From NCBI GenBank assembly GCA_026984455.1, contig JALSSC010000013.1, forward strand, positions 1-64,000: 64,000 nt of DNA, read 5' to 3'. The notes beneath the pieces were generated by a model, which made no database searches, had not been told where the DNA came from, and saw nothing but the letters and a program-made list of their open reading frames with translations. Source of the DNA: Chromatiaceae bacterium (GTDB lineage: Bacteria; Pseudomonadota; Gammaproteobacteria; Chromatiales; Chromatiaceae). This document shows, piece after piece, positions 1 through 64,000 of the stretch (its first letter is position 1; each line of letters starts with the position of its first letter). The position numbers were made by a program, and so were the translations under genes.

Positions 1-61
1 GCAGAACCACTTCCTGCTTGCGTTTTGCCGACCACCTCTTCGGCGATTTCTTCTCACTCAT
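1..61 (-). CDS. Transposase N-terminus, cut by window edge
   Basis: Only the first 20 codons are inside the window. They begin MSEKKSPKRWSAKRKQEVVL, a basic start typical of helix-turn-helix transposase subunits (OrfA type, IS3-like or related). A strong ribosome site, AGGAGG, lies a few bases before the ATG at 61. Upstream of the gene, around 95-120, a TGTGTCC-containing AT-rich stretch could be the terminal repeat of the insertion sequence, but no second end is visible. The family cannot be fixed from 20 residues. Confidence 0.55.
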   Translation of the reverse strand, partial: MSEKKSPKRWSAKRKQEVVL

Positions 62-119
62 GGACACCTCCTGTCGCTATCACTCTACGACCAAATGTGT
101 GTCCAAAATATTCGAGGGG

Positions 120-272
120 CAACCCAAAGCGGCGAAGAGGAAGCACATGCAGTACCAGAAGTTGATCCGCCAACTTCTGGATGAATATGTCGCCCGACAG
201 AAAATCGCTGACAAGTATTTCCAACGGCATCCAGACACTGCACGGCCTTCTATACCCGTCCCGCCCCGCTGA
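120..272 (+). pseudogene. Fragment of a CopG/BrnA-type antitoxin-like gene
   Basis: The frame reads AAKRKHMQYQKLIRQLL and continues DEYVAR. This resembles the C-terminal ribbon-helix-helix part of CopG/BrnA-type antitoxins, which often carry a YQxLIxxLLxxYV helix. No start or upstream half remains: the frame is interrupted at about 120 by what looks like the end of the insertion sequence. The last residues, from about 251, are encoded by a family A element. I infer a gene broken on both sides by mobile DNA. The match rests on about 30 residues, so the family is tentative. Confidence 0.35.
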
Positions 273-415
273 GGCCCCGCCCCTCCAACCCTGCAATCCT
301 TGCAGAAAATGCCTGTGTGGTCCCCTACCCCCCATGCAGGGATCCGGCCCCACCCCACTTCCGCCCGGCCATGAGAACGACACGGCGCGGCCCGTTCGTC
401 CAGGAGACGGGCATA
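251..415 (+). mobile_element. Family A miniature inverted-repeat element, copy A0
   Basis: The segment starts with TATACCCGTC and ends with GACGGGCATA, near-perfect inverted ends 165 bp apart. The internal sequence aligns with the copy at 27881-28046: shared blocks include GCCCCTC, ACCCTG, TTGC and TGGTCCC, in the same order and spacing. It has no coding capacity. TA at each outer edge would fit insertion into TA, as in IS630/Tc1-type elements, but this is inference. The remaining bases to 540 hold nothing I can identify beyond upstream sequence of the next gene. Confidence 0.6.
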
Positions 416-540
416 CATGGCATGTTTTTTGCTTTCGGAGTACGCATATCGCAACACAGAAACCCGGCATGGTCACCCTTTCCCATACCTGGCGCACAGG
501 GATCCCCGCCAACGGCGATCGGCCGTGGGGAGGTGCGCCC

Positions 541-1546
541 ATGAAGACGCCCTGGCGCATCCTGCTCCTGTTCCTCGGCCTGCATCTGCTGGCCGCCTCC
601 GGCGCGGCGGGAGACGCCCATGGCCGCTTCCGGGGGCTGTCGGATCACCCCCGGTACAGCAGGCTGAAGGGGGTGTTCGAACCCTCGGGCCTGATCCAGC
701 TTGCCGACGGACGCCTCCTGGTGGTACAGGACGAGGCGGCGAGCCCCTTCGCCCTGGTCTCGGTGGCCGCGGACGGCCATTACCGGGTGACCCGGTTGAC
801 GGCGGACCGGGTGCCGTTGCGCCTCGCCGATCTGGAAGGGATCACCCAGGATCCCGAAGGACGGGTCTACGCCATCACCTCCCATGCCCGCAAGGCCTCT
901 CACAAACGCGACCACGACCGGGAGCGCCTGGTCCGATTCCGCCTCGAAGACGAACGGATCCGGGACTTCACGGCCATTCGTCACCTGACCCGGGCGATCC
1001 GCCGCCAGCTTCGGGAAATTGGCCGCGGCCACCCACTACAAGGGCTGGCGGGAGGCCCTGCGCCTGGAGATCGAGGGCCTGGCCTTCGATCCGGCGCGCG
1101 CCCGGCTGCTCATCGGGCTGCGCGGTCCGGTATGGCCGGGCCGCTCGCTGGTGATCGCCCTGGAGAATCCGGACGCGGCCTTCGCCGGCGCGAGGCCCCG
1201 CCTGTCCCTGCTCCCCCTCGACCTCGGGGGCGGCGGCATTCGCGCCCTGGAATATGTACCCGCCCTGCACGCCTTCGTATTGACGGCGCGCAACGAGGAC
1301 TTCGCCGGCGCGCCGTTCACCTTCTGGCGTTGGTCCGGAGAGGCGGGCTCCCCGCCCGGGCGCCTCCATCCGCCCCGGATCCGGGGCGGCCTGCGCCACC
1401 CCGAGGGCGTTGCCCCAGTGACCATCCGTGGCCAGCGGGGGCTGTTGGTGGTGAGCGACGACGGCAGCACCGCCAAGGGCCGGGCCGGGCACTATCTGTT
1501 TCTTTCCTACGCCCGGCTCGTCCCGGCTCCGAAGGGGCGGAGGTGA
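541..1546 (+). pseudogene. Secreted DUF3616-like protein, frameshifted
   Basis: Translation from the ATG at 541 gives an export signal (MKTPWRILLLFLGLHLLAAS) and then a beta-propeller-like sequence: GLIQLADGRLLVVQDE, DLEGITQDPEGRVYAITS. The frame is lost at about 1016-1020, in an AAA run. The protein clearly continues in the next frame as THYKGWREALRLEIEGLAFD and ends ...HYLFLSYARL at 1546. Removing one A restores a protein of about 334 residues. The EGLAFDP and LLIGLRG motifs recall DUF3616 or esterase-like phytase propellers. The stop overlaps the start of the next gene (TGATG), so the pair was probably an operon. It may be a true pseudogene or a sequencing indel. Confidence 0.6.
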
Positions 1547-2142
1547 TGCCGATGGAGGCATTGGCCGGCCTGGACGCCTATCTGGACTACGGTCTCGATC
1601 TGGGGATCGAGATCCTTTCCCTCTATCTCTATTGCTGGGTCTACTACCGGCGTTACTACGATCGCGACGCGGTGGTCTTCATCGCCCTGCTCAGCCTGTT
1701 CCTGTTCGTGGTGGTCATCACCCTGACCCTCTCGGATTTCAACCTGGCCTCGGGCTTCGCCCTGTTCGCCCTGCTCTCCATCATCTCCCTGCGCAGCGAG
1801 AGCCTGGCCAAGGTCAAGACCTCCTATGTCTTCGGCGCCATCGCCCTGGGGGTCATCAACGGCGCCGCCATGGAGGACTACGTCTTCCTGCTCATGATCA
1901 ACCCGACCCTGATCCTCGGCGCCTGGGGGGTGGAGGGACTGCCGTTGTTTCCCGAGGTCATCCGTATCCCGGTGGTCTTGGAAGAGGTCCCGCTGGAGGA
2001 CCTGCATCGCCGGGAGCGCATCGTTCCCCTGCTGGAACACGCCTTCGCGCACCCTGTGCTCTATTACGAGGTGGAAAAGGTGTCGCTGAAGAAGAATATA
2101 CCCGTCGAGTTCATCGCCCGGATCCGCCCGGCCGCCGGCTAG
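1546..2142 (+). CDS. DUF4956 family membrane protein
   Basis: This protein of 198 residues has about four hydrophobic segments in its first half (for example [20 protein letters not shown] and [15 protein letters not shown]), then a soluble C-terminal part. The [20 protein letters not shown] stretch is characteristic of DUF4956 proteins, a family of unknown function sometimes found near polyphosphate-related VTC-domain genes in other bacteria. The ATG at 1546 overlaps the stop of the upstream propeller gene, so the two are translationally coupled. It ends four bases inside the convergent coq7 gene. A second ATG at 1552 is also possible. Confidence 0.65.
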
Positions 2143-2786
2143 AGCCAGTAGGCGCTCCCGGTCATCACCCGCGCGCTCACCCGCATGGCCATCCGCACCG
2201 GCAGCGGCAGGGGGGCGCCGCCCGCGGCCCGGGCACCGTCGGCATGGTGGATCTCGTCTTCCTTCATCTGCTCCAGGACCGCCCGGGTGCGGTGATCCTG
2301 GGATGGCAGGGCGCGCAGATGCCCCTCCAGGTGGGCCTCCACCTGACGCTCGGTCTCCACCACGAAGCCCAGGCTCCACTTGTCCCCGGCCAGCCCGGCG
2401 AGCGCCCCGATGGAGAAGGCACCCATGTACCAGAGGGGGTTGAGCAGGCTCTTGCGGTCCTCCAGCTCCTGCAGGCGCCGCTCGCACCAGGCGAGGTGGT
2501 CGTTCTCCTCCCGGGCCGCCTGTTCCATGCGTTCGCGCACCCGGGGCAGCTTCGCGGTCAGGGCCTGGCCCTGATAGAGGGCCTGGGCGCAGACCTCCCC
2601 GCTGTGATCCACCCGCACCAGCCCGGCCACCTTGCGGCGTTCCTCCGGGTCGAGTTCCGCCTCGGGCAGGTCCGCGGCCGGATAGGGCCGGTCGGTGACC
2701 CGCGGCCGGCCGAAGAGGGTGCGCAGGCCCTGGTCCAGACCGATGATGAACTCGTCGAGGGGGGTATGGCGGCGGGCGGTGGTCAT
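2139..2786 (-). CDS. coq7: Demethoxyubiquinone hydroxylase Coq7
   Basis: This 215-residue diiron monooxygenase catalyses the penultimate step of ubiquinone synthesis, hydroxylation of 2-polyprenyl-3-methyl-6-methoxy-1,4-benzoquinone. The ligand set of the family is visible: E in [15 protein letters not shown], the EENDH motif, E in [12 protein letters not shown], and the EDEIHHAD motif near the C-terminus. The start at 2786 gives [20 protein letters not shown] and the family's normal length. Having an aerobic Coq7 implies ubiquinone-dependent respiration. It lies downstream of the GlcF-like gene on the same strand. Confidence 0.93.
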
Positions 2787-2842
2787 GGCGACGTCCTCAT
2801 GCAGGGATCCGCGCGAGATTCTGCGCCCGCGCCCTCCGCGCT

Positions 2843-3979
2843 TCAAGGCCGCGATCGGCCAGCGACCAACTCCAACGGATGCACCACCGGGATGGCAAGA
2901 CCCGCCTCGGCCAGCCCGGCCCGCAGGTGCAGGGCGCAGCCGGTGTTGGTGGTGGCGAGCCAATCCACCGGATGCCGTGCGAGCCATTGGATCAGGGGGG
3001 CGCGCAGGCGCCGCGCCTGGCCCGGATGGCGCAACATCTGGATGCCCGCCGCCCCGCAACAGCCCCAGCCCGCGTCCAGAGGGATCACCTCCAGGTCGGG
3101 AACGCGGGCCAGCAGGCGTAGCGCCGCACCGTCCCCTCCGGGCCACTGGTTCTGGGTGCAGGGGGTGTGAACCGCCACCCGCCCGGCCAGGGGGGGCGCC
3201 TCCAGCCCCGGCCGGGTGGCCAGAAAGGTGCAGATCTCCTGCACCCGGCCGCTCAGGGCGGGATGCCCTTGCAGCCCCCCGGCACAGGCGCTGGCGACGG
3301 TCAATATCCGGGAATACCCGCTCAGGACCCGCGCGCTCTCCTCCAGCAGGCGCCGTCCCTCGCCTTCGAGGCCCTGGTGCCGGAACAGGGCCCCGCAGCA
3401 CAGACGCCCGGCGGGCAGGGCCAGGGGGATCCCCAGGCCCGCGCAGACCCGCACGGCCGCCTCCAGGGCCGCGGGTTCCAGCCCCCGGCCGGTGCAACCG
3501 GCGAACAGCAGGGTCCCGGCCCGGGGAGTGACCCGAGCGCAGGGCGGCGCCTCCGGCAGGGCGCGCAACCAGCGTCCGGGGCCGGGCAGCCGCCCCAGAC
3601 CGATCCAGCGGGCGGCGCGGGCGGCGCCGATCCAGATCCCGGGCCGGGCCAGCAACCGCAAGCTGGAACGGTAAAGCAGGCGCCCAGGCATCGTCCGCCG
3701 GGCCAGGGTCCTGGCCCGCATGGCGTCCACCAGGGCGGTCACCCGCACCCCCGAGGGACAGGCGCGCTCACAGGCGGCGCAGCCGAGGCAGCGGTCCAAG
3801 GCCGGCCAGGCCCCTTCCGCCGACAGATCGCCCTGGAGCAACCCCTGGACCAGGGCGACCCGCCCGCGCGGCGACTCCCGCTCCGATGCGGTGACCCCAT
3901 AGGTGGGGCAATGGGGCAGGCAGAGGCCGCATTTGACGCAGGCATCGGCCTCTTTCAGTATCTCGTCGGTGTTGTCCAA
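2843..3979 (-). CDS. GlcF/LutA-type iron-sulfur oxidoreductase subunit
   Basis: The 378-residue protein starts with two [4Fe-4S] motifs of the CxxCxxCxxxCP type, [12 protein letters not shown] (residues ~15-26) and [12 protein letters not shown] (~67-78). Two CCG-type cysteine domains follow (FAGCTGRG with [15 protein letters not shown] with GWGCCGAAG). This is the architecture of the glycolate oxidase Fe-S subunit and of lactate utilisation LutA, which pass electrons from 2-hydroxyacid oxidation to the quinone pool. No flavin subunit (GlcD/GlcE or LutB/LutC) is nearby, so the substrate is undetermined. It is divergent from the ferredoxin gene, with only 22 bp between starts. Confidence 0.8.
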
Positions 3980-4001
3980 ATCGACCCGGGGGTGGAGAGA
4001 G

Positions 4002-4313
4002 ATGTCCTACTATCAATATCACGTCTTCCTGTGCAGCAACCAGCGTGACGACGGGCGCCCCAGTTGCGGCGACTGCGGGGCGGCCGCCATGCGCGACTTC
4101 ATGAAGGCCCGCTGCAAGGCATTGGGGCTCAGCGGTCCCGGGCGGGTGCGCATCAACAGCGCCGGCTGCATGGACCGTTGCGCCGAGGGGCCGGTGATGG
4201 TGATCTACCCGGAGGGGTTCTGGTACAGCTACATCGACCGCGACGATATCGAGGAGATCGTGCAGCGGCACCTGATCCGCGGGGAAAGGGTGGAACGCCT
4301 GGAGTTGAAGTAG
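4002..4313 (+). CDS. Thioredoxin-fold (2Fe-2S) ferredoxin
   Basis: This 103-residue protein begins MSYYQYHVFLCSNQRDDGRP. It carries the cysteine spacing of the thioredoxin-like [2Fe-2S] ferredoxins: FLCSNQRDDGRPSCGDCG near the N-terminus, then NSAGCMDRCAEGPVMVIYPE. The WYSYIDRDDIEEIVQRHL ending is typical of Shethna-type 'PDZ-CHAT' small ferredoxins common in proteobacteria. It may serve as an electron carrier for the divergently transcribed Fe-S oxidoreductase, but no sequence feature proves this pairing. Confidence 0.85.
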   Translation: MSYYQYHVFLCSNQRDDGRPSCGDCGAAAMRDFMKARCKALGLSGPGRVRINSAGCMDRCAEGPVMVIYPEGFWYSYIDRDDIEEIVQRHLIRGERVERLELK

Positions 4314-4458
4314 GCCCGCGCCATCCCGGGGGATGGAGGCCGTGGGGGCGAACTCGGCGCGACGACTCCCGCATGCAATGGCCACGCCGGATGGCGGCTG
4401 AAGGCACACCCACGTCAGAGGCCACAGACGCGATTTCCACAGAAAAGGGGCTTGACAA

Positions 4459-4554
4459 ATGAAGAAGCATATAAGAAACTGCAAATACGCTGATTCATTG
4501 CCCTGGGGCCTTGAATCGGTATTCCTCCATCCTCCTTTGGTGGTTAATACTTGA
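4459..4554 (+). CDS. Possible 31-residue small protein
   Basis: An ATG at 4459, eight bases after a purine-rich AAAAGGGG, opens a 31-codon frame (MKKHIRNCKYADSLPWGLES followed by VFLHPPLVVNT). It closes at TGA immediately before a strong intrinsic terminator. Codons such as AGA, ATA and TTG are unlike the high-G+C neighbours. Alternatively the stretch is a small RNA whose CATCCTCCTTTGG segment could expose an anti-ribosome-binding CCUCC. I cannot decide between the two, and chance is possible. Confidence 0.25.
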   Translation: MKKHIRNCKYADSLPWGLESVFLHPPLVVNT

Positions 4555-4583
4555 GCGCAACGTCCCCCGTTGCGCTTTTTTTT
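4555..4583 (+). terminator. Intrinsic terminator
   Basis: A perfect 8-bp stem (GCGCAACG, loop TCCCC, CGTTGCGC) is followed by eight T residues. It lies 240 bp after the ferredoxin gene and directly after the possible small ORF, so it ends either a long 3' UTR or a short independent transcript. Confidence 0.85.
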
Positions 4584-4993
4584 GTCCGGAAAACCGGCGG
4601 TCGTACGGCCGATGCGGATCGCCCGTCGACTCGGCATCCAACCACCAAGGCCCCGGGTCCCGGCTACCCTTCGGCGAGGGCCGAGGTGGTCACATAGACG
4701 GCACCCCTCAGCGCTCATCCCTTTCCTCTCCGATCAGGACCTCACCCGGCCCCTCGACTCGGCCGCCGAGGCGGCGCAGATCGGCGTGGTCCGGACCTGA
4801 GGGCGCGGGGGTCAGGGGCAGCACCGGGGCGGCCGGCCGCCGCCGGCGGGGAATCCCCGATTCACCCTCGTCCCGCATGAGTTCGGTAAGACACCCCGGT
4901 TCCTTGTCCGCGTCCCTGATGGTTTTTCATGATCGTCGTGCTACATTGCGGAAAATCTGACACAACCCCCGCTCATTCCCGCGAAGACCCGAC

Positions 4994-6298
4994 ATGCGCA
5001 TCCACCTCCAGGCCCTGGGCTGCCGCCTCAACGAGGCCGAACTCGAAGACTGGGCGCGCCGTTTCCAGGCCCGCGGCCACCAGCTCTGCCGTGACCCCGG
5101 GGAGGCCGACCTGGTGGTGGTGAACACCTGCGCGGTGACCGCCGAGGCGGTACGCAAGTCCCGCAAGCTGTTGCGCCGTGCCCACCGCGAGAATCCCAGG
5201 GCGCGCCTGGTGGTGAGTGGCTGTTCCGCCACCCTCGCCCCGGCCGCCGCCGAGGCCCTGCCGGGGGTGGATCTGGTGGTCGGCAACGCCCGCAAGGACC
5301 GCCTGGTGGAGATCACCGAGACGGCCCTGGACCTCCCGCTGATGCCGGCCCAGGCCACCGAGCCGGGGGAGAACGCCCTCTGGGCGCGCGGTCGCCAGCG
5401 CGCCTTCGTCAAGGTCCAGGACGGCTGCCGCCACCGTTGTACCTACTGTATCGTCACCCTCGCCCGGGGCGAGGAACGCAGCCGCCCGCGGGCCGAGGTG
5501 ATCGACGAGGTGCGCCGCCTGCACGCGAGCGGGGTCCAGGAGGTGGTCCTCACCGGGGTCCATATCGGCGGCTACGGCGCCGACCTGGGTACCGACCTGG
5601 CGGACCTGGTCCAGGGGGTCCTGCGAGAGACGCGGATCCCGCGCCTGCGCCTGGGTTCCCTGGAACCCTGGGATCTGCCCGAGGCCCTGTGGGAGGCCTT
5701 CGCCGATCCCCGCTTCCTGCCCCACCTGCACCTGCCCTTGCAGAGCGGCAGCGACCGCGTCCTGCGGCGCATGGCGCGGCGCTGCCGGAGCGGCGAGTTC
5801 GCCCGCCTGGTGGAACGGGGACGGGAGCGGGTGCCCGGGCTCAACGTGACCACCGACATCATCGTGGGCTTCCCCGGCGAGACCGAGGCGGACTGGGCCC
5901 GGACCCTGGAACTGGCCGAGGCCCTGGGCTTCGGCCACATCCACATCTTTCCCTTCTCCAGCCGTCCGGGCACCAAGGCCGCCGGCCTGCCCGACCCCGT
6001 GCCCGCCGAGGTGCAACGGCGGCGGGCGGCCGAGCTGCACGCCCTCGCCCGGCGCAGCAGAAAGGCCGTCCTGGAGGCCCGCAGGGGACAGCGCGCCGCG
6101 GTCCTGGTGGAGGGCCGCTGCCGTGGCGACGAGGCCCCTGATCACTGGTTCGGCTATACCCCGGACTACCTCCAGGTGCGCCTGCCCGATCCCGGGATCG
6201 GGGATCTCGGCAACCGCATCCTGGAGGTGGAATTGGGCGCCCCCAGCGACGACGGCCTCGCCCTGGAGGCCCGCCTCGCCCCCCCGGCGGGCGGATGA
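4994..6298 (+). CDS. mtaB: tRNA t6A37 methylthiotransferase MtaB
   Basis: This radical-SAM enzyme of 434 residues adds a methylthio group to t6A at position 37 of ANN-decoding tRNAs, giving ms2t6A. The N-terminal UPF0004 domain has the three auxiliary-cluster cysteines ([24 protein letters not shown]). The radical-SAM motif is [12 protein letters not shown] (CxxxCxxC, ~residues 146-153), with LARGEERSR after it. The loop NxRKDR and the C-terminal TRAM-like segment fit MtaB rather than MiaB or RimO. Its stop overlaps the next start by ATGA. Together with tsaC at 13901, which makes the t6A precursor, it covers two steps of the same tRNA modification. Confidence 0.93.
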
Positions 6299-7671
6299 AC
6301 CCGGCCACCCGCCGCCACGCCCGCTGGCTGGTGGCCCTGGCCGCCGCCGCCCTCTTCGCCCCCCTGGGGGCGCCCTACGTGGGCGAGGAGGGGGTCTACA
6401 CCCTGATGGCGCTGGAGATGGGCCGGAACCACGACTGGTGGCAGCCGACCCTGTTCGGGATGGCCTACTCCCGCCCGCCCCTGTTCCAATGGCTGACCGT
6501 TCCCCTGGCGGAGTTCCTCGGCTGGCGGCACGTCCTGGCGGCCACCCGCCTGGTGGCCATCGCCGCCACCCTGGGGACGGCCGCCATCCTCCATCGCCTG
6601 GTGCGCGGCCTCGGCGGAGACCGGGACCTCGCCCTGTTCGCGGTCCTCGCCTTCTTCTCCGGCGATGTGCTGGTCAAACGCGGCTGGCTGGCCTACGCCG
6701 ACCCCCTGTTCGCCCTGTTCACCTTCGCCGCCATCGGCGCCCTGATCCTGGCCGTGCACAGACCCCGCCCCGGGCTGTTGCTCCCGGCCGTGACCGCCCT
6801 GTCCCTGGCCTTCCTGAGCAAGGTCTTCACCGCCTATCTGTTCTACGGCGTGGCCCTGGCGGTGTTGCTCTGGCGCCATCCCAACCGCGGGCTGTTGTGG
6901 CGGCCGTCCGCCCTGCTCCTGCACCTCGCCGCCCTGGTCTTCCCCTTCGCCTGGCACTTCTGGATCAGCGGCGGCCGACAGGGTGGCGACGCCCTGCCGG
7001 TGATCCTGCACAAGCTCCAGGCCATCGAGCCCGGGCCCTACCTCGCCCGGTTGCTGGGGTACCCCCTGGAGACCCTGCTCAAGCTCGCCCCCCTGAGCCT
7101 GGTGGCCCTGTGGCTGCGTTACCGTGCCCCGGGCTGGAGCCCGCCCGCGCCCCAGCTCCCCATGGCCCTGCTGCTCTGGGTGCTGGGCCTGAACTACCTG
7201 CCCTACTGGCTCGCCCCCGAGGGCAACATCCGTTACCTGATGCCCCTCTACCCCCTGTTCGCCCTCCTCTGGGCCTGGTGGATCCTGGGCGCCCGCGCAG
7301 GCGGCGCCCGCCTCGCCCTGCGCTGGATGACGGCCTTCGTCCTCCTCGCCGGCCTCTGGGGCCTCTGGGGTCTGCCCTGGTTCCAGGCGCAGCGCAAGAA
7401 TGGCGACTATCCGGCGGTGGCGGCCGCCATCCTCGCCCGCACCCACGGCCACCCCCTGTATTACCGGGACACCTCCGCCACCGGCCTGGCGGTGGCCGCG
7501 GAGATCGACCTGCGCCGCCTGCCGGGCCCCCTGCTGCGGGCCCCGCCCCCGGACTGGGACGACGGCTTCCTGGTGAGCGACCGCCCAGAGGGCCGGGTCA
7601 GCGCCCGTTTCGACCTCCCCGAGCACCGCCTCTTCCTCCTCTGCCGGGGCCCGGCCTGCGCCGCTCGCTGA
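6295..7671 (+). CDS. Family 39 (ArnT/PMT-like) glycosyltransferase
   Basis: This 458-residue, strongly hydrophobic protein has about ten membrane spans and an N-terminal loop after the first span with the acidic motif [20 protein letters not shown] and then [12 protein letters not shown]. This is the pattern of GT-C fold polyprenyl-phosphate sugar transferases such as ArnT, where the acidic residue in the first periplasmic loop is catalytic. It probably moves a sugar from a polyprenyl-phosphate donor to a lipid or other envelope acceptor; the acceptor is unknown. It is translationally coupled to mtaB, with no obvious functional link. Confidence 0.8.
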
Positions 7672-7745
7672 ATCGGATTCGCCCCTCAAGTCCTGCCCCG
7701 GGTGGTCGTTACAGGGTCAGCAGAAACTCACCCAGGGCCCCTTCG

Positions 7746-8945
7746 ATGAAACCGATCAGCCGAACCTATACCGGAGTCCTCGGTCTCTCCCCCCTAGTCC
7801 TGGCCGGAGCCTGGGCCTCCGGCGTCGCCCCCCCCGACCTGGCCTGGGTCGCCCTGGGCATGGGCATCTGGGCGGCGGCCGGGGCCCTGGGGCTGCGCCA
7901 GATACGCGATCACCGCGCCCCCGAGGAGGAACGGACGGAAAAGGTCCACCTCCAGGAGGAGATGGAGGCCCTGGCCACCGAACTCGACCACGCAGTGAGC
8001 GTCACCGCGGACAATCTCTCGAACCAACTGGGACAGATCCGCGACCTGGTGGCCGACGCCATACAGACACTGAACGCCAGCTTCAACGGCCTGCAACAGG
8101 AATCCACGCGGCAGCTCGGGATCGTCCAGACCCTGATCCAAGAGATGTCCGATCCCGAGGAGGGGGAGGAGCGCATCTCCTTCACCACCTTCGCCCGTGA
8201 GACCGACCAGGTGCTCCAGGTCTTCGTCGGCCACGTGGTGGACATGAGCAAGGACAGCATGCTCATGGTGGAGCAGATCGACGACATGGTGCAGCAGATG
8301 GACGCCGCCGACGCCTTGCTGGCCGATGTCAAGACCATCGCCGACCAGACCAACCTGCTGGCCCTCAACGCGGCCATCGAGGCCGCCCGTGCCGGCGAGG
8401 CCGGCCGCGGCTTCGCGGTGGTGGCGGACGAGGTGCGCAAGTTGTCGCAACGCTCGAACCGCTTCAGCGACCAGATAAAAGAGGTCCTGGACGGTTCCCG
8501 CCAGAACATCGCCCGGGCGCGCGAGACGGTGGCCCACCTGGCCTCCAAGGACATGAGCTTCGCCATCCAGTCCAAGTCCAGGGTGGACCACATGATGCGC
8601 CAGATCGAGGCCATGAACGCCGAGATCAGCCGGCGCCTGAGTGAACTCTCGGGGATTGCCGACGGCATCGACCAGGCGGTGGGCGCCGCCGTGCGCTCCC
8701 TCCAGTTCGAGGACATCGTGACCCAACTGGCCGGCCACGGACAGCAGGGGATCGAAGGCCTCAGACAGCTCATCGGCGAGGTGCGAAACGAGATCTCGCG
8801 TGCCCACGCTACACCCCTGGCGGCGGCACGCCCGGCGGACAGTCTGGCCAGCCTGCGGCGGCGCCTTGCCGAGCATGAGACCACGGTCCCGCCCAGCCCG
8901 GTGACCCAAACCGCCATGGACGAAGGCGAGATCGAACTCTTCTGA
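7746..8945 (+). CDS. Methyl-accepting chemotaxis protein-like signal transducer
   Basis: The 399-residue protein has a hydrophobic hairpin at residues ~10-55 ([30 protein letters not shown]), then a long helical part without a visible ligand domain. The conserved hairpin tip of the MCP signalling domain follows: [20 protein letters not shown], then [18 protein letters not shown]. With almost no periplasmic loop, it probably senses a cytoplasmic or membrane cue. No che genes are in the window; the adjacent partner-switching cluster, 270 bp downstream, is its only signalling neighbour. The start was set at 7746 because the sequence before it in the same frame does not look coding. Confidence 0.8.
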
Positions 8946-9214
8946 CGTGGATGGTTGCCGGACCGCCTGAGAAGATGAGAGTCACGGGCGCCTGGGCATG
9001 GGAAAAGGCCCTCCCGCCCCTGCGGAGAGAGGAGCTGGGCTGAGGAGGAACCAGAGCACGGTCCCTGCGACCCTCACGGTAACAGAGGAATACGAAATCG
9101 GCGGCAGAGAGACTTCCGCGTGGTCCGACCTCGGTGGTACCGGAGAGTGACGTGTTGGTCGTACCTGGCCAACCGCAGTGATCCACGAAATCGAAAAACA
9201 ACAGGAGTAACAGC

Positions 9215-9520
9215 ATGGGCATACGCAGCAATATCTCGAGCGATGGCAAACGGCTCCAGATAGACATCGACGGACGCTTCGACTTTGCCAGCCACGATGC
9301 CTTCCGCGCGGCCTACCACGACCTGGACTCCCTGCCCCGGGAGATTCATGTGGACCTGCGCAAGGCAGAATACATGGACAGCGCCGCCCTGGGGATGCTC
9401 CTGATGTTGCGCGAACGGGCCGGAGGCGACGCCGCACGGATCGAGATCATCGATCCGCCCCCTGCGGTGCGGGACATCCTCCAGGTCGCGCGTTTCGATC
9501 AACTCTTCCGCATCCGATGA
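9215..9520 (+). CDS. STAS-domain anti-sigma factor antagonist-like protein 1
   Basis: A single STAS domain of 101 residues (SpoIIAA/RsbV/HsbA type). The phosphorylatable serine lies in the conserved loop EYMDSAALGMLLMLRERA (~residue 53). A good ribosome site (AGGAG) precedes the ATG. The stop overlaps the start of the REC-phosphatase gene (ATGA). In known systems such as HsbR-HsbA and Rsb, this protein is phosphorylated by an ATPase-domain kinase and dephosphorylated by a PP2C phosphatase. The next gene carries both activities. The target partner (anti-sigma factor or other) is not in the window. Confidence 0.88.
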   Translation: MGIRSNISSDGKRLQIDIDGRFDFASHDAFRAAYHDLDSLPREIHVDLRKAEYMDSAALGMLLMLRERAGGDAARIEIIDPPPAVRDILQVARFDQLFRIR

Positions 9521-11268
9521 ACACCGCCACGACCCTCGCCAGTGAGTCCCCTTCCAGGCGACCGCCCGGCACCACCCGCATCCTGGTGGTGGACGACAGC
9601 GTCGCCAACCGCCGTCTGTTGGTGGCCATGATCAAGGAGGCGGGTTACCGCGCCCTCACCGCCCGGGACGGCCTGGAGGCGGTCACCGCGGTGGAGCGCC
9701 TGCAACCGGATCTGGTCCTCATGGATGTGAACATGCCACGCATGGACGGCCTGGAGGCGGCCCGCCGGATCAAGCAGATCACCGGCGAACGCTTCACCCC
9801 GGTGATCTTCGTCACCGGCATGGGCGACCAGCGGGTACAGACCGATTGCCTGGCGGCCGGGGGCGACGACTTCGTCACCAAACCGGTGGAACTCCCCGTG
9901 CTCCAGGCCCGGGTCCAGGCCCAGTTGCGGACCGCCCGCCTGTACCGGGAACAATACGAACGCCGCCAGGAACTGACCTATTACCGCGACATGGCCGAAC
10001 GCGAACAGCACGTGGCCAAGCGGGTGTTCCGGGCCATCACCCGACGCGAGACCCTGGATGCCGCGCACATCCGTTACCGGCTCTCGCCCATGTCCACCTT
10101 CAACGGTGACTTGGTCCTGGCCGCCACCACCCCCGACGGCAACACCCACCTCCTGGTGGGCGATTTCACCGGTCACGGCCTGGCCGCGGCCATCGGTGCC
10201 CTGCCCGCCTCCGATATCTTCTACGCCATGAGTGCCAAGGGTTACACCATCGGCAATATCATCCGCGAGATCAACGACCGCCTGCACGGACTGCTGCCGG
10301 TGGGGATGTTCCTGGCTGCCTGCGGCCTGGAGGCCAACGATCACGAATGCATGTTGGAGGTCTGGAATGCGGGCCTGCCCGCTGCCCTCTGGTGCCGGAA
10401 GGCCCTGGGGCGAGTGGAACCGCTGCCGTCGATCTCCCTGCCCCTGGGAGTGGTGTCGTCGGCCGAGCTGGAGACGGCCCCCACACGCCACATCCTCGCC
10501 CCCGGTGACCGGGTGTTGCTGTACACCGACGGGGTCACCGAGGCCGAAGGGGCCGAAGGAGGCCAATACGGCGACCAGCGCCTACGCGCCCAGGTCGAGG
10601 CATTGCTGGGGCGCGAGGACCTCTTCGACCGGGTCCTCGCCGACCTGGACGCCTTCCGCGGAGAGACCGCCCAGACCGACGACATCACCCTGGTGCAGTT
10701 CGAGTCCCGCGCCACCCAGGCCGCAGGGATCGGGGCAGAGCCGCCAAGGGAGCCCACCAAGGCGGCCACCGCCCCGGCCACCACCTGGCGCCTCGGCCTG
10801 CGCCTGGAGGGCCCCGCCTTCCAGCGCTTCGATCCACGGCCTCTCGTGACCCAACTGGTGATGGAGATCCAGGGTCTGGACCCCCACAAGAACCAACTCT
10901 TCACCATTCTCAGCGAACTCTTCGCCAATGCCCTCGACCACGGCCTCCTCGGCCTGGATTCCGGTCTCAAGGCCGGCCCCGAGGGCTTCGCCCGTTACTT
11001 CGCGGAGCGCGAGGCGCGCCTCGCCGCCCTCAAGGACGGCTGGATCGATATCCACCTGAACCACGAGCCCGTCGGTGAGGGCGGCCGGCTCCTCCTCCGG
11101 GTGGAGGACAGCGGGCCGGGCTTCGACTATGCGGCTCACCTCCAGGCCCCACCCCCCGGACCCGAGGCCTTCAGCGGGCGCGGCATCACCCTACTCAGGA
11201 ACCTCTGTGCGGAGGTGCGGTACGAACCTCCGGGAAACCGCGTCCAGATCCGCTACGACTGGCCATGA
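9517..11268 (+). CDS. REC-PP2C phosphatase-HATPase partner-switching regulator
   Basis: The 583-residue protein has three domains. Residues ~20-140 form a receiver (RILVVDDS, phosphoacceptor D70 in VLMDVNMPRMDG, VTGMGD). Residues ~190-390 form a SpoIIE-type PP2C phosphatase (NGDLVLAA, VGDFTGHGLAAAIGALPASD, YTDGVTEAEG, DDITLV). The C-terminal ~130 residues form a GHKL ATPase (ELFANALDHGLLG, VEDSGPGFD, SGRGI). This is the layout of HsbR (Pseudomonas), which both phosphorylates and dephosphorylates its STAS partner. I infer that the receiver selects between the two activities. No cognate histidine kinase is nearby. It is coupled to the upstream STAS gene and followed after 27 bp by a second one. 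Confidence 0.88.
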   Translation: MNTATTLASESPSRRPPGTTRILVVDDSVANRRLLVAMIKEAGYRALTARDGLEAVTAVERLQPDLVLMDVNMPRMDGLEAARRIKQITGERFTPVIFVTGMGDQRVQTDCLAAGGDDFVTKPVELPVLQARVQAQLRTARLYREQYERRQELTYYRDMAEREQHVAKRVFRAITRRETLDAAHIRYRLSPMSTFNGDLVLAATTPDGNTHLLVGDFTGHGLAAAIGALPASDIFYAMSAKGYTIGNIIREINDRLHGLLPVGMFLAACGLEANDHECMLEVWNAGLPAALWCRKALGRVEPLPSISLPLGVVSSAELETAPTRHILAPGDRVLLYTDGVTEAEGAEGGQYGDQRLRAQVEALLGREDLFDRVLADLDAFRGETAQTDDITLVQFESRATQAAGIGAEPPREPTKAATAPATTWRLGLRLEGPAFQRFDPRPLVTQLVMEIQGLDPHKNQLFTILSELFANALDHGLLGLDSGLKAGPEGFARYFAEREARLAALKDGWIDIHLNHEPVGEGGRLLLRVEDSGPGFDYAAHLQAPPPGPEAFSGRGITLLRNLCAEVRYEPPGNRVQIRYDWP

Positions 11269-11295
11269 CCCCTATATATACAAGGAGACGAAACA

Positions 11296-11598
11296 ATGAG
11301 CATCACCACCCAGGAAACCCCGAGTGGCCGGATCCGCATCCAGATCAGCGGCCGTTTCGATTTCTCGTCCCATCAGGCCTTCTCCAAGGCCTACAAGAAA
11401 TATTCCCGGGGTGCATGCAACTACGAGGTGGACCTGGCCGAGGCGGACTACCTCGACAGCTCCGCCATGGGCATGTTGCTGCAACTGCGCGAACACAGCA
11501 CCCGGACCAAGGACGGCGTGATCCTCAAGAACCCCAACGAAGGGGTGAAGGAGATCCTGCGCATCGCCAACTTCGACAAGCTGTTCCAGGTCGTCTGA
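11296..11598 (+). CDS. STAS-domain anti-sigma factor antagonist-like protein 2
   Basis: This 100-residue STAS protein is related to the one at 9215: both share ISGRFDFSSHQAF / IDGRFDFASHDAF and the loop YLDSSAMGMLLQLREH, with the candidate phosphoserine at ~53. AAGGAGACG lies just upstream of the ATG. Two antagonists around one kinase/phosphatase suggest either a duplicated output or competition for one switch. The two are clearly paralogues but differ enough to contact different partners. Confidence 0.88.
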   Translation: MSITTQETPSGRIRIQISGRFDFSSHQAFSKAYKKYSRGACNYEVDLAEADYLDSSAMGMLLQLREHSTRTKDGVILKNPNEGVKEILRIANFDKLFQVV

Positions 11599-11600
11599 AA

Positions 11601-11626
11601 TATACCCGTCATACCTGCGACGGATA
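11601..11626. repeat. Minimal family A palindrome
   Basis: TATACCCGTC, a 6-bp loop and GCGACGGATA form an imperfect 26-bp palindrome directly after the second STAS gene. It consists of little more than the two ends of the family A element, so it may be an internally deleted copy. It could also act as a weak hairpin between the convergent genes. Confidence 0.45.
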
Positions 11627-11633
11627 GGCCCCG

Positions 11634-12209
11634 CTACTGCCTGATCAAGCGGTTACCGTCGCTGTGCTCGAAGCGACGGCCATAGATCTCCAGCCGGGTC
11701 GTCTCGCGGTATTCGAGGGCCTCGCCCCGTACCTCGATGCGATGTTCGAAGGCGGTAGTGCGGGCCCGATCACGCATGAACGGCGACTGCACGATGCCCC
11801 AGTCGGGATCGCCGAGGCGGGCCGAGACCTCCAGGATCACGACGCCACCCTGTGCAGACGAGGCCCTGTAACGGCCACCGGCAAGGACGCAGACCCCTCG
11901 TGGGATGGTCAGGGAGTGCATCAGGATGCCATTGGCGGCATCCCACATCCAATAACCCGTCTCGTTGTGGAAGACCTCGCCGTCGGCCTTGCGGCGCACC
12001 ACCTGGTGATAGCGCAAGGCGGCGAGACGCTGGCTCCCGGCGTTGGTCACCTCACCGATGGCCTCGAACCGCAGGGTCTCGTCGTAGGGGGTCTCCTCGG
12101 CCCCTTCCGGTGCCGGGGCCCGGTCCAGTCCCGTGTCACCGGCCCAGGTCCCTGCGAGCAGGGCCAAGGGGCCATAGTCCGGTTCATCGGCCGAATGAGG
12201 AAAATTCAT
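11634..12209 (-). CDS. Nitrobindin-like heme-binding beta-barrel protein (DUF1794)
   Basis: This 191-residue protein has the family start GPLALLAGTWAGDTGLDRAP and the PYDETLRFE, YHQVVRR, GYWMWDAANG and LTIPRG motifs of FABP-like nitrobindin/THAP4-type barrels. Some of these bind heme and react with nitric oxide or peroxynitrite. The usual C-terminal heme-ligating histidine is hard to place by eye (candidates are in AFEHRIEV or RFEHSDGN). The third in-frame start at 12209 was chosen because GGAGG stands 8 bases before it. It is divergent from the MBL-fold gene. Confidence 0.72.
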   Translation of the reverse strand: MNFPHSADEPDYGPLALLAGTWAGDTGLDRAPAPEGAEETPYDETLRFEAIGEVTNAGSQRLAALRYHQVVRRKADGEVFHNETGYWMWDAANGILMHSLTIPRGVCVLAGGRYRASSAQGGVVILEVSARLGDPDWGIVQSPFMRDRARTTAFEHRIEVRGEALEYRETTRLEIYGRRFEHSDGNRLIRQ

Positions 12210-12286
12210 CGCCATATCCTCCAATCACACTGTCGAAGTCCTCTATAATCGGCCGATGCTCACCCCTTTGCCAACGAGGTGCGTCC

Positions 12287-13210
12287 ATGGCGGCCACTCG
12301 CATCGTCCTTGCCCTCGCCCTGTTGTCACTCGCCTTGCCCGGCTTCGCCGAACCCCCGGCCTGCCCCGGCGGCCATGCCGTGCTCCAGATCCTCGGCAGC
12401 CGTGGCCCCGAGTTCCTGGACGGCGCTGCCTCGACCTCCTATCTGATCTGGATCGACGGCAAGGCGCGGGTGCTGGTGGATACGGGGCCAGGCAGTGCCC
12501 GCCGCTTCGCCGAGGCCGGGGCGCGCTACGCCGATCTGGCGCTGATCCTGTTCACCCACTTTCACGTGGACCACAGCGCCGACCTGGCGGCCTACGTCAA
12601 GGCCGGCTTCTTCAGCGACCGCAAGCGTGACCTGCCCCTGTTCGGCCCCAGCGGGAACTCCCTCGTGGCCGGCATGGATCGCCTCGTGCAACGCCTCATC
12701 GGCGCCCCTGACGGCCTCTATCCCTATCTCAGCCAGTACCTGGAGAAGGCCGCCCCGAGTCCTTACAAGCTGCGCCCCCACGAGATCCCCTGGTCCTACG
12801 AACATACCGAACCCCGTCCGGTCTACGCCCGGGACGGGATCCGGGTGAGCGCGGCCCCGGTCCATCACGGCCCCTTCCCGGCCCTGGCCTACCGGGTGGA
12901 GGCGGGCGGCTGCACCCTGGCCTTCAGCGGAGACATGACCGGACGCCTGCACAGCCTCCCTGCCCTGGCCCGGGGCGCCGACATCCTGGTGGCCCACAAC
13001 GCCATCCCCGAGGACGCCCGAGGGGTGCCCGCGCGCCTGCACATGCGTCCCTCCACCATCGGCGAGATCGCCGCGGAGGCCGGCGTCAAGGGGCTGGTAT
13101 TGAGCCACTTCATGAAACGCAGCCTGCACCGCCAAGGCGAGACCCTGGACCTCGTCCGCCGCCACTATACCGGCCCCGTGGCCTTCGCCCACGACCTGGA
13201 CCGCTTCTGA
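12287..13210 (+). CDS. Exported metallo-beta-lactamase-fold hydrolase
   Basis: The 307-residue protein begins with a signal peptide (TRIVLALALLSLALPGFAEP). The metal motif is HFHVDHSADL (HxHxDH). Further ligands follow in APVHHGPF, FSGDMTG and VLSHFM. The DGAASTSYLIWIDGKARVLV and DTGPGSARRF pattern matches periplasmic MBL-fold enzymes of the arylsulfatase/phosphodiesterase side of the superfamily. The substrate is unknown. GAGGTG lies nine bases before the ATG. It is followed by the histidine phosphatase after 23 bp, so the two probably share a transcript. Confidence 0.82.
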   Translation: MAATRIVLALALLSLALPGFAEPPACPGGHAVLQILGSRGPEFLDGAASTSYLIWIDGKARVLVDTGPGSARRFAEAGARYADLALILFTHFHVDHSADLAAYVKAGFFSDRKRDLPLFGPSGNSLVAGMDRLVQRLIGAPDGLYPYLSQYLEKAAPSPYKLRPHEIPWSYEHTEPRPVYARDGIRVSAAPVHHGPFPALAYRVEAGGCTLAFSGDMTGRLHSLPALARGADILVAHNAIPEDARGVPARLHMRPSTIGEIAAEAGVKGLVLSHFMKRSLHRQGETLDLVRRHYTGPVAFAHDLDRF

Positions 13211-13233
13211 CCCCGTCACCACGGAGCCCCGCC

Positions 13234-13851
13234 ATGACCACCCGTATCGACCTGATCCGCCACGGCGAGCCCGAGGGCGGCCGCCGCTACCGAGGCCATG
13301 GCGTGGACGATCCCCTGTCCGCGCGCGGCTGGGAACAGATGTGGAAGGCGGTGGAGGCCCTGGACTCATGGGACCTGGTGATCTCCTCGCCCATGCGCCG
13401 CTGTCGCGAGTTCGCCCAGGCCCTGGCCGAACGCCGTGGGATCGAATGGCGGACGGAGCCGGACTTCAAGGAGGTAGGCTTCGGTGTCTGGGAAGGCCGT
13501 GCCCACGAAGAACTGCCGGCCGGTGAACACGCGGCCTTTCTCGCCGATCCGGTACATCGCCGGCCGCCCGGCGCGGAGTCCCTGGAGGCCTTCGCCGCAC
13601 GGGTGAGATCGAGTTTCGACGCCTGGTGCGCACGGAGCACGGGACAACGGGTCCTGATCGTGGCCCATGCGGGCGTGATCCGGGCCGTGGTGGGCCATGT
13701 GCTGCGCGCCGATCCCATGGCCTGGTACCGCCTGCGCGTCAACTATGCCGCCCTGAGCCGCATTCGGGTGGGTAACGAGGGACCGGTGCTGGTGCGCCAC
13801 AACTGCCGTCTGAATGCCTCCGGGCAGGATGTTGGAGAGCGCCTGCCTTGA
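13234..13851 (+). CDS. Histidine phosphatase family protein
   Basis: The 205-residue protein has the RHGE catalytic motif at the N-terminus (IDLIRHGEPEGG), the second arginine in SSPMRRCREFA, E in FKEVGFGVWEGR, and the second histidine in VLIVAHAGVIRAVVGH. This is the phosphoglycerate-mutase-like branch 1. The GFGVWEGR segment recalls alpha-ribazole phosphatase (CobC), but no cobalamin genes are near, so the substrate stays open. Confidence 0.82.
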   Translation: MTTRIDLIRHGEPEGGRRYRGHGVDDPLSARGWEQMWKAVEALDSWDLVISSPMRRCREFAQALAERRGIEWRTEPDFKEVGFGVWEGRAHEELPAGEHAAFLADPVHRRPPGAESLEAFAARVRSSFDAWCARSTGQRVLIVAHAGVIRAVVGHVLRADPMAWYRLRVNYAALSRIRVGNEGPVLVRHNCRLNASGQDVGERLP

Positions 13852-13900
13852 ACTCTTTCACCCATAGCACCGGAGAAGGCGGTCTCCTGGACCCTGACAC

Positions 13901-14866
13901 CTACCGCTTCGCCGCCGCCCGCCGCAGCCGGTCCAGCAGGGCCACCCCGATCCCCTCCGCCGGCGGCGGCAACGCCACTACCACCTCCAACCCGAGACGA
14001 TCGGCCTGGCGTAGACGGTCGTAGAGGACACGGGCCTGGGCGTCCGGAGCGGCAGGGAGGCGCAGGTCGGCCACGCCGGCGGGCAAGGCACCTTGCCAGG
14101 CCCCGAGGAGGCCCACCCGGGCCCCCCGGGCGGCCTCGGCCCGGGCCCGCGCCAGGCCCTCCCCGGCACCGGCGGCCAGGATCACCCGCGCCCGAGGGGC
14201 GTAGTGGGCGGGCAGGGCCCCGGGGGTCCGGGGGGCCCCGGCCACCTCCGCCGCCAAGGGCCGACCCATGACGCCCTCCAATTCGCGGGCGCCGACGGCC
14301 CCCGGGCGGAGCAGGCGCGGCGCGGCATCGCTGAGGTCCAGGATGGTGGACTCCAGGCCCACGCGGCAGGGGCCGCCGTCCAGGATCAGGGGCGCGGCCG
14401 CCCCGAATTCGGCGCGCACGTGTTCGGCGCGGGTGGGGCTGACCCGGCCGAAGCGGTTGGCCGAGGGGGCGGCGATGCCGGAGCCGAAGGCCGCCAGGAG
14501 TTCCAGGGCCAGGGGGTGGTCGGGGACGCGCAGGGCCACGGTGTCCTGCCCGCCCGTCACCGCGTCCGGCACCCGCGGGCGGCGTGCCAGGACCAGGGTC
14601 AGGGGACCGGGCCAGAAGCGACCGGCGAGGTCCCGGGCCGCCTCCGGGATCTCCCGCGCCCAGTCCTCCAGGGGCGCGGAGCGGGGCAGGTGGACGATCA
14701 GGGGATGATCGGCGGGCCGCCCCTTGAGGCGGAAGATCGCGGCCACCGCCGCCGGGTCCAGGGCGTCGGCCCCCAGGCCGTAGACGGTCTCGGTGGGAAA
14801 GGCCACCAATCCGCCCGCGCGCAGGCGCTCCACCGCGGCCGGGATGGGATCCGCCCACGTCTTCAC
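13901..14866 (-). CDS. L-threonylcarbamoyladenylate synthase, long Sua5 form
   Basis: It makes the threonylcarbamoyl-AMP used for t6A at tRNA position 37. The YrdC domain comes first (GGLVAFPTETVYGLGADALD, KGRPADHPLIVHL, FWPGPLTLVL, VALRVPDHPLA, PSANRFGRVSPT, LESTILDL). A linker (PGALPAHYAPRARV) and a C-terminal Sua5 domain follow, for a total of 321 residues. The start is GTG at 14866: the GTG shares bases with the stop of cbbO (GTGA), giving tight translational coupling to the RuBisCO activase gene. The sequence upstream in the same frame overlaps cbbO and is not coding. Confidence 0.9.
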   Translation of the reverse strand: MKTWADPIPAAVERLRAGGLVAFPTETVYGLGADALDPAAVAAIFRLKGRPADHPLIVHLPRSAPLEDWAREIPEAARDLAGRFWPGPLTLVLARRPRVPDAVTGGQDTVALRVPDHPLALELLAAFGSGIAAPSANRFGRVSPTRAEHVRAEFGAAAPLILDGGPCRVGLESTILDLSDAAPRLLRPGAVGARELEGVMGRPLAAEVAGAPRTPGALPAHYAPRARVILAAGAGEGLARARAEAARGARVGLLGAWQGALPAGVADLRLPAAPDAQARVLYDRLRQADRLGLEVVVALPPPAEGIGVALLDRLRRAAAKR

Positions 14867-17124
14867 TTGGTGAGGGCGATGAACAGTTGCGGCAGCTTCT
14901 CGGGCAGCCGCTCCACCTGATCCAGGACCAGGTAACGAGGGCCGAAGACGTCGGCCACGTAGCGATCGGCCTGGGGGTCCAGGTTGATGCAATAGGTGAA
15001 GATCTCGTTCTGATCCAGTTCCTGCACCGCCCTGTGGGCGTCCTCGATGAGCAGGCGCGGGTCCTTGACGTCGATGTCCGCCGGCTCGCCGTCGGTGACC
15101 ACCAGGAGCAGGCGCTTGTCGGCCTTGCGCGCCCCCAGATAGTGGCCGGCGTGGCGGATGGCCGCCCCCATGCGGGTGGAGAAGCCGGGCTCCATGGCCG
15201 CCAGGCGGGCCTTGGCGGGGGCCTCCCAGGGCTCGCTGAAACCCTTGATGTGCTGGTAACGCACCTCGTGCCGGGTGTTGGAGGAGAACCCGGCGATGGC
15301 GAATTCGTCACCGAGCTGGTCGGTGGCCCAGGCCAGCAGGCTCACCGCCTCCCGACTGAGGTCGAGGATGCTCTGACTGCACCCGGCGGGGACCTGGGCG
15401 GTGGACTCGGAGAGATCCAACAACAGGCTCACCGCCACGTCCCGGCCGGCGTGTTCATGGCTCATGTTGATCCGCGGGTCGGGGGTGTGGCCGCTCTTGA
15501 GTTCGATCAGGGCGCGGATGGCCACGTCCAGATCCAGCTCGCTGCCCTCTTCCTGGTAGCGGATACGCACGTAGTCCTGGGGCTTGAGCAGGTCCAGGAC
15601 GCGCTTGAGGCGCTTGGCCAGGGCGGCGTGCTTGAGCAGGATGCGGTCGATGACCCCCGGGTCGCCGGGGGCGTGCAGGCCCTCGTAGAGGCTCACCCAG
15701 TCGGGACGGTAGCTGCGGGTGTTGTAGTCCCACTCGTGATAGTGGCGCGGCGGCAGACCCTGGCGCTCCTCGCCCTCCTCCGGGCGGTTCTTGCGCTCTT
15801 CTTCCGCGAAGGCCTCCTCTTCGTCCCCCAACTCGATGAACTTCCAGAGGTGGCGGTTGTCGTCGCGGTAGTCCACCTCGGTGTCCTCGAAGCGGACATT
15901 GGGCAGCAGGTCGCTGGCGCGGCGGGTCTGGGCGATGAAGGAGACCGCCAGCGCGGCCACCTGCTCGGGGCTGGCGTCGCCCCCGTCCAGGAGGCCATGG
16001 AAGCGGGCCGCGAAGTCCCGGATCGCCGGATCCCGGTAGCCGTGATCGGGATCGAGGATGGCGTAGGAGAGCATGGCCAGACGGTGGCGGATGCAAGACT
16101 CCCGCCCGGCGTCGCAGGCGTCCTCGTCGGGGCGGGGATGGAGGGCGAGCCAGAGGCGGCGCAAACCCGGGTACAGGCGCATGGCCAGGCATTCCACCCG
16201 GCAGTCCTCCAGGAACTCGATGGCCACGCGCTGGAAGGGGCTGTAGTTGTCGGCGAAGATGGCGTGGCTCCAACGCCGGTGGGCGCAGACATGGGCCAGG
16301 AGGGCACGGTAACGATCCAATCCGGAGATGCCGGCGCGGTCGTCGTAGACATCGGGCACGCGGATGCCCAGGTGATCGAAATAGGGCTGGGGCTTGCGCA
16401 GCTCCGAGAAGCCCTCCGAATACGGGATCAGGTACTGGGGATCGCGCCAGAGGGCGCGCAGGTATTGATCCAGGCGCCGCTCATGGTCGGCATAGAGGGT
16501 GCCGTGGCGCTCGCGTTGCAACATCGCCCGGCTGTCGGCCGATTGCAGACTGAAATAGTCGCGCTGACGCTCGGGGTGATCGGCATAGTTGCGCACCCCG
16601 TAGTCGATCCAGTGGCGCAGGCCCTCCAGGCTGAGTTGGTTGAGTAGATACGGAAGCTGCTGCAACAGGTCCGGCAGGCCGGGACTGGGCAGGGTGGTGT
16701 GAAAGCCGTGGATGGATCCGGTGGTGCGCTCGGCGAAATCGAACAGCAGCGCCAACAGGTGTTCCATCTGGGCGGCGCTGGGCAGGCGCCGGGAGGCCTC
16801 GGGCAGGGCCTGGAGAAAGGGGGTGATGGCCTGGCCGTTGGGGCTGCGCGAGAGCTTCCATACCGCCTGGGCGATGCGTTCCAGCATCTCCTCCCCCAGG
16901 CGCCCGGCCACCTGGGGCATCTCTTCCAGGTAGACCAGCACCGGCTCGAAGCCACGCCCGATCATGCACACCAGGGAGGCGCCTTCGAGATAGTCGAGGC
17001 GCCCCTGGGGCGAGAGCAGGGCCGCGGCCTCCTCCATGCAGTCGGCGAAGACGTCCTCCAGTTGCGGGAAGTTGCAGGACAGGCGGGCGCGGTACTCGTC
17101 CCGCTCGCGTTCGGTCAGGGGCAT
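14863..17124 (-). CDS. cbbO: CbbO RuBisCO activase subunit (VWA domain)
   Basis: This 753-residue partner of the AAA+ protein CbbQ removes inhibitory sugar phosphates from RuBisCO. The C-terminal von Willebrand A domain shows the metal-site motif LLLDLSESTAQ (DxSxS) at ~560, with TDGEPADID later. The long helical N-terminal part (YIPYSEGFSELRKPQPYFDH, FLEDCRVECLAMR) matches CbbO and its relative NorD. It lies 17 bp downstream of cbbQ and is translationally fused to tsaC at its stop. The match to a form II RuBisCO cluster suggests the CbbQ2O2 type. Confidence 0.93.
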   Translation of the reverse strand: MPLTERERDEYRARLSCNFPQLEDVFADCMEEAAALLSPQGRLDYLEGASLVCMIGRGFEPVLVYLEEMPQVAGRLGEEMLERIAQAVWKLSRSPNGQAITPFLQALPEASRRLPSAAQMEHLLALLFDFAERTTGSIHGFHTTLPSPGLPDLLQQLPYLLNQLSLEGLRHWIDYGVRNYADHPERQRDYFSLQSADSRAMLQRERHGTLYADHERRLDQYLRALWRDPQYLIPYSEGFSELRKPQPYFDHLGIRVPDVYDDRAGISGLDRYRALLAHVCAHRRWSHAIFADNYSPFQRVAIEFLEDCRVECLAMRLYPGLRRLWLALHPRPDEDACDAGRESCIRHRLAMLSYAILDPDHGYRDPAIRDFAARFHGLLDGGDASPEQVAALAVSFIAQTRRASDLLPNVRFEDTEVDYRDDNRHLWKFIELGDEEEAFAEEERKNRPEEGEERQGLPPRHYHEWDYNTRSYRPDWVSLYEGLHAPGDPGVIDRILLKHAALAKRLKRVLDLLKPQDYVRIRYQEEGSELDLDVAIRALIELKSGHTPDPRINMSHEHAGRDVAVSLLLDLSESTAQVPAGCSQSILDLSREAVSLLAWATDQLGDEFAIAGFSSNTRHEVRYQHIKGFSEPWEAPAKARLAAMEPGFSTRMGAAIRHAGHYLGARKADKRLLLVVTDGEPADIDVKDPRLLIEDAHRAVQELDQNEIFTYCINLDPQADRYVADVFGPRYLVLDQVERLPEKLPQLFIALTK

Positions 17125-17141
17125 GGCAGGACCTCCCGGCC

Positions 17142-17948
17142 TCAGGCGAACACCGCGTCGATGGCGTGGTCCAGGGTGGAACGGATGTCGGGGTCGTCGG
17201 TGATGGGCCGCACCAGGGCCATGCGGCAGGCGTCCCGGGGGGCGATGCCCTCGTTCATGAGGCGCGCGGCATAGACCAGCAGGCGGGTGGAGATGCCCTC
17301 GTCCAGGCCGTGCCCCTTGAGGTTGCGCGCGGCCTCGCCTACCTTCACCAGCTGGGCCGCGGTCGCGGCGTCGATGCCGGTCTCCCGGGCGACGATGGAG
17401 GCCTCCAGATCGGCCTCGGCGTAGTCGAAATCCATGCCCACGAAGCGCTGCTTGGTGGATTGCTTGAGGTCCTTCATCAGGCTCTGGTAACCGGGGTTGT
17501 AGGAGATCACCAACTGGAAGTCGGGATGGGCCTGGACCACCTCGCCCTTCTTGTCCAAGGGCAGGGTGCGGCGGTGGTCGGTGAGGGGATGGATCACCAC
17601 GGTGGTGTCCTGACGCGCCTCCACCACCTCGTCCAGATAGCAGATGGCCCCATGGCGGGCGGCCACGGTCAGGGGACCATCCACCCAGCGGGTGCCTGCC
17701 GCGTCCAGGAGGAAGCGGCCCACCAGGTCGGAGGCGGTCATGTCCTCGTTGCAGGCCACGGTGATCAGGGGTTTTTTCAGGCGCCAGGCCATGTGCTCGA
17801 TGAAGCGGGACTTGCCGCAACCGGTGGGCCCCTTGACCATCACCGGCAGGCGGGCGGCGTAGGCGGCCGCGTACAGATCCAGCTCGTTGGCCTGGGGCCG
17901 GTAGAAGGGCTCTTCGGGGACGAGATATTGGGAGATGTCGAGGGTCAT
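17142..17948 (-). CDS. cbbQ: CbbQ AAA+ RuBisCO activase
   Basis: This 268-residue MoxR-type AAA+ ATPase has Walker A GPTGCGKSRFIEH (~residues 41-53), Walker B AICYLDEVVEA, a sensor in FQLVISYNPGYQS and the family ending. With CbbO it remodels inhibited RuBisCO using ATP. The start at 17948 gives MTLDISQYLVPEEPFYRPQ and the normal length. The gene follows cbbM by 123 bp, a gap that contains an intrinsic terminator, so its transcript probably comes from read-through. Confidence 0.94.
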   Translation of the reverse strand: MTLDISQYLVPEEPFYRPQANELDLYAAAYAARLPVMVKGPTGCGKSRFIEHMAWRLKKPLITVACNEDMTASDLVGRFLLDAAGTRWVDGPLTVAARHGAICYLDEVVEARQDTTVVIHPLTDHRRTLPLDKKGEVVQAHPDFQLVISYNPGYQSLMKDLKQSTKQRFVGMDFDYAEADLEASIVARETGIDAATAAQLVKVGEAARNLKGHGLDEGISTRLLVYAARLMNEGIAPRDACRMALVRPITDDPDIRSTLDHAIDAVFA

Positions 17949-18005
17949 GGGGCGGTCTCTTCGCTGGGGCAACAGGGACAGGATGGATCCTATAGGGGGG
18001 TGGCG

Positions 18006-18031
18006 AAAAAAACCCCCGCCAGAGGCGGGGG
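18006..18031 (-). terminator. Terminator/attenuator between cbbM and cbbQ
   Basis: Read on the minus strand, a perfect 8-bp G+C stem (CCCCCGCC, loop TCT, GGCGGGGG) is followed by seven T residues. It lies about 40 bp after the cbbM stop and before cbbQ. I infer partial termination that keeps RuBisCO mRNA in excess over its activase; no second promoter for cbbQ is obvious in the gap. Confidence 0.88.
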
Positions 18032-18071
18032 TCCGGGCACCTCGCGCCCCCCGAGGGGGGCCGCGAACACC

Positions 18072-19457
18072 TTACTTGTGTACGCCCAGCTTCTCCCGCC
18101 AGCCCGGGTAGAGGGCATCGGCATCGTGGGGGAAGGACTCGAAGGCGCGGGCGAATTCCTTGTGTTCCTTGGCGAACTCGATGGGATCGGCGCCGGCCTT
18201 CCAGCACTCGTAGGCCTGGCGCAGGGAGATGGCGCCGGCCGCGGGCGAGTCGATGTGGCCATAGGAACCGCCACCGGCGGTGTTGATGACGTTGGCGTGG
18301 CCCAGGTTCTCGAAGAAGCCGGGCAGGCGCAGGGCGTTCATGCCGCCGGAGATGATGGGCGTCGTGGGCTTCATGCCGAACCACTCCTGATGGTACACGG
18401 GGCCGTCCACGGAATCGCGCTCGATCATGTAGGCGATGATGCGGTCGTCGGCCTCGCCCTCCATCTTGCCGTAGCCCATGGTGCCCACGTGGATGCCCGA
18501 GGCGCCCTGCAGGCGGGACATCTTGGCCAGGACGAAGGCGGTGTAACCGCGCTTGGCGCTGGGCGAGGTGATCATGCCGTGACCGGCGCGGTGATAGTGC
18601 AGGTACTGGTTGGGATACTGACGGCGGGCGGTGGTGACCATGCCGGGGCCGCCCACGAAGCCGTCCACCAGGAAGGCCACATGGTCGGCGTTCTCGGCGA
18701 AGGTCTCCAGAATGAAGTCGGCGCGGGCGCACATCTCGTAGTGATCGTCCGCGGTGATGTTGGCGGAGAACAGCTTGGCCTGACCGGTCTCGTCCTGGGC
18801 GCGCCTCATGGCGTCGGCCACCAGGGGCATCACCTTCTTGACGGGCGCGAAGGTCTGGTTGCCCTGGGGCTCGTCGTTCTTGATGAAGTCGCCGCCGAGC
18901 CAGAACTGGTAGGCGGCCTCGGCGAAGGGCTCGGGACGCAGGCCCAGCTTGGGCTTGATGATGGTACCGGCGATGTAGCCGCCATCCTTGATGGGCCGCC
19001 CGAGGATGCGCCAGAGGTCGGAGATGTCCTTGGCCGGACCGTCGAACAACTGGATGGCGCGCGGCGGCATGAAGAAGTCGATCATCTTGGCGTAGGCGAT
19101 GTCGCCCATGCCCTGGTTGTTGCCGATGGTCAGGGTCAGGAAGGAGACCAGCATCATGCGGCCGTCGGTGACGTTGCGGTCGAACAGCTCGATGGGATAG
19201 GCGATGCGCATATCCTCGTTGGCCTCGTCGATGTGATAGACGAGGGCGTCCACACCCTTGGTGAAATCGTCGGTGGTGGAGACCTCCACGTTGGTGCCGG
19301 TGGAAGACTCGGCGGCGAAGTGGGACGCCGCCTCCAGATAGCCATGACCGGCCTTGGGTTTCATTCTGTAGGCGCACAGGATGTGCCTGCCGCCGGCGAT
19401 GAGGTCTTCCTCTTTCAAGCTCAGGTCGGAATAACGGGCCGATTGGTCAAGGGCCAT
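18072..19457 (-). CDS. cbbM: Form II ribulose-1,5-bisphosphate carboxylase/oxygenase
   Basis: The 461-residue single-subunit RuBisCO fixes CO2 onto RuBP in the Calvin cycle. Form II signatures are clear: MDQSARY-type start, [30 protein letters not shown], and the carbamylated-lysine motif [10 protein letters not shown] (K with the following D and E binding magnesium). Also present are the loop-6 segment [13 protein letters not shown] and [14 protein letters not shown]. No small subunit or carboxysome gene is present. It is divergent from cbbR across 241 bp, the standard arrangement for CbbR-controlled cbb operons. Form II enzymes suit high-CO2, low-O2 conditions. Confidence 0.98.
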
Positions 19458-19652
19458 AAGACTGCTCCTCTCAAGGGTGATGTTCGTGACGCCCGATGGC
19501 GTCGATGAAACGACAGATGCGCTGTCCGCGCTCCACCGCCCCCTCCGTCACGAGGACCGGGGCGGGAAGACCCTCAGGCGTCGCGTCCTTGCCCTTCGTG
19601 GTAGGCGCGAGCGCCGTGAATGTCGTGGGAAGGATATTGCACCCTTGGAGAC

Positions 19653-19677
19653 ATAAGTTACAATCGAATATTCTTAT
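19653..19677. promoter_or_regulatory. Candidate CbbR operator
   Basis: In the otherwise G+C-rich cbbM-cbbR spacer, an AT-rich block carries ATAAG (19653-19657) and CTTAT (19673-19677) as an inverted repeat separated by 15 bp. It begins 22 bp before the cbbR start. LysR-type regulators bind such interrupted palindromes and often overlap their own promoter. The remaining spacer (19458-19652) would hold the cbbM promoter, but I could not pick hexamers with confidence. Confidence 0.5.
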
Positions 19678-19698
19678 TTTAATCATCTCGTTTACTCT

Positions 19699-20658
19699 AT
19701 GACTGCCACCCGCGGCGACCGCCTGGTGCGTCACCTCAGCCTGCGCCAGCTACAGATCCTCGAAACCGTGGTGCGCCTGGGCGGGCATACCCGCGCGGCC
19801 GAGGCCCTGCACCTCACCCAGCCCACGGTATCCATGCAGATCAAGCACATGGAGGAGGTCCTGGGCGGCCCCCTGCTGGAACGCAGCGGCCGTCGGATGC
19901 ATCCCACCCCGGCCGGGCGCGAGGTGTACCGGGCGGCGCACGACATCCTGCAACGCCTGGCCCTTCTGGAGGACGGACTGAGCGAACTCGAGGGCAAGGT
20001 CAAGGGTGAACTGCGCATCGCCGCCGTCACCACCGCCAAGTACTTTCTGCCCCACCTGCTCTCGGCCTTCGTGGAGCGTTACCCCGAGGTCCTGCCCCGC
20101 CTGGCGGTGACCAACCGCGCACGCATCCTCGAACGTCTCAAGGCGGGCGAGGACGATCTCTTCATCATGGGCCGGGTGCCCAAGGGCCTGGTGGTGGAGG
20201 CCGAGGCCTTCCTGCCCAACGACCTGGTGGTGGTGGCCCCGGCCGGCCACCCGCTGGCGGCCCAGGCCCCTGTCCCTCTGGATCGCCTGACGGAGGCGCG
20301 TATCCTCCTGCGCGAGCCGGGATCGGGCACCCGCCAGGCGGTGGAGGCCCTCTTCCAGGCCCGCGGTATCGCCCTGGAGCCCTACATGGTCCTGGGCGAC
20401 AGCGGGGCGGTGAAACAGGCGGTGATGGCCGGCCTCGGGGTGAGCGTGATCTCCCGCCACAACGTCCGCCTGGAGCTGGGCGCGGGGAGCCTGTGCGTGC
20501 TGGACGTGGAGGGCTTCCCCCTGGAGAGGCGCTGGTACGTGGTGCATCCGCACCACGGCCACCTCGCCCTCGTGGCGCGGACCTTTCGGGAGTTTCTGCT
20601 GCGCGAGAGCCCCGCGCTCCTGGAGGCCTTGACTGGAAGGAAACGGCCGGCCCCCTAG
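19699..20658 (+). CDS. cbbR: LysR-type regulator CbbR
   Basis: This 319-residue LysR-family activator has an N-terminal winged helix-turn-helix (LRQLQILETVVRLGGHTRAA, then LHLTQPTVSMQIKHMEE) and an effector-binding domain (GELRIAAVTTAKYFLPHLL, LREPGSGTRQAVE, GLGVSVISRHNVRLEL). Position and sequence match CbbR, which senses Calvin-cycle metabolites or redox state and activates the divergent cbb operon. The ATG at 19699 gives MTATRGDRLVRHLSLRQLQ. Confidence 0.93.
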   Translation: MTATRGDRLVRHLSLRQLQILETVVRLGGHTRAAEALHLTQPTVSMQIKHMEEVLGGPLLERSGRRMHPTPAGREVYRAAHDILQRLALLEDGLSELEGKVKGELRIAAVTTAKYFLPHLLSAFVERYPEVLPRLAVTNRARILERLKAGEDDLFIMGRVPKGLVVEAEAFLPNDLVVVAPAGHPLAAQAPVPLDRLTEARILLREPGSGTRQAVEALFQARGIALEPYMVLGDSGAVKQAVMAGLGVSVISRHNVRLELGAGSLCVLDVEGFPLERRWYVVHPHHGHLALVARTFREFLLRESPALLEALTGRKRPAP

Positions 20659-20659
20659 C

Positions 20660-20735
20660 AGTCGAAGAAGCCCTTCCCTGGACCTTTGCAGCCACGGAAC
20701 CGGGAAACACGATTTCCCGGTTCTTCATTCTCAAC
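20660..20735 (+). repeat. Hairpin repeat R1, copy a
   Basis: It contains a perfect 11-bp palindrome (GAACCGGGAAA, loop CACGA, TTTCCCGGTTC) at 20697-20723. It stands between the convergent cbbR and clpB genes, where it can act as a bidirectional terminator. The flanks TCGAAGAAGCCCTTCCCTGG and TTCATTCTCAACGG align with three other intergenic copies in this window. Confidence 0.65.
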
Positions 20736-20833
20736 GGCCTGCCAGGCGTGGGCAGGGGAAGAGGCAGGGCGCACGCCCCGCCTCTTCCTACCCGCCACAC
20801 GCTGCCGGGCCACCTCCGAGACGGTTGCGGACC

Positions 20834-23431
20834 TCAGTCCACGGCCTCGGCCACCACCACCTTCTCGAATCCGAGGCCCTCGCCCGAACGGATCACCTGG
20901 ATGCCGTCCCCCGGCCCGAAACGGCCACTGAGAATGGCCTCGGCCAGCGGATTCTCCAGGTACTGGCGGATCGCCCGCTTGAGGGGCCGCGCCCCGTACA
21001 CCGGATCGAAGCCGGCCTCGCCCAGGAAGTCCAGGGCGGCCTCGTCCACGTAGATCTCCATCTCGCGCTCGCGCAGCCGCCGGGCCAGATAGTCGATCTG
21101 GATCCGGGCGATGACGCGGATCTGCTCGCGCTGGAGCGGATGGAAGACCACGATGTCGTCCAGACGATTGATGAACTCCGGACGGAAGTGCTGGCCCACC
21201 ACCTCGAGCACCGCCGTCTTCATGGCCTGATAGTCGTTGGTCCGGGCCATCTCCTGGATGAGCTGGGAGCCCAGGTTGGAGGTCATGACGATGATGGCGT
21301 TGCGGAAGTCCACGGTGCGCCCCTGGCCGTCGGTGAGGCGGCCATCGTCCAGGACCTGCAAGAGGACGTTGAAGACGTCCGCATGGGCCTTCTCCACCTC
21401 GTCCAGGAGGATGACGCTGTAGGGCTTGCGCCGCACCGCCTCGGTGAGGTATCCGCCCTCCTCGTAGCCCACGTAGCCCGGAGGGGCGCCGATGAGGCGC
21501 GCCACCGAGTGCTTCTCCATGAACTCCGACATGTCGATGCGTACCATGGCCTCTTCGGTGTCGAACAGGAAGTCGGCCAGGGTCTTGCACAACTCGGTCT
21601 TGCCCACCCCGGTGGGGCCCAGAAAGAGGAAGGAGCCGTTCGGCCGGTGGGGGTCCGAGAGGCCGGCCCGGGCGCGGCGGATGGCATTGGCCACCGCGGA
21701 GATGGCCTCGTCCTGGCCCACCACCCGTTTCCGCAGCTCGTCCTCGATGTGGAGCAGCTTCTCCTTCTCGCCTTCGAGCATCTTGGAGACCGGGATGCCG
21801 GTCCACTTGGAGATGATCTGGGCGATCTCCTCCTCGGTCACCTTGTTACGCAACAGGCGGGTCTCCTGGGTCTCCGCCTGCATCGCCGACTCCAATTGTT
21901 GTTGCAGCTTGGGGATGGTGCCGTACTGGATCTCGGCCATGCGCTGGAGGTTGCCGGCGCGCTGCGCGGCCTCCAGCTCCACCCGCGCCCGGTCAAGGGC
22001 CTCCTTGATGTGGGTGGTGCCCTGGAGGGCGGCCTTCTCGCTCTTCCAGACCTCCTCCAGTTCCGAGAACTCCTGCTCCAGGCGGGCGATCTCGTCCTCC
22101 AGGTCCTTGAGGCGGCGCTTGGAGGCCTCGTCGGTCTCCTTCTTGAGGGCCTCGCGCTCGATCTTGAGCTGGATCAGCCGGCGGTTGAGGCGGTCCATCT
22201 CCTCGGGCATGGAGTCGATCTCCATGCGGATCTGGGCGCCGGCCTCGTCGATCAGGTCGATGGCCTTGTCGGGCAACTGGCGGTCGGTGATGTAGCGGTG
22301 CGAGAGCGTGGCCGCGGAGACGATGGCGGAATCGGTGATCTCGACCCCGTGATGGACCTCGTAACGCTCCTTGAGGCCACGCAGGATGGCCACGGTGTCC
22401 TCCACCGAGGGCTCATCGATGATCACCTTCTGGAAGCGGCGCTCCAGGGCCGCGTCCTTCTCGATGTACTTGCGGTACTCGTCCAGGGTGGTGGCGCCGA
22501 TACAGTGCAGCTCGCCCCGGGCCAGGGCCGGCTTGAGCATGTTGCCGGCGTCCATGGCCCCCTCGGCCTTGCCCGCCCCCACCATGGTGTGGATCTCGTC
22601 GATGAACAGGATGATGTTGCCTTCGGACTTGGCGATGTCGTTGAGCACCGCCTTGAGACGCTCCTCGAACTCGCCGCGGAACTTGGCCCCCGCGATCAGG
22701 GCGGCCATGTCCAGGGAGAGGATGCGCTTCTGGCGCAGACCCTCGGGCACCTCGCCGTTGACGATGCGCTGGGCCAGGCCCTCGACGATGGCGGTCTTAC
22801 CCACCCCGGGCTCGCCGATGAGCACCGGGTTGTTCTTGGTGCGGCGCTGGAGGATCTGCACGGTGCGCCGGATCTCGTCGTCACGGCCGATCACCGGATC
22901 CAGCTTGCCCTGCTCGGCGCGCCCGGTGAGATCGATGGTGTACTTCTCCAGGGCCTGGCGCTGATCCTCGGCATTGGGATCGTCCACGCTCTGGCCGCCG
23001 CGGATGTTCTCGATGGCGCGCTCGATGGCCCCCTTGGTGGCGCCCGCCTTGCGCAGGATCTCGCCGATCTGGCCCTTGTCCTCCACCGCCGCGAGGACGA
23101 AGAGTTCAGAGGAGATATAGGCGTCCTTGCGCTGCTGGGCGAGCTTGTCGGTGACGTTGAGCACCCGCCCCAGGTCATTGGAGATGTGCACCTCGCCCGG
23201 GGCGCCCTCCACGCTCGGCAGGTGATCCAGGGCCTCGTCCAGGGCCACCCGCAACTGTTTGATGTTGACATCGGCCTGGGTCAGGAGGCTGCGCACGGTG
23301 CCGCCTTCCTGGTCGAGCAGGGCGGCCATGAGGTGTACGGGCTCGATGAATTGATGATCGCGCCCCACCGCGAGGCTCTGCGCCTCGGCCAGGGCGGCCT
23401 GGAATTTGCTCGTCAGTTTGTCCATCCGCAT
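20834..23431 (-). CDS. clpB: ATP-dependent disaggregase ClpB
   Basis: This 865-residue Hsp100 chaperone rescues aggregated proteins together with DnaK. In order it has the Clp N-domain, AAA1 with Walker [17 protein letters not shown] and Walker [14 protein letters not shown], and the coiled-coil middle domain (~residues 400-530). AAA2 follows with [35 protein letters not shown] and [16 protein letters not shown], and then the D2-small domain ([18 protein letters not shown]). The start at 23431 has GGAG at correct spacing; an ATG two codons later does not. A heat-shock promoter lies just upstream. Confidence 0.98.
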
Positions 23432-23468
23432 GGGGATTACTCCGGGTTGAATAAGGTTGCTTCCGGGG

Positions 23469-23496
23469 AGATGGGGGGAGCGAGGGGATTTTCAAC
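23469..23496 (-). promoter_or_regulatory. Sigma-32-type heat-shock promoter of clpB
   Basis: On the minus strand GTTGAAA (23496-23490) is followed after 13 bp by CCCCATCT (23476-23469). This is close to the RpoH consensus CTTGAAA and CCCCATnT. Transcription would start about 30 nt before the clpB start codon, matching heat-shock control of clpB in other gammaproteobacteria. Confidence 0.75.
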
Positions 23497-24079
23497 CGAT
23501 GTCCGTGAATCTTTCGGTTGGGTCCCCCGTTTGCCCCCCCTGGCCAACCCACCATCGGCAGGAGATACGGTGGGTGCAGTGTTCCCGAACCCCTTCCAGA
23601 CGTTGGGCGTGGTTCCCATCCTCTGCCCGGCAGACGGCACCTCCCTGCGCCACCCCTCGCTACCTCGAGGGCCTTCCTCGTGCGCCCGGGCAAGGCGCGG
23701 AGGCGAACCACAGTGAGAACCATGGAGAGCAGTCTCCATGTCCCGCAGGGGCGCCGCAGTGGCCAACAACCCATGCGTGGCGGGTATAATAGGTTTTGAT
23801 GTCTCGTGAGATCGTTCTCCTCCCTTCGGCAGATCTCCACTGCCTTCCCGTCACGACCGATGCCGGCCCGCCACGGGAGGCCATGTCCCCTCCTGTCCAA
23901 GGCCATTTTCCGTGACTCGGCTGCAGGGCCGTCCACCTGGCCGCGGACACCTCGGTGTGCGATCTCGACCCGACCCATAGACCTACAGGCCGTTCTGTTT
24001 TCCACCCTCGTCTCCGCGGGCCTTCCGGCCTTCACCCGCCTCCCGCGGGTGACGGGGACAACCGTACCGGACCTCTCGA
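23497..24079. other. Intergenic region between clpB and the 5-oxoprolinase
   Basis: Apart from family A copy A1 (23671-23788), the stretch shows no recognisable gene. It must contain the promoter of the 5-oxoprolinase gene. The sequence just before 24080 is pyrimidine- and G+C-rich and has no obvious ribosome site, so the start at 24080 is supported by homology rather than by a motif. Confidence 0.5.
23671..23788 (-). mobile_element. Family A element, copy A1 (partial)
   Basis: The right edge is GCGGGTATA (23780-23788). Inside, blocks such as CCTCGT, GGGCAAGGCGCG, AGGCG, ACCATGG, GGGGCG and CCGCAGTGGC line up in order with the reverse complement of copy A2 (27881-28046), at roughly 70% identity by eye. 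The left end has decayed beyond recognition. Its orientation is opposite to A2, so the two copies face each other across the 5-oxoprolinase gene. Confidence 0.55.
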
Positions 24080-27820
<3,741 letters not shown>

Positions 27821-27880
27821 AGCGTATCCCCTGGCCGTCGCATCCGGGCCGGCCCTATGCGACACCGCCATACGCTACAC

Positions 27881-28046
27881 TATACCCGTCGCACCCGATG
27901 GATTTCAGCCACTGCGGCCGCCCCTCTTACCCTGGAGCGTCGTTGCGAAGACCTGCCATGGTCCCTGCTATGACCCGCCTGCGCGCCTCGCCCCAGGGTA
28001 CGAGGAACCACCCCGAAAAACTGAGACTCCATGGGCGACGGGTATA
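27881..28046 (+). mobile_element. Family A miniature inverted-repeat element, copy A2
   Basis: This is the best-preserved copy, 166 bp long. The ends TATACCCGTCGCACCC and GGGCGACGGGTATA are inverted repeats differing by one inserted base. There is no open frame of note. The core (ATGACCCGCCTGCGCGCCTC then GGTACGAGGAAC) recurs in copy A3. The element ends 33 bp before the start codon of the next gene and so may supply part of its promoter region. Confidence 0.7.
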
Positions 28047-28078
28047 TCGGGATGATACACACTATATGTGAGGCGACT

Positions 28079-28831
28079 ATGGATCCCACAGAGGAACGCT
28101 TCGACCGTATCGAGGTGATGCTCGGCCGGATCGTCCTGGAGAACGACCGCGGGATGAAACGGCTGGATCGCCTGGAGCAGCTGATGGACCGAATGGAGGG
28201 ACGCGCGGAGGAGGACCGCTTGCGTGCCGAAGAGGACCGCAAACGCGCCGAGGAAGACCGCAAGCGCGCCGAGGAGGATCGCAAACGCGCAGACGAAGAC
28301 CGCAAGCGCGCCGAGGAGGATCGCAAGCGCGCAGACGAAGACCGCAGGCGCGCCGAAGAGGACCGCAAGGCCTGGAACCGGAAGTGGGGCGATCTGGCCA
28401 ACAAGCTCGGCACCCTGGTGGAGGATATCGTGGCCCCGAATCTTCCCCGTATTGCCCGGCAGTCGCTCGGTTGCGAACGGCTGGACGACTTCATGGTACG
28501 ACGCCAGGTACGCAACAAGCGAGACCCGGAAAAACGCCGCGAGTTCGACCTGATCGCGGTCTGTGGCGACCGGGTGATCATCGATGAAACCAAATCCAAC
28601 CCGGCCATCGAATACATCGACGCCTTCCTGAAGGTGCTGCCGGAACTCGGCGACTACTTTCCCGAATACCGGGGCAAGATCCTGGTGCCGGTCTTCTCCT
28701 CCCTGTATCTGGGCGAAGACGTGGTCAACTACCTGACCAGGCACGGCGTCTATGCGATGGCGATGGGGGACGAGAACATGACCCTGATCAACGCCGCGGA
28801 GCTGACGGGGACAGCGCCACGGATTCTCTAG
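28079..28831 (+). CDS. Coiled-coil protein with PD-(D/E)XK nuclease-like C-terminus
   Basis: This 250-residue protein starts at 28079, seven bases after GTGAGG; an ATG at 28031 would put family A sequence into the protein. Residues ~1-42 are helical, ~43-98 are eight AEEDRKR-type heptads forming a charged coiled coil, and ~120-250 form a compact domain. In that domain REFDLIAVCGDRVIIDETKS fits the D-x(n)-ExK core of PD-(D/E)XK nucleases. The layout recalls DUF3782-type proteins, whose role is unknown. Whether it cuts DNA is not shown. Confidence 0.6.
   Translation: MDPTEERFDRIEVMLGRIVLENDRGMKRLDRLEQLMDRMEGRAEEDRLRAEEDRKRAEEDRKRAEEDRKRADEDRKRAEEDRKRADEDRRRAEEDRKAWNRKWGDLANKLGTLVEDIVAPNLPRIARQSLGCERLDDFMVRRQVRNKRDPEKRREFDLIAVCGDRVIIDETKSNPAIEYIDAFLKVLPELGDYFPEYRGKILVPVFSSLYLGEDVVNYLTRHGVYAMAMGDENMTLINAAELTGTAPRIL
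28205..28372 (+). repeat. Eight 21-bp tandem repeats encoding heptads
   Basis: Eight in-frame 21-bp units encode AEEDRLR, AEEDRKR (several), ADEDRKR, ADEDRRR and AEEDRKA. Alternating GAGGAT/GAAGAC spellings and E/D changes show a higher-order 42-bp periodicity, suggesting recent expansion by slippage or unequal crossing. Copy number is likely to vary among strains. Confidence 0.85.
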
Positions 28832-28833
28832 CC

Positions 28834-30819
28834 CTATCCATCCGGCACGTGATGGCAGGCCACCACCCGCCCGGACGAGAGGGTGCGCAACGGCGGATAT
28901 TCCCGCGCGCAACGGGCGTCGGCCTCGGGGCAGCGGGGGTGAAAGTGGCAGCCGCCGGGAGGGTCCGCCGGCGAGGGCATGTCCCCCTCCAGGTGGATGC
29001 GCTGGCGCCGCGAGGCGGGATCGGGCTCCGGGACCGCGGAGAGCAGGGCGCGGGTGTAGGGGTGCAGGGGCGCCGCCAACACCGCCTCCACCCGCCCGCG
29101 CTCGACGATGCGGCCCAGGTACATCACCGCCACCTCATGGGCCAGGTAGGCCACCACCGAGATGTCGTGCGTGATGAACAGATAGGCCAGGCCGAGGCCG
29201 GTCTGGAGGTCGTGGAGCAGATTGAGGATCTGTGCCTGCACGGACACGTCCAGGGCGCTGGTGGGCTCGTCGCAGACGATCAGGCGGGGTTCCACCGCCA
29301 GGGCGCGGGCGATGCAGATGCGCTGGCGCTGACCGCCGGAGAACTCGTGCGGGTAACGGGCCGCGGCCTCGGGGGCGATCCCCACCCGTTCCAGGAGTTC
29401 CGCCACCCGTGCCCGACGTTCCGCGCGGTCCTTCGCCAGGCCCTGGGCGACGAGGCCCTCGGCCACGATGTCCCCCACCAGCATGCGCGGGTTCATGGCG
29501 GCGAAGGGGTCCTGAAACACGATCTGGAGTTCACGCCGGAAGGGGCGTAACGCGCGTCCGCTGAGGGCCGCCAGGTCCCGCCCCCGGTACAGGACCCGCC
29601 CACCCGTGGGCCGGATCAGTTGCAGCAGGGCCTTGCCGCAGGTGGTCTTGCCGCAGCCCGATTCCCCCACCAGGGCGAGGGTGCGCCCCGCGTCGAGGTG
29701 CAGGTCGATACCGTCCACCGCCCGCACCCGGCCCACGACCCGCTTCAACAGGCCCTTGCGGATGGGGAAATGGACCTGCAACCCCTGCGTCTCCAGCAGG
29801 GGGGCGGCAGCGCCCTCCTCCGCGCCGGGGCCCTTCGCCACGGGCACATCGACATGCGCCCCGTGCCCCCCCTGCGCCCACAGATGGCAGCGCACCCGAT
29901 GCCCGGGGCCGACCGGGTGCCAGTCCGGGGGCTGCCGATGACAACGCGCCTCCGCCTGGGGACAGCGCGGGGCGAAACGACAGCCCTGGAGTGCCTCGTC
30001 CGGGGACGGCACCCGGCCTTCGATGGCGGCCAGGTGGCCGCCGCGGCGCTCGCCCGTGGGCAGGGCGGCCAACAACATGCGCCCATAGGGATGCGCGGGG
30101 GCGGCGAAGAAGGCCCCCACCGGGGCGCTCTCCAGGATCTGCCCCGCATACATGATGGCGAGGCGCCCGGCGCTCTCCGCCACCACCCCGAGATCGTGCG
30201 TGATGAGCATCATCGCCATGCCGGTCTCGCGCCGCAGGTCCGCCAGGAGGTCCAGGACCTGGGCCTGAATGGTCACATCCAGGGCGGTGGTGGGTTCGTC
30301 GGCGATCAACAGGCGCGGGCGGCCGGCCAGGGCCATGGCGATCATCACCCGCTGCTTCATGCCCCCGGAGAGTTGGTGTGGAAACTCGCGTACCCGCCGT
30401 TCCGGATCGGGAATACCCACCGCGGCGAGCAGCTCCACGGCGCGCCGCCGGGGATCGGCCGCGGGATCGTGCAGACGCGCCGCCTCGGCGATCTGATCGC
30501 CCACCCGCAGCACCGGGTTGAGGGAGGTCTGGGGTTCCTGAAAGATCATCCCCAGGCGCCCGCCGCGCACGCCGCGCATGGCGTACTCCGGCAGATCCAG
30601 GAGTTCCTCGCCGTCCAGCCGCACCGAGCCGGAGCGCACCCGCCCCCCGGGGGGCAACAGGCGCATCAGGGCCAGGGCGGTCATGGACTTGCCGCACCCC
30701 GACTCCCCGAGCAGGGCGAAGGTCTCGCCCGCGGCCACCTCCAGGTCCACGCCGTCCACCACCCGGCTGCCGCCCACGGACACCGAGAGGTCGCGCACCA
30801 CGAGGGCCGGGGCGGTCAC
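28834..30819 (-). CDS. Peptide ABC transporter, double ATP-binding protein (YejF-like)
   Basis: This 661-residue protein carries two complete ATPase cassettes. The first has [29 protein letters not shown] and [14 protein letters not shown]; the second has [29 protein letters not shown] and [14 protein letters not shown]. Each is followed by the oligopeptide-transporter cysteine-rich tail ([28 protein letters not shown]). This equals DppD+DppF fused, as in YejF. It starts with GTG in a GTGA overlap with the permease stop. It energises uptake by the YejA/B/E-like partners encoded upstream. Confidence 0.9.
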
Positions 30820-32204
30820 CGCCGCGCCCCCCGGGTGCGCGGGTCGAAGGCCGCCTGCACCACGTCCGAGAGCAGGTTGGCGGCCAGCACCAGGCCGAAC
30901 ATGAACAGGAAGGCGGCGGCCAGGGACCACCAGACCATGGGCTCGCGGGCCAGTTCCAGACGCGCGCCGTTGATCATGTTGCCCCAGGAGTTCATCGTGG
31001 GGTCCACGCCGATGTTGACGTAGGACAGGACCGCCTCGGCCAGGACCAGGCCGGAGAAGTCCAGGACCAGGGTGATGAGGACGATGTGCAGGACGTTGGG
31101 CAGGATATGGCGGGCGATGATGGTGAAATGGGCCACCCCGAAGGCGTGGGCGGCCTGCACGTAGTCCTGGTCGCGCAGCTTCAGGGTCTCGCCGCGCAGC
31201 AAGCGACAGAGGGTGGTCCAACTGGTGATCCCCAGGATCAGGCACAGGAACAACAGGCGCAGGTCCGCGCGCCGCACCAGGCTGTCGAACTCACCGGGGT
31301 GGTTGCTCATGTAGATCTGCAGCATGAGCACCGCGGCGGCGATCAGCAGCACCCCGGGGATGGAACTCAGGGTGGTGTAGACGTACTGGATGACATCGTC
31401 CACCCAGCCGCGGAAATAGCCGGCGGCGATCCCCAGGAGGATGGCCGCGGGCAGCATCACCAGGGTGGTGAGGGTGCCGATGACGATCCCGGTGCGGACG
31501 CTCTTGAGGGCCTGATAGAGCACGTCCTCGCCCACCTTGTCGGTCCCCAGGACGTGATAGTGAGGCGCCCAGGCGGCGAGCACCCCGGCCACCACCAGGA
31601 CCAGGGCCGCCGTGCCCAACAGCGTCGGCCAGGGCACGGGGTCGCCGCCGCGCACCAGGCGCCGGGCGGTCCCGCCGAAGGTGGCCCGCCGCACCCGCGC
31701 CAGGGCCGCCGCCAGCAGGCCCCAGAAGGCCAGCCAGGCCATCAGGCCCCAGAGGACCCCCTTCAGGGCCAGGCGCAGGATATGCCCGGCCTTGTGCGCC
31801 TCGTCCACCCCCTCGGGCGCCCATCTCAGGCGCGGCCAGGTCCGCAGCGGCCGGCCATCGGGCCCTTGCACGGTCTCCCGGGCATAGAGATGCAGGGCGA
31901 AGGGCGCCGCATAGGTCTTCTCCTGGTGGACACGCAGGGGGGTCAGGAGGCGGTCCAGGAGGCTCACCACCTCTCCGGCATAGGGGCCCTGATCGCGGGG
32001 CCCGGCACGCAGATGGATGGAGTCCAGGAGCCCGACGACGGCGTAGGCGGCCAGGACCACCGCCGCCGCCAGGGCGGTGCGGGAACGGACCACCCGCCGC
32101 CAGGGGGCGCGCAAGTGGGGACGGCGCGCCGCGTACAGGCCATAGCCCAGGCCCAGGGCGAACACCAGCCAGAGCAGGGCGTCGGTCCACAGCACCACCA
32201 TCAT
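30816..32204 (-). CDS. Peptide ABC transporter permease (YejE-like)
   Basis: This 462-residue inner-membrane permease is longer than DppC-type proteins because of an N-terminal membrane region and a large insertion (~residues 60-150) before the core. The core permease motif (EAA loop) reads RDQDYVQAAHAFGVAHFTII, and VLGTDKVGEDVLYQALKSVR and PTMNSWGNMINGARLE match YejE/DppC. ATG at 32204 overlaps the stop of the YejB-like gene (ATGA). Confidence 0.88.
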   Translation of the reverse strand: MMVVLWTDALLWLVFALGLGYGLYAARRPHLRAPWRRVVRSRTALAAAVVLAAYAVVGLLDSIHLRAGPRDQGPYAGEVVSLLDRLLTPLRVHQEKTYAAPFALHLYARETVQGPDGRPLRTWPRLRWAPEGVDEAHKAGHILRLALKGVLWGLMAWLAFWGLLAAALARVRRATFGGTARRLVRGGDPVPWPTLLGTAALVLVVAGVLAAWAPHYHVLGTDKVGEDVLYQALKSVRTGIVIGTLTTLVMLPAAILLGIAAGYFRGWVDDVIQYVYTTLSSIPGVLLIAAAVLMLQIYMSNHPGEFDSLVRRADLRLLFLCLILGITSWTTLCRLLRGETLKLRDQDYVQAAHAFGVAHFTIIARHILPNVLHIVLITLVLDFSGLVLAEAVLSYVNIGVDPTMNSWGNMINGARLELAREPMVWWSLAAAFLFMFGLVLAANLLSDVVQAAFDPRTRGARR

Positions 32205-33178
32205 TCCAGCCTCACCCGCGGGTCCACCAGGGTATAGGAGATGTCGGTGAGGATCAGGCCCAGGATATAGAGCACCGAGCCCAGGAAGACCATGGCCCGG
32301 ACGATGGCGAAGTCCTGGCGCTGGATGGCGTCGATGGTGTAGGAGCCGAGGCCGGGGATGCCGAAGAAGGACTCGACGATGAGAGAGCCCATGAACAACA
32401 GGGGCAGGATCACCACCACCCCGGTGAGGATGGGGATCAGGGCGTTGCGGAAGACGTGTCCGAACATCACCCGCGCCTCTCCCAGGCCCTTGGCGCGGGC
32501 GGTGCGCACATAGTCCTTGCCCACCTCCTCCAGGAACAGGGTGCGATACCAGCGCCCCCCGGAGCCGATGCCGCTCACCACCCCCACCACCACCGGCAGG
32601 ATCAGGAACTTGGCCGCCGCGAGGCCCGTGTCGTAGCCGGAGATGGGCACCAGATGGAGCAGTTTTCCCACCAGGTACTGGCCGCCGATGATATAGAACA
32701 GGCCGGAGATGGACATCAGCGCCACCAGGCCCACCAGCCCCCAGAAATCCACGTAGGTGGCACGGAAGAAGACCAGGGTCAGGGCCAGGGTGACGTTGAG
32801 GGCGAGCCCCACCAACAGCGTGGGCACGGCGATGGCGAGGCTCGGCCACATGCGCTGGGAGATGTCGTAGCCGATGTCGCGCCCGCTGTCGGAGGTGCCG
32901 AAGTCGAAGCGGAACAGGGCCAGCGACTTCTGGAAGAAGATGGTATCGGTGAAACGCGCCAGGCCCTCGCCCCGCTCGTTGTAGAGCAGCGGCCGGTCGT
33001 AACCGCGCTCCCGCTTCCACTCCTCGATGGCGGCCGGGGTCACCCGTTTCACCCCCAGGTGCATGCGCGCCATGTCGTCCGGGCTGTTGACCACGAAGAA
33101 CAATACGAAGGTAAGCAGATTCACGCCGATGAGGATGGGGATGGCGTAGAGCACCCGGCGCAGCAGATAGGCGCTCAT
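32201..33178 (-). CDS. Peptide ABC transporter permease (YejB-like)
   Basis: This 325-residue permease has about six spans. It begins MSAYLLRRVLYAIPILIGVN, the standard DppB/YejB start, and has the cytoplasmic EAA loop KDYVRTARAKGLGEARVMFG. ESFFGIPGLGSYTIDAIQRQ and LVDPRVRLE complete the family pattern. ATGA overlaps join it to the solute-binding protein gene upstream and the second permease downstream. Confidence 0.9.
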   Translation of the reverse strand: MSAYLLRRVLYAIPILIGVNLLTFVLFFVVNSPDDMARMHLGVKRVTPAAIEEWKRERGYDRPLLYNERGEGLARFTDTIFFQKSLALFRFDFGTSDSGRDIGYDISQRMWPSLAIAVPTLLVGLALNVTLALTLVFFRATYVDFWGLVGLVALMSISGLFYIIGGQYLVGKLLHLVPISGYDTGLAAAKFLILPVVVGVVSGIGSGGRWYRTLFLEEVGKDYVRTARAKGLGEARVMFGHVFRNALIPILTGVVVILPLLFMGSLIVESFFGIPGLGSYTIDAIQRQDFAIVRAMVFLGSVLYILGLILTDISYTLVDPRVRLE

Positions 33179-35325
33179 CGCGCGGTCTCCCGCTCGCGCC
33201 GGCGATAGAGGCGCAAGGCCGGCAGCAGGGCCGCCACCAAGGCCGCCAGGGCGAGGCCCAGGGGCCAGAGGAGCGGCGGGTTCCAGGCCCTGCGCGACGC
33301 CGCCCGCAGGCGCGGATCTATGCGCCGGTACTTGAGGGTGTCGTTGGCCATGAGATTGGGCTTGGCATTGCCGAGCCAGGCGTGGCTGAGGCTGTAGGCC
33401 ACCGGATAGTAACCCCAGGCCCAGGGGGCGTCGCGGCGGGCGATCTCCAGCATCCGGTCGATGAGGGCCTGACGCTCGGGGCCGTCGTCGAGGTTGCGCA
33501 TCCGTTCGAACAGGCGGTCGAACTCCGGACGGGCATAGTTGGCCGCGTTCTCACCGCCGTGATCCACCTTGCCGTTGGGGCCGTAGAGCAGGAACAGGAA
33601 GTTCTCCGGGTCGGGATAGTCGGCGTTCCAGCCCCAACTGAAGGTCTGCGCGGTGCCCTTGCGCATCTTCTCCTGGAAGCGGTTGTAGTCGCTCGCCCGC
33701 ACCACCAGTTGGATCCCCAGGCGGGCGAACTGCTTGCGCATCCAGGCCAGGCGCGCCTTGCCGTCCGGACCGCTCGCCGGGGTATCGTAGTAGAGCACCA
33801 GGGGCCGCCCGGTGGCCGGGTCGCGCCCCCCCGGATAGCCCGCCCGGGCGAGCAGGGCGCGGGCCTCGGCGATGGAGCGCCGCTGCGCCCGGCCCCCGGC
33901 CCAGGTATACACGTAGGGGTCTATGCCCGCCTCGCCCTCGCGGTACCCGAAGATCCCCGGCGGGATCGGCCCCTGGGCCACCCGGCCGCGGCCGTTGGCG
34001 AAGATGGAGATGTATTCCTCGTAGTCCAGGGCGATGGCCACCGCCCGGCGCAGCAGGCGTGCCCGTCTGCCGTAACCGCCCACCACCGGATCCTTCATGT
34101 TGAAGCCGAAGTAATAGATGGAGGTGGTGACCGCCGTGGTCAGACGGATCCCCTTGGCCTTCAGGGCCGGGGTCAGGCGCGCCTCCCCGCCGGCGCCGAA
34201 CCGGATGGCCTGATCGAAGCTGTCGGAACCGATCCCCGAGGCGTCGTAGTAGCCCTGGAGGAACTTGTTCCAATAGGGGATGTTCTCCTTCTCCAGGCTG
34301 TAGACCGCCTTGTCCACGAAGGGCAACGGCCGCCCGGCGTCGGCCAGCAGGCCCGCCGCGCGATCCCCGGGCATCCCCTCCGCGGGATAGGTCTCCCGAT
34401 GGAAATGGGGATTGCGTTCCAGGACCATGCGCAGGTTGGGGTTGTTCTCCGTGAGCCGGTAGGGCCCGGTGCCCACCGGGAACCAATCCAGGCTGATGTT
34501 GCGCTCCTTCAGGCCCGGCTGGGCATAGAACCGGTCGGCCTCCCAGGGCATGGGGGCGAAGAAGGGCATGGCCAGCCAGTAGAGGAACTGGCGGTACTTT
34601 CCGCGGATGCGGATACGCAGGCGGTAGCGCCCCTCCACCCGCACCCCGCGCATGGGGATCTCGCGCAGGTCCAGCCACTCTCCGGGTCGGGGGCGCAGGC
34701 CGCGCACCCGCTCGCTGAAGTCGGCGAACCCCTGGATGTGCTCACCCATGAGGCCGGCGATGGGCGAATGCAGCCAGGGCACCGCCAAGCGCTTGATCTC
34801 ATAGGCATAGTCCGCGGCGGTCAGCTCCCGGGTGCCGGTCACCGGCAGATCGGCGGGGCTGTGCAGGCCGTCGCGTATCCCCGGGGCGAGCGGATAGTAG
34901 AGATAGCCCCCCTGCGCGTCCCGGGCGAAGGCCGGATGGGGTTGATAATGGATCCCCGGCCGCAATTGCAACAGGTAGTCGGTGAAGGCCACCTCCGCCT
35001 CCGGCGCATCAGGCGGCAGGGGCTCCCCCGCGGCGTTCAGATACCGGGGTGCGGGGACCCTCTCCAGGGTACGCGGCACCAACCGGTAGGGACGCAGCAG
35101 GAAATGGTACTGCAACGGCGGCTCGTAGATCTGGGCGATGAACTGGTATTCGTTGGCGCTGTACGAACGCGCCGGGTCCAGGTGCTTGGGACGCTCGGTG
35201 AAGGCGGAATAGTAGATGGCCCGGCCCGCCTCCGAAGCCGGATAGGGGTCGTTCCAGGGACCGTCGTCACAACCGGCCAGGCCCCAGAGGCAAAGCAGCA
35301 GGATCGGGGCAACCCAGGGCCGCAT
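33175..35325 (-). CDS. Family 5 peptide-binding lipoprotein (YejA-like), C-terminal membrane helix
   Basis: This 716-residue extracytoplasmic binding protein has a lipoprotein signal, MRPWVAPILLLCLWGLAGC, with lipidated C19. The SBP family 5 signature is around YSANEYQFIAQIYEPPLQYH, with later WFPVGTGPYRLTENNPN and WGWNADYPDPENFLFLLYGP. The start at 35325 has GGGAG at good spacing, while an ATG at 35346 would bury the signal. Unusually, the C-terminus carries a hydrophobic helix (LLWPLGLALAALVAALLPAL) followed by basic residues, a second membrane anchor not normal in YejA or OppA. Confidence 0.87.
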   Translation of the reverse strand: MRPWVAPILLLCLWGLAGCDDGPWNDPYPASEAGRAIYYSAFTERPKHLDPARSYSANEYQFIAQIYEPPLQYHFLLRPYRLVPRTLERVPAPRYLNAAGEPLPPDAPEAEVAFTDYLLQLRPGIHYQPHPAFARDAQGGYLYYPLAPGIRDGLHSPADLPVTGTRELTAADYAYEIKRLAVPWLHSPIAGLMGEHIQGFADFSERVRGLRPRPGEWLDLREIPMRGVRVEGRYRLRIRIRGKYRQFLYWLAMPFFAPMPWEADRFYAQPGLKERNISLDWFPVGTGPYRLTENNPNLRMVLERNPHFHRETYPAEGMPGDRAAGLLADAGRPLPFVDKAVYSLEKENIPYWNKFLQGYYDASGIGSDSFDQAIRFGAGGEARLTPALKAKGIRLTTAVTTSIYYFGFNMKDPVVGGYGRRARLLRRAVAIALDYEEYISIFANGRGRVAQGPIPPGIFGYREGEAGIDPYVYTWAGGRAQRRSIAEARALLARAGYPGGRDPATGRPLVLYYDTPASGPDGKARLAWMRKQFARLGIQLVVRASDYNRFQEKMRKGTAQTFSWGWNADYPDPENFLFLLYGPNGKVDHGGENAANYARPEFDRLFERMRNLDDGPERQALIDRMLEIARRDAPWAWGYYPVAYSLSHAWLGNAKPNLMANDTLKYRRIDPRLRAASRRAWNPPLLWPLGLALAALVAALLPALRLYRRRERETAR

Positions 35326-35419
35326 CGGCTCCCGCGGGCTATTCATCCACAAGACCGGCACACTTCCCGGGAGACAGGCGGCGGGTGTTTCGCCTCTCCA
35401 ACCGGCATCCCCTCGCGGC

Positions 35420-35755
35420 TCAGGCCGAGGCCATCTTGAGGCCGACGATCCCGGCCACGATCAGGCCCACGAAGAAGAAACGGGCGGTGCTGGCCGCTTC
35501 GCCGAACAGCAGGATACCGAGGACGAAGGCCCCGACCGCGCCCGTACCCGTCCACACGGCATAGGCCGTGCCCATAGGGATGGTGCGTTGGGCGAGGAGC
35601 AGCAAGGCGCCACTCGCCACCATGGAGACCAGGGCGAAGGCAAGCCAACCATAATGGGCCACGCCGGCGGACCAGCCCAGTTTGAGCCCCACCGGCCAGC
35701 CCCATTCACAGACCCCGGCGGCGAGGAGCTGCGTCCAGGCAGCCCCGGCGCTCAC
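35420..35755 (-). CDS. Small multidrug resistance family exporter (Gdx/SugE-like)
   Basis: This four-helix exporter of 111 residues has the essential glutamate in AAGVCEWGWPVGLKL (E17) and the segment TIPMGTAYAVWTGTGAVGAF, closest to the SugE/Gdx guanidinium-exporter branch. The start is GTG at 35755 within a GTGA overlap with the glycine-zipper gene. I looked for a guanidine riboswitch in the leader and saw none. Confidence 0.82.
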   Translation of the reverse strand: MSAGAAWTQLLAAGVCEWGWPVGLKLGWSAGVAHYGWLAFALVSMVASGALLLLAQRTIPMGTAYAVWTGTGAVGAFVLGILLFGEAASTARFFFVGLIVAGIVGLKMASA

Positions 35756-35967
35756 TTCTTGCGCTCGTGCTGATCCACGATGTAACCGCCCAGGGCGCCC
35801 ACCCCGGCCCCGATCAAGGCCCCCCGGCCCCAGCTACCGGACATGGAGCCGACGAGGGCGCCGGTGGCGGTGCCGAGGGCCGCGCCCTTCGAGGTGTTGG
35901 ACTGCATACAGCCATTGAGGGAGAGGGCGGCCACCAGGGCCACCACGGTAGTGATCGTCTTGTGCAT
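35752..35967 (-). CDS. Glycine-zipper lipoprotein
   Basis: This 71-residue protein has a lipoprotein signal with lipobox LNGC (C20) and a glycine-rich 2TM-like stretch, GAALGTATGALVGSMSGS then GRGALIGAGVGALGGYIVDQ. This is the pattern of small outer-membrane glycine-zipper proteins. Its role is unknown. It is translationally coupled to the downstream exporter and follows the Rap1a-like gene. Confidence 0.8.
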   Translation of the reverse strand: MHKTITTVVALVAALSLNGCMQSNTSKGAALGTATGALVGSMSGSWGRGALIGAGVGALGGYIVDQHERKK

Positions 35968-35986
35968 GGTGCGAACTCCGTCGGGG

Positions 35987-36388
35987 TCAGGATGCGCAGG
36001 GGTAGTGCTGGGCCAGCGCCCGCATGAGCCCCACCACCGGGGCCTCCGACATCAGATTACCGTCCTCGATGTGCACCTCGGCCCAGTGCACGAAGGCCTG
36101 GCGGGCGTCCTCGATGGTGGCGGTCGGGGGATAGCACACCAGGCGCTTCAGGTCCTTACGCTCGGTGACGGCATCGTGGTATTCCACCGCGCCCTCGATG
36201 AACCCACGGCAGACATAGCGCGTCGCGGGAAAATAGCGGCTGCCCTCGACGGCGGCGCAGACGTCGTACAGTTGCCGGGTGGTGTCGAGGCGGAAATCCA
36301 CCGGGGTGACCCCGGCCAGGGCCGGGGCGGTGCCGAGCCACGCCAGGAGGGCGAAACCCAGGGGGTTGAATTGCTTGCAGACGGACAT
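35987..36388 (-). CDS. Secreted Rap1a/Tai-like small protein
   Basis: This 133-residue protein has a signal peptide (NPLGFALLAWLGTAPALAG) and four later cysteines spaced as in the Rap1a/Tai immunity fold: LYDVCAAVEG, RYVCRGFIEGAVEYH, RLVCYPPTATIEDARQAFVH and HYPCAS. Known Rap1a proteins neutralise type VI amidases, but no effector or type VI gene is near, so a general periplasmic role is as likely. An ATG at 36433 is an alternative start. Confidence 0.6.
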   Translation of the reverse strand: MSVCKQFNPLGFALLAWLGTAPALAGVTPVDFRLDTTRQLYDVCAAVEGSRYFPATRYVCRGFIEGAVEYHDAVTERKDLKRLVCYPPTATIEDARQAFVHWAEVHIEDGNLMSEAPVVGLMRALAQHYPCAS

Positions 36389-36583
36389 GGTCTTCGATCG
36401 CTCGATGAGTGGGTGTGGAATGGTTTTGGGCATCTCCACCCTACCACGATGCCCTCTACCCGAAGACGGGGATGCTGCCGGCCACGACGGCAACCGGGAG
36501 CGACAAAACGGTATGGATGGTCCGGAGATCGTGCAGCGGCCATTCTACCCCCTTCCACCCATCCGGAACATACCTTAAACAGA

Positions 36584-36640
36584 TCGTTGCAGATCAAGAA
36601 ACCGGGCAAGCGCGTCTTCCGGTTCCAACATCTCGTCAAC
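36584..36640 (+). repeat. Hairpin repeat R1, copy b
   Basis: TTGCAG, AACCGGG, CGCGTCTTCCGGTTC and CATCTCGTCAAC align with the core of copy a at 20660, with an imperfect AACCGG/CCGGTT stem. It lies directly after the glutaredoxin-like gene, so it could form its 3' hairpin. Confidence 0.5.
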
Positions 36641-36874
36641 TCACCGCGATCGGAGGCGCTCGCGCACGGCGTCGTCGAGAAAGAACGCACACAACTCCCC
36701 GCCCGTCGCGTCCGCCAACACCGGGACCCGTTCGCCATAGGCCTCCCGTAAGCGGGGGTCGGCGTCTATGTCCACCAGACGGTACCCGATGCCGGCCGCG
36801 TCGAGACCCTTGCGCATGTCCTCGCACAGGTGGCAGCCATGCCGGTAATAGAGGACCGGGCCCCGGTGCGTCAC
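36641..36874 (-). CDS. Glutaredoxin-family protein (DUF836-like)
   Basis: This 77-residue thioredoxin-fold protein has the redox motif RHGCHLCEDM (CxxC) and the cis-proline region GERVPVLAD. It starts with GTG in a GTGA overlap with the degP stop, so it is the last gene of the sigma-E operon. Such proteins probably act as thiol reductants; the substrate is unknown. Confidence 0.78.
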   Translation of the reverse strand: MTHRGPVLYYRHGCHLCEDMRKGLDAAGIGYRLVDIDADPRLREAYGERVPVLADATGGELCAFFLDDAVRERLRSR

Positions 36875-38304
36875 TTCCCGGGGACCTCCACGGGCAGGAA
36901 CAAGCGCCCGTCCTGGCGCTGGATGAGCACCGCCACCGGCCGACCCGCCGGCAGGGCCTCCACCTGCCGGTGGAAGGCCTTGGCATCGCTGACGGTGCGG
37001 TTGGCCAGCATCAGGATCAGATCGCCCCGCCGGATCCCGGCCCGGCGCGCGGCGCCCGGCCCCACATGGGTGACCAGCACCCCGCCGGTATCCGCCCCCA
37101 GACCCAGGGCCTTGCGCTCCTCCGCGCTGGGATCGCGGACGCTGAGCCCCAGGCGCCCGGCGGCCTGGGGCATGGCCTTGTGGCTGCCGTGTCCACCCCC
37201 GGCGGCCGCGACCTCCTCTGGGAGTTCACCGATGGTGACCTGGACATGGAGGCGTTTGCCCGCGCGCAGGACCTCCAGATCGGCCGCCTTGTCCACCGGC
37301 GCCGATCCCACCAAGGGCGGCAGCTCGGAGGAGGTGGCGATGGCGTGGCCGTTGAAGCTGAGGATCACGTCGCCCACCTGGAGACCGGCCTTCAGGGCCG
37401 GACTGTCCGGCAGGACCTTGGCCACCAGCGCGCCGCGCGGCCGGTCCTGGCCGAAGGAGTCGGCCAGGGGGCGGGTGAGGTCCTGGATCATGACCCCGAG
37501 CCAACCCCGGGTGACATGGCCCTGGGTACGCAATTGCCTGGCCACGTTCATGGCCAGTTCGATGGGGATGGCGAAGGAGAGCCCCATGAAACCGCCGGTG
37601 CGGCTGTAGATCTGGGCGTTGACGCCCACCACCTCACCGTCCATGTCGATCAAGGGCCCACCGGAGTTTCCGGGATTGATGGCCACGTCGGTCTGGATGA
37701 AGGGGATATAGTTCTCGTTGGGCAGGCTGCGCCCCTTGGCACTGACGATACCGGCGGTCACCGAGTGGTCGAAGCCGAAGGGCGAGCCGATGGCCAGGAC
37801 CCATTCACCCACCTCCAGGTCTTTGGAATTGCCGATCCGGGCCACGGGCATGTCCTTGGCATCGATCTTGAGGAGGGCCACGTCGCTGCGCTCGTCGGCG
37901 CCGATCAGCCGGGCCTTGAACTCGCGCCGGTCGCTGGTGCGCACGATGACCTCCTCGGCCCCGTCCACGACGTGGCGGTTGGTGAGGATGTAGCCATCGG
38001 CGGTGATGAAGAACCCGGAACCCAGCGAGCGGGTGGGAATATCGCCCCCGTCCCCGTCTTCGCCCTCGCCCCCCCGGTCGCCGAGGAAACGGTCGATGAA
38101 GTCCTTGAGGGGGCTGTCCTCGGGGACATCGGGGAGATTGAAGTGATGGAAACGGCCAAGGCGTTCGTGTTGCACCGTGCTGATGTTCACGACCGCCGGT
38201 GCGTATTTCTTCACCAGGCCGGTAAAGTCGGGCAGGCCGTCGGCCAGCGAGGCGAGCGGCCAGATCAGGAACAGGGCGAACCAACGGGCAGGGGAGTGCG
38301 TCAT
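36871..38304 (-). CDS. Periplasmic serine protease DegP/MucD
   Basis: This 477-residue Do-like protease/chaperone has a signal peptide (WFALFLIWPLASLADGLP) and the catalytic triad H in LTNRHVVDG, D in RSDVALLKID and S in NPGNSGGPLIDMDG. Two PDZ domains follow (~residues 270-360 and ~390-470, the second containing GGVLVTHVGPGAARRAGIRR). As the MucD homologue of the rpoE operon, it degrades misfolded envelope proteins and so lowers the sigma-E signal. Confidence 0.93.
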   Translation of the reverse strand: MTHSPARWFALFLIWPLASLADGLPDFTGLVKKYAPAVVNISTVQHERLGRFHHFNLPDVPEDSPLKDFIDRFLGDRGGEGEDGDGGDIPTRSLGSGFFITADGYILTNRHVVDGAEEVIVRTSDRREFKARLIGADERSDVALLKIDAKDMPVARIGNSKDLEVGEWVLAIGSPFGFDHSVTAGIVSAKGRSLPNENYIPFIQTDVAINPGNSGGPLIDMDGEVVGVNAQIYSRTGGFMGLSFAIPIELAMNVARQLRTQGHVTRGWLGVMIQDLTRPLADSFGQDRPRGALVAKVLPDSPALKAGLQVGDVILSFNGHAIATSSELPPLVGSAPVDKAADLEVLRAGKRLHVQVTIGELPEEVAAAGGGHGSHKAMPQAAGRLGLSVRDPSAEERKALGLGADTGGVLVTHVGPGAARRAGIRRGDLILMLANRTVSDAKAFHRQVEALPAGRPVAVLIQRQDGRLFLPVEVPGK

Positions 38305-38323
38305 ATGCGGGATCTCTAGATAC

Positions 38324-38779
38324 TCAGAGGATGGAGACGGTGGGTGCGAACACAGATGCGGCGGGGTCGCGGCGCAGGATCACCGGACGGGCGAAGCGCC
38401 CGACCCCGCGCAGACGCAGCCCAAGGAGCGTGGCGGCGAACGCCGAGCCGCCGCCGACGAAGGCGCCGGCCTCGCCCGCCAGCGACTGACCAGCGATCAT
38501 GCCGGCCAGCAGGGTCACCAGGGGCAGGCCGTACAGCAGCAACGACGCACGCACCATGGCGGCCTCGTCGATCCCCAGGACCACGCGCTCTCCGGGGCGC
38601 GTCCCCAGGGGGTCGGCAAGGCGCAGGGTATTGTTGCGCCGGCGCCCGAGCAGGCCGGCCACGAGGGCGGTACCGCAGCCGCCCTTGGCCGAGCAACTGC
38701 CACAGGCGGAGCGTTTCCCGGGCCGCACCTCGGCGTAGCCCGGACCGCTGCGGATCACCAGGGCCGTCTCTTCGATCAT
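38324..38779 (-). CDS. rseC: SoxR-reducing/RseC-type membrane protein
   Basis: This 151-residue RseC/MucC protein has an N-terminal cysteine cluster (RSACGSCSAKGGCGT) and two central spans (LLLYGLPLVTLLAGMIAGQS; GAFVGGGSAFAATLLGLRL). It modulates sigma-E or, as RsxC-linked RseC, helps reduce SoxR. It lies one base after mucB and 19 bp before degP in the operon. Confidence 0.88.
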   Translation of the reverse strand: MIEETALVIRSGPGYAEVRPGKRSACGSCSAKGGCGTALVAGLLGRRRNNTLRLADPLGTRPGERVVLGIDEAAMVRASLLLYGLPLVTLLAGMIAGQSLAGEAGAFVGGGSAFAATLLGLRLRGVGRFARPVILRRDPAASVFAPTVSIL

Positions 38780-38780
38780 G

Positions 38781-39755
38781 TCAACGCTCCTCCAGCGGCC
38801 GCAGGGCCTCGGCGATCAGGCGCGCGGCCGCCGCCGGGGTCTCGCCCACCGCGGTGATCTGGAATCCATCGAGCCGCCGGCCCCAGGCGTGCACCGCGCC
38901 CAGATGGGCGGCCCCCTGCAAGGCCTCCTCGCCCGCGTGCAGCGGCTCCACATAGACCGAGACCGAGGCCAGTCCGTCGCTCACCAGAAAGTGTTCCAGG
39001 AGCCCTCCGGCGTCGTCGGTCCATTCGTCGTGCATACGCACCTCGAAACCGGGGGGAAGTCGGTCGAACGTCCAGCGCCGCTTTCCTCTTGGCATGAGGA
39101 TGGCCTTGTGTTCCACCTGGGCCGCCGGGATCTCCTCTCCGCTGGGATGTGCCTCCGCGCCGTCCTCCCCGAGTTCCAGGGAGGTGAACATGACGCGTTC
39201 TATTGGCTGCGCCCTGGGATCCATCAGGTCGATCTCCAGGGGCAGGCCACTGGCCCGGTCGAGAAACAGGCGGTAACCATAACGCAGGCGGTCCCTGGGG
39301 ATGATGCCGATCCCCACGGCCTCACGCCCGGCGATGCGGTCGTCGCCCAGGGGGTGGAGCAGGTAGTTCCGGCCCAGCCGCTCGAAATCCAGCCTCAGAA
39401 AGCCGCCGAGCCCGGGCGTCACCCATTTCTCCACACTCACCCCGCCGGCCCCGGGGGTGATGCAGGTCACCCCGCGCCGCCCCCGCCGGATCTCCCGGGG
39501 ACGGCCATTGAGGTTCAGCAGACGCTCACGCGCTTCCGCCCTCCCCGGGGTATGCTCGATACGGAGCGATTCCAGGCGGCCGCCATGCAGATAGACGAAG
39601 GTGCCCTCGTAGGCCAACCCGTTCATGGCCTGAATCATGCGTTGCAACCAGTGACGGGTATCGCCCGCGGCATCCTCCGCCGCCCGCCCCGGCGCGGCGA
39701 ACCACAGGCCGAGGAGCAGAAGCATCCAGAAACGCGGATCAGTGATGGGGTTCAT
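38781..39755 (-). CDS. mucB: Sigma-E regulatory protein MucB/RseB
   Basis: This 324-residue periplasmic sensor has a signal peptide (FWMLLLLGLWFAAPGRAA) and the MucB/RseB LolA-like domain (MIQAMNGLAYEGTFVYLHGG). The second domain contains DRLPPGFEVRMHD and HFLVSDGLASVSVYVEPL. It binds MucA and shields it from the first protease until lipid or misfolded-protein signals arrive. The start at 39755 overlaps the end of mucA by 17 bp; in-frame ATGs at 39770 and 39785 are possible. Confidence 0.92.
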   Translation of the reverse strand: MNPITDPRFWMLLLLGLWFAAPGRAAEDAAGDTRHWLQRMIQAMNGLAYEGTFVYLHGGRLESLRIEHTPGRAEARERLLNLNGRPREIRRGRRGVTCITPGAGGVSVEKWVTPGLGGFLRLDFERLGRNYLLHPLGDDRIAGREAVGIGIIPRDRLRYGYRLFLDRASGLPLEIDLMDPRAQPIERVMFTSLELGEDGAEAHPSGEEIPAAQVEHKAILMPRGKRRWTFDRLPPGFEVRMHDEWTDDAGGLLEHFLVSDGLASVSVYVEPLHAGEEALQGAAHLGAVHAWGRRLDGFQITAVGETPAAAARLIAEALRPLEER

Positions 39756-40326
39756 AACCCGCAAAGCTGACATAGGGGACGACACCCTTCACGGGGCCCA
39801 CCGGCGAATAGGCCTGATGGGCATCGAGATACCGATTCAGGCGGCGTTCGACCCGCGGCGCGTCGAGATTCCAGCCGTCACCCTCGTGGCCACGCATATA
39901 GGATCGGTATTGGGGCGCGGGGACCGAGGCGACGCGCAGGGGCTCCGAAGGCGTGGGGATCAGGGCACCACGGCCCACCAGCACGGCCAGGCCCAGGACC
40001 GATGCGGCCAGGGCGAAATAACCGTAACTCGCGCGCAACCAAGCAGGGCGGCCTTTTGGAGGGGCCGGGTGTGAACGGGGCGGCGGGAGCGGCCCGTCCA
40101 GTGCTTCGCCCCCCTCCGACTCCAGGCGCGCCCAGACCCCGTCGGCGATGGAGCGGCCCCGCAGGACGCCGGATTCACCACGCAGGGCATCGCCGATCAG
40201 ATGGTAGCGATCCCAGGCCTCCCTGAGATCCGGACGATCACAGATCCGGCTCAGGAGCGGATCGATCTCGTCCCGATCCAGTTCCTGATCCACCAGGGCC
40301 GAGAGACGTTCACGTTCGTTGTTCAT
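39739..40326 (-). CDS. mucA: Anti-sigma-E factor MucA/RseA
   Basis: This 195-residue single-span protein has an N-terminal RseA-like sigma-binding domain (ERLSALVDQELDRDEID, WDRYHLIGDALRGE), a membrane helix (YFALAASVLGLAVLVGRGAL) and a periplasmic tail that binds MucB. It holds RpoE at the membrane. Unlike in Pseudomonas, where algU and mucA nearly abut, 189 bp rich in hairpins separate it from rpoE. Confidence 0.92.
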   Translation of the reverse strand: MNNERERLSALVDQELDRDEIDPLLSRICDRPDLREAWDRYHLIGDALRGESGVLRGRSIADGVWARLESEGGEALDGPLPPPRSHPAPPKGRPAWLRASYGYFALAASVLGLAVLVGRGALIPTPSEPLRVASVPAPQYRSYMRGHEGDGWNLDAPRVERRLNRYLDAHQAYSPVGPVKGVVPYVSFAGYEPHH

Positions 40327-40371
40327 GTCGGCTTCGCTCGTGTTCTACGTCAGGTCTCTTCAGGGGATCTC

Positions 40372-40509
40372 GAAAAATTCCCTCCCTGCAATTTTTCTCG
40401 TCGCAGACCGAAAATGCGATTTTCGGTCTGCTCACCTCTATCAATCACTTGACGTGATCGAAAATGGCAGGAACTCCCTTTCCCGCACGGGCGTCCCGAT
40501 TCTTCGGGA
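40372..40509 (-). repeat. Structured rpoE-mucA spacer containing R1 copy c
   Basis: Read on the minus strand after rpoE, four hairpins occur in series. These are TCCCGA/TCGGGA at 40494-40509, ATCAC/GTGAT at 40444-40458, a perfect 13-bp stem with GCG loop at 40403-40431 (GCAGACCGAAAAT arm), and GAAAAATT/AATTTTTC at 40372-40397. The third and its flanks align with repeat R1, but the stem sequence differs by paired changes. No T-tract makes any of them a clear terminator, so RNA processing or partial polarity is more likely. Confidence 0.65.
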
Positions 40510-40515
40510 TGCCCT

Positions 40516-41103
40516 TCAGTCATTCCCAAGCAACGGCCGCAACCGTTTGTCGATCGCATCCCGCGCCCGAAAGATGCGGGAACGCACCGTGCCGATGGGG
40601 CAACCCATGGCCTGAGCGATCTCCTCATAGCTCAGACCCTCCAATTCGCGCAGGGTGATCGCCGTACGCAGGTCCTCGGGCAGGTCTGCCATGGCTTGGC
40701 GCACCGTCGCCGCGACCTCGTCCGTCAGCACCAGGTGTTCCGGGGTGTCCATGTCCCTCAGGCGTGTCCCCAGGTCCAGTTGCTCCGCGGTCTCCGCCTC
40801 CAGATCGGTGCCCGGCGGCCGTCTGTTGAGGGCCACCAGATGGTTCTTCGCCGTGTTGATGGCAATCCGATACAACCATGTGTAGAAGGCGCTGTCGCCA
40901 CGGAACCTGGGCAAGGCCCGATAGGCCTTGATGAAGGCCTCCTGGGTCACGTCCATCACCTCGCCCGCATCGTGCACATAGCGGGCCACCAGATTGGCCA
41001 CCCTCTGCTGGTATTTGCGCACCAGCAGGTCGAAGGCCGCGCGGTCGCCCGCCTGGGCCCGGCGCACCAGTTCCTGATCGAGGGCACCGTCCTCAGTCGT
41101 CAC
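40516..41103 (-). CDS. rpoE: Envelope-stress sigma factor RpoE/AlgU
   Basis: This 195-residue ECF sigma factor has region 2 (YVHDAGEVMDVTQEAFIKAY, FYTWLYRIAINTAKNHL) and region 4 (LPEDLRTAITLRELEGLSYE, GCPIGTVRSRIFRARDAI). It is very close to AlgU/RpoE of gammaproteobacteria. It directs envelope-stress genes including its own operon. A sigma-E-like promoter precedes it. Confidence 0.96.
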   Translation of the reverse strand: MTTEDGALDQELVRRAQAGDRAAFDLLVRKYQQRVANLVARYVHDAGEVMDVTQEAFIKAYRALPRFRGDSAFYTWLYRIAINTAKNHLVALNRRPPGTDLEAETAEQLDLGTRLRDMDTPEHLVLTDEVAATVRQAMADLPEDLRTAITLRELEGLSYEEIAQAMGCPIGTVRSRIFRARDAIDKRLRPLLGND

Positions 41104-42718
<1,615 letters not shown>

Positions 42719-42729
42719 TCTGGAGACCC

Positions 42730-43386
42730 TTGTTGCACTACGACACCCCCCTCACCATCGCCCTCTCGAAGGGCCGCATCTACCGTCAGACCCTGCCCCT
42801 GCTGGCCCAGGCCGGGATCGAGCCGGCGGACGACCCCGAGACCAGCCGCAAGCTGATCCTGGACACCAATCTCCCCGGGGTGAAGCTGGTGGTGATCCGC
42901 GCCGCCGACGTCCCCACCTACGTGGAATACGGCGCCGCCGACCTGGGCGTGGCCGGCCGCGACGTGCTCATGGAGCACCCCGGAGACGGCCTCTACGAAC
43001 CCCTGGACCTGCGCATCGCCCGCTGCCGGATGATGGTGGCAGGCCTGCCGGGCAGCGAGCACCCCCGCGACACCCGCCTGCGCATCGCCACCAAGTACGT
43101 GCGCAGCGCCCGCCGTCATTTCGCCCGCAAGGGCCGTCAGGTGGAGATCATCAAGCTCTACGGCTCCATGGAATTGGCCCCCATCGTCGGCCTGGCCGAC
43201 CTCATCGTGGACCTGGTGGAGAGCGGCGGCACCCTCAGGGCCAACGGCCTGGTGGCCTTCGAGACCATCGCCGAGATCAGCTCGCGCCTGGTGGTGAACA
43301 AGGCCTCCTGGAAGATGAAACACCCCGACATCATGCGTATGCTCGACGCCCTGCGCGGCGCCGTGGCCCGCAACGAGGAGGACTGA
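42730..43386 (+). CDS. hisG: ATP phosphoribosyltransferase, short form
   Basis: This 218-residue HisG-S catalyses the first histidine step, ATP + PRPP to PR-ATP. Motifs are [33 protein letters not shown] and the PRPP loop [20 protein letters not shown]. It lacks the C-terminal regulatory domain and so requires HisZ, encoded elsewhere. It starts with TTG (42730, or 42733), with GGAG just upstream. Confidence 0.94.
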
Positions 43387-43389
43387 CCC

Positions 43390-44703
43390 ATGGCCGAGAT
43401 CCGGCGTTTCGCCACCCACGACCCCGACTTCGACGCCCGCCTGGAGGCCCTGCTCGCCTGGGAGTCCGTCTCCGACGCCGGGGTGGCGGCCATTGTGGAC
43501 GAGATCGTCACCGCCATCCGCACCCGGGGCGACGCCGCCCTGGTGGAATACACCCGCCGTTTCGACGCCTGGCATCCGGCCTCGGCGGCCGACCTGGAGA
43601 TCCCCGGGGAACGCATGGCCCGGGCCCTGGAGACGATCCCCGCGGCCCAGCGCGAGGCCCTGGAACAGGCCGCCGCCCGCATCCGCGCCTATGCCCAGCG
43701 CCAGCGCCTGGAGTCCTGGAGCGACCGGGAGGCCGACGGCACCCTCCTCGGCCAGCAGGTGACACCCCTCGACCGCGCCGGTCTCTATGTCCCCGGGGGC
43801 AAGGCGGCCTACCCCAGCTCGGTGCTGATGAATGCCGTACCCGCCAAGGTGGCCGGGGTCCCCGAGGTGGTGATGACCGTCCCCACCCCGGGGGGCGAAC
43901 TGAACGACCTGGTCCTCGCCGCCGCCGCCATCGCCGGGGTGGACCGCGCCTTCGCCGTCGGCGGGGCCCAGGCCATCGCCGCCCTGGCCTACGGCACCGC
44001 CACCCTGCCCCCGGTGGACAAGATCGTCGGCCCCGGCAACATCTTCGTGGCCACGGCCAAGCGGGCCCTGTTCGGGCAGGTGGGCATCGACATGGTGGCC
44101 GGACCTTCGGAGATCCTGATCCTCTGCGACGGGGCCACCGATCCCGACTGGATCGCCATGGACCTGTTCTCCCAGGCCGAACACGACGAGGACGCCCAGT
44201 CCATCCTCCTGAGTCCCGACCGGGCCTGGCTCGACCGGGTGGCCGCGGCCATCGACCGCCTGCTCCCGGAGATGGAACGCGCGCCGATCATCGCCAAGGC
44301 CCTGGCCGCCCGCGGCGCCCTGATCGAGGTGGCGGACCTGGACGAGGCCGTGACGGTGGCCAACCGCATCGCCCCCGAACACCTGGAGCTGTCGGTGGCG
44401 GAGCCCGAGGCCCTGGTGGGCCGTATCCGTCACGCCGGGGCCATCTTCATGGGCCGCTACACCGCCGAGGCCCTGGGCGACTACTGCGCCGGCCCCAACC
44501 ACGTGCTGCCCACCTCGCGCACCGCGCGCTTCTCCTCGCCCCTGGGGGTCTACGACTTCCAGAAGCGTTCCAGCCTGATTCAGGTCTCCGCCGCGGGGGC
44601 CGCCCCCCTCGCCCGGATCGCCTCGATCCTGGCCCGAGGCGAGGGCCTCACCGCCCATGCCCGCTCCGCCGAATACCGCGGGAAAGAGGGACGAACCCCG
44701 TGA
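43390..44703 (+). CDS. hisD: Histidinol dehydrogenase
   Basis: This 437-residue zinc enzyme oxidises histidinol to histidine in two NAD-dependent steps. It shows [60 protein letters not shown], the zinc-site segment [14 protein letters not shown], and [11 protein letters not shown]. Its stop forms GTGA with the hisC start. Confidence 0.96.
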
Positions 44704-45869
44704 AGGCCCCACCGACCACCGGCCGGGCGGAACGGCGGCAGACACCGGGCGAGGCCCCCGGGACCACGGCGGCCACCCGCATCGAACGTTGGGTGCGCCC
44801 GGAGATCCGCGCCCTCGGTGCCTACCCGGTGCCCGATGCCACCGGCCTGGTGAAGCTCGACGCCATGGAGAACCCCTGGTTCTGGCCGCGCGAGCTGCGC
44901 GGACACCTGGGGGAGCGCCTGGCCGCCGAGCCCCTGAACCGCTATCCCGACCCCCATGCCGACGCCCTCCGGGAGATCCTGCGCGAACGCATGGGCGTAC
45001 CCGCTGGGAGCGGCCTGCTGCTGGGCAACGGCTCCGACGAGATCATCCAGATGCTGGCCCTGCTCCTGGGCGGACCCGGTCGCACCATCCTCTCGCTGGA
45101 GCCCGGGTTCGTCATGTACCGCATGATCTCCCTGTTTGCGGGGAGCCGCTATCTGGGCCTGGACCTGACCCCCGAGCGTTTCGATATCGACCTGGAGGCC
45201 CTGCTCGACGCCATCGAGCGGGAGCGGCCGGCCCTGGTCTTCCTGGCCTGTCCCAACAACCCCACGGGCAATCTGTTTGCCCCGGCGGCGGTGGAGGCCG
45301 TGCTCCGCGCCGCCCCCGGGGTGGTGGTGGTGGACGAGGCCTACAGTCCCTTCACCGACCGGAGCCTTCTCCCCCGCCTCCCAGAGTTTCCCAACCTGCT
45401 GCTGATGCGGACCTTCTCCAAGATGGGCCTGGCCGGGCTCCGCCTGGGCTGGATCGCCGGCGCGCCGGAATGGATCGCCGAGCTGGACAAGGTGCGCCTG
45501 CCCTACAACATCAACCGCCTCACCCAGACGGCGGCACATCTCGCCCTGGAGCACCTCGACCTGTTCGCGCAGCAGACCCGGGCGATCCGCGAACAGCGCG
45601 GCCGCTTGTTTCAGGCCCTGTCCCGGCGCCCCGGCCTGCGGGTCTGGCCCAGCGAGGCCAACTTTCTTCTCTTCCGCGCCCCCGACGGCCCTGGCCTGTT
45701 CACCCGTCTGCGCGACCATGGGGTGCTGCTCAAGAACCTCCACGGCGCCCACCCCCTGCTGCGCGACTGTCTGCGGGTCACCGTGGGCACACCCGAGGAA
45801 AATCAGACCTTCATGCGCGCACTGGATCTGTGCCTGTCAGGGGCCGAATCCTCCCTCAACACCCTATAG
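44700..45869 (+). CDS. hisC: Histidinol-phosphate aminotransferase
   Basis: This 389-residue fold-type I PLP enzyme converts imidazole-acetol phosphate to histidinol phosphate. Features are [47 protein letters not shown] and the PLP lysine in [23 protein letters not shown] at 44700 overlaps the hisD stop; the first ~25 residues are a nonconserved extension. Confidence 0.95.
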
Positions 45870-46187
45870 TCGATCAGTCAAATCCCCTCCATGTCACGAT
45901 CGTGGCTCGTCTTGGGGGGCTTGGCTCCCATCAGACAGGATCTCGATACGATTGTCTTGGCCATCGCCGTCCCGCTCCGGATGGTGGTGACAGATCCAAG
46001 GTCTGCGCCTTCCCTGCCCTGAGCCTCCGCCTTCGGGCCAAGCACCAGAACCCGGATCTTCCCCCGCGCGATCACCGGCCTGGATGGGCCGAGCCGCTGC
46101 CCCATCTCGGCGCGGAAACACTTGGTCTCCGGTTCGTATTGGGCGCTGAGGTCTGATGGCAGATCGTGCCATGGGGTTTTCAGAAAT
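45870..46187. other. Intergenic region after hisC
   Basis: No recognisable gene. A minus-strand frame of about 75-90 codons (stop near 45878) matches nothing I know and lacks a ribosome site. No terminator with a T-tract was seen after hisC. The end of the gap carries the Pho-box promoter of the next operon. Confidence 0.4.
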
Positions 46188-46221
46188 CCTTCATCTCCCT
46201 GTCATGGATCGATTCTAGACT
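46188..46221 (+). promoter_or_regulatory. Pho box and -10 of the plcP-agt operon
   Basis: CCTTCAT (46188-46194), 4 bp, then CTGTCAT (46199-46205) form the two-repeat PhoB site: the consensus is CTGTCAT-N4-CTGTCAC, with 5/7 and 7/7 matches to CTGTCAT. TAGACT at 46216-46221 is a -10 at the spacing expected when the Pho box replaces the -35. The start codon follows 31 bp later. This points to induction by phosphate starvation. Confidence 0.65.
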
Positions 46222-46251
46222 ACAGCATAACTCGCAGCCGTGGAGTTCGAC

Positions 46252-47106
46252 ATGCCTGGCCTAAAGTATCGCGCTGTCTTCATCTCGGATACACATCTTG
46301 GACTCCGTGCCGCCAAGAGTGAATATCTGCTGGATTTCCTTCGCCATATCGATTGCGACACATTGTACCTGGTGGGAGATATCGTCGACGGCTGGAAACT
46401 GAAGGCCGGCAGGTGGTATTGGCCAGCGGTGAACAACGACATCATCCGCCTGGTGACGCAAAAGGCGAGGCACGGCACCCGGGTGATCTATGTGCCGGGC
46501 AATCACGACGAGGCACTACGAGGGCACCTGAATATCGAGGTTGCGGGCATATCCATGGTCGGCGAGGCCATTCACACCACGGTCGGAGGGCGGAGGTTCC
46601 TCGTCTTGCATGGTGATGAATTCGACGCCGTGGTCATGCACAACAAATGGCTGGCCTACCTCGGCAGTTGGGCCTATGACGGACTCCTGTGGCTCAACCG
46701 CTGGTTCAACCTGGTCCGGCGCAAGCTGGGCTTCGGTTACTGGTCGCTTTCGGCCTACCTGAAGCACCAGGTCAAGGAAGCGGTCAAGTACATTGGCAAC
46801 TTCGAGTCCGCCATGGTGATGGCCGCACGTGAGCGTGGTGTGCAAGGCATCATCTGCGGCCATATCCATCACGCGGTGATCAGTGATTTCGACGGCCTGA
46901 CCTATGCCAACTGTGGCGACTGGGTAGAGAGCTGCACCGCCCTGGCCGAAGATACCCAAGGGCAGCTCCGGCTCATCCACTGGGTCGATGAGTCGGCCCT
47001 ATTGCTCGACAGCGAGGTGTCTCCAGACCATGCGGATAGCGATACTGACCGATGCCTGGCATCCTCAGGTCAACGGGGTCGTCCGGACCCTTGTCAATAC
47101 CATTGA
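46252..47106 (+). CDS. plcP: PlcP-like calcineurin-type phosphoesterase
   Basis: This 284-residue metallophosphoesterase of the LpxH-like family has FISDTHLGLRAAKSEY (DxH), LVGDIVDGWKL (GDxxD), VPGNHDEALRG (GNHD), LHGDEFD, and CGHIHHAVISDF with NCGDWVES. The length and the partner glycosyltransferase fit PlcP, a phospholipase C-like enzyme that removes phospholipid head groups during phosphate starvation, better than the lipid A enzyme LpxH. ATG at 46252 has GGAG eight bases before it; GTG at 46240 is an alternative. Its last ~25 codons overlap the next gene. Confidence 0.75.
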   Translation: MPGLKYRAVFISDTHLGLRAAKSEYLLDFLRHIDCDTLYLVGDIVDGWKLKAGRWYWPAVNNDIIRLVTQKARHGTRVIYVPGNHDEALRGHLNIEVAGISMVGEAIHTTVGGRRFLVLHGDEFDAVVMHNKWLAYLGSWAYDGLLWLNRWFNLVRRKLGFGYWSLSAYLKHQVKEAVKYIGNFESAMVMAARERGVQGIICGHIHHAVISDFDGLTYANCGDWVESCTALAEDTQGQLRLIHWVDESALLLDSEVSPDHADSDTDRCLASSGQRGRPDPCQYH

Positions 47107-48073
47107 CATCCTGAGCGCCCGTGGGCACGACATCCTCTGCATCAACCCCCAGCATTTCACCACCCTGCCATTACCTACTTACCCTGGCATCCAGTTGGCC
47201 TGGCGGGCATGGCCCGGCGTGCGCAGGCGTCTGGACGACTTTGCGCCGGATGCCATACACCTCGCTACCGAGGGCCCCATCGGCTGGGCGGGACGACGCT
47301 ATTGCTTGAAACGGTCAATGGCCTACACCACTGCCTACCATACGCAGTTTCCGGAATATGTGCGTCTACGGTCGCCTATCCCCCTTTCGTGGTCCTATGC
47401 CTTCATGCGCCGCTTCCATGACCCTGCGATACGTACCATGGTGGCGACCCCCTCCATGGAGGCGCGGCTGCGCTCCCGTGGGTTTCGGCATCTGGCCCGG
47501 TGGTCCCGTGGTGTCGATCTGGAGCGTTTCCAGCCTCGTCAGACCCCTGTATACGACGGCCTGGAGCATCCGGTGATGCTCCATCTCGGGCGGGTAGCCG
47601 TCGAGAAAAATATCGACGCCTTCCTGTCTCTGGATCTGCCGGGAAGCAAGGTGGTGATCGGTGATGGCCCTGCCAGGGCCTCGCTGGAGGCGCGGTTTCC
47701 CGAAGCACATTTCCTTGGCTACAAAGAAAATGGTGAGCTGGCCGAGCACTTGGCCGGCGCGGATGTCCTGGTCTTTCCCAGCCGCACCGACACCTTTGGC
47801 CTCGTGATGCTGGAGGCCAATGCGAGCGGTGTGCCCGTCGCAGCCTATCCGGTCCCGGGGCCACTGGACGTCATCGAAAACGGGCGCAACGGCTGGTGCG
47901 ACGACAACCTCGCTATGGCCGTCACGCGGGCACTGCAGAGCCCGCGTCCCCTGTGTCGTCGGTACGCTGAGCAGTATTCCTGGAACGCCTGCACCGACCA
48001 GTTCCTGGCCAATCTTCAGCCCATAGGGGTGGGCCAGGCCACGGTGAAGCCCGCGATCCCAAGCGAACGGTAG
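47030..48073 (+). CDS. Agt-like family 4 glycosyltransferase
   Basis: This 347-residue GT-B enzyme begins MRIAILTDAWHPQVNGVVRT. It has the nucleotide-sugar site HLGRVAVEKNIDAFL and the GT4 motif VFPSRTDTFGLVMLEANASG. In PlcP systems the neighbouring Agt glycosylates the released diacylglycerol to make phosphorus-free glycolipids. The 77-bp overlap with plcP indicates obligatory co-expression. The sugar donor cannot be told from sequence. Confidence 0.78.
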   Translation: MRIAILTDAWHPQVNGVVRTLVNTIDILSARGHDILCINPQHFTTLPLPTYPGIQLAWRAWPGVRRRLDDFAPDAIHLATEGPIGWAGRRYCLKRSMAYTTAYHTQFPEYVRLRSPIPLSWSYAFMRRFHDPAIRTMVATPSMEARLRSRGFRHLARWSRGVDLERFQPRQTPVYDGLEHPVMLHLGRVAVEKNIDAFLSLDLPGSKVVIGDGPARASLEARFPEAHFLGYKENGELAEHLAGADVLVFPSRTDTFGLVMLEANASGVPVAAYPVPGPLDVIENGRNGWCDDNLAMAVTRALQSPRPLCRRYAEQYSWNACTDQFLANLQPIGVGQATVKPAIPSER

Positions 48074-48107
48074 CCTCTACCACCCGCTCGTTCGAAAGCG
48101 GGCTACC
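48069..48107. terminator. Hairpin between convergent genes
   Basis: GGTAG...CTACC encloses an inner stem CCCGCT/AGCGGG, overlapping the agt stop codon. No T-tract follows on either strand, so it may be a weak bidirectional terminator or an mRNA end-stabilising hairpin. Confidence 0.45.
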
Positions 48108-48140
48108 GGATGCGCGGCCAGTCCAAATCCTTTCGCACGC

Positions 48141-49916
48141 TCAAGCGCACAAGCCGGTCCGGCGCCGGTGAAAGGCGAGGAAGTGCTCAGCGGCCTCTGT
48201 GCCCATGTACTTCGACAGCAGACGCGGATCGGTCTGGCGCAGATCCACCATGATCAGGCCGTCCAGCGAGTTGAAGCTCAGATCCACGTTGAACCCGAGG
48301 ACCTTCCCGCCCAGCTTGAGGTAGTGTCTGAGCAAAATGGGCAGCCCTTTGCTGTCCGGTTCGATGATCGAAACCAGCTTGGCTATGCGCTCCAGGTCAA
48401 GATTTCCCGCACTCATGGGCACAACGCCGCCCTTGAAAGGGCGCCGCGGCTGGACAAGGCGCGAGAGCCGGGGGTCGCTGGCACAATGCCGCAGACACTC
48501 CACCATCAATCGCTGCGAGGCGGCATGGTATTCGTTGCTGATGCTCACAGGGCCAAACAACACCCCGTAACGGGGATTCTGGGCGACAAAGACACCAATG
48601 CCTTTCCAAAGCAGCATCAATGGGGCGAAGCTACGCTGATATTCCCGGCGGACAAACGAGCGGCCGAGTTCGATGGCTGGATTGATTGCGTCGAGCAACC
48701 GGCCACGGTATCGGAACAGCGATTGGGTGTAGAGCCCTTTCCTGCCATGTCGTTCCACTATCGAATCAGCCGGGCCCAGTCGATAGGCACCGACCAGTTC
48801 ACGCTTTGTTTCGTTCCATACAAACAGGTGTTGGTAGTGTTGGTCATAGCGATCGATGTCGGTCTCATTGCCCGTCCCCTCACCTGTCGCACGAAAGGTG
48901 ATCTCGCGGAGCCGGCCGATCTCCCTCAGAACCGAAGGAATATCATCTGCCCCGGCGATATAGACCGATAGTTCCCTGGCGGTCACCAGTCTCTGTTCCG
49001 CGGGGAGCCGCTCGATATCCCATTGCAGATCGTCGGGTGACGTTGCCTCGCACACGGGCGCGAATGCCTGCCTGGATGACCGCTCATCTCCGGCCGCCGT
49101 TTCACCGGACCGGCCCAATACATAGGTGTGCAGTTCGATACACTCGCCTGTCTTGCGGTAGTCTCCCGGCGACACGATGCCACGGCAATCTATGGGATCG
49201 CCGAGGCTGACCGGAAGGATCGCGTTGGCCTTCCGCATGACCTGGCGCGATAACAAGAAATCCCGAAATCGCAGATGAAGTCCAGCCAGATCACGATAGG
49301 GACGATCGTAATCCCCGGCGAAGAATACGGGGACGACGGGTACGCCGGTCTCCTGCGCCAATCGGCCAAGATGCTCCCTCCAGGGAACATCCTGGACGGG
49401 ATGCGGCCTGCGCACCTTTCTCGATGAATACCTGTCAGGAAATACCACCAGTGCCCCGCCCTGTCGGACCCAATCGCCGGCCTGGCTCCAGGCGGCGGTC
49501 TGCCCATCCCGGGCTTGTCGGGGGGAAGTGATGAACAGGTCCGCGAGTTCCGGGACCCGCTTGAGCATACGGTTGGATATCACCCGCACATCGTCCCGCA
49601 CCTGCCCCAGAAGGTTCAGGAGGACGACTGACTCGAGCATGTCGAGCGGATGGTTGGACACTACGATGAGCCCTCCGGTGCATGGAATGTTCTCCAGAGT
49701 GCCGCGCTCGAGACGATAGCGGACCTTGAACATTTCCAGTGCAGCCTTCAACGCGTCTCTGTGGCCCTCGAATGACCGACGAGAGACGTCGTCGATCTGT
49801 TTCGACGGGATTACATTCTTCAGTTGGCGCTTCAGCGCCTTATTGAGGCTCTTCGAGAGCGTGAGTTGCGCCTTGCGCTCGATCTGGAAGGAGGACGGTT
49901 TGGCTGGTTTCGGCAT
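48141..49916 (-). CDS. OlsF-like bifunctional acyltransferase (PlsC + GNAT)
   Basis: The protein has 591 residues. The N-terminal lysophosphatidate-acyltransferase-like domain has VVSNHPLDMLESVVLL (a variant of the NHxxxxD motif), LVVFPDRYSSRK and PVVPVFFAGDYD. The C-terminal ornithine-acyltransferase/hemolysin-type GNAT domain begins at ~residue 330 (YQHLFVWNETKRELVGAYRL, GLYTQSLFRY, AIELGRSFVRREYQRSFAPL). This order matches OlsF, which makes phosphorus-free ornithine lipids from ornithine. It converges on the plcP-agt operon. The start at 49916 has GGGA upstream; the ATG at 49952 is an alternative. Confidence 0.75.
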   Translation of the reverse strand: MPKPAKPSSFQIERKAQLTLSKSLNKALKRQLKNVIPSKQIDDVSRRSFEGHRDALKAALEMFKVRYRLERGTLENIPCTGGLIVVSNHPLDMLESVVLLNLLGQVRDDVRVISNRMLKRVPELADLFITSPRQARDGQTAAWSQAGDWVRQGGALVVFPDRYSSRKVRRPHPVQDVPWREHLGRLAQETGVPVVPVFFAGDYDRPYRDLAGLHLRFRDFLLSRQVMRKANAILPVSLGDPIDCRGIVSPGDYRKTGECIELHTYVLGRSGETAAGDERSSRQAFAPVCEATSPDDLQWDIERLPAEQRLVTARELSVYIAGADDIPSVLREIGRLREITFRATGEGTGNETDIDRYDQHYQHLFVWNETKRELVGAYRLGPADSIVERHGRKGLYTQSLFRYRGRLLDAINPAIELGRSFVRREYQRSFAPLMLLWKGIGVFVAQNPRYGVLFGPVSISNEYHAASQRLMVECLRHCASDPRLSRLVQPRRPFKGGVVPMSAGNLDLERIAKLVSIIEPDSKGLPILLRHYLKLGGKVLGFNVDLSFNSLDGLIMVDLRQTDPRLLSKYMGTEAAEHFLAFHRRRTGLCA

Positions 49917-50018
49917 ATCTGGTTCCCGCGGTGTAACGAATACGGGAACCATAAAGGGTGAAGGTGTCAATGAGGTTTCAATGATGTTTCGCGGCAGGCG
50001 TCCGCGCCCAATCCAGGC

Positions 50019-50256
50019 GACGACCGGGCGTTTCAACGGCCATGTGGGCGAAGTCTTCGAGGGGACGATCTTGCACCACGGTCGGGAGTCACGCAGCAGG
50101 GTGCTGCGTGACGTCGAGATCTATAACCAGCACATCCCACAGCAGGCCCTCGGCCATGTGCCGCCCACCCAGACACTCAAGCAATGGCAAGCCAAGCGCC
50201 CCGATCTCTTCAAAAGAAGAGAATACGATCTCACGGGATGCAGGAGTTACGGCTGA
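50019..50256 (+). pseudogene. IS481-type transposase C-terminal remnant
   Basis: The frame reads GRFNGHVGEVFEGTILHH, then YNQHIPQQALGHVPPTQTLK and QWQAKRPDLFKRREYDLTG. This is the end of the DDE/integrase-core transposases of IS481-type elements (N-G-R/H box, YNxxIPQxALG, PxQxxKxW). About three quarters of the gene is missing and the upstream sequence runs into the olsF-like promoter region, so this is a scar rather than a functional element. Confidence 0.75.
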
Positions 50257-50311
50257 CGAACCGCAGGGGCGAGCGCAATCCAGCCGCCACGCCTGCCCAC
50301 TTCCCCAGCGG

Positions 50312-51457
50312 TCAGAATCCGGACCCCTTGAGGGTCACCTCGACCTGGGTCCGGTGACCCTCGCGCCAGATGTCCAGGACCACACGATCGCCCACTTGAT
50401 GGCGCTCCAGGACATCGATCAACTCGGAGACCTTGTTCAGGGGTTTACCGTCGATGGCCTGAATCACGTCTCCCGCAATCAGATCACCGCCACGAGTCAG
50501 TCGGCTGGGATGGATGCCCGCAGCCTCGGCCGCGGAACCCGGGGTCACGTCGAGCACCAGGATACCGCCCTTGAGGCCGAGTTCCTTCACCGCGACCCGG
50601 CTGACTTCATCGTCCACCTTCACCCCCAGGGTGGGGCGTATGTACCGGCCTTCGGCGATCAGCCGCGGCACCACCCGGTTGACCGTATCCACCGGAATGG
50701 CGAAACCGATCCCGGCATAGGCCCCCGAGGGGCTGTAGATGGCGGTATTGATACCGATCAGGCGCCCGGCCGAATCCAGCAGGGGACCGCCCGAATTGCC
50801 CGGATTGATGGCCGCATCGGTCTGGATCAGGTGATCCACGCTGCGCCCCTTCTCGGTGCCGATGGAACGGTCCAGGGCCGAGACGACGCCGGTGGTGAGG
50901 GTGTGGTCGAGGCCGAAGGGATTGCCGATGGCGAAGACCTTCTGGCCCACCTGGAGATCGCCGCTGGTGCCGATGGGCACGGGAACCGGCCGGTCGAAAG
51001 GCACATCGATGCGCAGCACCGCCAGGTCATGTGCCGGGCTCACCCCCACCAGCACCGCCTGGTAGGCACGGTTGTCGTCCAGGCGAACGCGTGCCGAGCT
51101 GGCATCCTCGATGACGTGATAGTTGGTCACCACATGGCCATGGGCATCCCAGATGAAACCGGAGCCGGTACCCTTGGCCACCTCGAAGACCTTGCGGCTC
51201 CAAGGGCTCACCACCCGCGACCGGGTGGTGATGTAGACCACCGCCGGACTCGCGCGCTTGAAGATGGCGATGGTGGCCTGTTCTTCCGGGGCCAGCGCAC
51301 CACGCGCGGTGACTGCCCGAGGCTCGGCATGCCAGCTGACCCAGAGTTCTTCGAGTTGCGGCCAGACCAGGAACGCCAGGGCAACGATCAGGGCCAGTAC
51401 GCCGAGGCGGCGCAAGCGACGCAGCTCGATCTCCGCTCCGGGTGTGGGTTCATGCAT
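50312..51457 (-). CDS. DegS/HtrA-type membrane-anchored serine protease
   Basis: This 381-residue protein has a short cytoplasmic tail, one membrane anchor (LGVLALIVALAFLVWPQL), a trypsin-like protease domain (H in VTNYHVIED, D in AHDLAVLRID, S in NPGNSGGPLLDSAG) and a single PDZ domain (~residues 280-375). One anchor plus one PDZ resembles DegS, the site-1 protease that starts MucA/RseA cleavage, but broader HtrA homologues share this form. It is a plausible partner of the rpoE operon 10 kb away. Confidence 0.82.
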   Translation of the reverse strand: MHEPTPGAEIELRRLRRLGVLALIVALAFLVWPQLEELWVSWHAEPRAVTARGALAPEEQATIAIFKRASPAVVYITTRSRVVSPWSRKVFEVAKGTGSGFIWDAHGHVVTNYHVIEDASSARVRLDDNRAYQAVLVGVSPAHDLAVLRIDVPFDRPVPVPIGTSGDLQVGQKVFAIGNPFGLDHTLTTGVVSALDRSIGTEKGRSVDHLIQTDAAINPGNSGGPLLDSAGRLIGINTAIYSPSGAYAGIGFAIPVDTVNRVVPRLIAEGRYIRPTLGVKVDDEVSRVAVKELGLKGGILVLDVTPGSAAEAAGIHPSRLTRGGDLIAGDVIQAIDGKPLNKVSELIDVLERHQVGDRVVLDIWREGHRTQVEVTLKGSGF

Positions 51458-51495
51458 CGGCAGTTCTCCTCAAGGCGGGCCGGAGAGACCCCGGC

Positions 51496-52167
51496 TCATT
51501 CGAACAAGGCCCGTTTCTCTTCGGGCGTGACCTGGGATTCCGGGGCGACCTCGATCAGCGGTGGGTGGGCGACACGGTCGCGTCCCGCCTCCTTGGCACG
51601 ATACAGTTCTGCGTCGGCCCGTTGCACCAGGGCCTCGGCATCCTCCACCCCCTTGGCGGGAAACACCGCGACCCCCAGACTCAGGGTCACACGTAGGACC
51701 TCACCCTCGAAGGGAACCCCCAGCCCGGCCACCTCTCTGCGCAAGCGCTCCGCCACCTGTACTGCCAGGCCCAGAGGGGCACCGGGCAGGATCACCGCCA
51801 ACTCTTCACCGCCGTAACGACAGACGCTGTCGATTCGGCGCACGGCGCGGCGCAGGCAGGCCGCCACCGCCACCAGGACCGTGTTACCCGCCTCATGACC
51901 CCAACGGTCGTTGAAACGCTTGAAGTGGTCGAGGTCGGCCATCACCAGGGACACCGGTGTGCCCTGGCGGCGGGAACGCTCGAGTTCCTGCTCAAGGGTC
52001 TCCCGAAAGTGCCGATAGTTGTACAGACCGGTCAGGGCGTCTGTACGCACCTCCTGAGAGAGCCGATCGAGACGCCGATGCAGAGTGTCGAGTTCATCCA
52101 ACCAGGGACAATGGGCCTCCCCAACAGGACATGCCCGCTGCGCTCGCTTGGGTTCGGATGCCGACAT
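51496..52167 (-). CDS. GGDEF diguanylate cyclase
   Basis: This 223-residue protein has a short N-terminal segment with a possible cysteine/histidine pair (RACPVGEAHCPW) and one GGDEF domain: RTDALTGLYNYRHF, MADLDHFKRFNDRWGHEAGN, and the active site YGGEELAVILP (GGEEL). It should make cyclic di-GMP. No I-site RxxD is evident directly upstream of the active site, so product inhibition may be absent. No sensory domain is visible. Confidence 0.88.
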   Translation of the reverse strand: MSASEPKRAQRACPVGEAHCPWLDELDTLHRRLDRLSQEVRTDALTGLYNYRHFRETLEQELERSRRQGTPVSLVMADLDHFKRFNDRWGHEAGNTVLVAVAACLRRAVRRIDSVCRYGGEELAVILPGAPLGLAVQVAERLRREVAGLGVPFEGEVLRVTLSLGVAVFPAKGVEDAEALVQRADAELYRAKEAGRDRVAHPPLIEVAPESQVTPEEKRALFE

Positions 52168-52503
52168 GATGCCCGGTCTTCTAGTATTCTCTGAGGTATA
52201 GAATTCACTCTTACGGAAGGGTTCGCGAACAAATGAGTCATTCCCCCCCCTGCCGGGGTCGCCCTGGACAAGACCTTCGCGCCAGACGGCGGGGCGTATC
52301 CCTCGTTCCCGAACCCCTCTTCAGAGGCGCACTGTACCCAATAGTACACGGGTTTTCGGTTTTCCGAGCGGTCTCCTCGCGCATCCGGAGTCTGGACCGG
52401 GCCACGAGGCCTGCATCCTGAGGCACGCATGAACCCACGCCAGAACCGAATTCTCCGGTGCAACAGGTAAACCACATCGGACACAACCACGGGCGAATCC
52501 GCG
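52168..52503. other. Intergenic region with decayed repeat
   Basis: No gene is recognisable. ACACGGGTTTTCGGTTTTC near 52337 resembles the right arm of repeat R1, and a small TGTAC/GTACA palindrome lies just before it, so this may be a decayed copy. The promoters of the divergent GGDEF and SPOR genes should be here. Confidence 0.35.
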
Positions 52504-53721
52504 ATGAGTAAACCCACTCCTCCCAAGAAAGGCTTGGATCAGGGGGCCGACGAACTGTTCGACAACGACAGACCATCCGCTTCGGACGACGACTTCCTGG
52601 CCGAACTCGACCGGGTATTGGCCGGTGGTTCCTCGCCGCCGGCGTCGGCGCCTCGACCACCGCCCGCGGCCACACCTCCCGAGGGCGCCCCTGACCTCGC
52701 CGGCCTGAAACGCAAGATCGATGCCTTCGCGGACAGTTCCGACCCGGATGCCACCGTTCGCCTGGAACCGGAACCCAGGCCCACCTATGGGCGCCGGGGC
52801 GAACCACCGGAATCGGCCCCCACACCGAAGCCGGCGCCCACGAGACAGGCCACGCAGCCCCCCGGACAGGCAGCGCAGAGCGGCCCCACGGCCCGCTCCG
52901 CCCCTGTGGTGGAGACCGCAGAGGGGCCACCGGATCGCCACCGGGCCAGACCCCGCGCCCAGCCCGCAAAGACCGGCGCGGCTTCGCCCGAGCCGTCCCG
53001 CGTGCAGAGCGGCTCCGGGATCCTGGGTGGCATCAGCCTGCTCCTCGGCCTGGCCGGAACGGCCCTCGGCGGAGGCGCCCTCTGGCTGGCGATGGAGCGA
53101 CCCGCACCGGCCGTACCTGTCACGGCCCCTGATCCACTAGGAGCACAGATCCAACGCCGCCTGACCGAACTGGAACAACGCCTGGAAGTGCTGCGACAAC
53201 AATTCAAGGATCGCGGTGACCAGACCCAGAAAAGGATCGGGCACCTGGAAGGACAGGTCGATCAGCTCGCGGCGCAAGCGCAGGCAGCGCCCGCCCAGGC
53301 CGCGGAGACCGGCCAGGACGAGAAGCTGCAGGCGCAGATGGCCGAGGTCCACGCCCACCTCGCCCAGGTTCAGGAGCAGTTGGCGGCCCTGGCCCAACGG
53401 CCCGCCGTGGCGGCCCCGCCCGCCCCCAAGAAGCCGCCTGCACCGCGCCCCAAGACCGCCTCCGCATCCAGGCCCAAGGGTGCCTGGGCGGTGAACCTGG
53501 AGTCCTTCGCCCGCCCATCCGTCGCCGCACGGGAACAGGCCAAGCTCAAGGCCAAAGGGCTGGAGACCGCCCTGGTCGAGGTGCGGATCAAGGGCAGACG
53601 CTGGTACCGCCTGTACATCCCCGGATTCGCCAGCCGGCGGGCCGCCCGGGCCGCCCTGCCCCGGCTCAAGGAGAAATACGGCCTGAACTCGGCCTGGGTG
53701 GGGAAGGCGCCTGGACATTGA
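52504..53721 (+). CDS. SPOR-domain membrane protein
   Basis: The protein has 405 residues. A proline- and charge-rich cytoplasmic region (~1-170) with ADELFDNDRPSASDDDFLAE is followed by one membrane helix (GILGGISLLLGLAGTALGGG) and a periplasmic coiled coil (~220-300, LTELEQRLEVLRQQFKDRGD and a Q/A-rich continuation). A C-terminal SPOR domain follows (AWAVNLESFARPSVAAREQA, WYRLYIPGFASRRAARAALP). SPOR binds denuded peptidoglycan at division sites. It has no cell-division neighbour. Confidence 0.82.
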   Translation: MSKPTPPKKGLDQGADELFDNDRPSASDDDFLAELDRVLAGGSSPPASAPRPPPAATPPEGAPDLAGLKRKIDAFADSSDPDATVRLEPEPRPTYGRRGEPPESAPTPKPAPTRQATQPPGQAAQSGPTARSAPVVETAEGPPDRHRARPRAQPAKTGAASPEPSRVQSGSGILGGISLLLGLAGTALGGGALWLAMERPAPAVPVTAPDPLGAQIQRRLTELEQRLEVLRQQFKDRGDQTQKRIGHLEGQVDQLAAQAQAAPAQAAETGQDEKLQAQMAEVHAHLAQVQEQLAALAQRPAVAAPPAPKKPPAPRPKTASASRPKGAWAVNLESFARPSVAAREQAKLKAKGLETALVEVRIKGRRWYRLYIPGFASRRAARAALPRLKEKYGLNSAWVGKAPGH

Positions 53722-53731
53722 ACCCGACCCG

Positions 53732-53983
53732 TCATTCGATCCAGGTATCCAGGTACCAGATGGATTGTCCCTCGGAAGACTTGGATGGGCCCAGCAGCCG
53801 CGCGGCATAGCGCCTGCGCGCGGGATCGGCGGCCGCCAAGGCGGCCTCGCGGTCAATTTGGAGTTCCACGCAGCCGTCCGGAAAGCGCTTGCGACGCCTG
53901 CGCGGCGCGTACACCACCGCATAACGCAGGCCGGAGACATCGGTCTCCGGATCGGGTGGGACCTGTCCGCGCAGGCGTTCCAT
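53732..53983 (-). CDS. Hypothetical 83-residue protein of the prfC-VWA operon
   Basis: The sequence begins MERLRGQVPPDPETDVSGLR and has a basic patch APRRRRKRFPDG and an ending LDTWIE. It has no signal, no membrane segment and no family I recognise. ATG at 53983 follows the VWA gene stop by one base, so it is translated with it and may be an accessory subunit. Confidence 0.7.
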   Translation of the reverse strand: MERLRGQVPPDPETDVSGLRYAVVYAPRRRRKRFPDGCVELQIDREAALAAADPARRRYAARLLGPSKSSEGQSIWYLDTWIE

Positions 53984-53984
53984 G

Positions 53985-56120
53985 TCAACTCGTCAGCCTG
54001 CGGTAGATGTCGGACACCTTCAGCGGCAGGCGACGCACGTCGTCTATGACCGTATAGGCCGCCGGCCCGTAGAGATGGGGCAGGTAGTCCTGCCCCTCCC
54101 GGTCGATGGTGACGCAATAGGCGTGGATGCCGCGGCGGCGGGCCTCCAATAGGGCCATGCGGGTGTCTTCGATGCCATACTCGCCCCGATATTCGTGATC
54201 GTAGTCGTCGGGTTTGCCGTCGGACAGGGTGAGCAGCAGGCGGGTGCGCGCGGCCACCCCTTCCAGCACCCCGGTGAGGTGACGGATGGGGGCGCCCATG
54301 CGGGTGTAGTCCTTGGCCTCGATACCGCAGATACGCGCCCTGGCCTGGTCGTCGAGGGGCTGGTCGAAGGTCTTGACCCGGAAGACCTCGCAGCGCTTGC
54401 GGGTCCAGCCGGAGAAGCCGTAGATGGCATAGCGGTCGCCCAGGGTCTCCAGGGACTCGGCGAGGAGGATCAGGGCCTCGCGTTCGGCCTCGTTGACCCA
54501 ACCCCTGGTGGAACCGGACATGTCCACCATCAGGAGCACGGCGATGTCGCGCTCGTCCCGGTGCAGGCGGGTGAACAGGCGGTCCGAGACCTCGCGTCCG
54601 GCCACCCGGTCCGCATGGGCCTCCACCAGGGCGTCGATGTCGATGTCCTCGCCGTCGGGCTGACGGCGCAGGATGCGGTCCTCGCCGCGCAGGACCTCGA
54701 AGGTCCGGCGCAGGGAACGGATCGCCCCGCGGTAGCGGTCCAGGGTACGGCGGTAGAAGGCGGGATCGCCCGGCGTGGCCTCCAATTCACGCAGCACGCA
54801 CCACTGCTTGCGGTGGTGGCCGCGGGCGAAGTCCCACTCGTCATAGAGGAAGGCGCCTTCCTCGTGATAGACCCCGGCCCAGGCCGACTCGGCCTTGCGT
54901 CCCCCGGCGCGGGCCCGCCGGTAGGGCCCGGGACCGGCCGCCACCAGATACTCCGGCGGAATGCCGCCGAGGTCCTGAATGATGCTCTCCACCGTGCCCC
55001 GGGCGTTCTCCGGCGGGGCCACCGGCCGCCCATCGAGGAGCAGGCGGAAGACCTGGCCGTCCGCCCCTTCAGGCCGCTCGACGTCGAAGCGCCCACGGGT
55101 CTGGGGGAGGGTCTCGGCCTCGGGCCCGGCCGCGGGCAGGGTGCCGTCGTGTTCCTCCAGCAGCTCGGCCAACATCACCCGGAAGGCGTCCCGCTCGCGC
55201 TCCAGACGCGCCTGCCAGGTGCCGGCCACCGCCCCGGGATCGAGTTCCCCCTGATAACAGCGCGGCGGCGGTGGACGCACCCGGCCGAGAAGGCGGTCGC
55301 ACAGGGCGAGGCTGTGGTCGAGGGTGGCGCCGGGCTCCGCGAGGCCGGCGCTCAGGCCCCGCCATTCCGTATCGTAGGGCCGATCGCCCAAGGCCGTGGA
55401 GAGGGCCACCATGTGCCGTGCCAGGCCCGGGAAATCGCGGCGGATGCAGGCATCGAGGCGCACCGTCTCCAAGGCGTGCAGCAGCGTCAGGGCCGCATCC
55501 GGCCGGGCCTGGTCCTGGATCCAGGCCAACAGCCGCCCGCCCCGCCAGGTCCCGTACCAGGTCTGGGCCCAGAGGTGCACCGCCAGGGCCTTGAAGAGGC
55601 GGAAGTTCTCCTCCCGCCGCGGCATCTCCGCCAGCACCGGGGGCAGGAACAGGGTCTCGGTGTCGGTGTGACTGCGTTCCCCTCCGGCCACCCGCAGCTC
55701 CCGCCCGCCGAGGCCGCGCACCAGGCCCTCCAGCACCCCGGCCACCTCCTCCAGGGGCAGACCGGTGAGGCGGGTGTGCCTGTGGGCGGCGAACTCTCCG
55801 ACCCCCTGGAAGACCCTGATGGCGGGCAGCTGACCCTTCCTATCGTAGAGGTCCATGGCATGTAACAGCCAGGCCTCCACCCCCTCCAGATCCAGGCACT
55901 CCAGGGCCTGGGGCGCGCAGGCGGTGAACTGATAGGCCAGTTCCGCGTTGGTGCGTGCGATCACCTCGCCCCAATGCAACACGAAGGCCTGCTCCTCGGC
56001 GGGAAATGCGGCCAGGGCCGCCGCCGGGCCCGCCGCGGTCCGGCGGGAGGACAGGGCGGCGTCCAGATATTCGTCCATGCGGGCCTCCAACTCCGAGGCA
56101 TCGCGGCGCCGGAGACTCAT
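53985..56120 (-). CDS. NorD/CbbO-type VWA-domain protein
   Basis: This 711-residue cytoplasmic protein has a long helical N-terminal region and a C-terminal von Willebrand A domain. The metal site is [20 protein letters not shown] (DxSxS), with [26 protein letters not shown] and [16 protein letters not shown]. This is the NorD/CbbO architecture, whose members work with a MoxR-type AAA+ ATPase to activate a metalloenzyme or RuBisCO. No ATPase is next to it; the only one in the window is CbbQ. It is coupled by ATGA to prfC upstream and by one base to the 83-residue gene. Confidence 0.82.
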
Positions 56121-57697
56121 AGTTCGCGGGTCGCCAGGAAACGGATCCCGGGCCAGCGTTCCAGGGTGAGGTCCAGATTCACCCGGGTGGGGGCCAGATA
56201 GACCAGATGGCCATCACCGTCCTCGGCCAGGTGGGGATAGGCCTTCTCCTTGAAGCGGGCGAGTTCCTTGGGGTCGTCGCATTCCACCCAGCGCGCGGTA
56301 TGGATGGACACGGGCTCCACCGCCGCCTCCACCCCGTACTCGTCCCGCAAGCGGTAGGCCGCCACCTCGAACTGCAACACCCCCACCGCCCCCAGGATGA
56401 TGTCGTTGTTCTTGAGCGGCCGGAACAACTGGGTGGCACCCTCCTCGCACAGTTGCCGGACCCCCTTCTGCAGGGCCTTGAGGCGCAAGGGGTCCTTGAG
56501 CACCACCCGCCGGAACAACTCGGGGGCGAAATAGGGTATCCCCTCGTACTTGAGTTCCTCGCCCTCGGTGAAGGTGTCGCCGATGGCGATGGTGCCGTGG
56601 TTGTGCAGGCCGATGATGTCCCCCGGCCAGGCGCTCTCCACCTGTTGGCGGGCGTCGGCGCGAAAGGTGATGGCGTTGTTCACCTGGATCTGTTTGCCGG
56701 TGCGCACCTGGCGCATGCGCATCCCCTTGCGGTAACGCCCCGAACACACCCGCAGGAAGGCGATACGGTCACGATGGGCCGGATCCATGTTGGCCTGGAT
56801 CTTGAAGACGAAACCGCTGAACCTGGGCTCCTCGGGACGCACCCGCCGTTCCCGGGCCTGCTGCGGCTGGGGTGGCGGGGCATAGGCGGCAAAGGCGTCC
56901 AGGAGCATGTCGACGCCGAAGTTGTTGAGGGCGGAGCCGAAGAACACCGGGGTCTGTTCACCGCGCAGATAGGCCTCCGGATCGAGCGGATGACTCGCCC
57001 CGAGGAGCAGTTCGACCTCCTCGCGCAACTCCTCCGCCTGGTCGCCCAGGAGGCTGTCGAGGCGCGGATCGTCCAGGCCCTCCAGGCGTTCGGGGGCCTG
57101 GGTCTGGTCGTTGCGGCCCGCCGCGTAGAGGCGCACGCTGTGGTCACGCAGGTCGTAGACCCCGCGGAACCGCTGGCCCATGCCGATCGGCCAGGTCACG
57201 GGCGCACAACGGATCTTGAGCACCGATTCCACCTCGTCCAAGAGGTCGATGGGCTCCCGCCCCTCCCGATCCAGCTTGTTGACAAAGGTGAGGATGGGGG
57301 TGTCGCGCAGGCGGCAGACCTCCATCAGGCGGATGGTTCGGGCCTCCACGCCCTTGGCCGCGTCGATCACCATGAGGGCCGAGTCCACCGCCGTCAGGGT
57401 ACGGTAGGTGTCCTCGGAGAAATCCTCGTGCCCGGGGGTGTCGAGCAGATTGATCAGGGTATCGCCGTAGGGAAACTGCATCACCGAAGAGGTCACGGAG
57501 ATACCACGTTCCTTCTCCAGGGCCATCCAGTCCGAGGTGGCGTGGCGCGCGGCCTTGCGCCCCTTCACCGTACCCGCGAGCTGGATCGCCCCGCCGAACA
57601 GCAGGAGCTTTTCGGTGAGGGTGGTCTTGCCCGCGTCGGGGTGCGAGATGATGGCGAAGGTACGGCGGCGCTGGACCTCTGGAGGAAGCTCGGACAT
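56117..57697 (-). CDS. prfC: Peptide chain release factor 3
   Basis: This 526-residue GTPase recycles RF1/RF2 after termination. G-domain motifs are [48 protein letters not shown] and [13 protein letters not shown], with RF3-specific domains II and III after ~280 ([20 protein letters not shown]). [20 protein letters not shown] at 57697 is the start; the in-frame extension upstream is not conserved. It is the first gene of the VWA operon. Confidence 0.95.
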
Positions 57698-57796
57698 AGG
57701 GCTGGACGCTTGGGCGAAACGGGTTATTCTACACCCATATCTCACCACTGCGTCCGTCCCTCGCACGCCCGCCGAACCGGGGCCCGATGCCTTCCC

Positions 57797-58378
57797 TCAT
57801 TGGCGGACCCCTTCGATGGACACCCAGATCCGGATATCTTCGGCCGCCGGCCCCAAAACGAAGGCCTCCTTCATCTTGTAGTCGGACAGATGCAGGACCG
57901 TGGTCCCCGCGAAACCCCGCCGGAAACCACCCCAGGGGTCCTTCCCCGCCCCCACCTCGTGGACATCGAGCGCCACTGGCCGGGTGATGCCGCGCATGGT
58001 GAGATGCCCCTCCAGACGTGCCCTGCCGCCACCCAGATCCTTCCAGGTGTGGCTCAGAAAGGTGGCCTTGGGGAACCGCTGCACATCGAAAAAGCGCTCG
58101 CTGCGCAGGTGCTTGTCGCGTTCGGCATGATTGGTGTCGATACTGGCCATGTCGATCTCCACCCGCACCCGGTTGTTGGCGGGATTTTCCTGGTCGTAGG
58201 TGAAGTCGCCCGAAAAGCGGTCGAAGCGCCCCTCCATCCAGCTGAAGCCCAGGTGCTTGACCTTGAAGGTGACGAAGGCGTGCATTCCCTTCGTGTCGAT
58301 AACGTAATATTCGCTGGCCTGGGCGACGGCGAGGGCGGCGAACAGGACGAAGGCCGGGAGTATCTTTGTCAGCATCAT
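57797..58378 (-). CDS. YceI-family periplasmic protein
   Basis: This 193-residue lipocalin-like barrel has a signal peptide (LPAFVLFAALAVAQASEY) and the YceI pattern DTKGMHAFVTFKVKHLGFSW, DMASIDTNHAERDKHLRS, ERFFDVQRFPKATF and LTMRGITRPV. YceI proteins bind isoprenoid or quinone-like lipids. It is coupled by ATGA to the cytochrome b561 gene, a recurrent pair. Confidence 0.92.
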   Translation of the reverse strand: MMLTKILPAFVLFAALAVAQASEYYVIDTKGMHAFVTFKVKHLGFSWMEGRFDRFSGDFTYDQENPANNRVRVEIDMASIDTNHAERDKHLRSERFFDVQRFPKATFLSHTWKDLGGGRARLEGHLTMRGITRPVALDVHEVGAGKDPWGGFRRGFAGTTVLHLSDYKMKEAFVLGPAAEDIRIWVSIEGVRQ

Positions 58379-58941
58379 GAGTCGCTCCTTGGTGGTGGCT
58401 GCCCCGGCCGGAGCATCCGGCGGAGGCTGGAGTCATGGTCGATGAAGTGATGTTTCAGGGCGGCCAGGGCGTGCAGCCCGGCGAGGGCGATGAGCCCATC
58501 GGCGAGCCACTCGTGGACCCGCCCGGCGATATCCTCCTGATGGGCGATCCCGTAGAGGGTGGCCGGTATCCGCCCCCAGCCAAATACCCACAGAGGCTGC
58601 CCCTGCGCGGTGGTGATCAGATAGCCGCTCAGGGCCAGGGCTGGGATGAGGACGTAGAACACGCGCTGGACCCAGAGGGCCAGACGCCGTTCCCAAGGCC
58701 GGCCAAGGATCTCCGGCCGCGGGTTGGCCAGCCGCCAGATCAGGCGGGAGACCCACAGCAAGGCCAGCACAACTCCGAGGCCGCGGTGCAGATCGGGGGC
58801 CACCAGGTACCATGGATGGGAGTAGTCGAGGCCCACCATGTACTTGCCCAAGGCAAAGAGTCCGACGATGAGCGCGGCCATCAGCCAGTGCAGAAGGATG
58901 GATACGAGACCGTAGTGAGTCGGGTCGTTACGCCAGTGCAT
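58375..58941 (-). CDS. Cytochrome b561
   Basis: This 188-residue four-helix di-heme protein has LHWLMAALIVGLFALGKYMV, the heme histidines in ILLHW, DLHRGLGVVLALLW and GLHALAALKHHFI, and GIAHQEDIAGRVHEWLADGL. It moves electrons between ubiquinone and periplasmic acceptors. Operon with yceI. Confidence 0.92.
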   Translation of the reverse strand: MHWRNDPTHYGLVSILLHWLMAALIVGLFALGKYMVGLDYSHPWYLVAPDLHRGLGVVLALLWVSRLIWRLANPRPEILGRPWERRLALWVQRVFYVLIPALALSGYLITTAQGQPLWVFGWGRIPATLYGIAHQEDIAGRVHEWLADGLIALAGLHALAALKHHFIDHDSSLRRMLRPGQPPPRSDS

Positions 58942-58966
58942 GAGGATTCGGCCGCCGCCAGCGGCC

Positions 58967-59046
58967 CGTTGAAGATGAAGGCGCCGGGGAATCGCATTTC
59001 ACGGTTCCGCAGCAGAAAAGGCCTGCCGAAGGATCTTTTCGAGTAC
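58967..59046 (-). repeat. Hairpin repeat R1, copy d
   Basis: In reverse orientation to copy a, GTTGAAGATGAA, CCGGGGAATCGCATTTCACG, GTTCCG and AAAAGGCCTGCCGAAGG, then TTTTCGA, align position by position with the reverse complement of 20660-20735. The stem is imperfect. It lies 26 bp upstream of the cytochrome b561 start codon, so it may be in that promoter. Confidence 0.6.
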
Positions 59047-59150
59047 CCGCCAAAGCAGTCGTGGGTGGCCTCCTTCCCGGCCATTTCCTGCCCCGGTGGG
59101 CCGCTGGCCATGGATCGAGGGTAGACGAGACCTGGGAAGATGGATAGGGG

Positions 59151-59375
59151 TATACGGGCCGCATGTGACTTTCTCTCCGTCACTCGTTGATTCTTCCGTC
59201 CTTTGGCCCGTAGACGACACGTTCCTGTGCCGCTTCTCGCTCTTGCGGCCGCCACGCCCGGCGCGGGACTGGATCAACTGCCCGCCAGTGTCCGCGCCAT
59301 GACGCGCTTCCGTGCCTTGCCCAGGGGTACGAGGAACACGCGTGCAAGATCAAGGACTCAGGTGTGACGGGTATA
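59151..59375 (+). mobile_element. Family A element, copy A3
   Basis: The right end GACGGGTATA (59366-59375) is exact. The proposed left end TATACGGGCCGCA is divergent. Inside, TGCGGCCGCC, then ATGACGCGCTTCCGTGCCTT, then GGTACGAGGAAC match copy A2 in order. At 225 bp it is longer than the others, with about 60 bp extra near the left side. Confidence 0.55.
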
Positions 59376-59438
59376 GCCAACAGAGTCCCGTCCGAACCAG
59401 GACCACGTCATCCAACCACTCAAGTCATTGAAAACCGC

Positions 59439-59532
59439 GCCAGTGGCCTTCCCTGAAAATGGCTGCGGCAGGGATGCCGCAGTCAAGCCTACAGGGAGGT
59501 ATTCACGGCGTTTTTCAGGGAAGGCCACTGGC
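59439..59532. repeat. 94-bp element with 21-bp perfect inverted ends
   Basis: Positions 59439-59459 and 59512-59532 are exact 21-bp inverted repeats (GCCAGTGGCCTTCCC... read inward). The interior holds a second perfect stem, CTGCGGCA/TGCCGCAG at 59463-59482, and the segment GCCTACAGGGAGGTATTCAC. It resembles, from memory, a widespread proteobacterial intergenic repeat with 'cctacagggacgtattcacggcg'. It is probably a non-autonomous mobile element or a structured RNA end. Confidence 0.65.
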
Positions 59533-59641
59533 AGAGGGACGGTTAGATGACGGAGCCCTGCCGTCCGAACATCTCCGGCTGGGCACTTCCAGGGTGTTCG
59601 GTTATGCTCCGGGTTTTGCTTCGATGCGGGGATCGGGCGCC

Positions 59642-60028
59642 ATGTGGACAGAGAGACGGAGGGGTATTGTACGGTTCGGGGCCACCGCCCTGCTGATCGC
59701 CTGCCACCTCCCGTGGACCTGGGCCGGAGACAGCCCTGCCCGGGTCAGAGGCGCAGGGGTGCAGGAGTGCGCAGAATACCGCTGGGCATGGCAGGGAAGG
59801 TCGGGGAGTGAACCCCAGGCAGTGGCCGAATATCGCAGCTATCGCGCCTGGCTGGCCGGCTTTGTCAGCGGACTGGACGTGGCCACGGGGATGGACGTGC
59901 TGGCGGGCGTCCCCCTGGACCAGGCCCTCGACCGGATTGCCGCTTGGTGCCAGACCCACCCCCGGGAGGACTTCATCACCGCCACCCGGGACCTGATACG
60001 GATGTTGAGCCGGCTGCCCACCCGTTGA
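59642..60028 (+). CDS. Small secreted HdeA/Rap1a-like protein
   Basis: This 128-residue protein has a signal peptide after a basic start (RFGATALLIACHLPWTWAGD). The mature part has two cysteines: VQECAEYRWAWQG, YRAWLAGFVSGLDVATGMDV, and AAWCQTHPREDFITATRDLI. This pattern recalls small helical periplasmic proteins of the HdeA/Rap1a type. Its function is unknown. ATG at 59624 is an alternative start. Confidence 0.55.
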   Translation: MWTERRRGIVRFGATALLIACHLPWTWAGDSPARVRGAGVQECAEYRWAWQGRSGSEPQAVAEYRSYRAWLAGFVSGLDVATGMDVLAGVPLDQALDRIAAWCQTHPREDFITATRDLIRMLSRLPTR

Positions 60029-60150
60029 AGAGAGGACAGCTGCCGTGCTCAAGAGACGCGTATCCAGATCACCTGATTTGATAGGTACGACCATCCTCCA
60101 GCCATTGTCGATAGCGTATTTCCCTCTCTGCCCGAAAAGGTACCTGCCCC

Positions 60151-60618
60151 ATGTGTCGTCTCGCCTGGATCGTCGCCCTCGTCTTCCTCCTCGCCTTCGG
60201 CGGGATGTTCTACAAATTCGTGCTCAGCGGTGACGTGGTGACCACCCGCGATGGCCGCAAGGCGCTTCAACTGAGCCCCGGCGAGCGCGCCCTGGTGCTC
60301 GCGGAGATGCGCCAGTTCCTGGCGGCGGTGCAGGGCATCGTCAAGGCCGTGAACGAGCGTGACCTGAAGGCCGCGGCGCGGACCGCGCGGGCGGTGGGCC
60401 AGGCCTCGGTCAAGACCGTACCCGCCTCCCTCATGGGCAAGCTGCCCCTGAGCTTCAAACGCCTCGGCCTGGCCACCCATCAGGCCTTCGACCGCCTGGC
60501 CCTGGACGCGGAGCAACTGGGCGATCCCGAACACAGCCTGGGGCAACTCGCCACCCTGATGCAACATTGCGTCGGTTGTCATGCCGTGTACCGGATCGAT
60601 GCCCCGGCCGCCCCTTGA
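60151..60618 (+). CDS. Membrane-anchored cytochrome c'-like protein
   Basis: This 155-residue protein has an N-terminal membrane segment (LAWIVALVFLLAFGGMFYKF), then a four-helix-bundle-like region and a single C-terminal heme-binding motif CVGCH (~residues 143-147, MQHCVGCHAVYR). A c-type heme site close to the C-terminus is the mark of cytochrome c'/c556. It probably acts in periplasmic electron transfer or NO binding. No export cleavage site is obvious, so it may stay anchored. Confidence 0.78.
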   Translation: MCRLAWIVALVFLLAFGGMFYKFVLSGDVVTTRDGRKALQLSPGERALVLAEMRQFLAAVQGIVKAVNERDLKAAARTARAVGQASVKTVPASLMGKLPLSFKRLGLATHQAFDRLALDAEQLGDPEHSLGQLATLMQHCVGCHAVYRIDAPAAP

Positions 60619-61183
60619 CAGGACGTCGAAAGGGCCCTCTTCCCGACGGGCCGCCCGTCCCCGGGGGCCGGCGCAGCCCGTACGTATCAGTCTCATCGCC
60701 GCCCTCGGGGAGGACCGCATCATTGGCCGCAAGGGCCGCCTGCCCTGGCACCTACCGGCGGACCTGCGCCACTTCAAGGCCCTGACCCTGGGCAAGCCGG
60801 TGCTCATGGGCCGGCGCACCCGCGAGTCCCTGCCGGCCCCCCTGCCGGGACGCAGGATGCTGGTGCTGAGCCGCGACCCGGCCTTCTCCGCCCCGGAGAG
60901 CACCCGCGTAGGTTCCCTGGACGAGGCGCTCGCGCTCTGTGCCGGTGCCGCGGAACTCATGGTGATGGGGGGCGGAGAGGTCTATCGTCTGGCCCTGCCA
61001 CGGGCCTCGCGCCTCTATCTCACGGAGGTGCATGGGCGTTTCCACGGCGATACCCACTTCCCGGAGTGGGACCGGCGCCAATGGCGGGAAGTGGCACGGG
61101 CGGATCATCCCGCCGATGAGCGCAACCCCTGGCCCTACAGCTTCGTCACTTGGCAGCGCACTGGCGACACGACCACTGGCTGA
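60599..61183 (+). CDS. folA: Dihydrofolate reductase
   Basis: This enzyme (about 194 residues) reduces dihydrofolate with NADPH. Motifs are ISLIAALGEDRIIGRKGRLP, WHLPADLRHFK, PVLMGRRTRESLPAPLPGRR, VMGGGEVYRLALP and LYLTEVHGRFHGDTHFP. The homologous core begins at VRISLIA, but that valine is GTA; the nearest in-frame ATG is at 60599, giving an unusual 32-residue arginine/proline-rich lead and a 20-bp overlap with the cytochrome gene. The true start is uncertain. It converges on apaH with a 38-bp overlap. Confidence 0.9.
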   Translation: MPRPPLDRTSKGPSSRRAARPRGPAQPVRISLIAALGEDRIIGRKGRLPWHLPADLRHFKALTLGKPVLMGRRTRESLPAPLPGRRMLVLSRDPAFSAPESTRVGSLDEALALCAGAAELMVMGGGEVYRLALPRASRLYLTEVHGRFHGDTHFPEWDRRQWREVARADHPADERNPWPYSFVTWQRTGDTTTG

Positions 61184-61976
61184 GTTGGAGGGGCTTGCGC
61201 CGGCGGACCCGCACCGCGGTCAGGGTGCCGCCCCAGACACAACCGGTGTCGAGGCACCAGGTACGCTCGGCGTGATGGAAACCCAGGGTCGACCAATGGC
61301 CGAACAGGATCCGTTCCCCGCGGGTGCGGCGTCCGGGGACCAGGAACCAGGGGATCACTCCCGGTGGCTGACTGCCCGGGGGGCCCTTGGCCTTGAGCAC
61401 CAGCCGGCCGCCGGCCGTGCAAAAACGCAAACGGGTGAAACAATTGACACTGAAACGCAGGCGCGCTATGCCGTGCAGGGCCGGATCCCAGCGATCGGGC
61501 TGGTTGCCGTAGAGCACGCCCATGAAGTCCGGGAAGGCGTTCCCGCGCAACACCCGCTCCACCTCGTGAGCGCAGGCACGCGCAGTCGCCAGGTCCCACT
61601 GGGGCGGGAGGCCCGCATGGATCAGGGACCAGCCCTTGCTCGCGGAATGGTGCAGCAAGGGACGTTGACGCAGCCAGAGGAGCAGATCGGCCGCATCCGG
61701 GGCATCCAGCAGGCGCAGGAGCTGATCGTCCTCGCGATGCCGCAGGTTGCCGGCCGAAAGGGCGAGCAGATGCAGATCGTGGTTGCCCAGCACACAGACC
61801 GCGGCCTTGCCCAGGCTGCGCACGAAACGCAGGGTCTCGAGGGATTGGGGACCGCGATTGACCAGATCGCCCGCGAACCAGAGGCGGTCCCGCCCTGGAT
61901 CGAAGCCGATGCGGTCGAGCAGACGCCGCAAGGGGTCATAGCAGCCCTGAATGTCGCCGATGGCGTAGGTGGCCAT
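61146..61976 (-). CDS. apaH: Diadenosine tetraphosphatase ApaH
   Basis: This 276-residue symmetrical Ap4A hydrolase releases two ADP. Metallophosphoesterase motifs are YAIGDIQGCYDPL, LWFAGDLVNRGPQS and VCVLGNHDLHLLAL, with ApaH-type LIHAGLPPQWDLATARACAH and DTGCVWGGTLTAVR. folA and apaH are neighbours in many gammaproteobacteria. Confidence 0.95.
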   Translation of the reverse strand: MATYAIGDIQGCYDPLRRLLDRIGFDPGRDRLWFAGDLVNRGPQSLETLRFVRSLGKAAVCVLGNHDLHLLALSAGNLRHREDDQLLRLLDAPDAADLLLWLRQRPLLHHSASKGWSLIHAGLPPQWDLATARACAHEVERVLRGNAFPDFMGVLYGNQPDRWDPALHGIARLRFSVNCFTRLRFCTAGGRLVLKAKGPPGSQPPGVIPWFLVPGRRTRGERILFGHWSTLGFHHAERTWCLDTGCVWGGTLTAVRVRRRKPLQLSQWSCRQCAAK

Positions 61977-62150
61977 TACTGAGTCGAAGAATCACCCGCT
62001 GGATGAAGAAGAGGCCGCGCCCATGAGGCGCGGGCGCACCTTACCCCGGCCACATGGGGTCGGGCAAGCCGTGAGACGGCTCCATGAAACACTTCCGGGA
62101 ACGGTCGGGGTCTCCCCATCCCCTCCCTGTCACAGGTCGGCGCGAGAGCG

Positions 62151-62648
62151 ATGAACATCATCCGATTATTGATTGTTTCCCTCACTTTTGGTTCACTGCC
62201 TGCGTGGTGTGGCGAGCAGGAACAGGCCCTGTTCGCCGCCGCCGCGGCGGGCCGGATCGAGGCCGTCCGCGAACTCCTCGATCAGGGGGTGGACGTGGAC
62301 GCCAAGGACGGCAAGGGGCGCACCCCCCTGATCCGGGCGGCGGCCGCAGGCAACAGTCGCACCCTGCGTCTGCTCCTGGCCGCCGGCGCGGACCCGAATG
62401 CCGTGGATGCCCGTGGGCGCAGCGCGCTGATGGAGGCCGCGGCCTTCGGTGCCCTGGGCAACGTCCGTCTGCTGTTGGCCCTGGGGGCCGACCCGAACCT
62501 CAAGGACCGCTCCGGACTCTCGGCCCTCGCCCTCGCCAAACGCGCCGGTCAGGGGGCGGTGGAGGAGGCCCTCCGCCAGGCCGGGGCCAAGCCGGACGAG
62601 CCGGTGGACAAGAAGGCCCAGGTGCCCCCCAAGGGGACGAAAAAATAG
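62151..62648 (+). CDS. Secreted ankyrin-repeat protein
   Basis: This 165-residue protein has a signal peptide (IIRLLIVSLTFGSLPAWCGE) and about four ankyrin repeats (GRIEAVRELLDQGVDVDAKD; GKGRTPLIRAAAAGNSRTLR; GRSALMEAAAFGALGNVRLL; GLSALALAKRAGQGAVEEAL). It ends in a lysine-rich tail. It is probably a periplasmic protein-binding module; the partner is unknown. Confidence 0.82.
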   Translation: MNIIRLLIVSLTFGSLPAWCGEQEQALFAAAAAGRIEAVRELLDQGVDVDAKDGKGRTPLIRAAAAGNSRTLRLLLAAGADPNAVDARGRSALMEAAAFGALGNVRLLLALGADPNLKDRSGLSALALAKRAGQGAVEEALRQAGAKPDEPVDKKAQVPPKGTKK

Positions 62649-62741
62649 TCCTGTATTGGGCAACCTGTGATTCCCTTCAACGTTTCGAGGCTTCTTATAA
62701 ACTACGTTAAGAACGCCCACCAACCACAAGACAACCAAAAG

Positions 62742-62909
62742 ATGCTTCCTACAAAACCACGTCGCAAGCCGGATTTTTTCGCGGTCCTTGTCTTGGCCGT
62801 CACCCTCGGGGTCTCCGCCACCCTGGCCTACCAGCTCTATATCTACGGGGGTGGTGACGAATTGCCTTTGGCCCAGCACACCCCCCCGCCGAGTCTGGTG
62901 GGTGGCTGA
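62742..62909 (+). CDS. Small single-span membrane protein
   Basis: ATG at 62742 opens a 55-codon frame: a basic start (MLPTKPRRKPDF), one membrane helix (FAVLVLAVTLGVSATLAYQL) and a short proline-rich tail. An earlier start at 62667 is possible. No family was recognised. The composition is coherent for a real small protein. Confidence 0.5.
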   Translation: MLPTKPRRKPDFFAVLVLAVTLGVSATLAYQLYIYGGGDELPLAQHTPPPSLVGG

Positions 62910-62956
62910 CGGCGTCCGTCGGCGCAAGGCTTGGCCTTTCTTCCTGATTCAGCGAC

Positions 62957-63913
62957 TTGGGTGAGCGGCCTGCCAAGGTGACGGGACCCCTCCGGGTAGG
63001 GGTGGTGGGGGTGGGCTACCTCGGCCGTTTCCATGCCTTGATCTATGGGCGGATGCCCGGCGTGCAACTGCTCGGGGTGGTGGACCGGGACCCGGAGCGG
63101 GCCCGCAGTGTGGCCGCGGAGGCGGGTTGCCCGGCCTATGAGACCTGGGATCCCCTGCTCGACCGGGTGGATGCCGTCAGCCTCGTCGTGCCCACGAGCC
63201 TCCACCTGGAGGTGGCCCGGCCCTTCCTCGAACGCGGCATCCCCACCCTCCTGGAGAAACCCATCGCCGCCACCCGTGAACAAGGGCGCGAGATCGTGGC
63301 CCTGGCCGAGGCCGGCGGCACGCTGTTGCAGATCGGCCATCTCGAACGCTTCAACGCCGGGGTGATGGCCCTGGCCGGGCATATCCGCCGCCCGCGCTTC
63401 ATCGAGGCCCAACGCCTCGGGGTGTTTGTGGAGCGGGCGACCGACGTGGACGTGGTCTCCGACCTCATGATCCACGATATCGACATCATCCTCTCCCTGG
63501 TGGCGGCGCCCATCGCGCGTATCGATGCCGTCGGCACCCCGGTGCTCACCGACCACATCGACATCGCCAATGCCCGCCTGGAATTCGAGGACGGCAGCGT
63601 GGCCAACGTGGTGGCCAGTCGCGTCTCCACCAAACGCCTGCGGCAGATGCGCGTCTTCTCCGCGGAGGGTTATCTCTCTCTGGACTTCAACAGCGGTGAG
63701 ATCGAACGCGCCTATACCCGCCCTGGCCGGGACGGGGCGCGTGGCGAGATCGTGCGCGAATGTATCCAGACCCCTGGGGTGAAGCCCCTGGACGCCGAAC
63801 TCGCCGCCTTCGTCGAGGCGGTGCGCAACGGCGGCCGGCCCCTGGTGGACGGCCGGACAGGCCTGAAGGCCCTGGAAGTGGCGCTGGAGGTCAAGGCCCG
63901 TATCGGGGAGTGA
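62957..63913 (+). CDS. Gfo/Idh/MocA-family NAD(P)-dependent oxidoreductase
   Basis: This protein of about 310-318 residues has an N-terminal Rossmann fold (LRVGVVGVGYLGRFHALIYG, VVDRDPERARSVAAEAG) and the family motif LLEKPIAATREQG (EKP), with HLERFNAGV and the C-terminal sheet domain. The LERFN and DLMIHDIDIILSL pattern is seen in family members encoded near lpxA/lpxB, but those genes are not visible here. No ATG is available: TTG at 62957 or GTG at 62978. Confidence 0.82.
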   Translation: MGERPAKVTGPLRVGVVGVGYLGRFHALIYGRMPGVQLLGVVDRDPERARSVAAEAGCPAYETWDPLLDRVDAVSLVVPTSLHLEVARPFLERGIPTLLEKPIAATREQGREIVALAEAGGTLLQIGHLERFNAGVMALAGHIRRPRFIEAQRLGVFVERATDVDVVSDLMIHDIDIILSLVAAPIARIDAVGTPVLTDHIDIANARLEFEDGSVANVVASRVSTKRLRQMRVFSAEGYLSLDFNSGEIERAYTRPGRDGARGEIVRECIQTPGVKPLDAELAAFVEAVRNGGRPLVDGRTGLKALEVALEVKARIGE

Positions 63914-63971
63914 GCGGGAACGCCATCCGCCCCCCGTCCGGGCGGCCCGCAGAGTCCTCCGCACCCCGTAG

Positions 63972-63998
63972 GGCGGGAAAGCGACAGCGCATCCCGCC
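63972..63998. repeat. REP-like hairpin
   Basis: GGCGGGA (63972-63978) and TCCCGCC (63992-63998) flank AAGCGACAGCGCA, preceded by CGTAGG. This matches, from memory, the 'GTAGGGCGGG..AGCG..AGCG..CCCGCC' repeat scattered through many proteobacterial genomes. It lies at the window edge, so its extent is unknown. Confidence 0.5.
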
Positions 63999-64000
63999 GT

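Follow-up and report, generated by a model that had tools for sequence, protein, structure and literature searches.

The window, a 64,000-nucleotide stretch of a Chromatiaceae genome, encodes a predicted partner switch of a known chemosensory kind. Its second adjacent antagonist is unusual and, by its placement among relatives, goes back to an old duplication within a single bacterial family. An ancestral F7-type chemosensory system, similar in kind to CrsR-CrsA but with a duplicated antagonist, probably has its output module here: a gene for a protein with receiver (REC), PP2C phosphatase and HATPase domains is flanked by two STAS genes, named STAS1 and STAS2 here.

The three genes are co-directional and located behind a chemoreceptor gene (Table 1), and the coordinates of an earlier sequence-only reading hold. 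The stop codon of STAS1 overlaps the start of the switch protein by four bases (ATGA), and STAS2 starts 27 bases past the stop of the latter, with an AAGGAG site ahead of its start; because of this overlap and spacing, the three genes likely form one operon. A scan for promoters and terminators gave no signal above that of shuffled sequences, and no sigma-70-like match was present in 8900-11800, including the 270-base gap between the receptor gene and STAS1.

Table 1. The switch block and the chemoreceptor gene ahead of it, in window coordinates.
Feature	Position	Strand	Length	Basis of the assignment
Short chemoreceptor (McpA-like by position)	7746..8945	+	399 aa	Pfam MCPsignal 99.3 bits; hydropathy; same place in the che clusters of relatives
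STAS1	9215..9520	+	101 aa	Position usual for CrsA/HsbA-type antagonists; Pfam STAS_2 61.3 bits (cut-off 29.2)
Switch protein (REC-PP2C-HATPase)	9517..11268	+	583 aa	Pfam domains; motifs; model and fold search
STAS2	11296..11598	+	100 aa	Pfam STAS_2 41.6 and STAS 40.4 bits; member of the family-wide second-antagonist group

The chemoreceptor contains two hydrophobic segments, the first beginning near residue 10 and the second near residue 32, and is therefore almost devoid of a periplasmic part, as had been proposed from the sequence. No che genes lie beside it. A plasmid similarity search returned 21 records, none with 80% query coverage, and the five matches listed all fall within the receptor gene, with 3% coverage apiece. 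The absence of an adjacent sigma or anti-sigma gene was likewise confirmed among the neighbors tested: a PMT_2-type membrane protein, a THAP4-like haem-binding protein, a metallo-beta-lactamase-fold protein and a histidine phosphatase. The C-terminus of the short chemoreceptor (8925-8945) reads EIELF. In the mapped loci, 37/46 short MCPs and 19/39 CheD frames have close endings of the form [DEQ]-[IVL]-E-L-F, and the gene preceding CheR on contig C57 of the source genome likewise ends in VELF; a docking tail shared for some common partner is possible.

All three domains assigned to the central protein by the sequence-only reading (receiver, phosphatase and GHKL-type) were recovered by Pfam above the cut-offs: Response_reg with 97.6 bits, SpoIIE/PP2C with 130.7 bits and HATPase_c_2 with a modest 34.0 bits for a cut-off of 27.4. 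The receiver phosphoacceptor is D70 (codon 9724-9726), accompanied by D27 and K122. The metal-binding residues of the PP2C domain are D198, D216, D338 and D388/D389, and ATP binding involves E467, N471, D531, G533 and G535. These motifs are intact, and invariant or nearly so across 27 sequences. Three features of a CrsR/HsbR-type protein are found together: REC, PP2C and HATPase_c_2 in one chain, the catalytic residues, and an adjacent STAS protein with a D-S motif. In an AlphaFold model (mean pLDDT 84), the pTM of 0.50 makes the relative placement of the domains unsure. A Foldseek search of the PDB matched this model to RssB over the receiver and PP2C part, and to the fused RsbU-RsbW part of Rv1364c.

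The two STAS proteins, immediately on both sides of this gene, are 41% identical, which agrees with their earlier description as paralogs. Neither reaches the cut-off of NCBIfam TIGR00377 (ant_ant_sig; 42.6 and 39.8 bits for 53.45); since both exceed that of Pfam STAS_2, they have a STAS domain without belonging to the classical SpoIIAA/RsbV family. The serine of the D-S motif, which we take to be the phospho-acceptor from SpoIIAA, corresponds to S56 of STAS1 (codon 9380-9382) and S55 of STAS2 (codon 11458-11460). It is kept in 34/34 STAS2 rows, in 15/15 STAS1 rows (14 of the tree group plus one of genome G030) and in 38/39 other rows, and both proteins look functional.

A tree built from 88 STAS rows (about 100 columns; deeper forks unresolved) places the window STAS2 in a group of 34 rows with support 97/98, all from the family of the window. 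STAS1 belongs to a separate group of 14 rows (98/93), also of one family. The STAS2 group is marked by two residues close to the serine: M58, in 33 of its 34 rows vs. 1/54 of the others, and Q63, in all 34 vs. 5/54. In the nine genomes with both proteins, mean identity is 49.4% for STAS1 and 58.5% for STAS2, and STAS2 is the more conserved in 32 of the 36 pairs, which are not independent. By its placement, STAS2 is an old, well-supported orthologous group of one family and not a local accident. A recent local copying of STAS1, considered as its origin, is ruled out by the two separately supported groups.

As a proxy for the STAS2 group, a match to STAS2 at E <= 1.2e-25 in the family search was used; the next scores, 4e-24 and weaker, come mostly from single-STAS clusters. 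Two truncated sequences that probably belong to the group score below the cut-off. Such a match is present in 70 of 210 family genomes, 54 of which also have the enzyme at E <= 1e-60, while 16 lack a full-length enzyme match. STAS2 is usually found in a che cluster, and outside che clusters in several loci, e.g., L146, L205 and L209. A direct STAS1-STAS2 tandem exists, by coordinates, in 18 genomes. Among the 13 mapped tandem loci, a short MCP lies directly ahead in 12, and CheB, CheD or CheR is present as well in 11. Where these genomes are placed in the enzyme tree, their enzyme is encoded elsewhere and is only of the orphan clade, which includes a second paralog of the source genome, encoded on contig C49.

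The window enzyme groups (96%, enzyme tree) with those of genomes G426-G428 and G450. These four have the order short MCP-enzyme-STAS2, without STAS1, so that STAS2 is the only STAS protein beside the resident enzyme. In the G450 enzyme, the match to the profile begins at position 109, so the receiver may have diverged or been lost. In G030 (L086:5859-7551), the gap between STAS1 and STAS2 holds only a 178-aa HATPase, which groups with the resident enzymes (95/92). This protein resembles a free-standing RsbW-like kinase, a remnant from which the receiver and the phosphatase are gone. Furthermore, several genera have STAS2 without STAS1. These arrangements are read as an ancestral STAS1-enzyme-STAS2 block that was later pared down in different ways, the window being the fullest version seen.

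Two further cases were encountered outside the family. G121 has a STAS gene on each side of the enzyme, one of them partial, whose placement in the STAS2 group is unresolved by the tree. G150 has a STAS-STAS-enzyme tandem, the two STAS proteins of which pair with weak support (93/65). The doubling therefore either arose repeatedly or has an older origin. Besides the window, only these two showed two STAS matches (E <= 1e-12) on one short stretch in a class-wide sample of 369 genomes, few of them of the family. The reverse, with a single STAS gene ahead of two tandem switch proteins or their REC-PP2C parts, is seen in L079:7478-11454 (G022), L221:7272-10839 (G547) and also L080. In L198, L205 and L209, a YchF-type GTPase gene lies 3' of STAS2, with a ParA-like gene 5' in L205 and L209; several other loci have a gene of comparable length after STAS2.

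The setting was mapped, with profiles built here, in the window and 90 stretches, mostly from other genomes of the family or class and some from the source genome. The order seen repeatedly is CheW-receptor-CheR-CheD-CheB-short MCP-STAS-switch protein; in some stretches, CheB and short MCP are swapped. A search with the PP2C and HATPase part found 566 relatives, and among the best 80, all named, a STAS gene is directly upstream of the switch gene in 75 and directly downstream in none (3 of the 80 stretches have <450 bases past the gene), and CheB, CheD or CheR is in the same stretch in 21. One STAS protein is indeed the norm for HsbR-type systems, as the sequence-only reading had it.

In the available part of PMC7184735, F7 "stage 1" clusters, such as those of Vibrio cholerae and Methylomicrobium alcaliphilum, end at the 3' side in an mcpA-like receptor, an anti-sigma factor antagonist and a serine phosphatase, as here. 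This synteny, in relatives and in F7 clusters, backs the earlier suspicion that the chemoreceptor may feed the switch. By synteny, the block would be the output end of an ancestral F7 cluster (CheA-CheW-Aer2-like receptor-CheR-CheD-CheB-short MCP-STAS-switch), the setting of CrsR-CrsA in Shewanella. Stage 1 clusters also have an extra antagonist, but at the 5' end, before cheY, whereas STAS2 follows the enzyme. The 5' antagonist of G309 still has a STAS domain, with D-T where STAS1 and STAS2 have D-S, and is missed by the STAS1/STAS2 profile at E 0.01; a displacement of this 5' gene is thus an unlikely origin of STAS2.

The stage 1 gene kinds are together in one cluster in relatives such as G309 and G426. 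In the source genome (2.83 Mb, 79 contigs), they are all present but split over contigs C70, C57 and C13, the CheA being a putative F7 member by synteny. On C70, CheY-CheA-CheW are accompanied by a gene for a PAS/HAMP receptor that is cut by the contig end. A ParA-like gene heads C57, together with a STAS-like gene and CheR-CheD-CheB; no other CheB match was found in the genome. The window block is on C13. We infer that these pieces form one F7 system, with the output module apart on C13.

Putative targets are also encoded: RpoS on C75, above the curated cut-off, and FlgM and FlgN on C49. FlgM is found in 67/70 STAS2 genomes vs. 73/140 others, a comparison confounded by shared ancestry. C49 also carries a second full-length HsbR-like protein, 42% identical to the window enzyme, beside a HAMP-type receptor (L058:4497-10413) and ~3 kb from flgMN; no STAS gene was found near it in the mapped locus. 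Its proximity to flgM/flgN recalls the flagellar setting of Pseudomonas HsbR. Two more STAS genes, one adjoining a PP2C gene on C55 and one near a HATPase_c_2 gene on C73 (L015, L009, L016), are therefore further partner-switch candidates.

From the domains, conserved residues, spacing, synteny, orthology and the presence of CheA, RpoS and FlgM, we infer the phosphotransfers, their order and the targets (RpoS and/or FlgM) as follows. Signals from the Aer2-like PAS-HAMP receptor, perhaps also from the short MCP, would set the activity of CheA, which would phosphorylate D70 of the switch protein and shift the enzyme from kinase to phosphatase mode. In kinase mode, the HATPase would phosphorylate S56 of STAS1 and S55 of STAS2; in phosphatase mode, the PP2C domain would take these phosphates off. 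The phosphorylation state of the antagonists would then determine the sigma factor that is retained, whether RpoS by the HATPase domain itself and/or FliA via FlgM. STAS1 would keep the ancestral partner position, in line with the general rule of the upstream position. STAS2 would be a second substrate, and the sole partner in some relatives: as the only adjacent STAS in four of them, it can presumably partner the resident enzyme. Two substrates might branch or compete, as the sequence-only reading suggested. Against an F7 output module stand the distance of the block from cheA in the source genome, where part of the cluster is cut off from view by a contig break, and the 16/70 STAS2 genomes without a full-length enzyme (E <= 1e-60), in which STAS2 is not strictly enzyme-dependent. 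The modest HATPase score, the TIGR00377 cut-off missed by both STAS proteins and the unsure arrangement of the model also weigh on this side.

The main rival explanation holds that there are two 1:1 pairs, one STAS protein working with the resident enzyme and the other with the HsbR-like protein of C49. With this second protein near flgMN, two STAS proteins for two enzymes are possible, the paralog being full length and without a STAS gene found nearby. The tandem genomes also favor such pairs: those placed in the enzyme tree have only an orphan-clade enzyme, and at least one STAS protein has to pair with it or go without any enzyme. However, G426 and G427 (and G428, 62% complete) have the resident enzyme and STAS2 but no second full-length enzyme; STAS2 therefore does not require the orphan enzyme. 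STAS1, moreover, overlaps the start of the resident one. We consider this pairing unlikely, yet a serious rival.

The persistence of STAS2 in the 16 genomes without a full-length enzyme match, several times outside che clusters, would fit an independent output read by another phosphatase or kinase, beside this enzyme only by history. STAS2, on the contrary, adjoins the enzyme in the window, G426-G428 and G450, and in G030 it adjoins the HATPase left over from the resident enzyme, which makes such an independent role rather improbable. STAS2 could also be an equivalent duplicate that alters only the ratio of antagonist to enzyme: the serine is kept in both proteins, and several genera have STAS2 but not STAS1. 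This seems improbable given the two well-supported groups, the STAS2-specific M58 and Q63 and the unequal conservation.

Compared with known systems, SypE-SypA of Vibrio fischeri also has a response regulator that combines a kinase and a phosphatase domain and targets a single STAS protein, but its receiver is central. In Chlamydia, RsbU and RsbW are separate proteins, and we know of no receiver or chemosensory link of the switch with RsbV1 and RsbV2. These are two biochemically distinct antagonists in one partner switch with RsbW (PMC11619594, available part), and two antagonists for one kinase are thus not new in principle. FlmD of Comamonas, considered as a parallel, was rejected: as described in the available parts of PMC6391922 and PMC8880074, it is a single-domain PilH-like regulator, with no STAS protein or switch phosphatase.

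The closest counterpart is CrsR-CrsA of Shewanella oneidensis, the same REC-PP2C-kinase/anti-sigma protein with an adjacent STAS protein, located in the Che1 (F7) locus and linked to RpoS (available parts of PMC9855816 and PMC6482189). CrsR-CrsA has one STAS protein, whereas the window block has two and lies apart from cheA. HsbR-HsbA of Pseudomonas aeruginosa, also described in PMC6482189, has the same architecture as the window enzyme but is fed by HptB, with one STAS protein for several targets: HsbA acts on HsbR/RpoS, FlgM and HsbD. The HsbR label of the sequence-only reading therefore stands for the architecture and not for the setting, which is the chemosensory one of CrsR-CrsA. Tentatively, the two jobs of HsbA in Pseudomonas may have been split here: STAS1 would be the antagonist of the anti-sigma domain of the enzyme, and STAS2 would serve solely to pass the phospho-signal on to a distinct flagellar target, later outliving the enzyme and STAS1 in whole genera. 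No description of an adjacent second STAS gene at a CrsR/HsbR-type gene was found in a full-text search of open-licence literature, judged by titles and the start of abstracts.

In 2020, the ancestral F7 system was still "of still-unknown biological function" (PMC7184735, available part). The family keeps two antagonist genes and FlgM (with RpoS looked at in the source genome), and loses the enzyme or one antagonist depending on the genus. Such natural experiments allow one to ask what is under the control of the F7 array, and in which way two antagonists share a single kinase/phosphatase.
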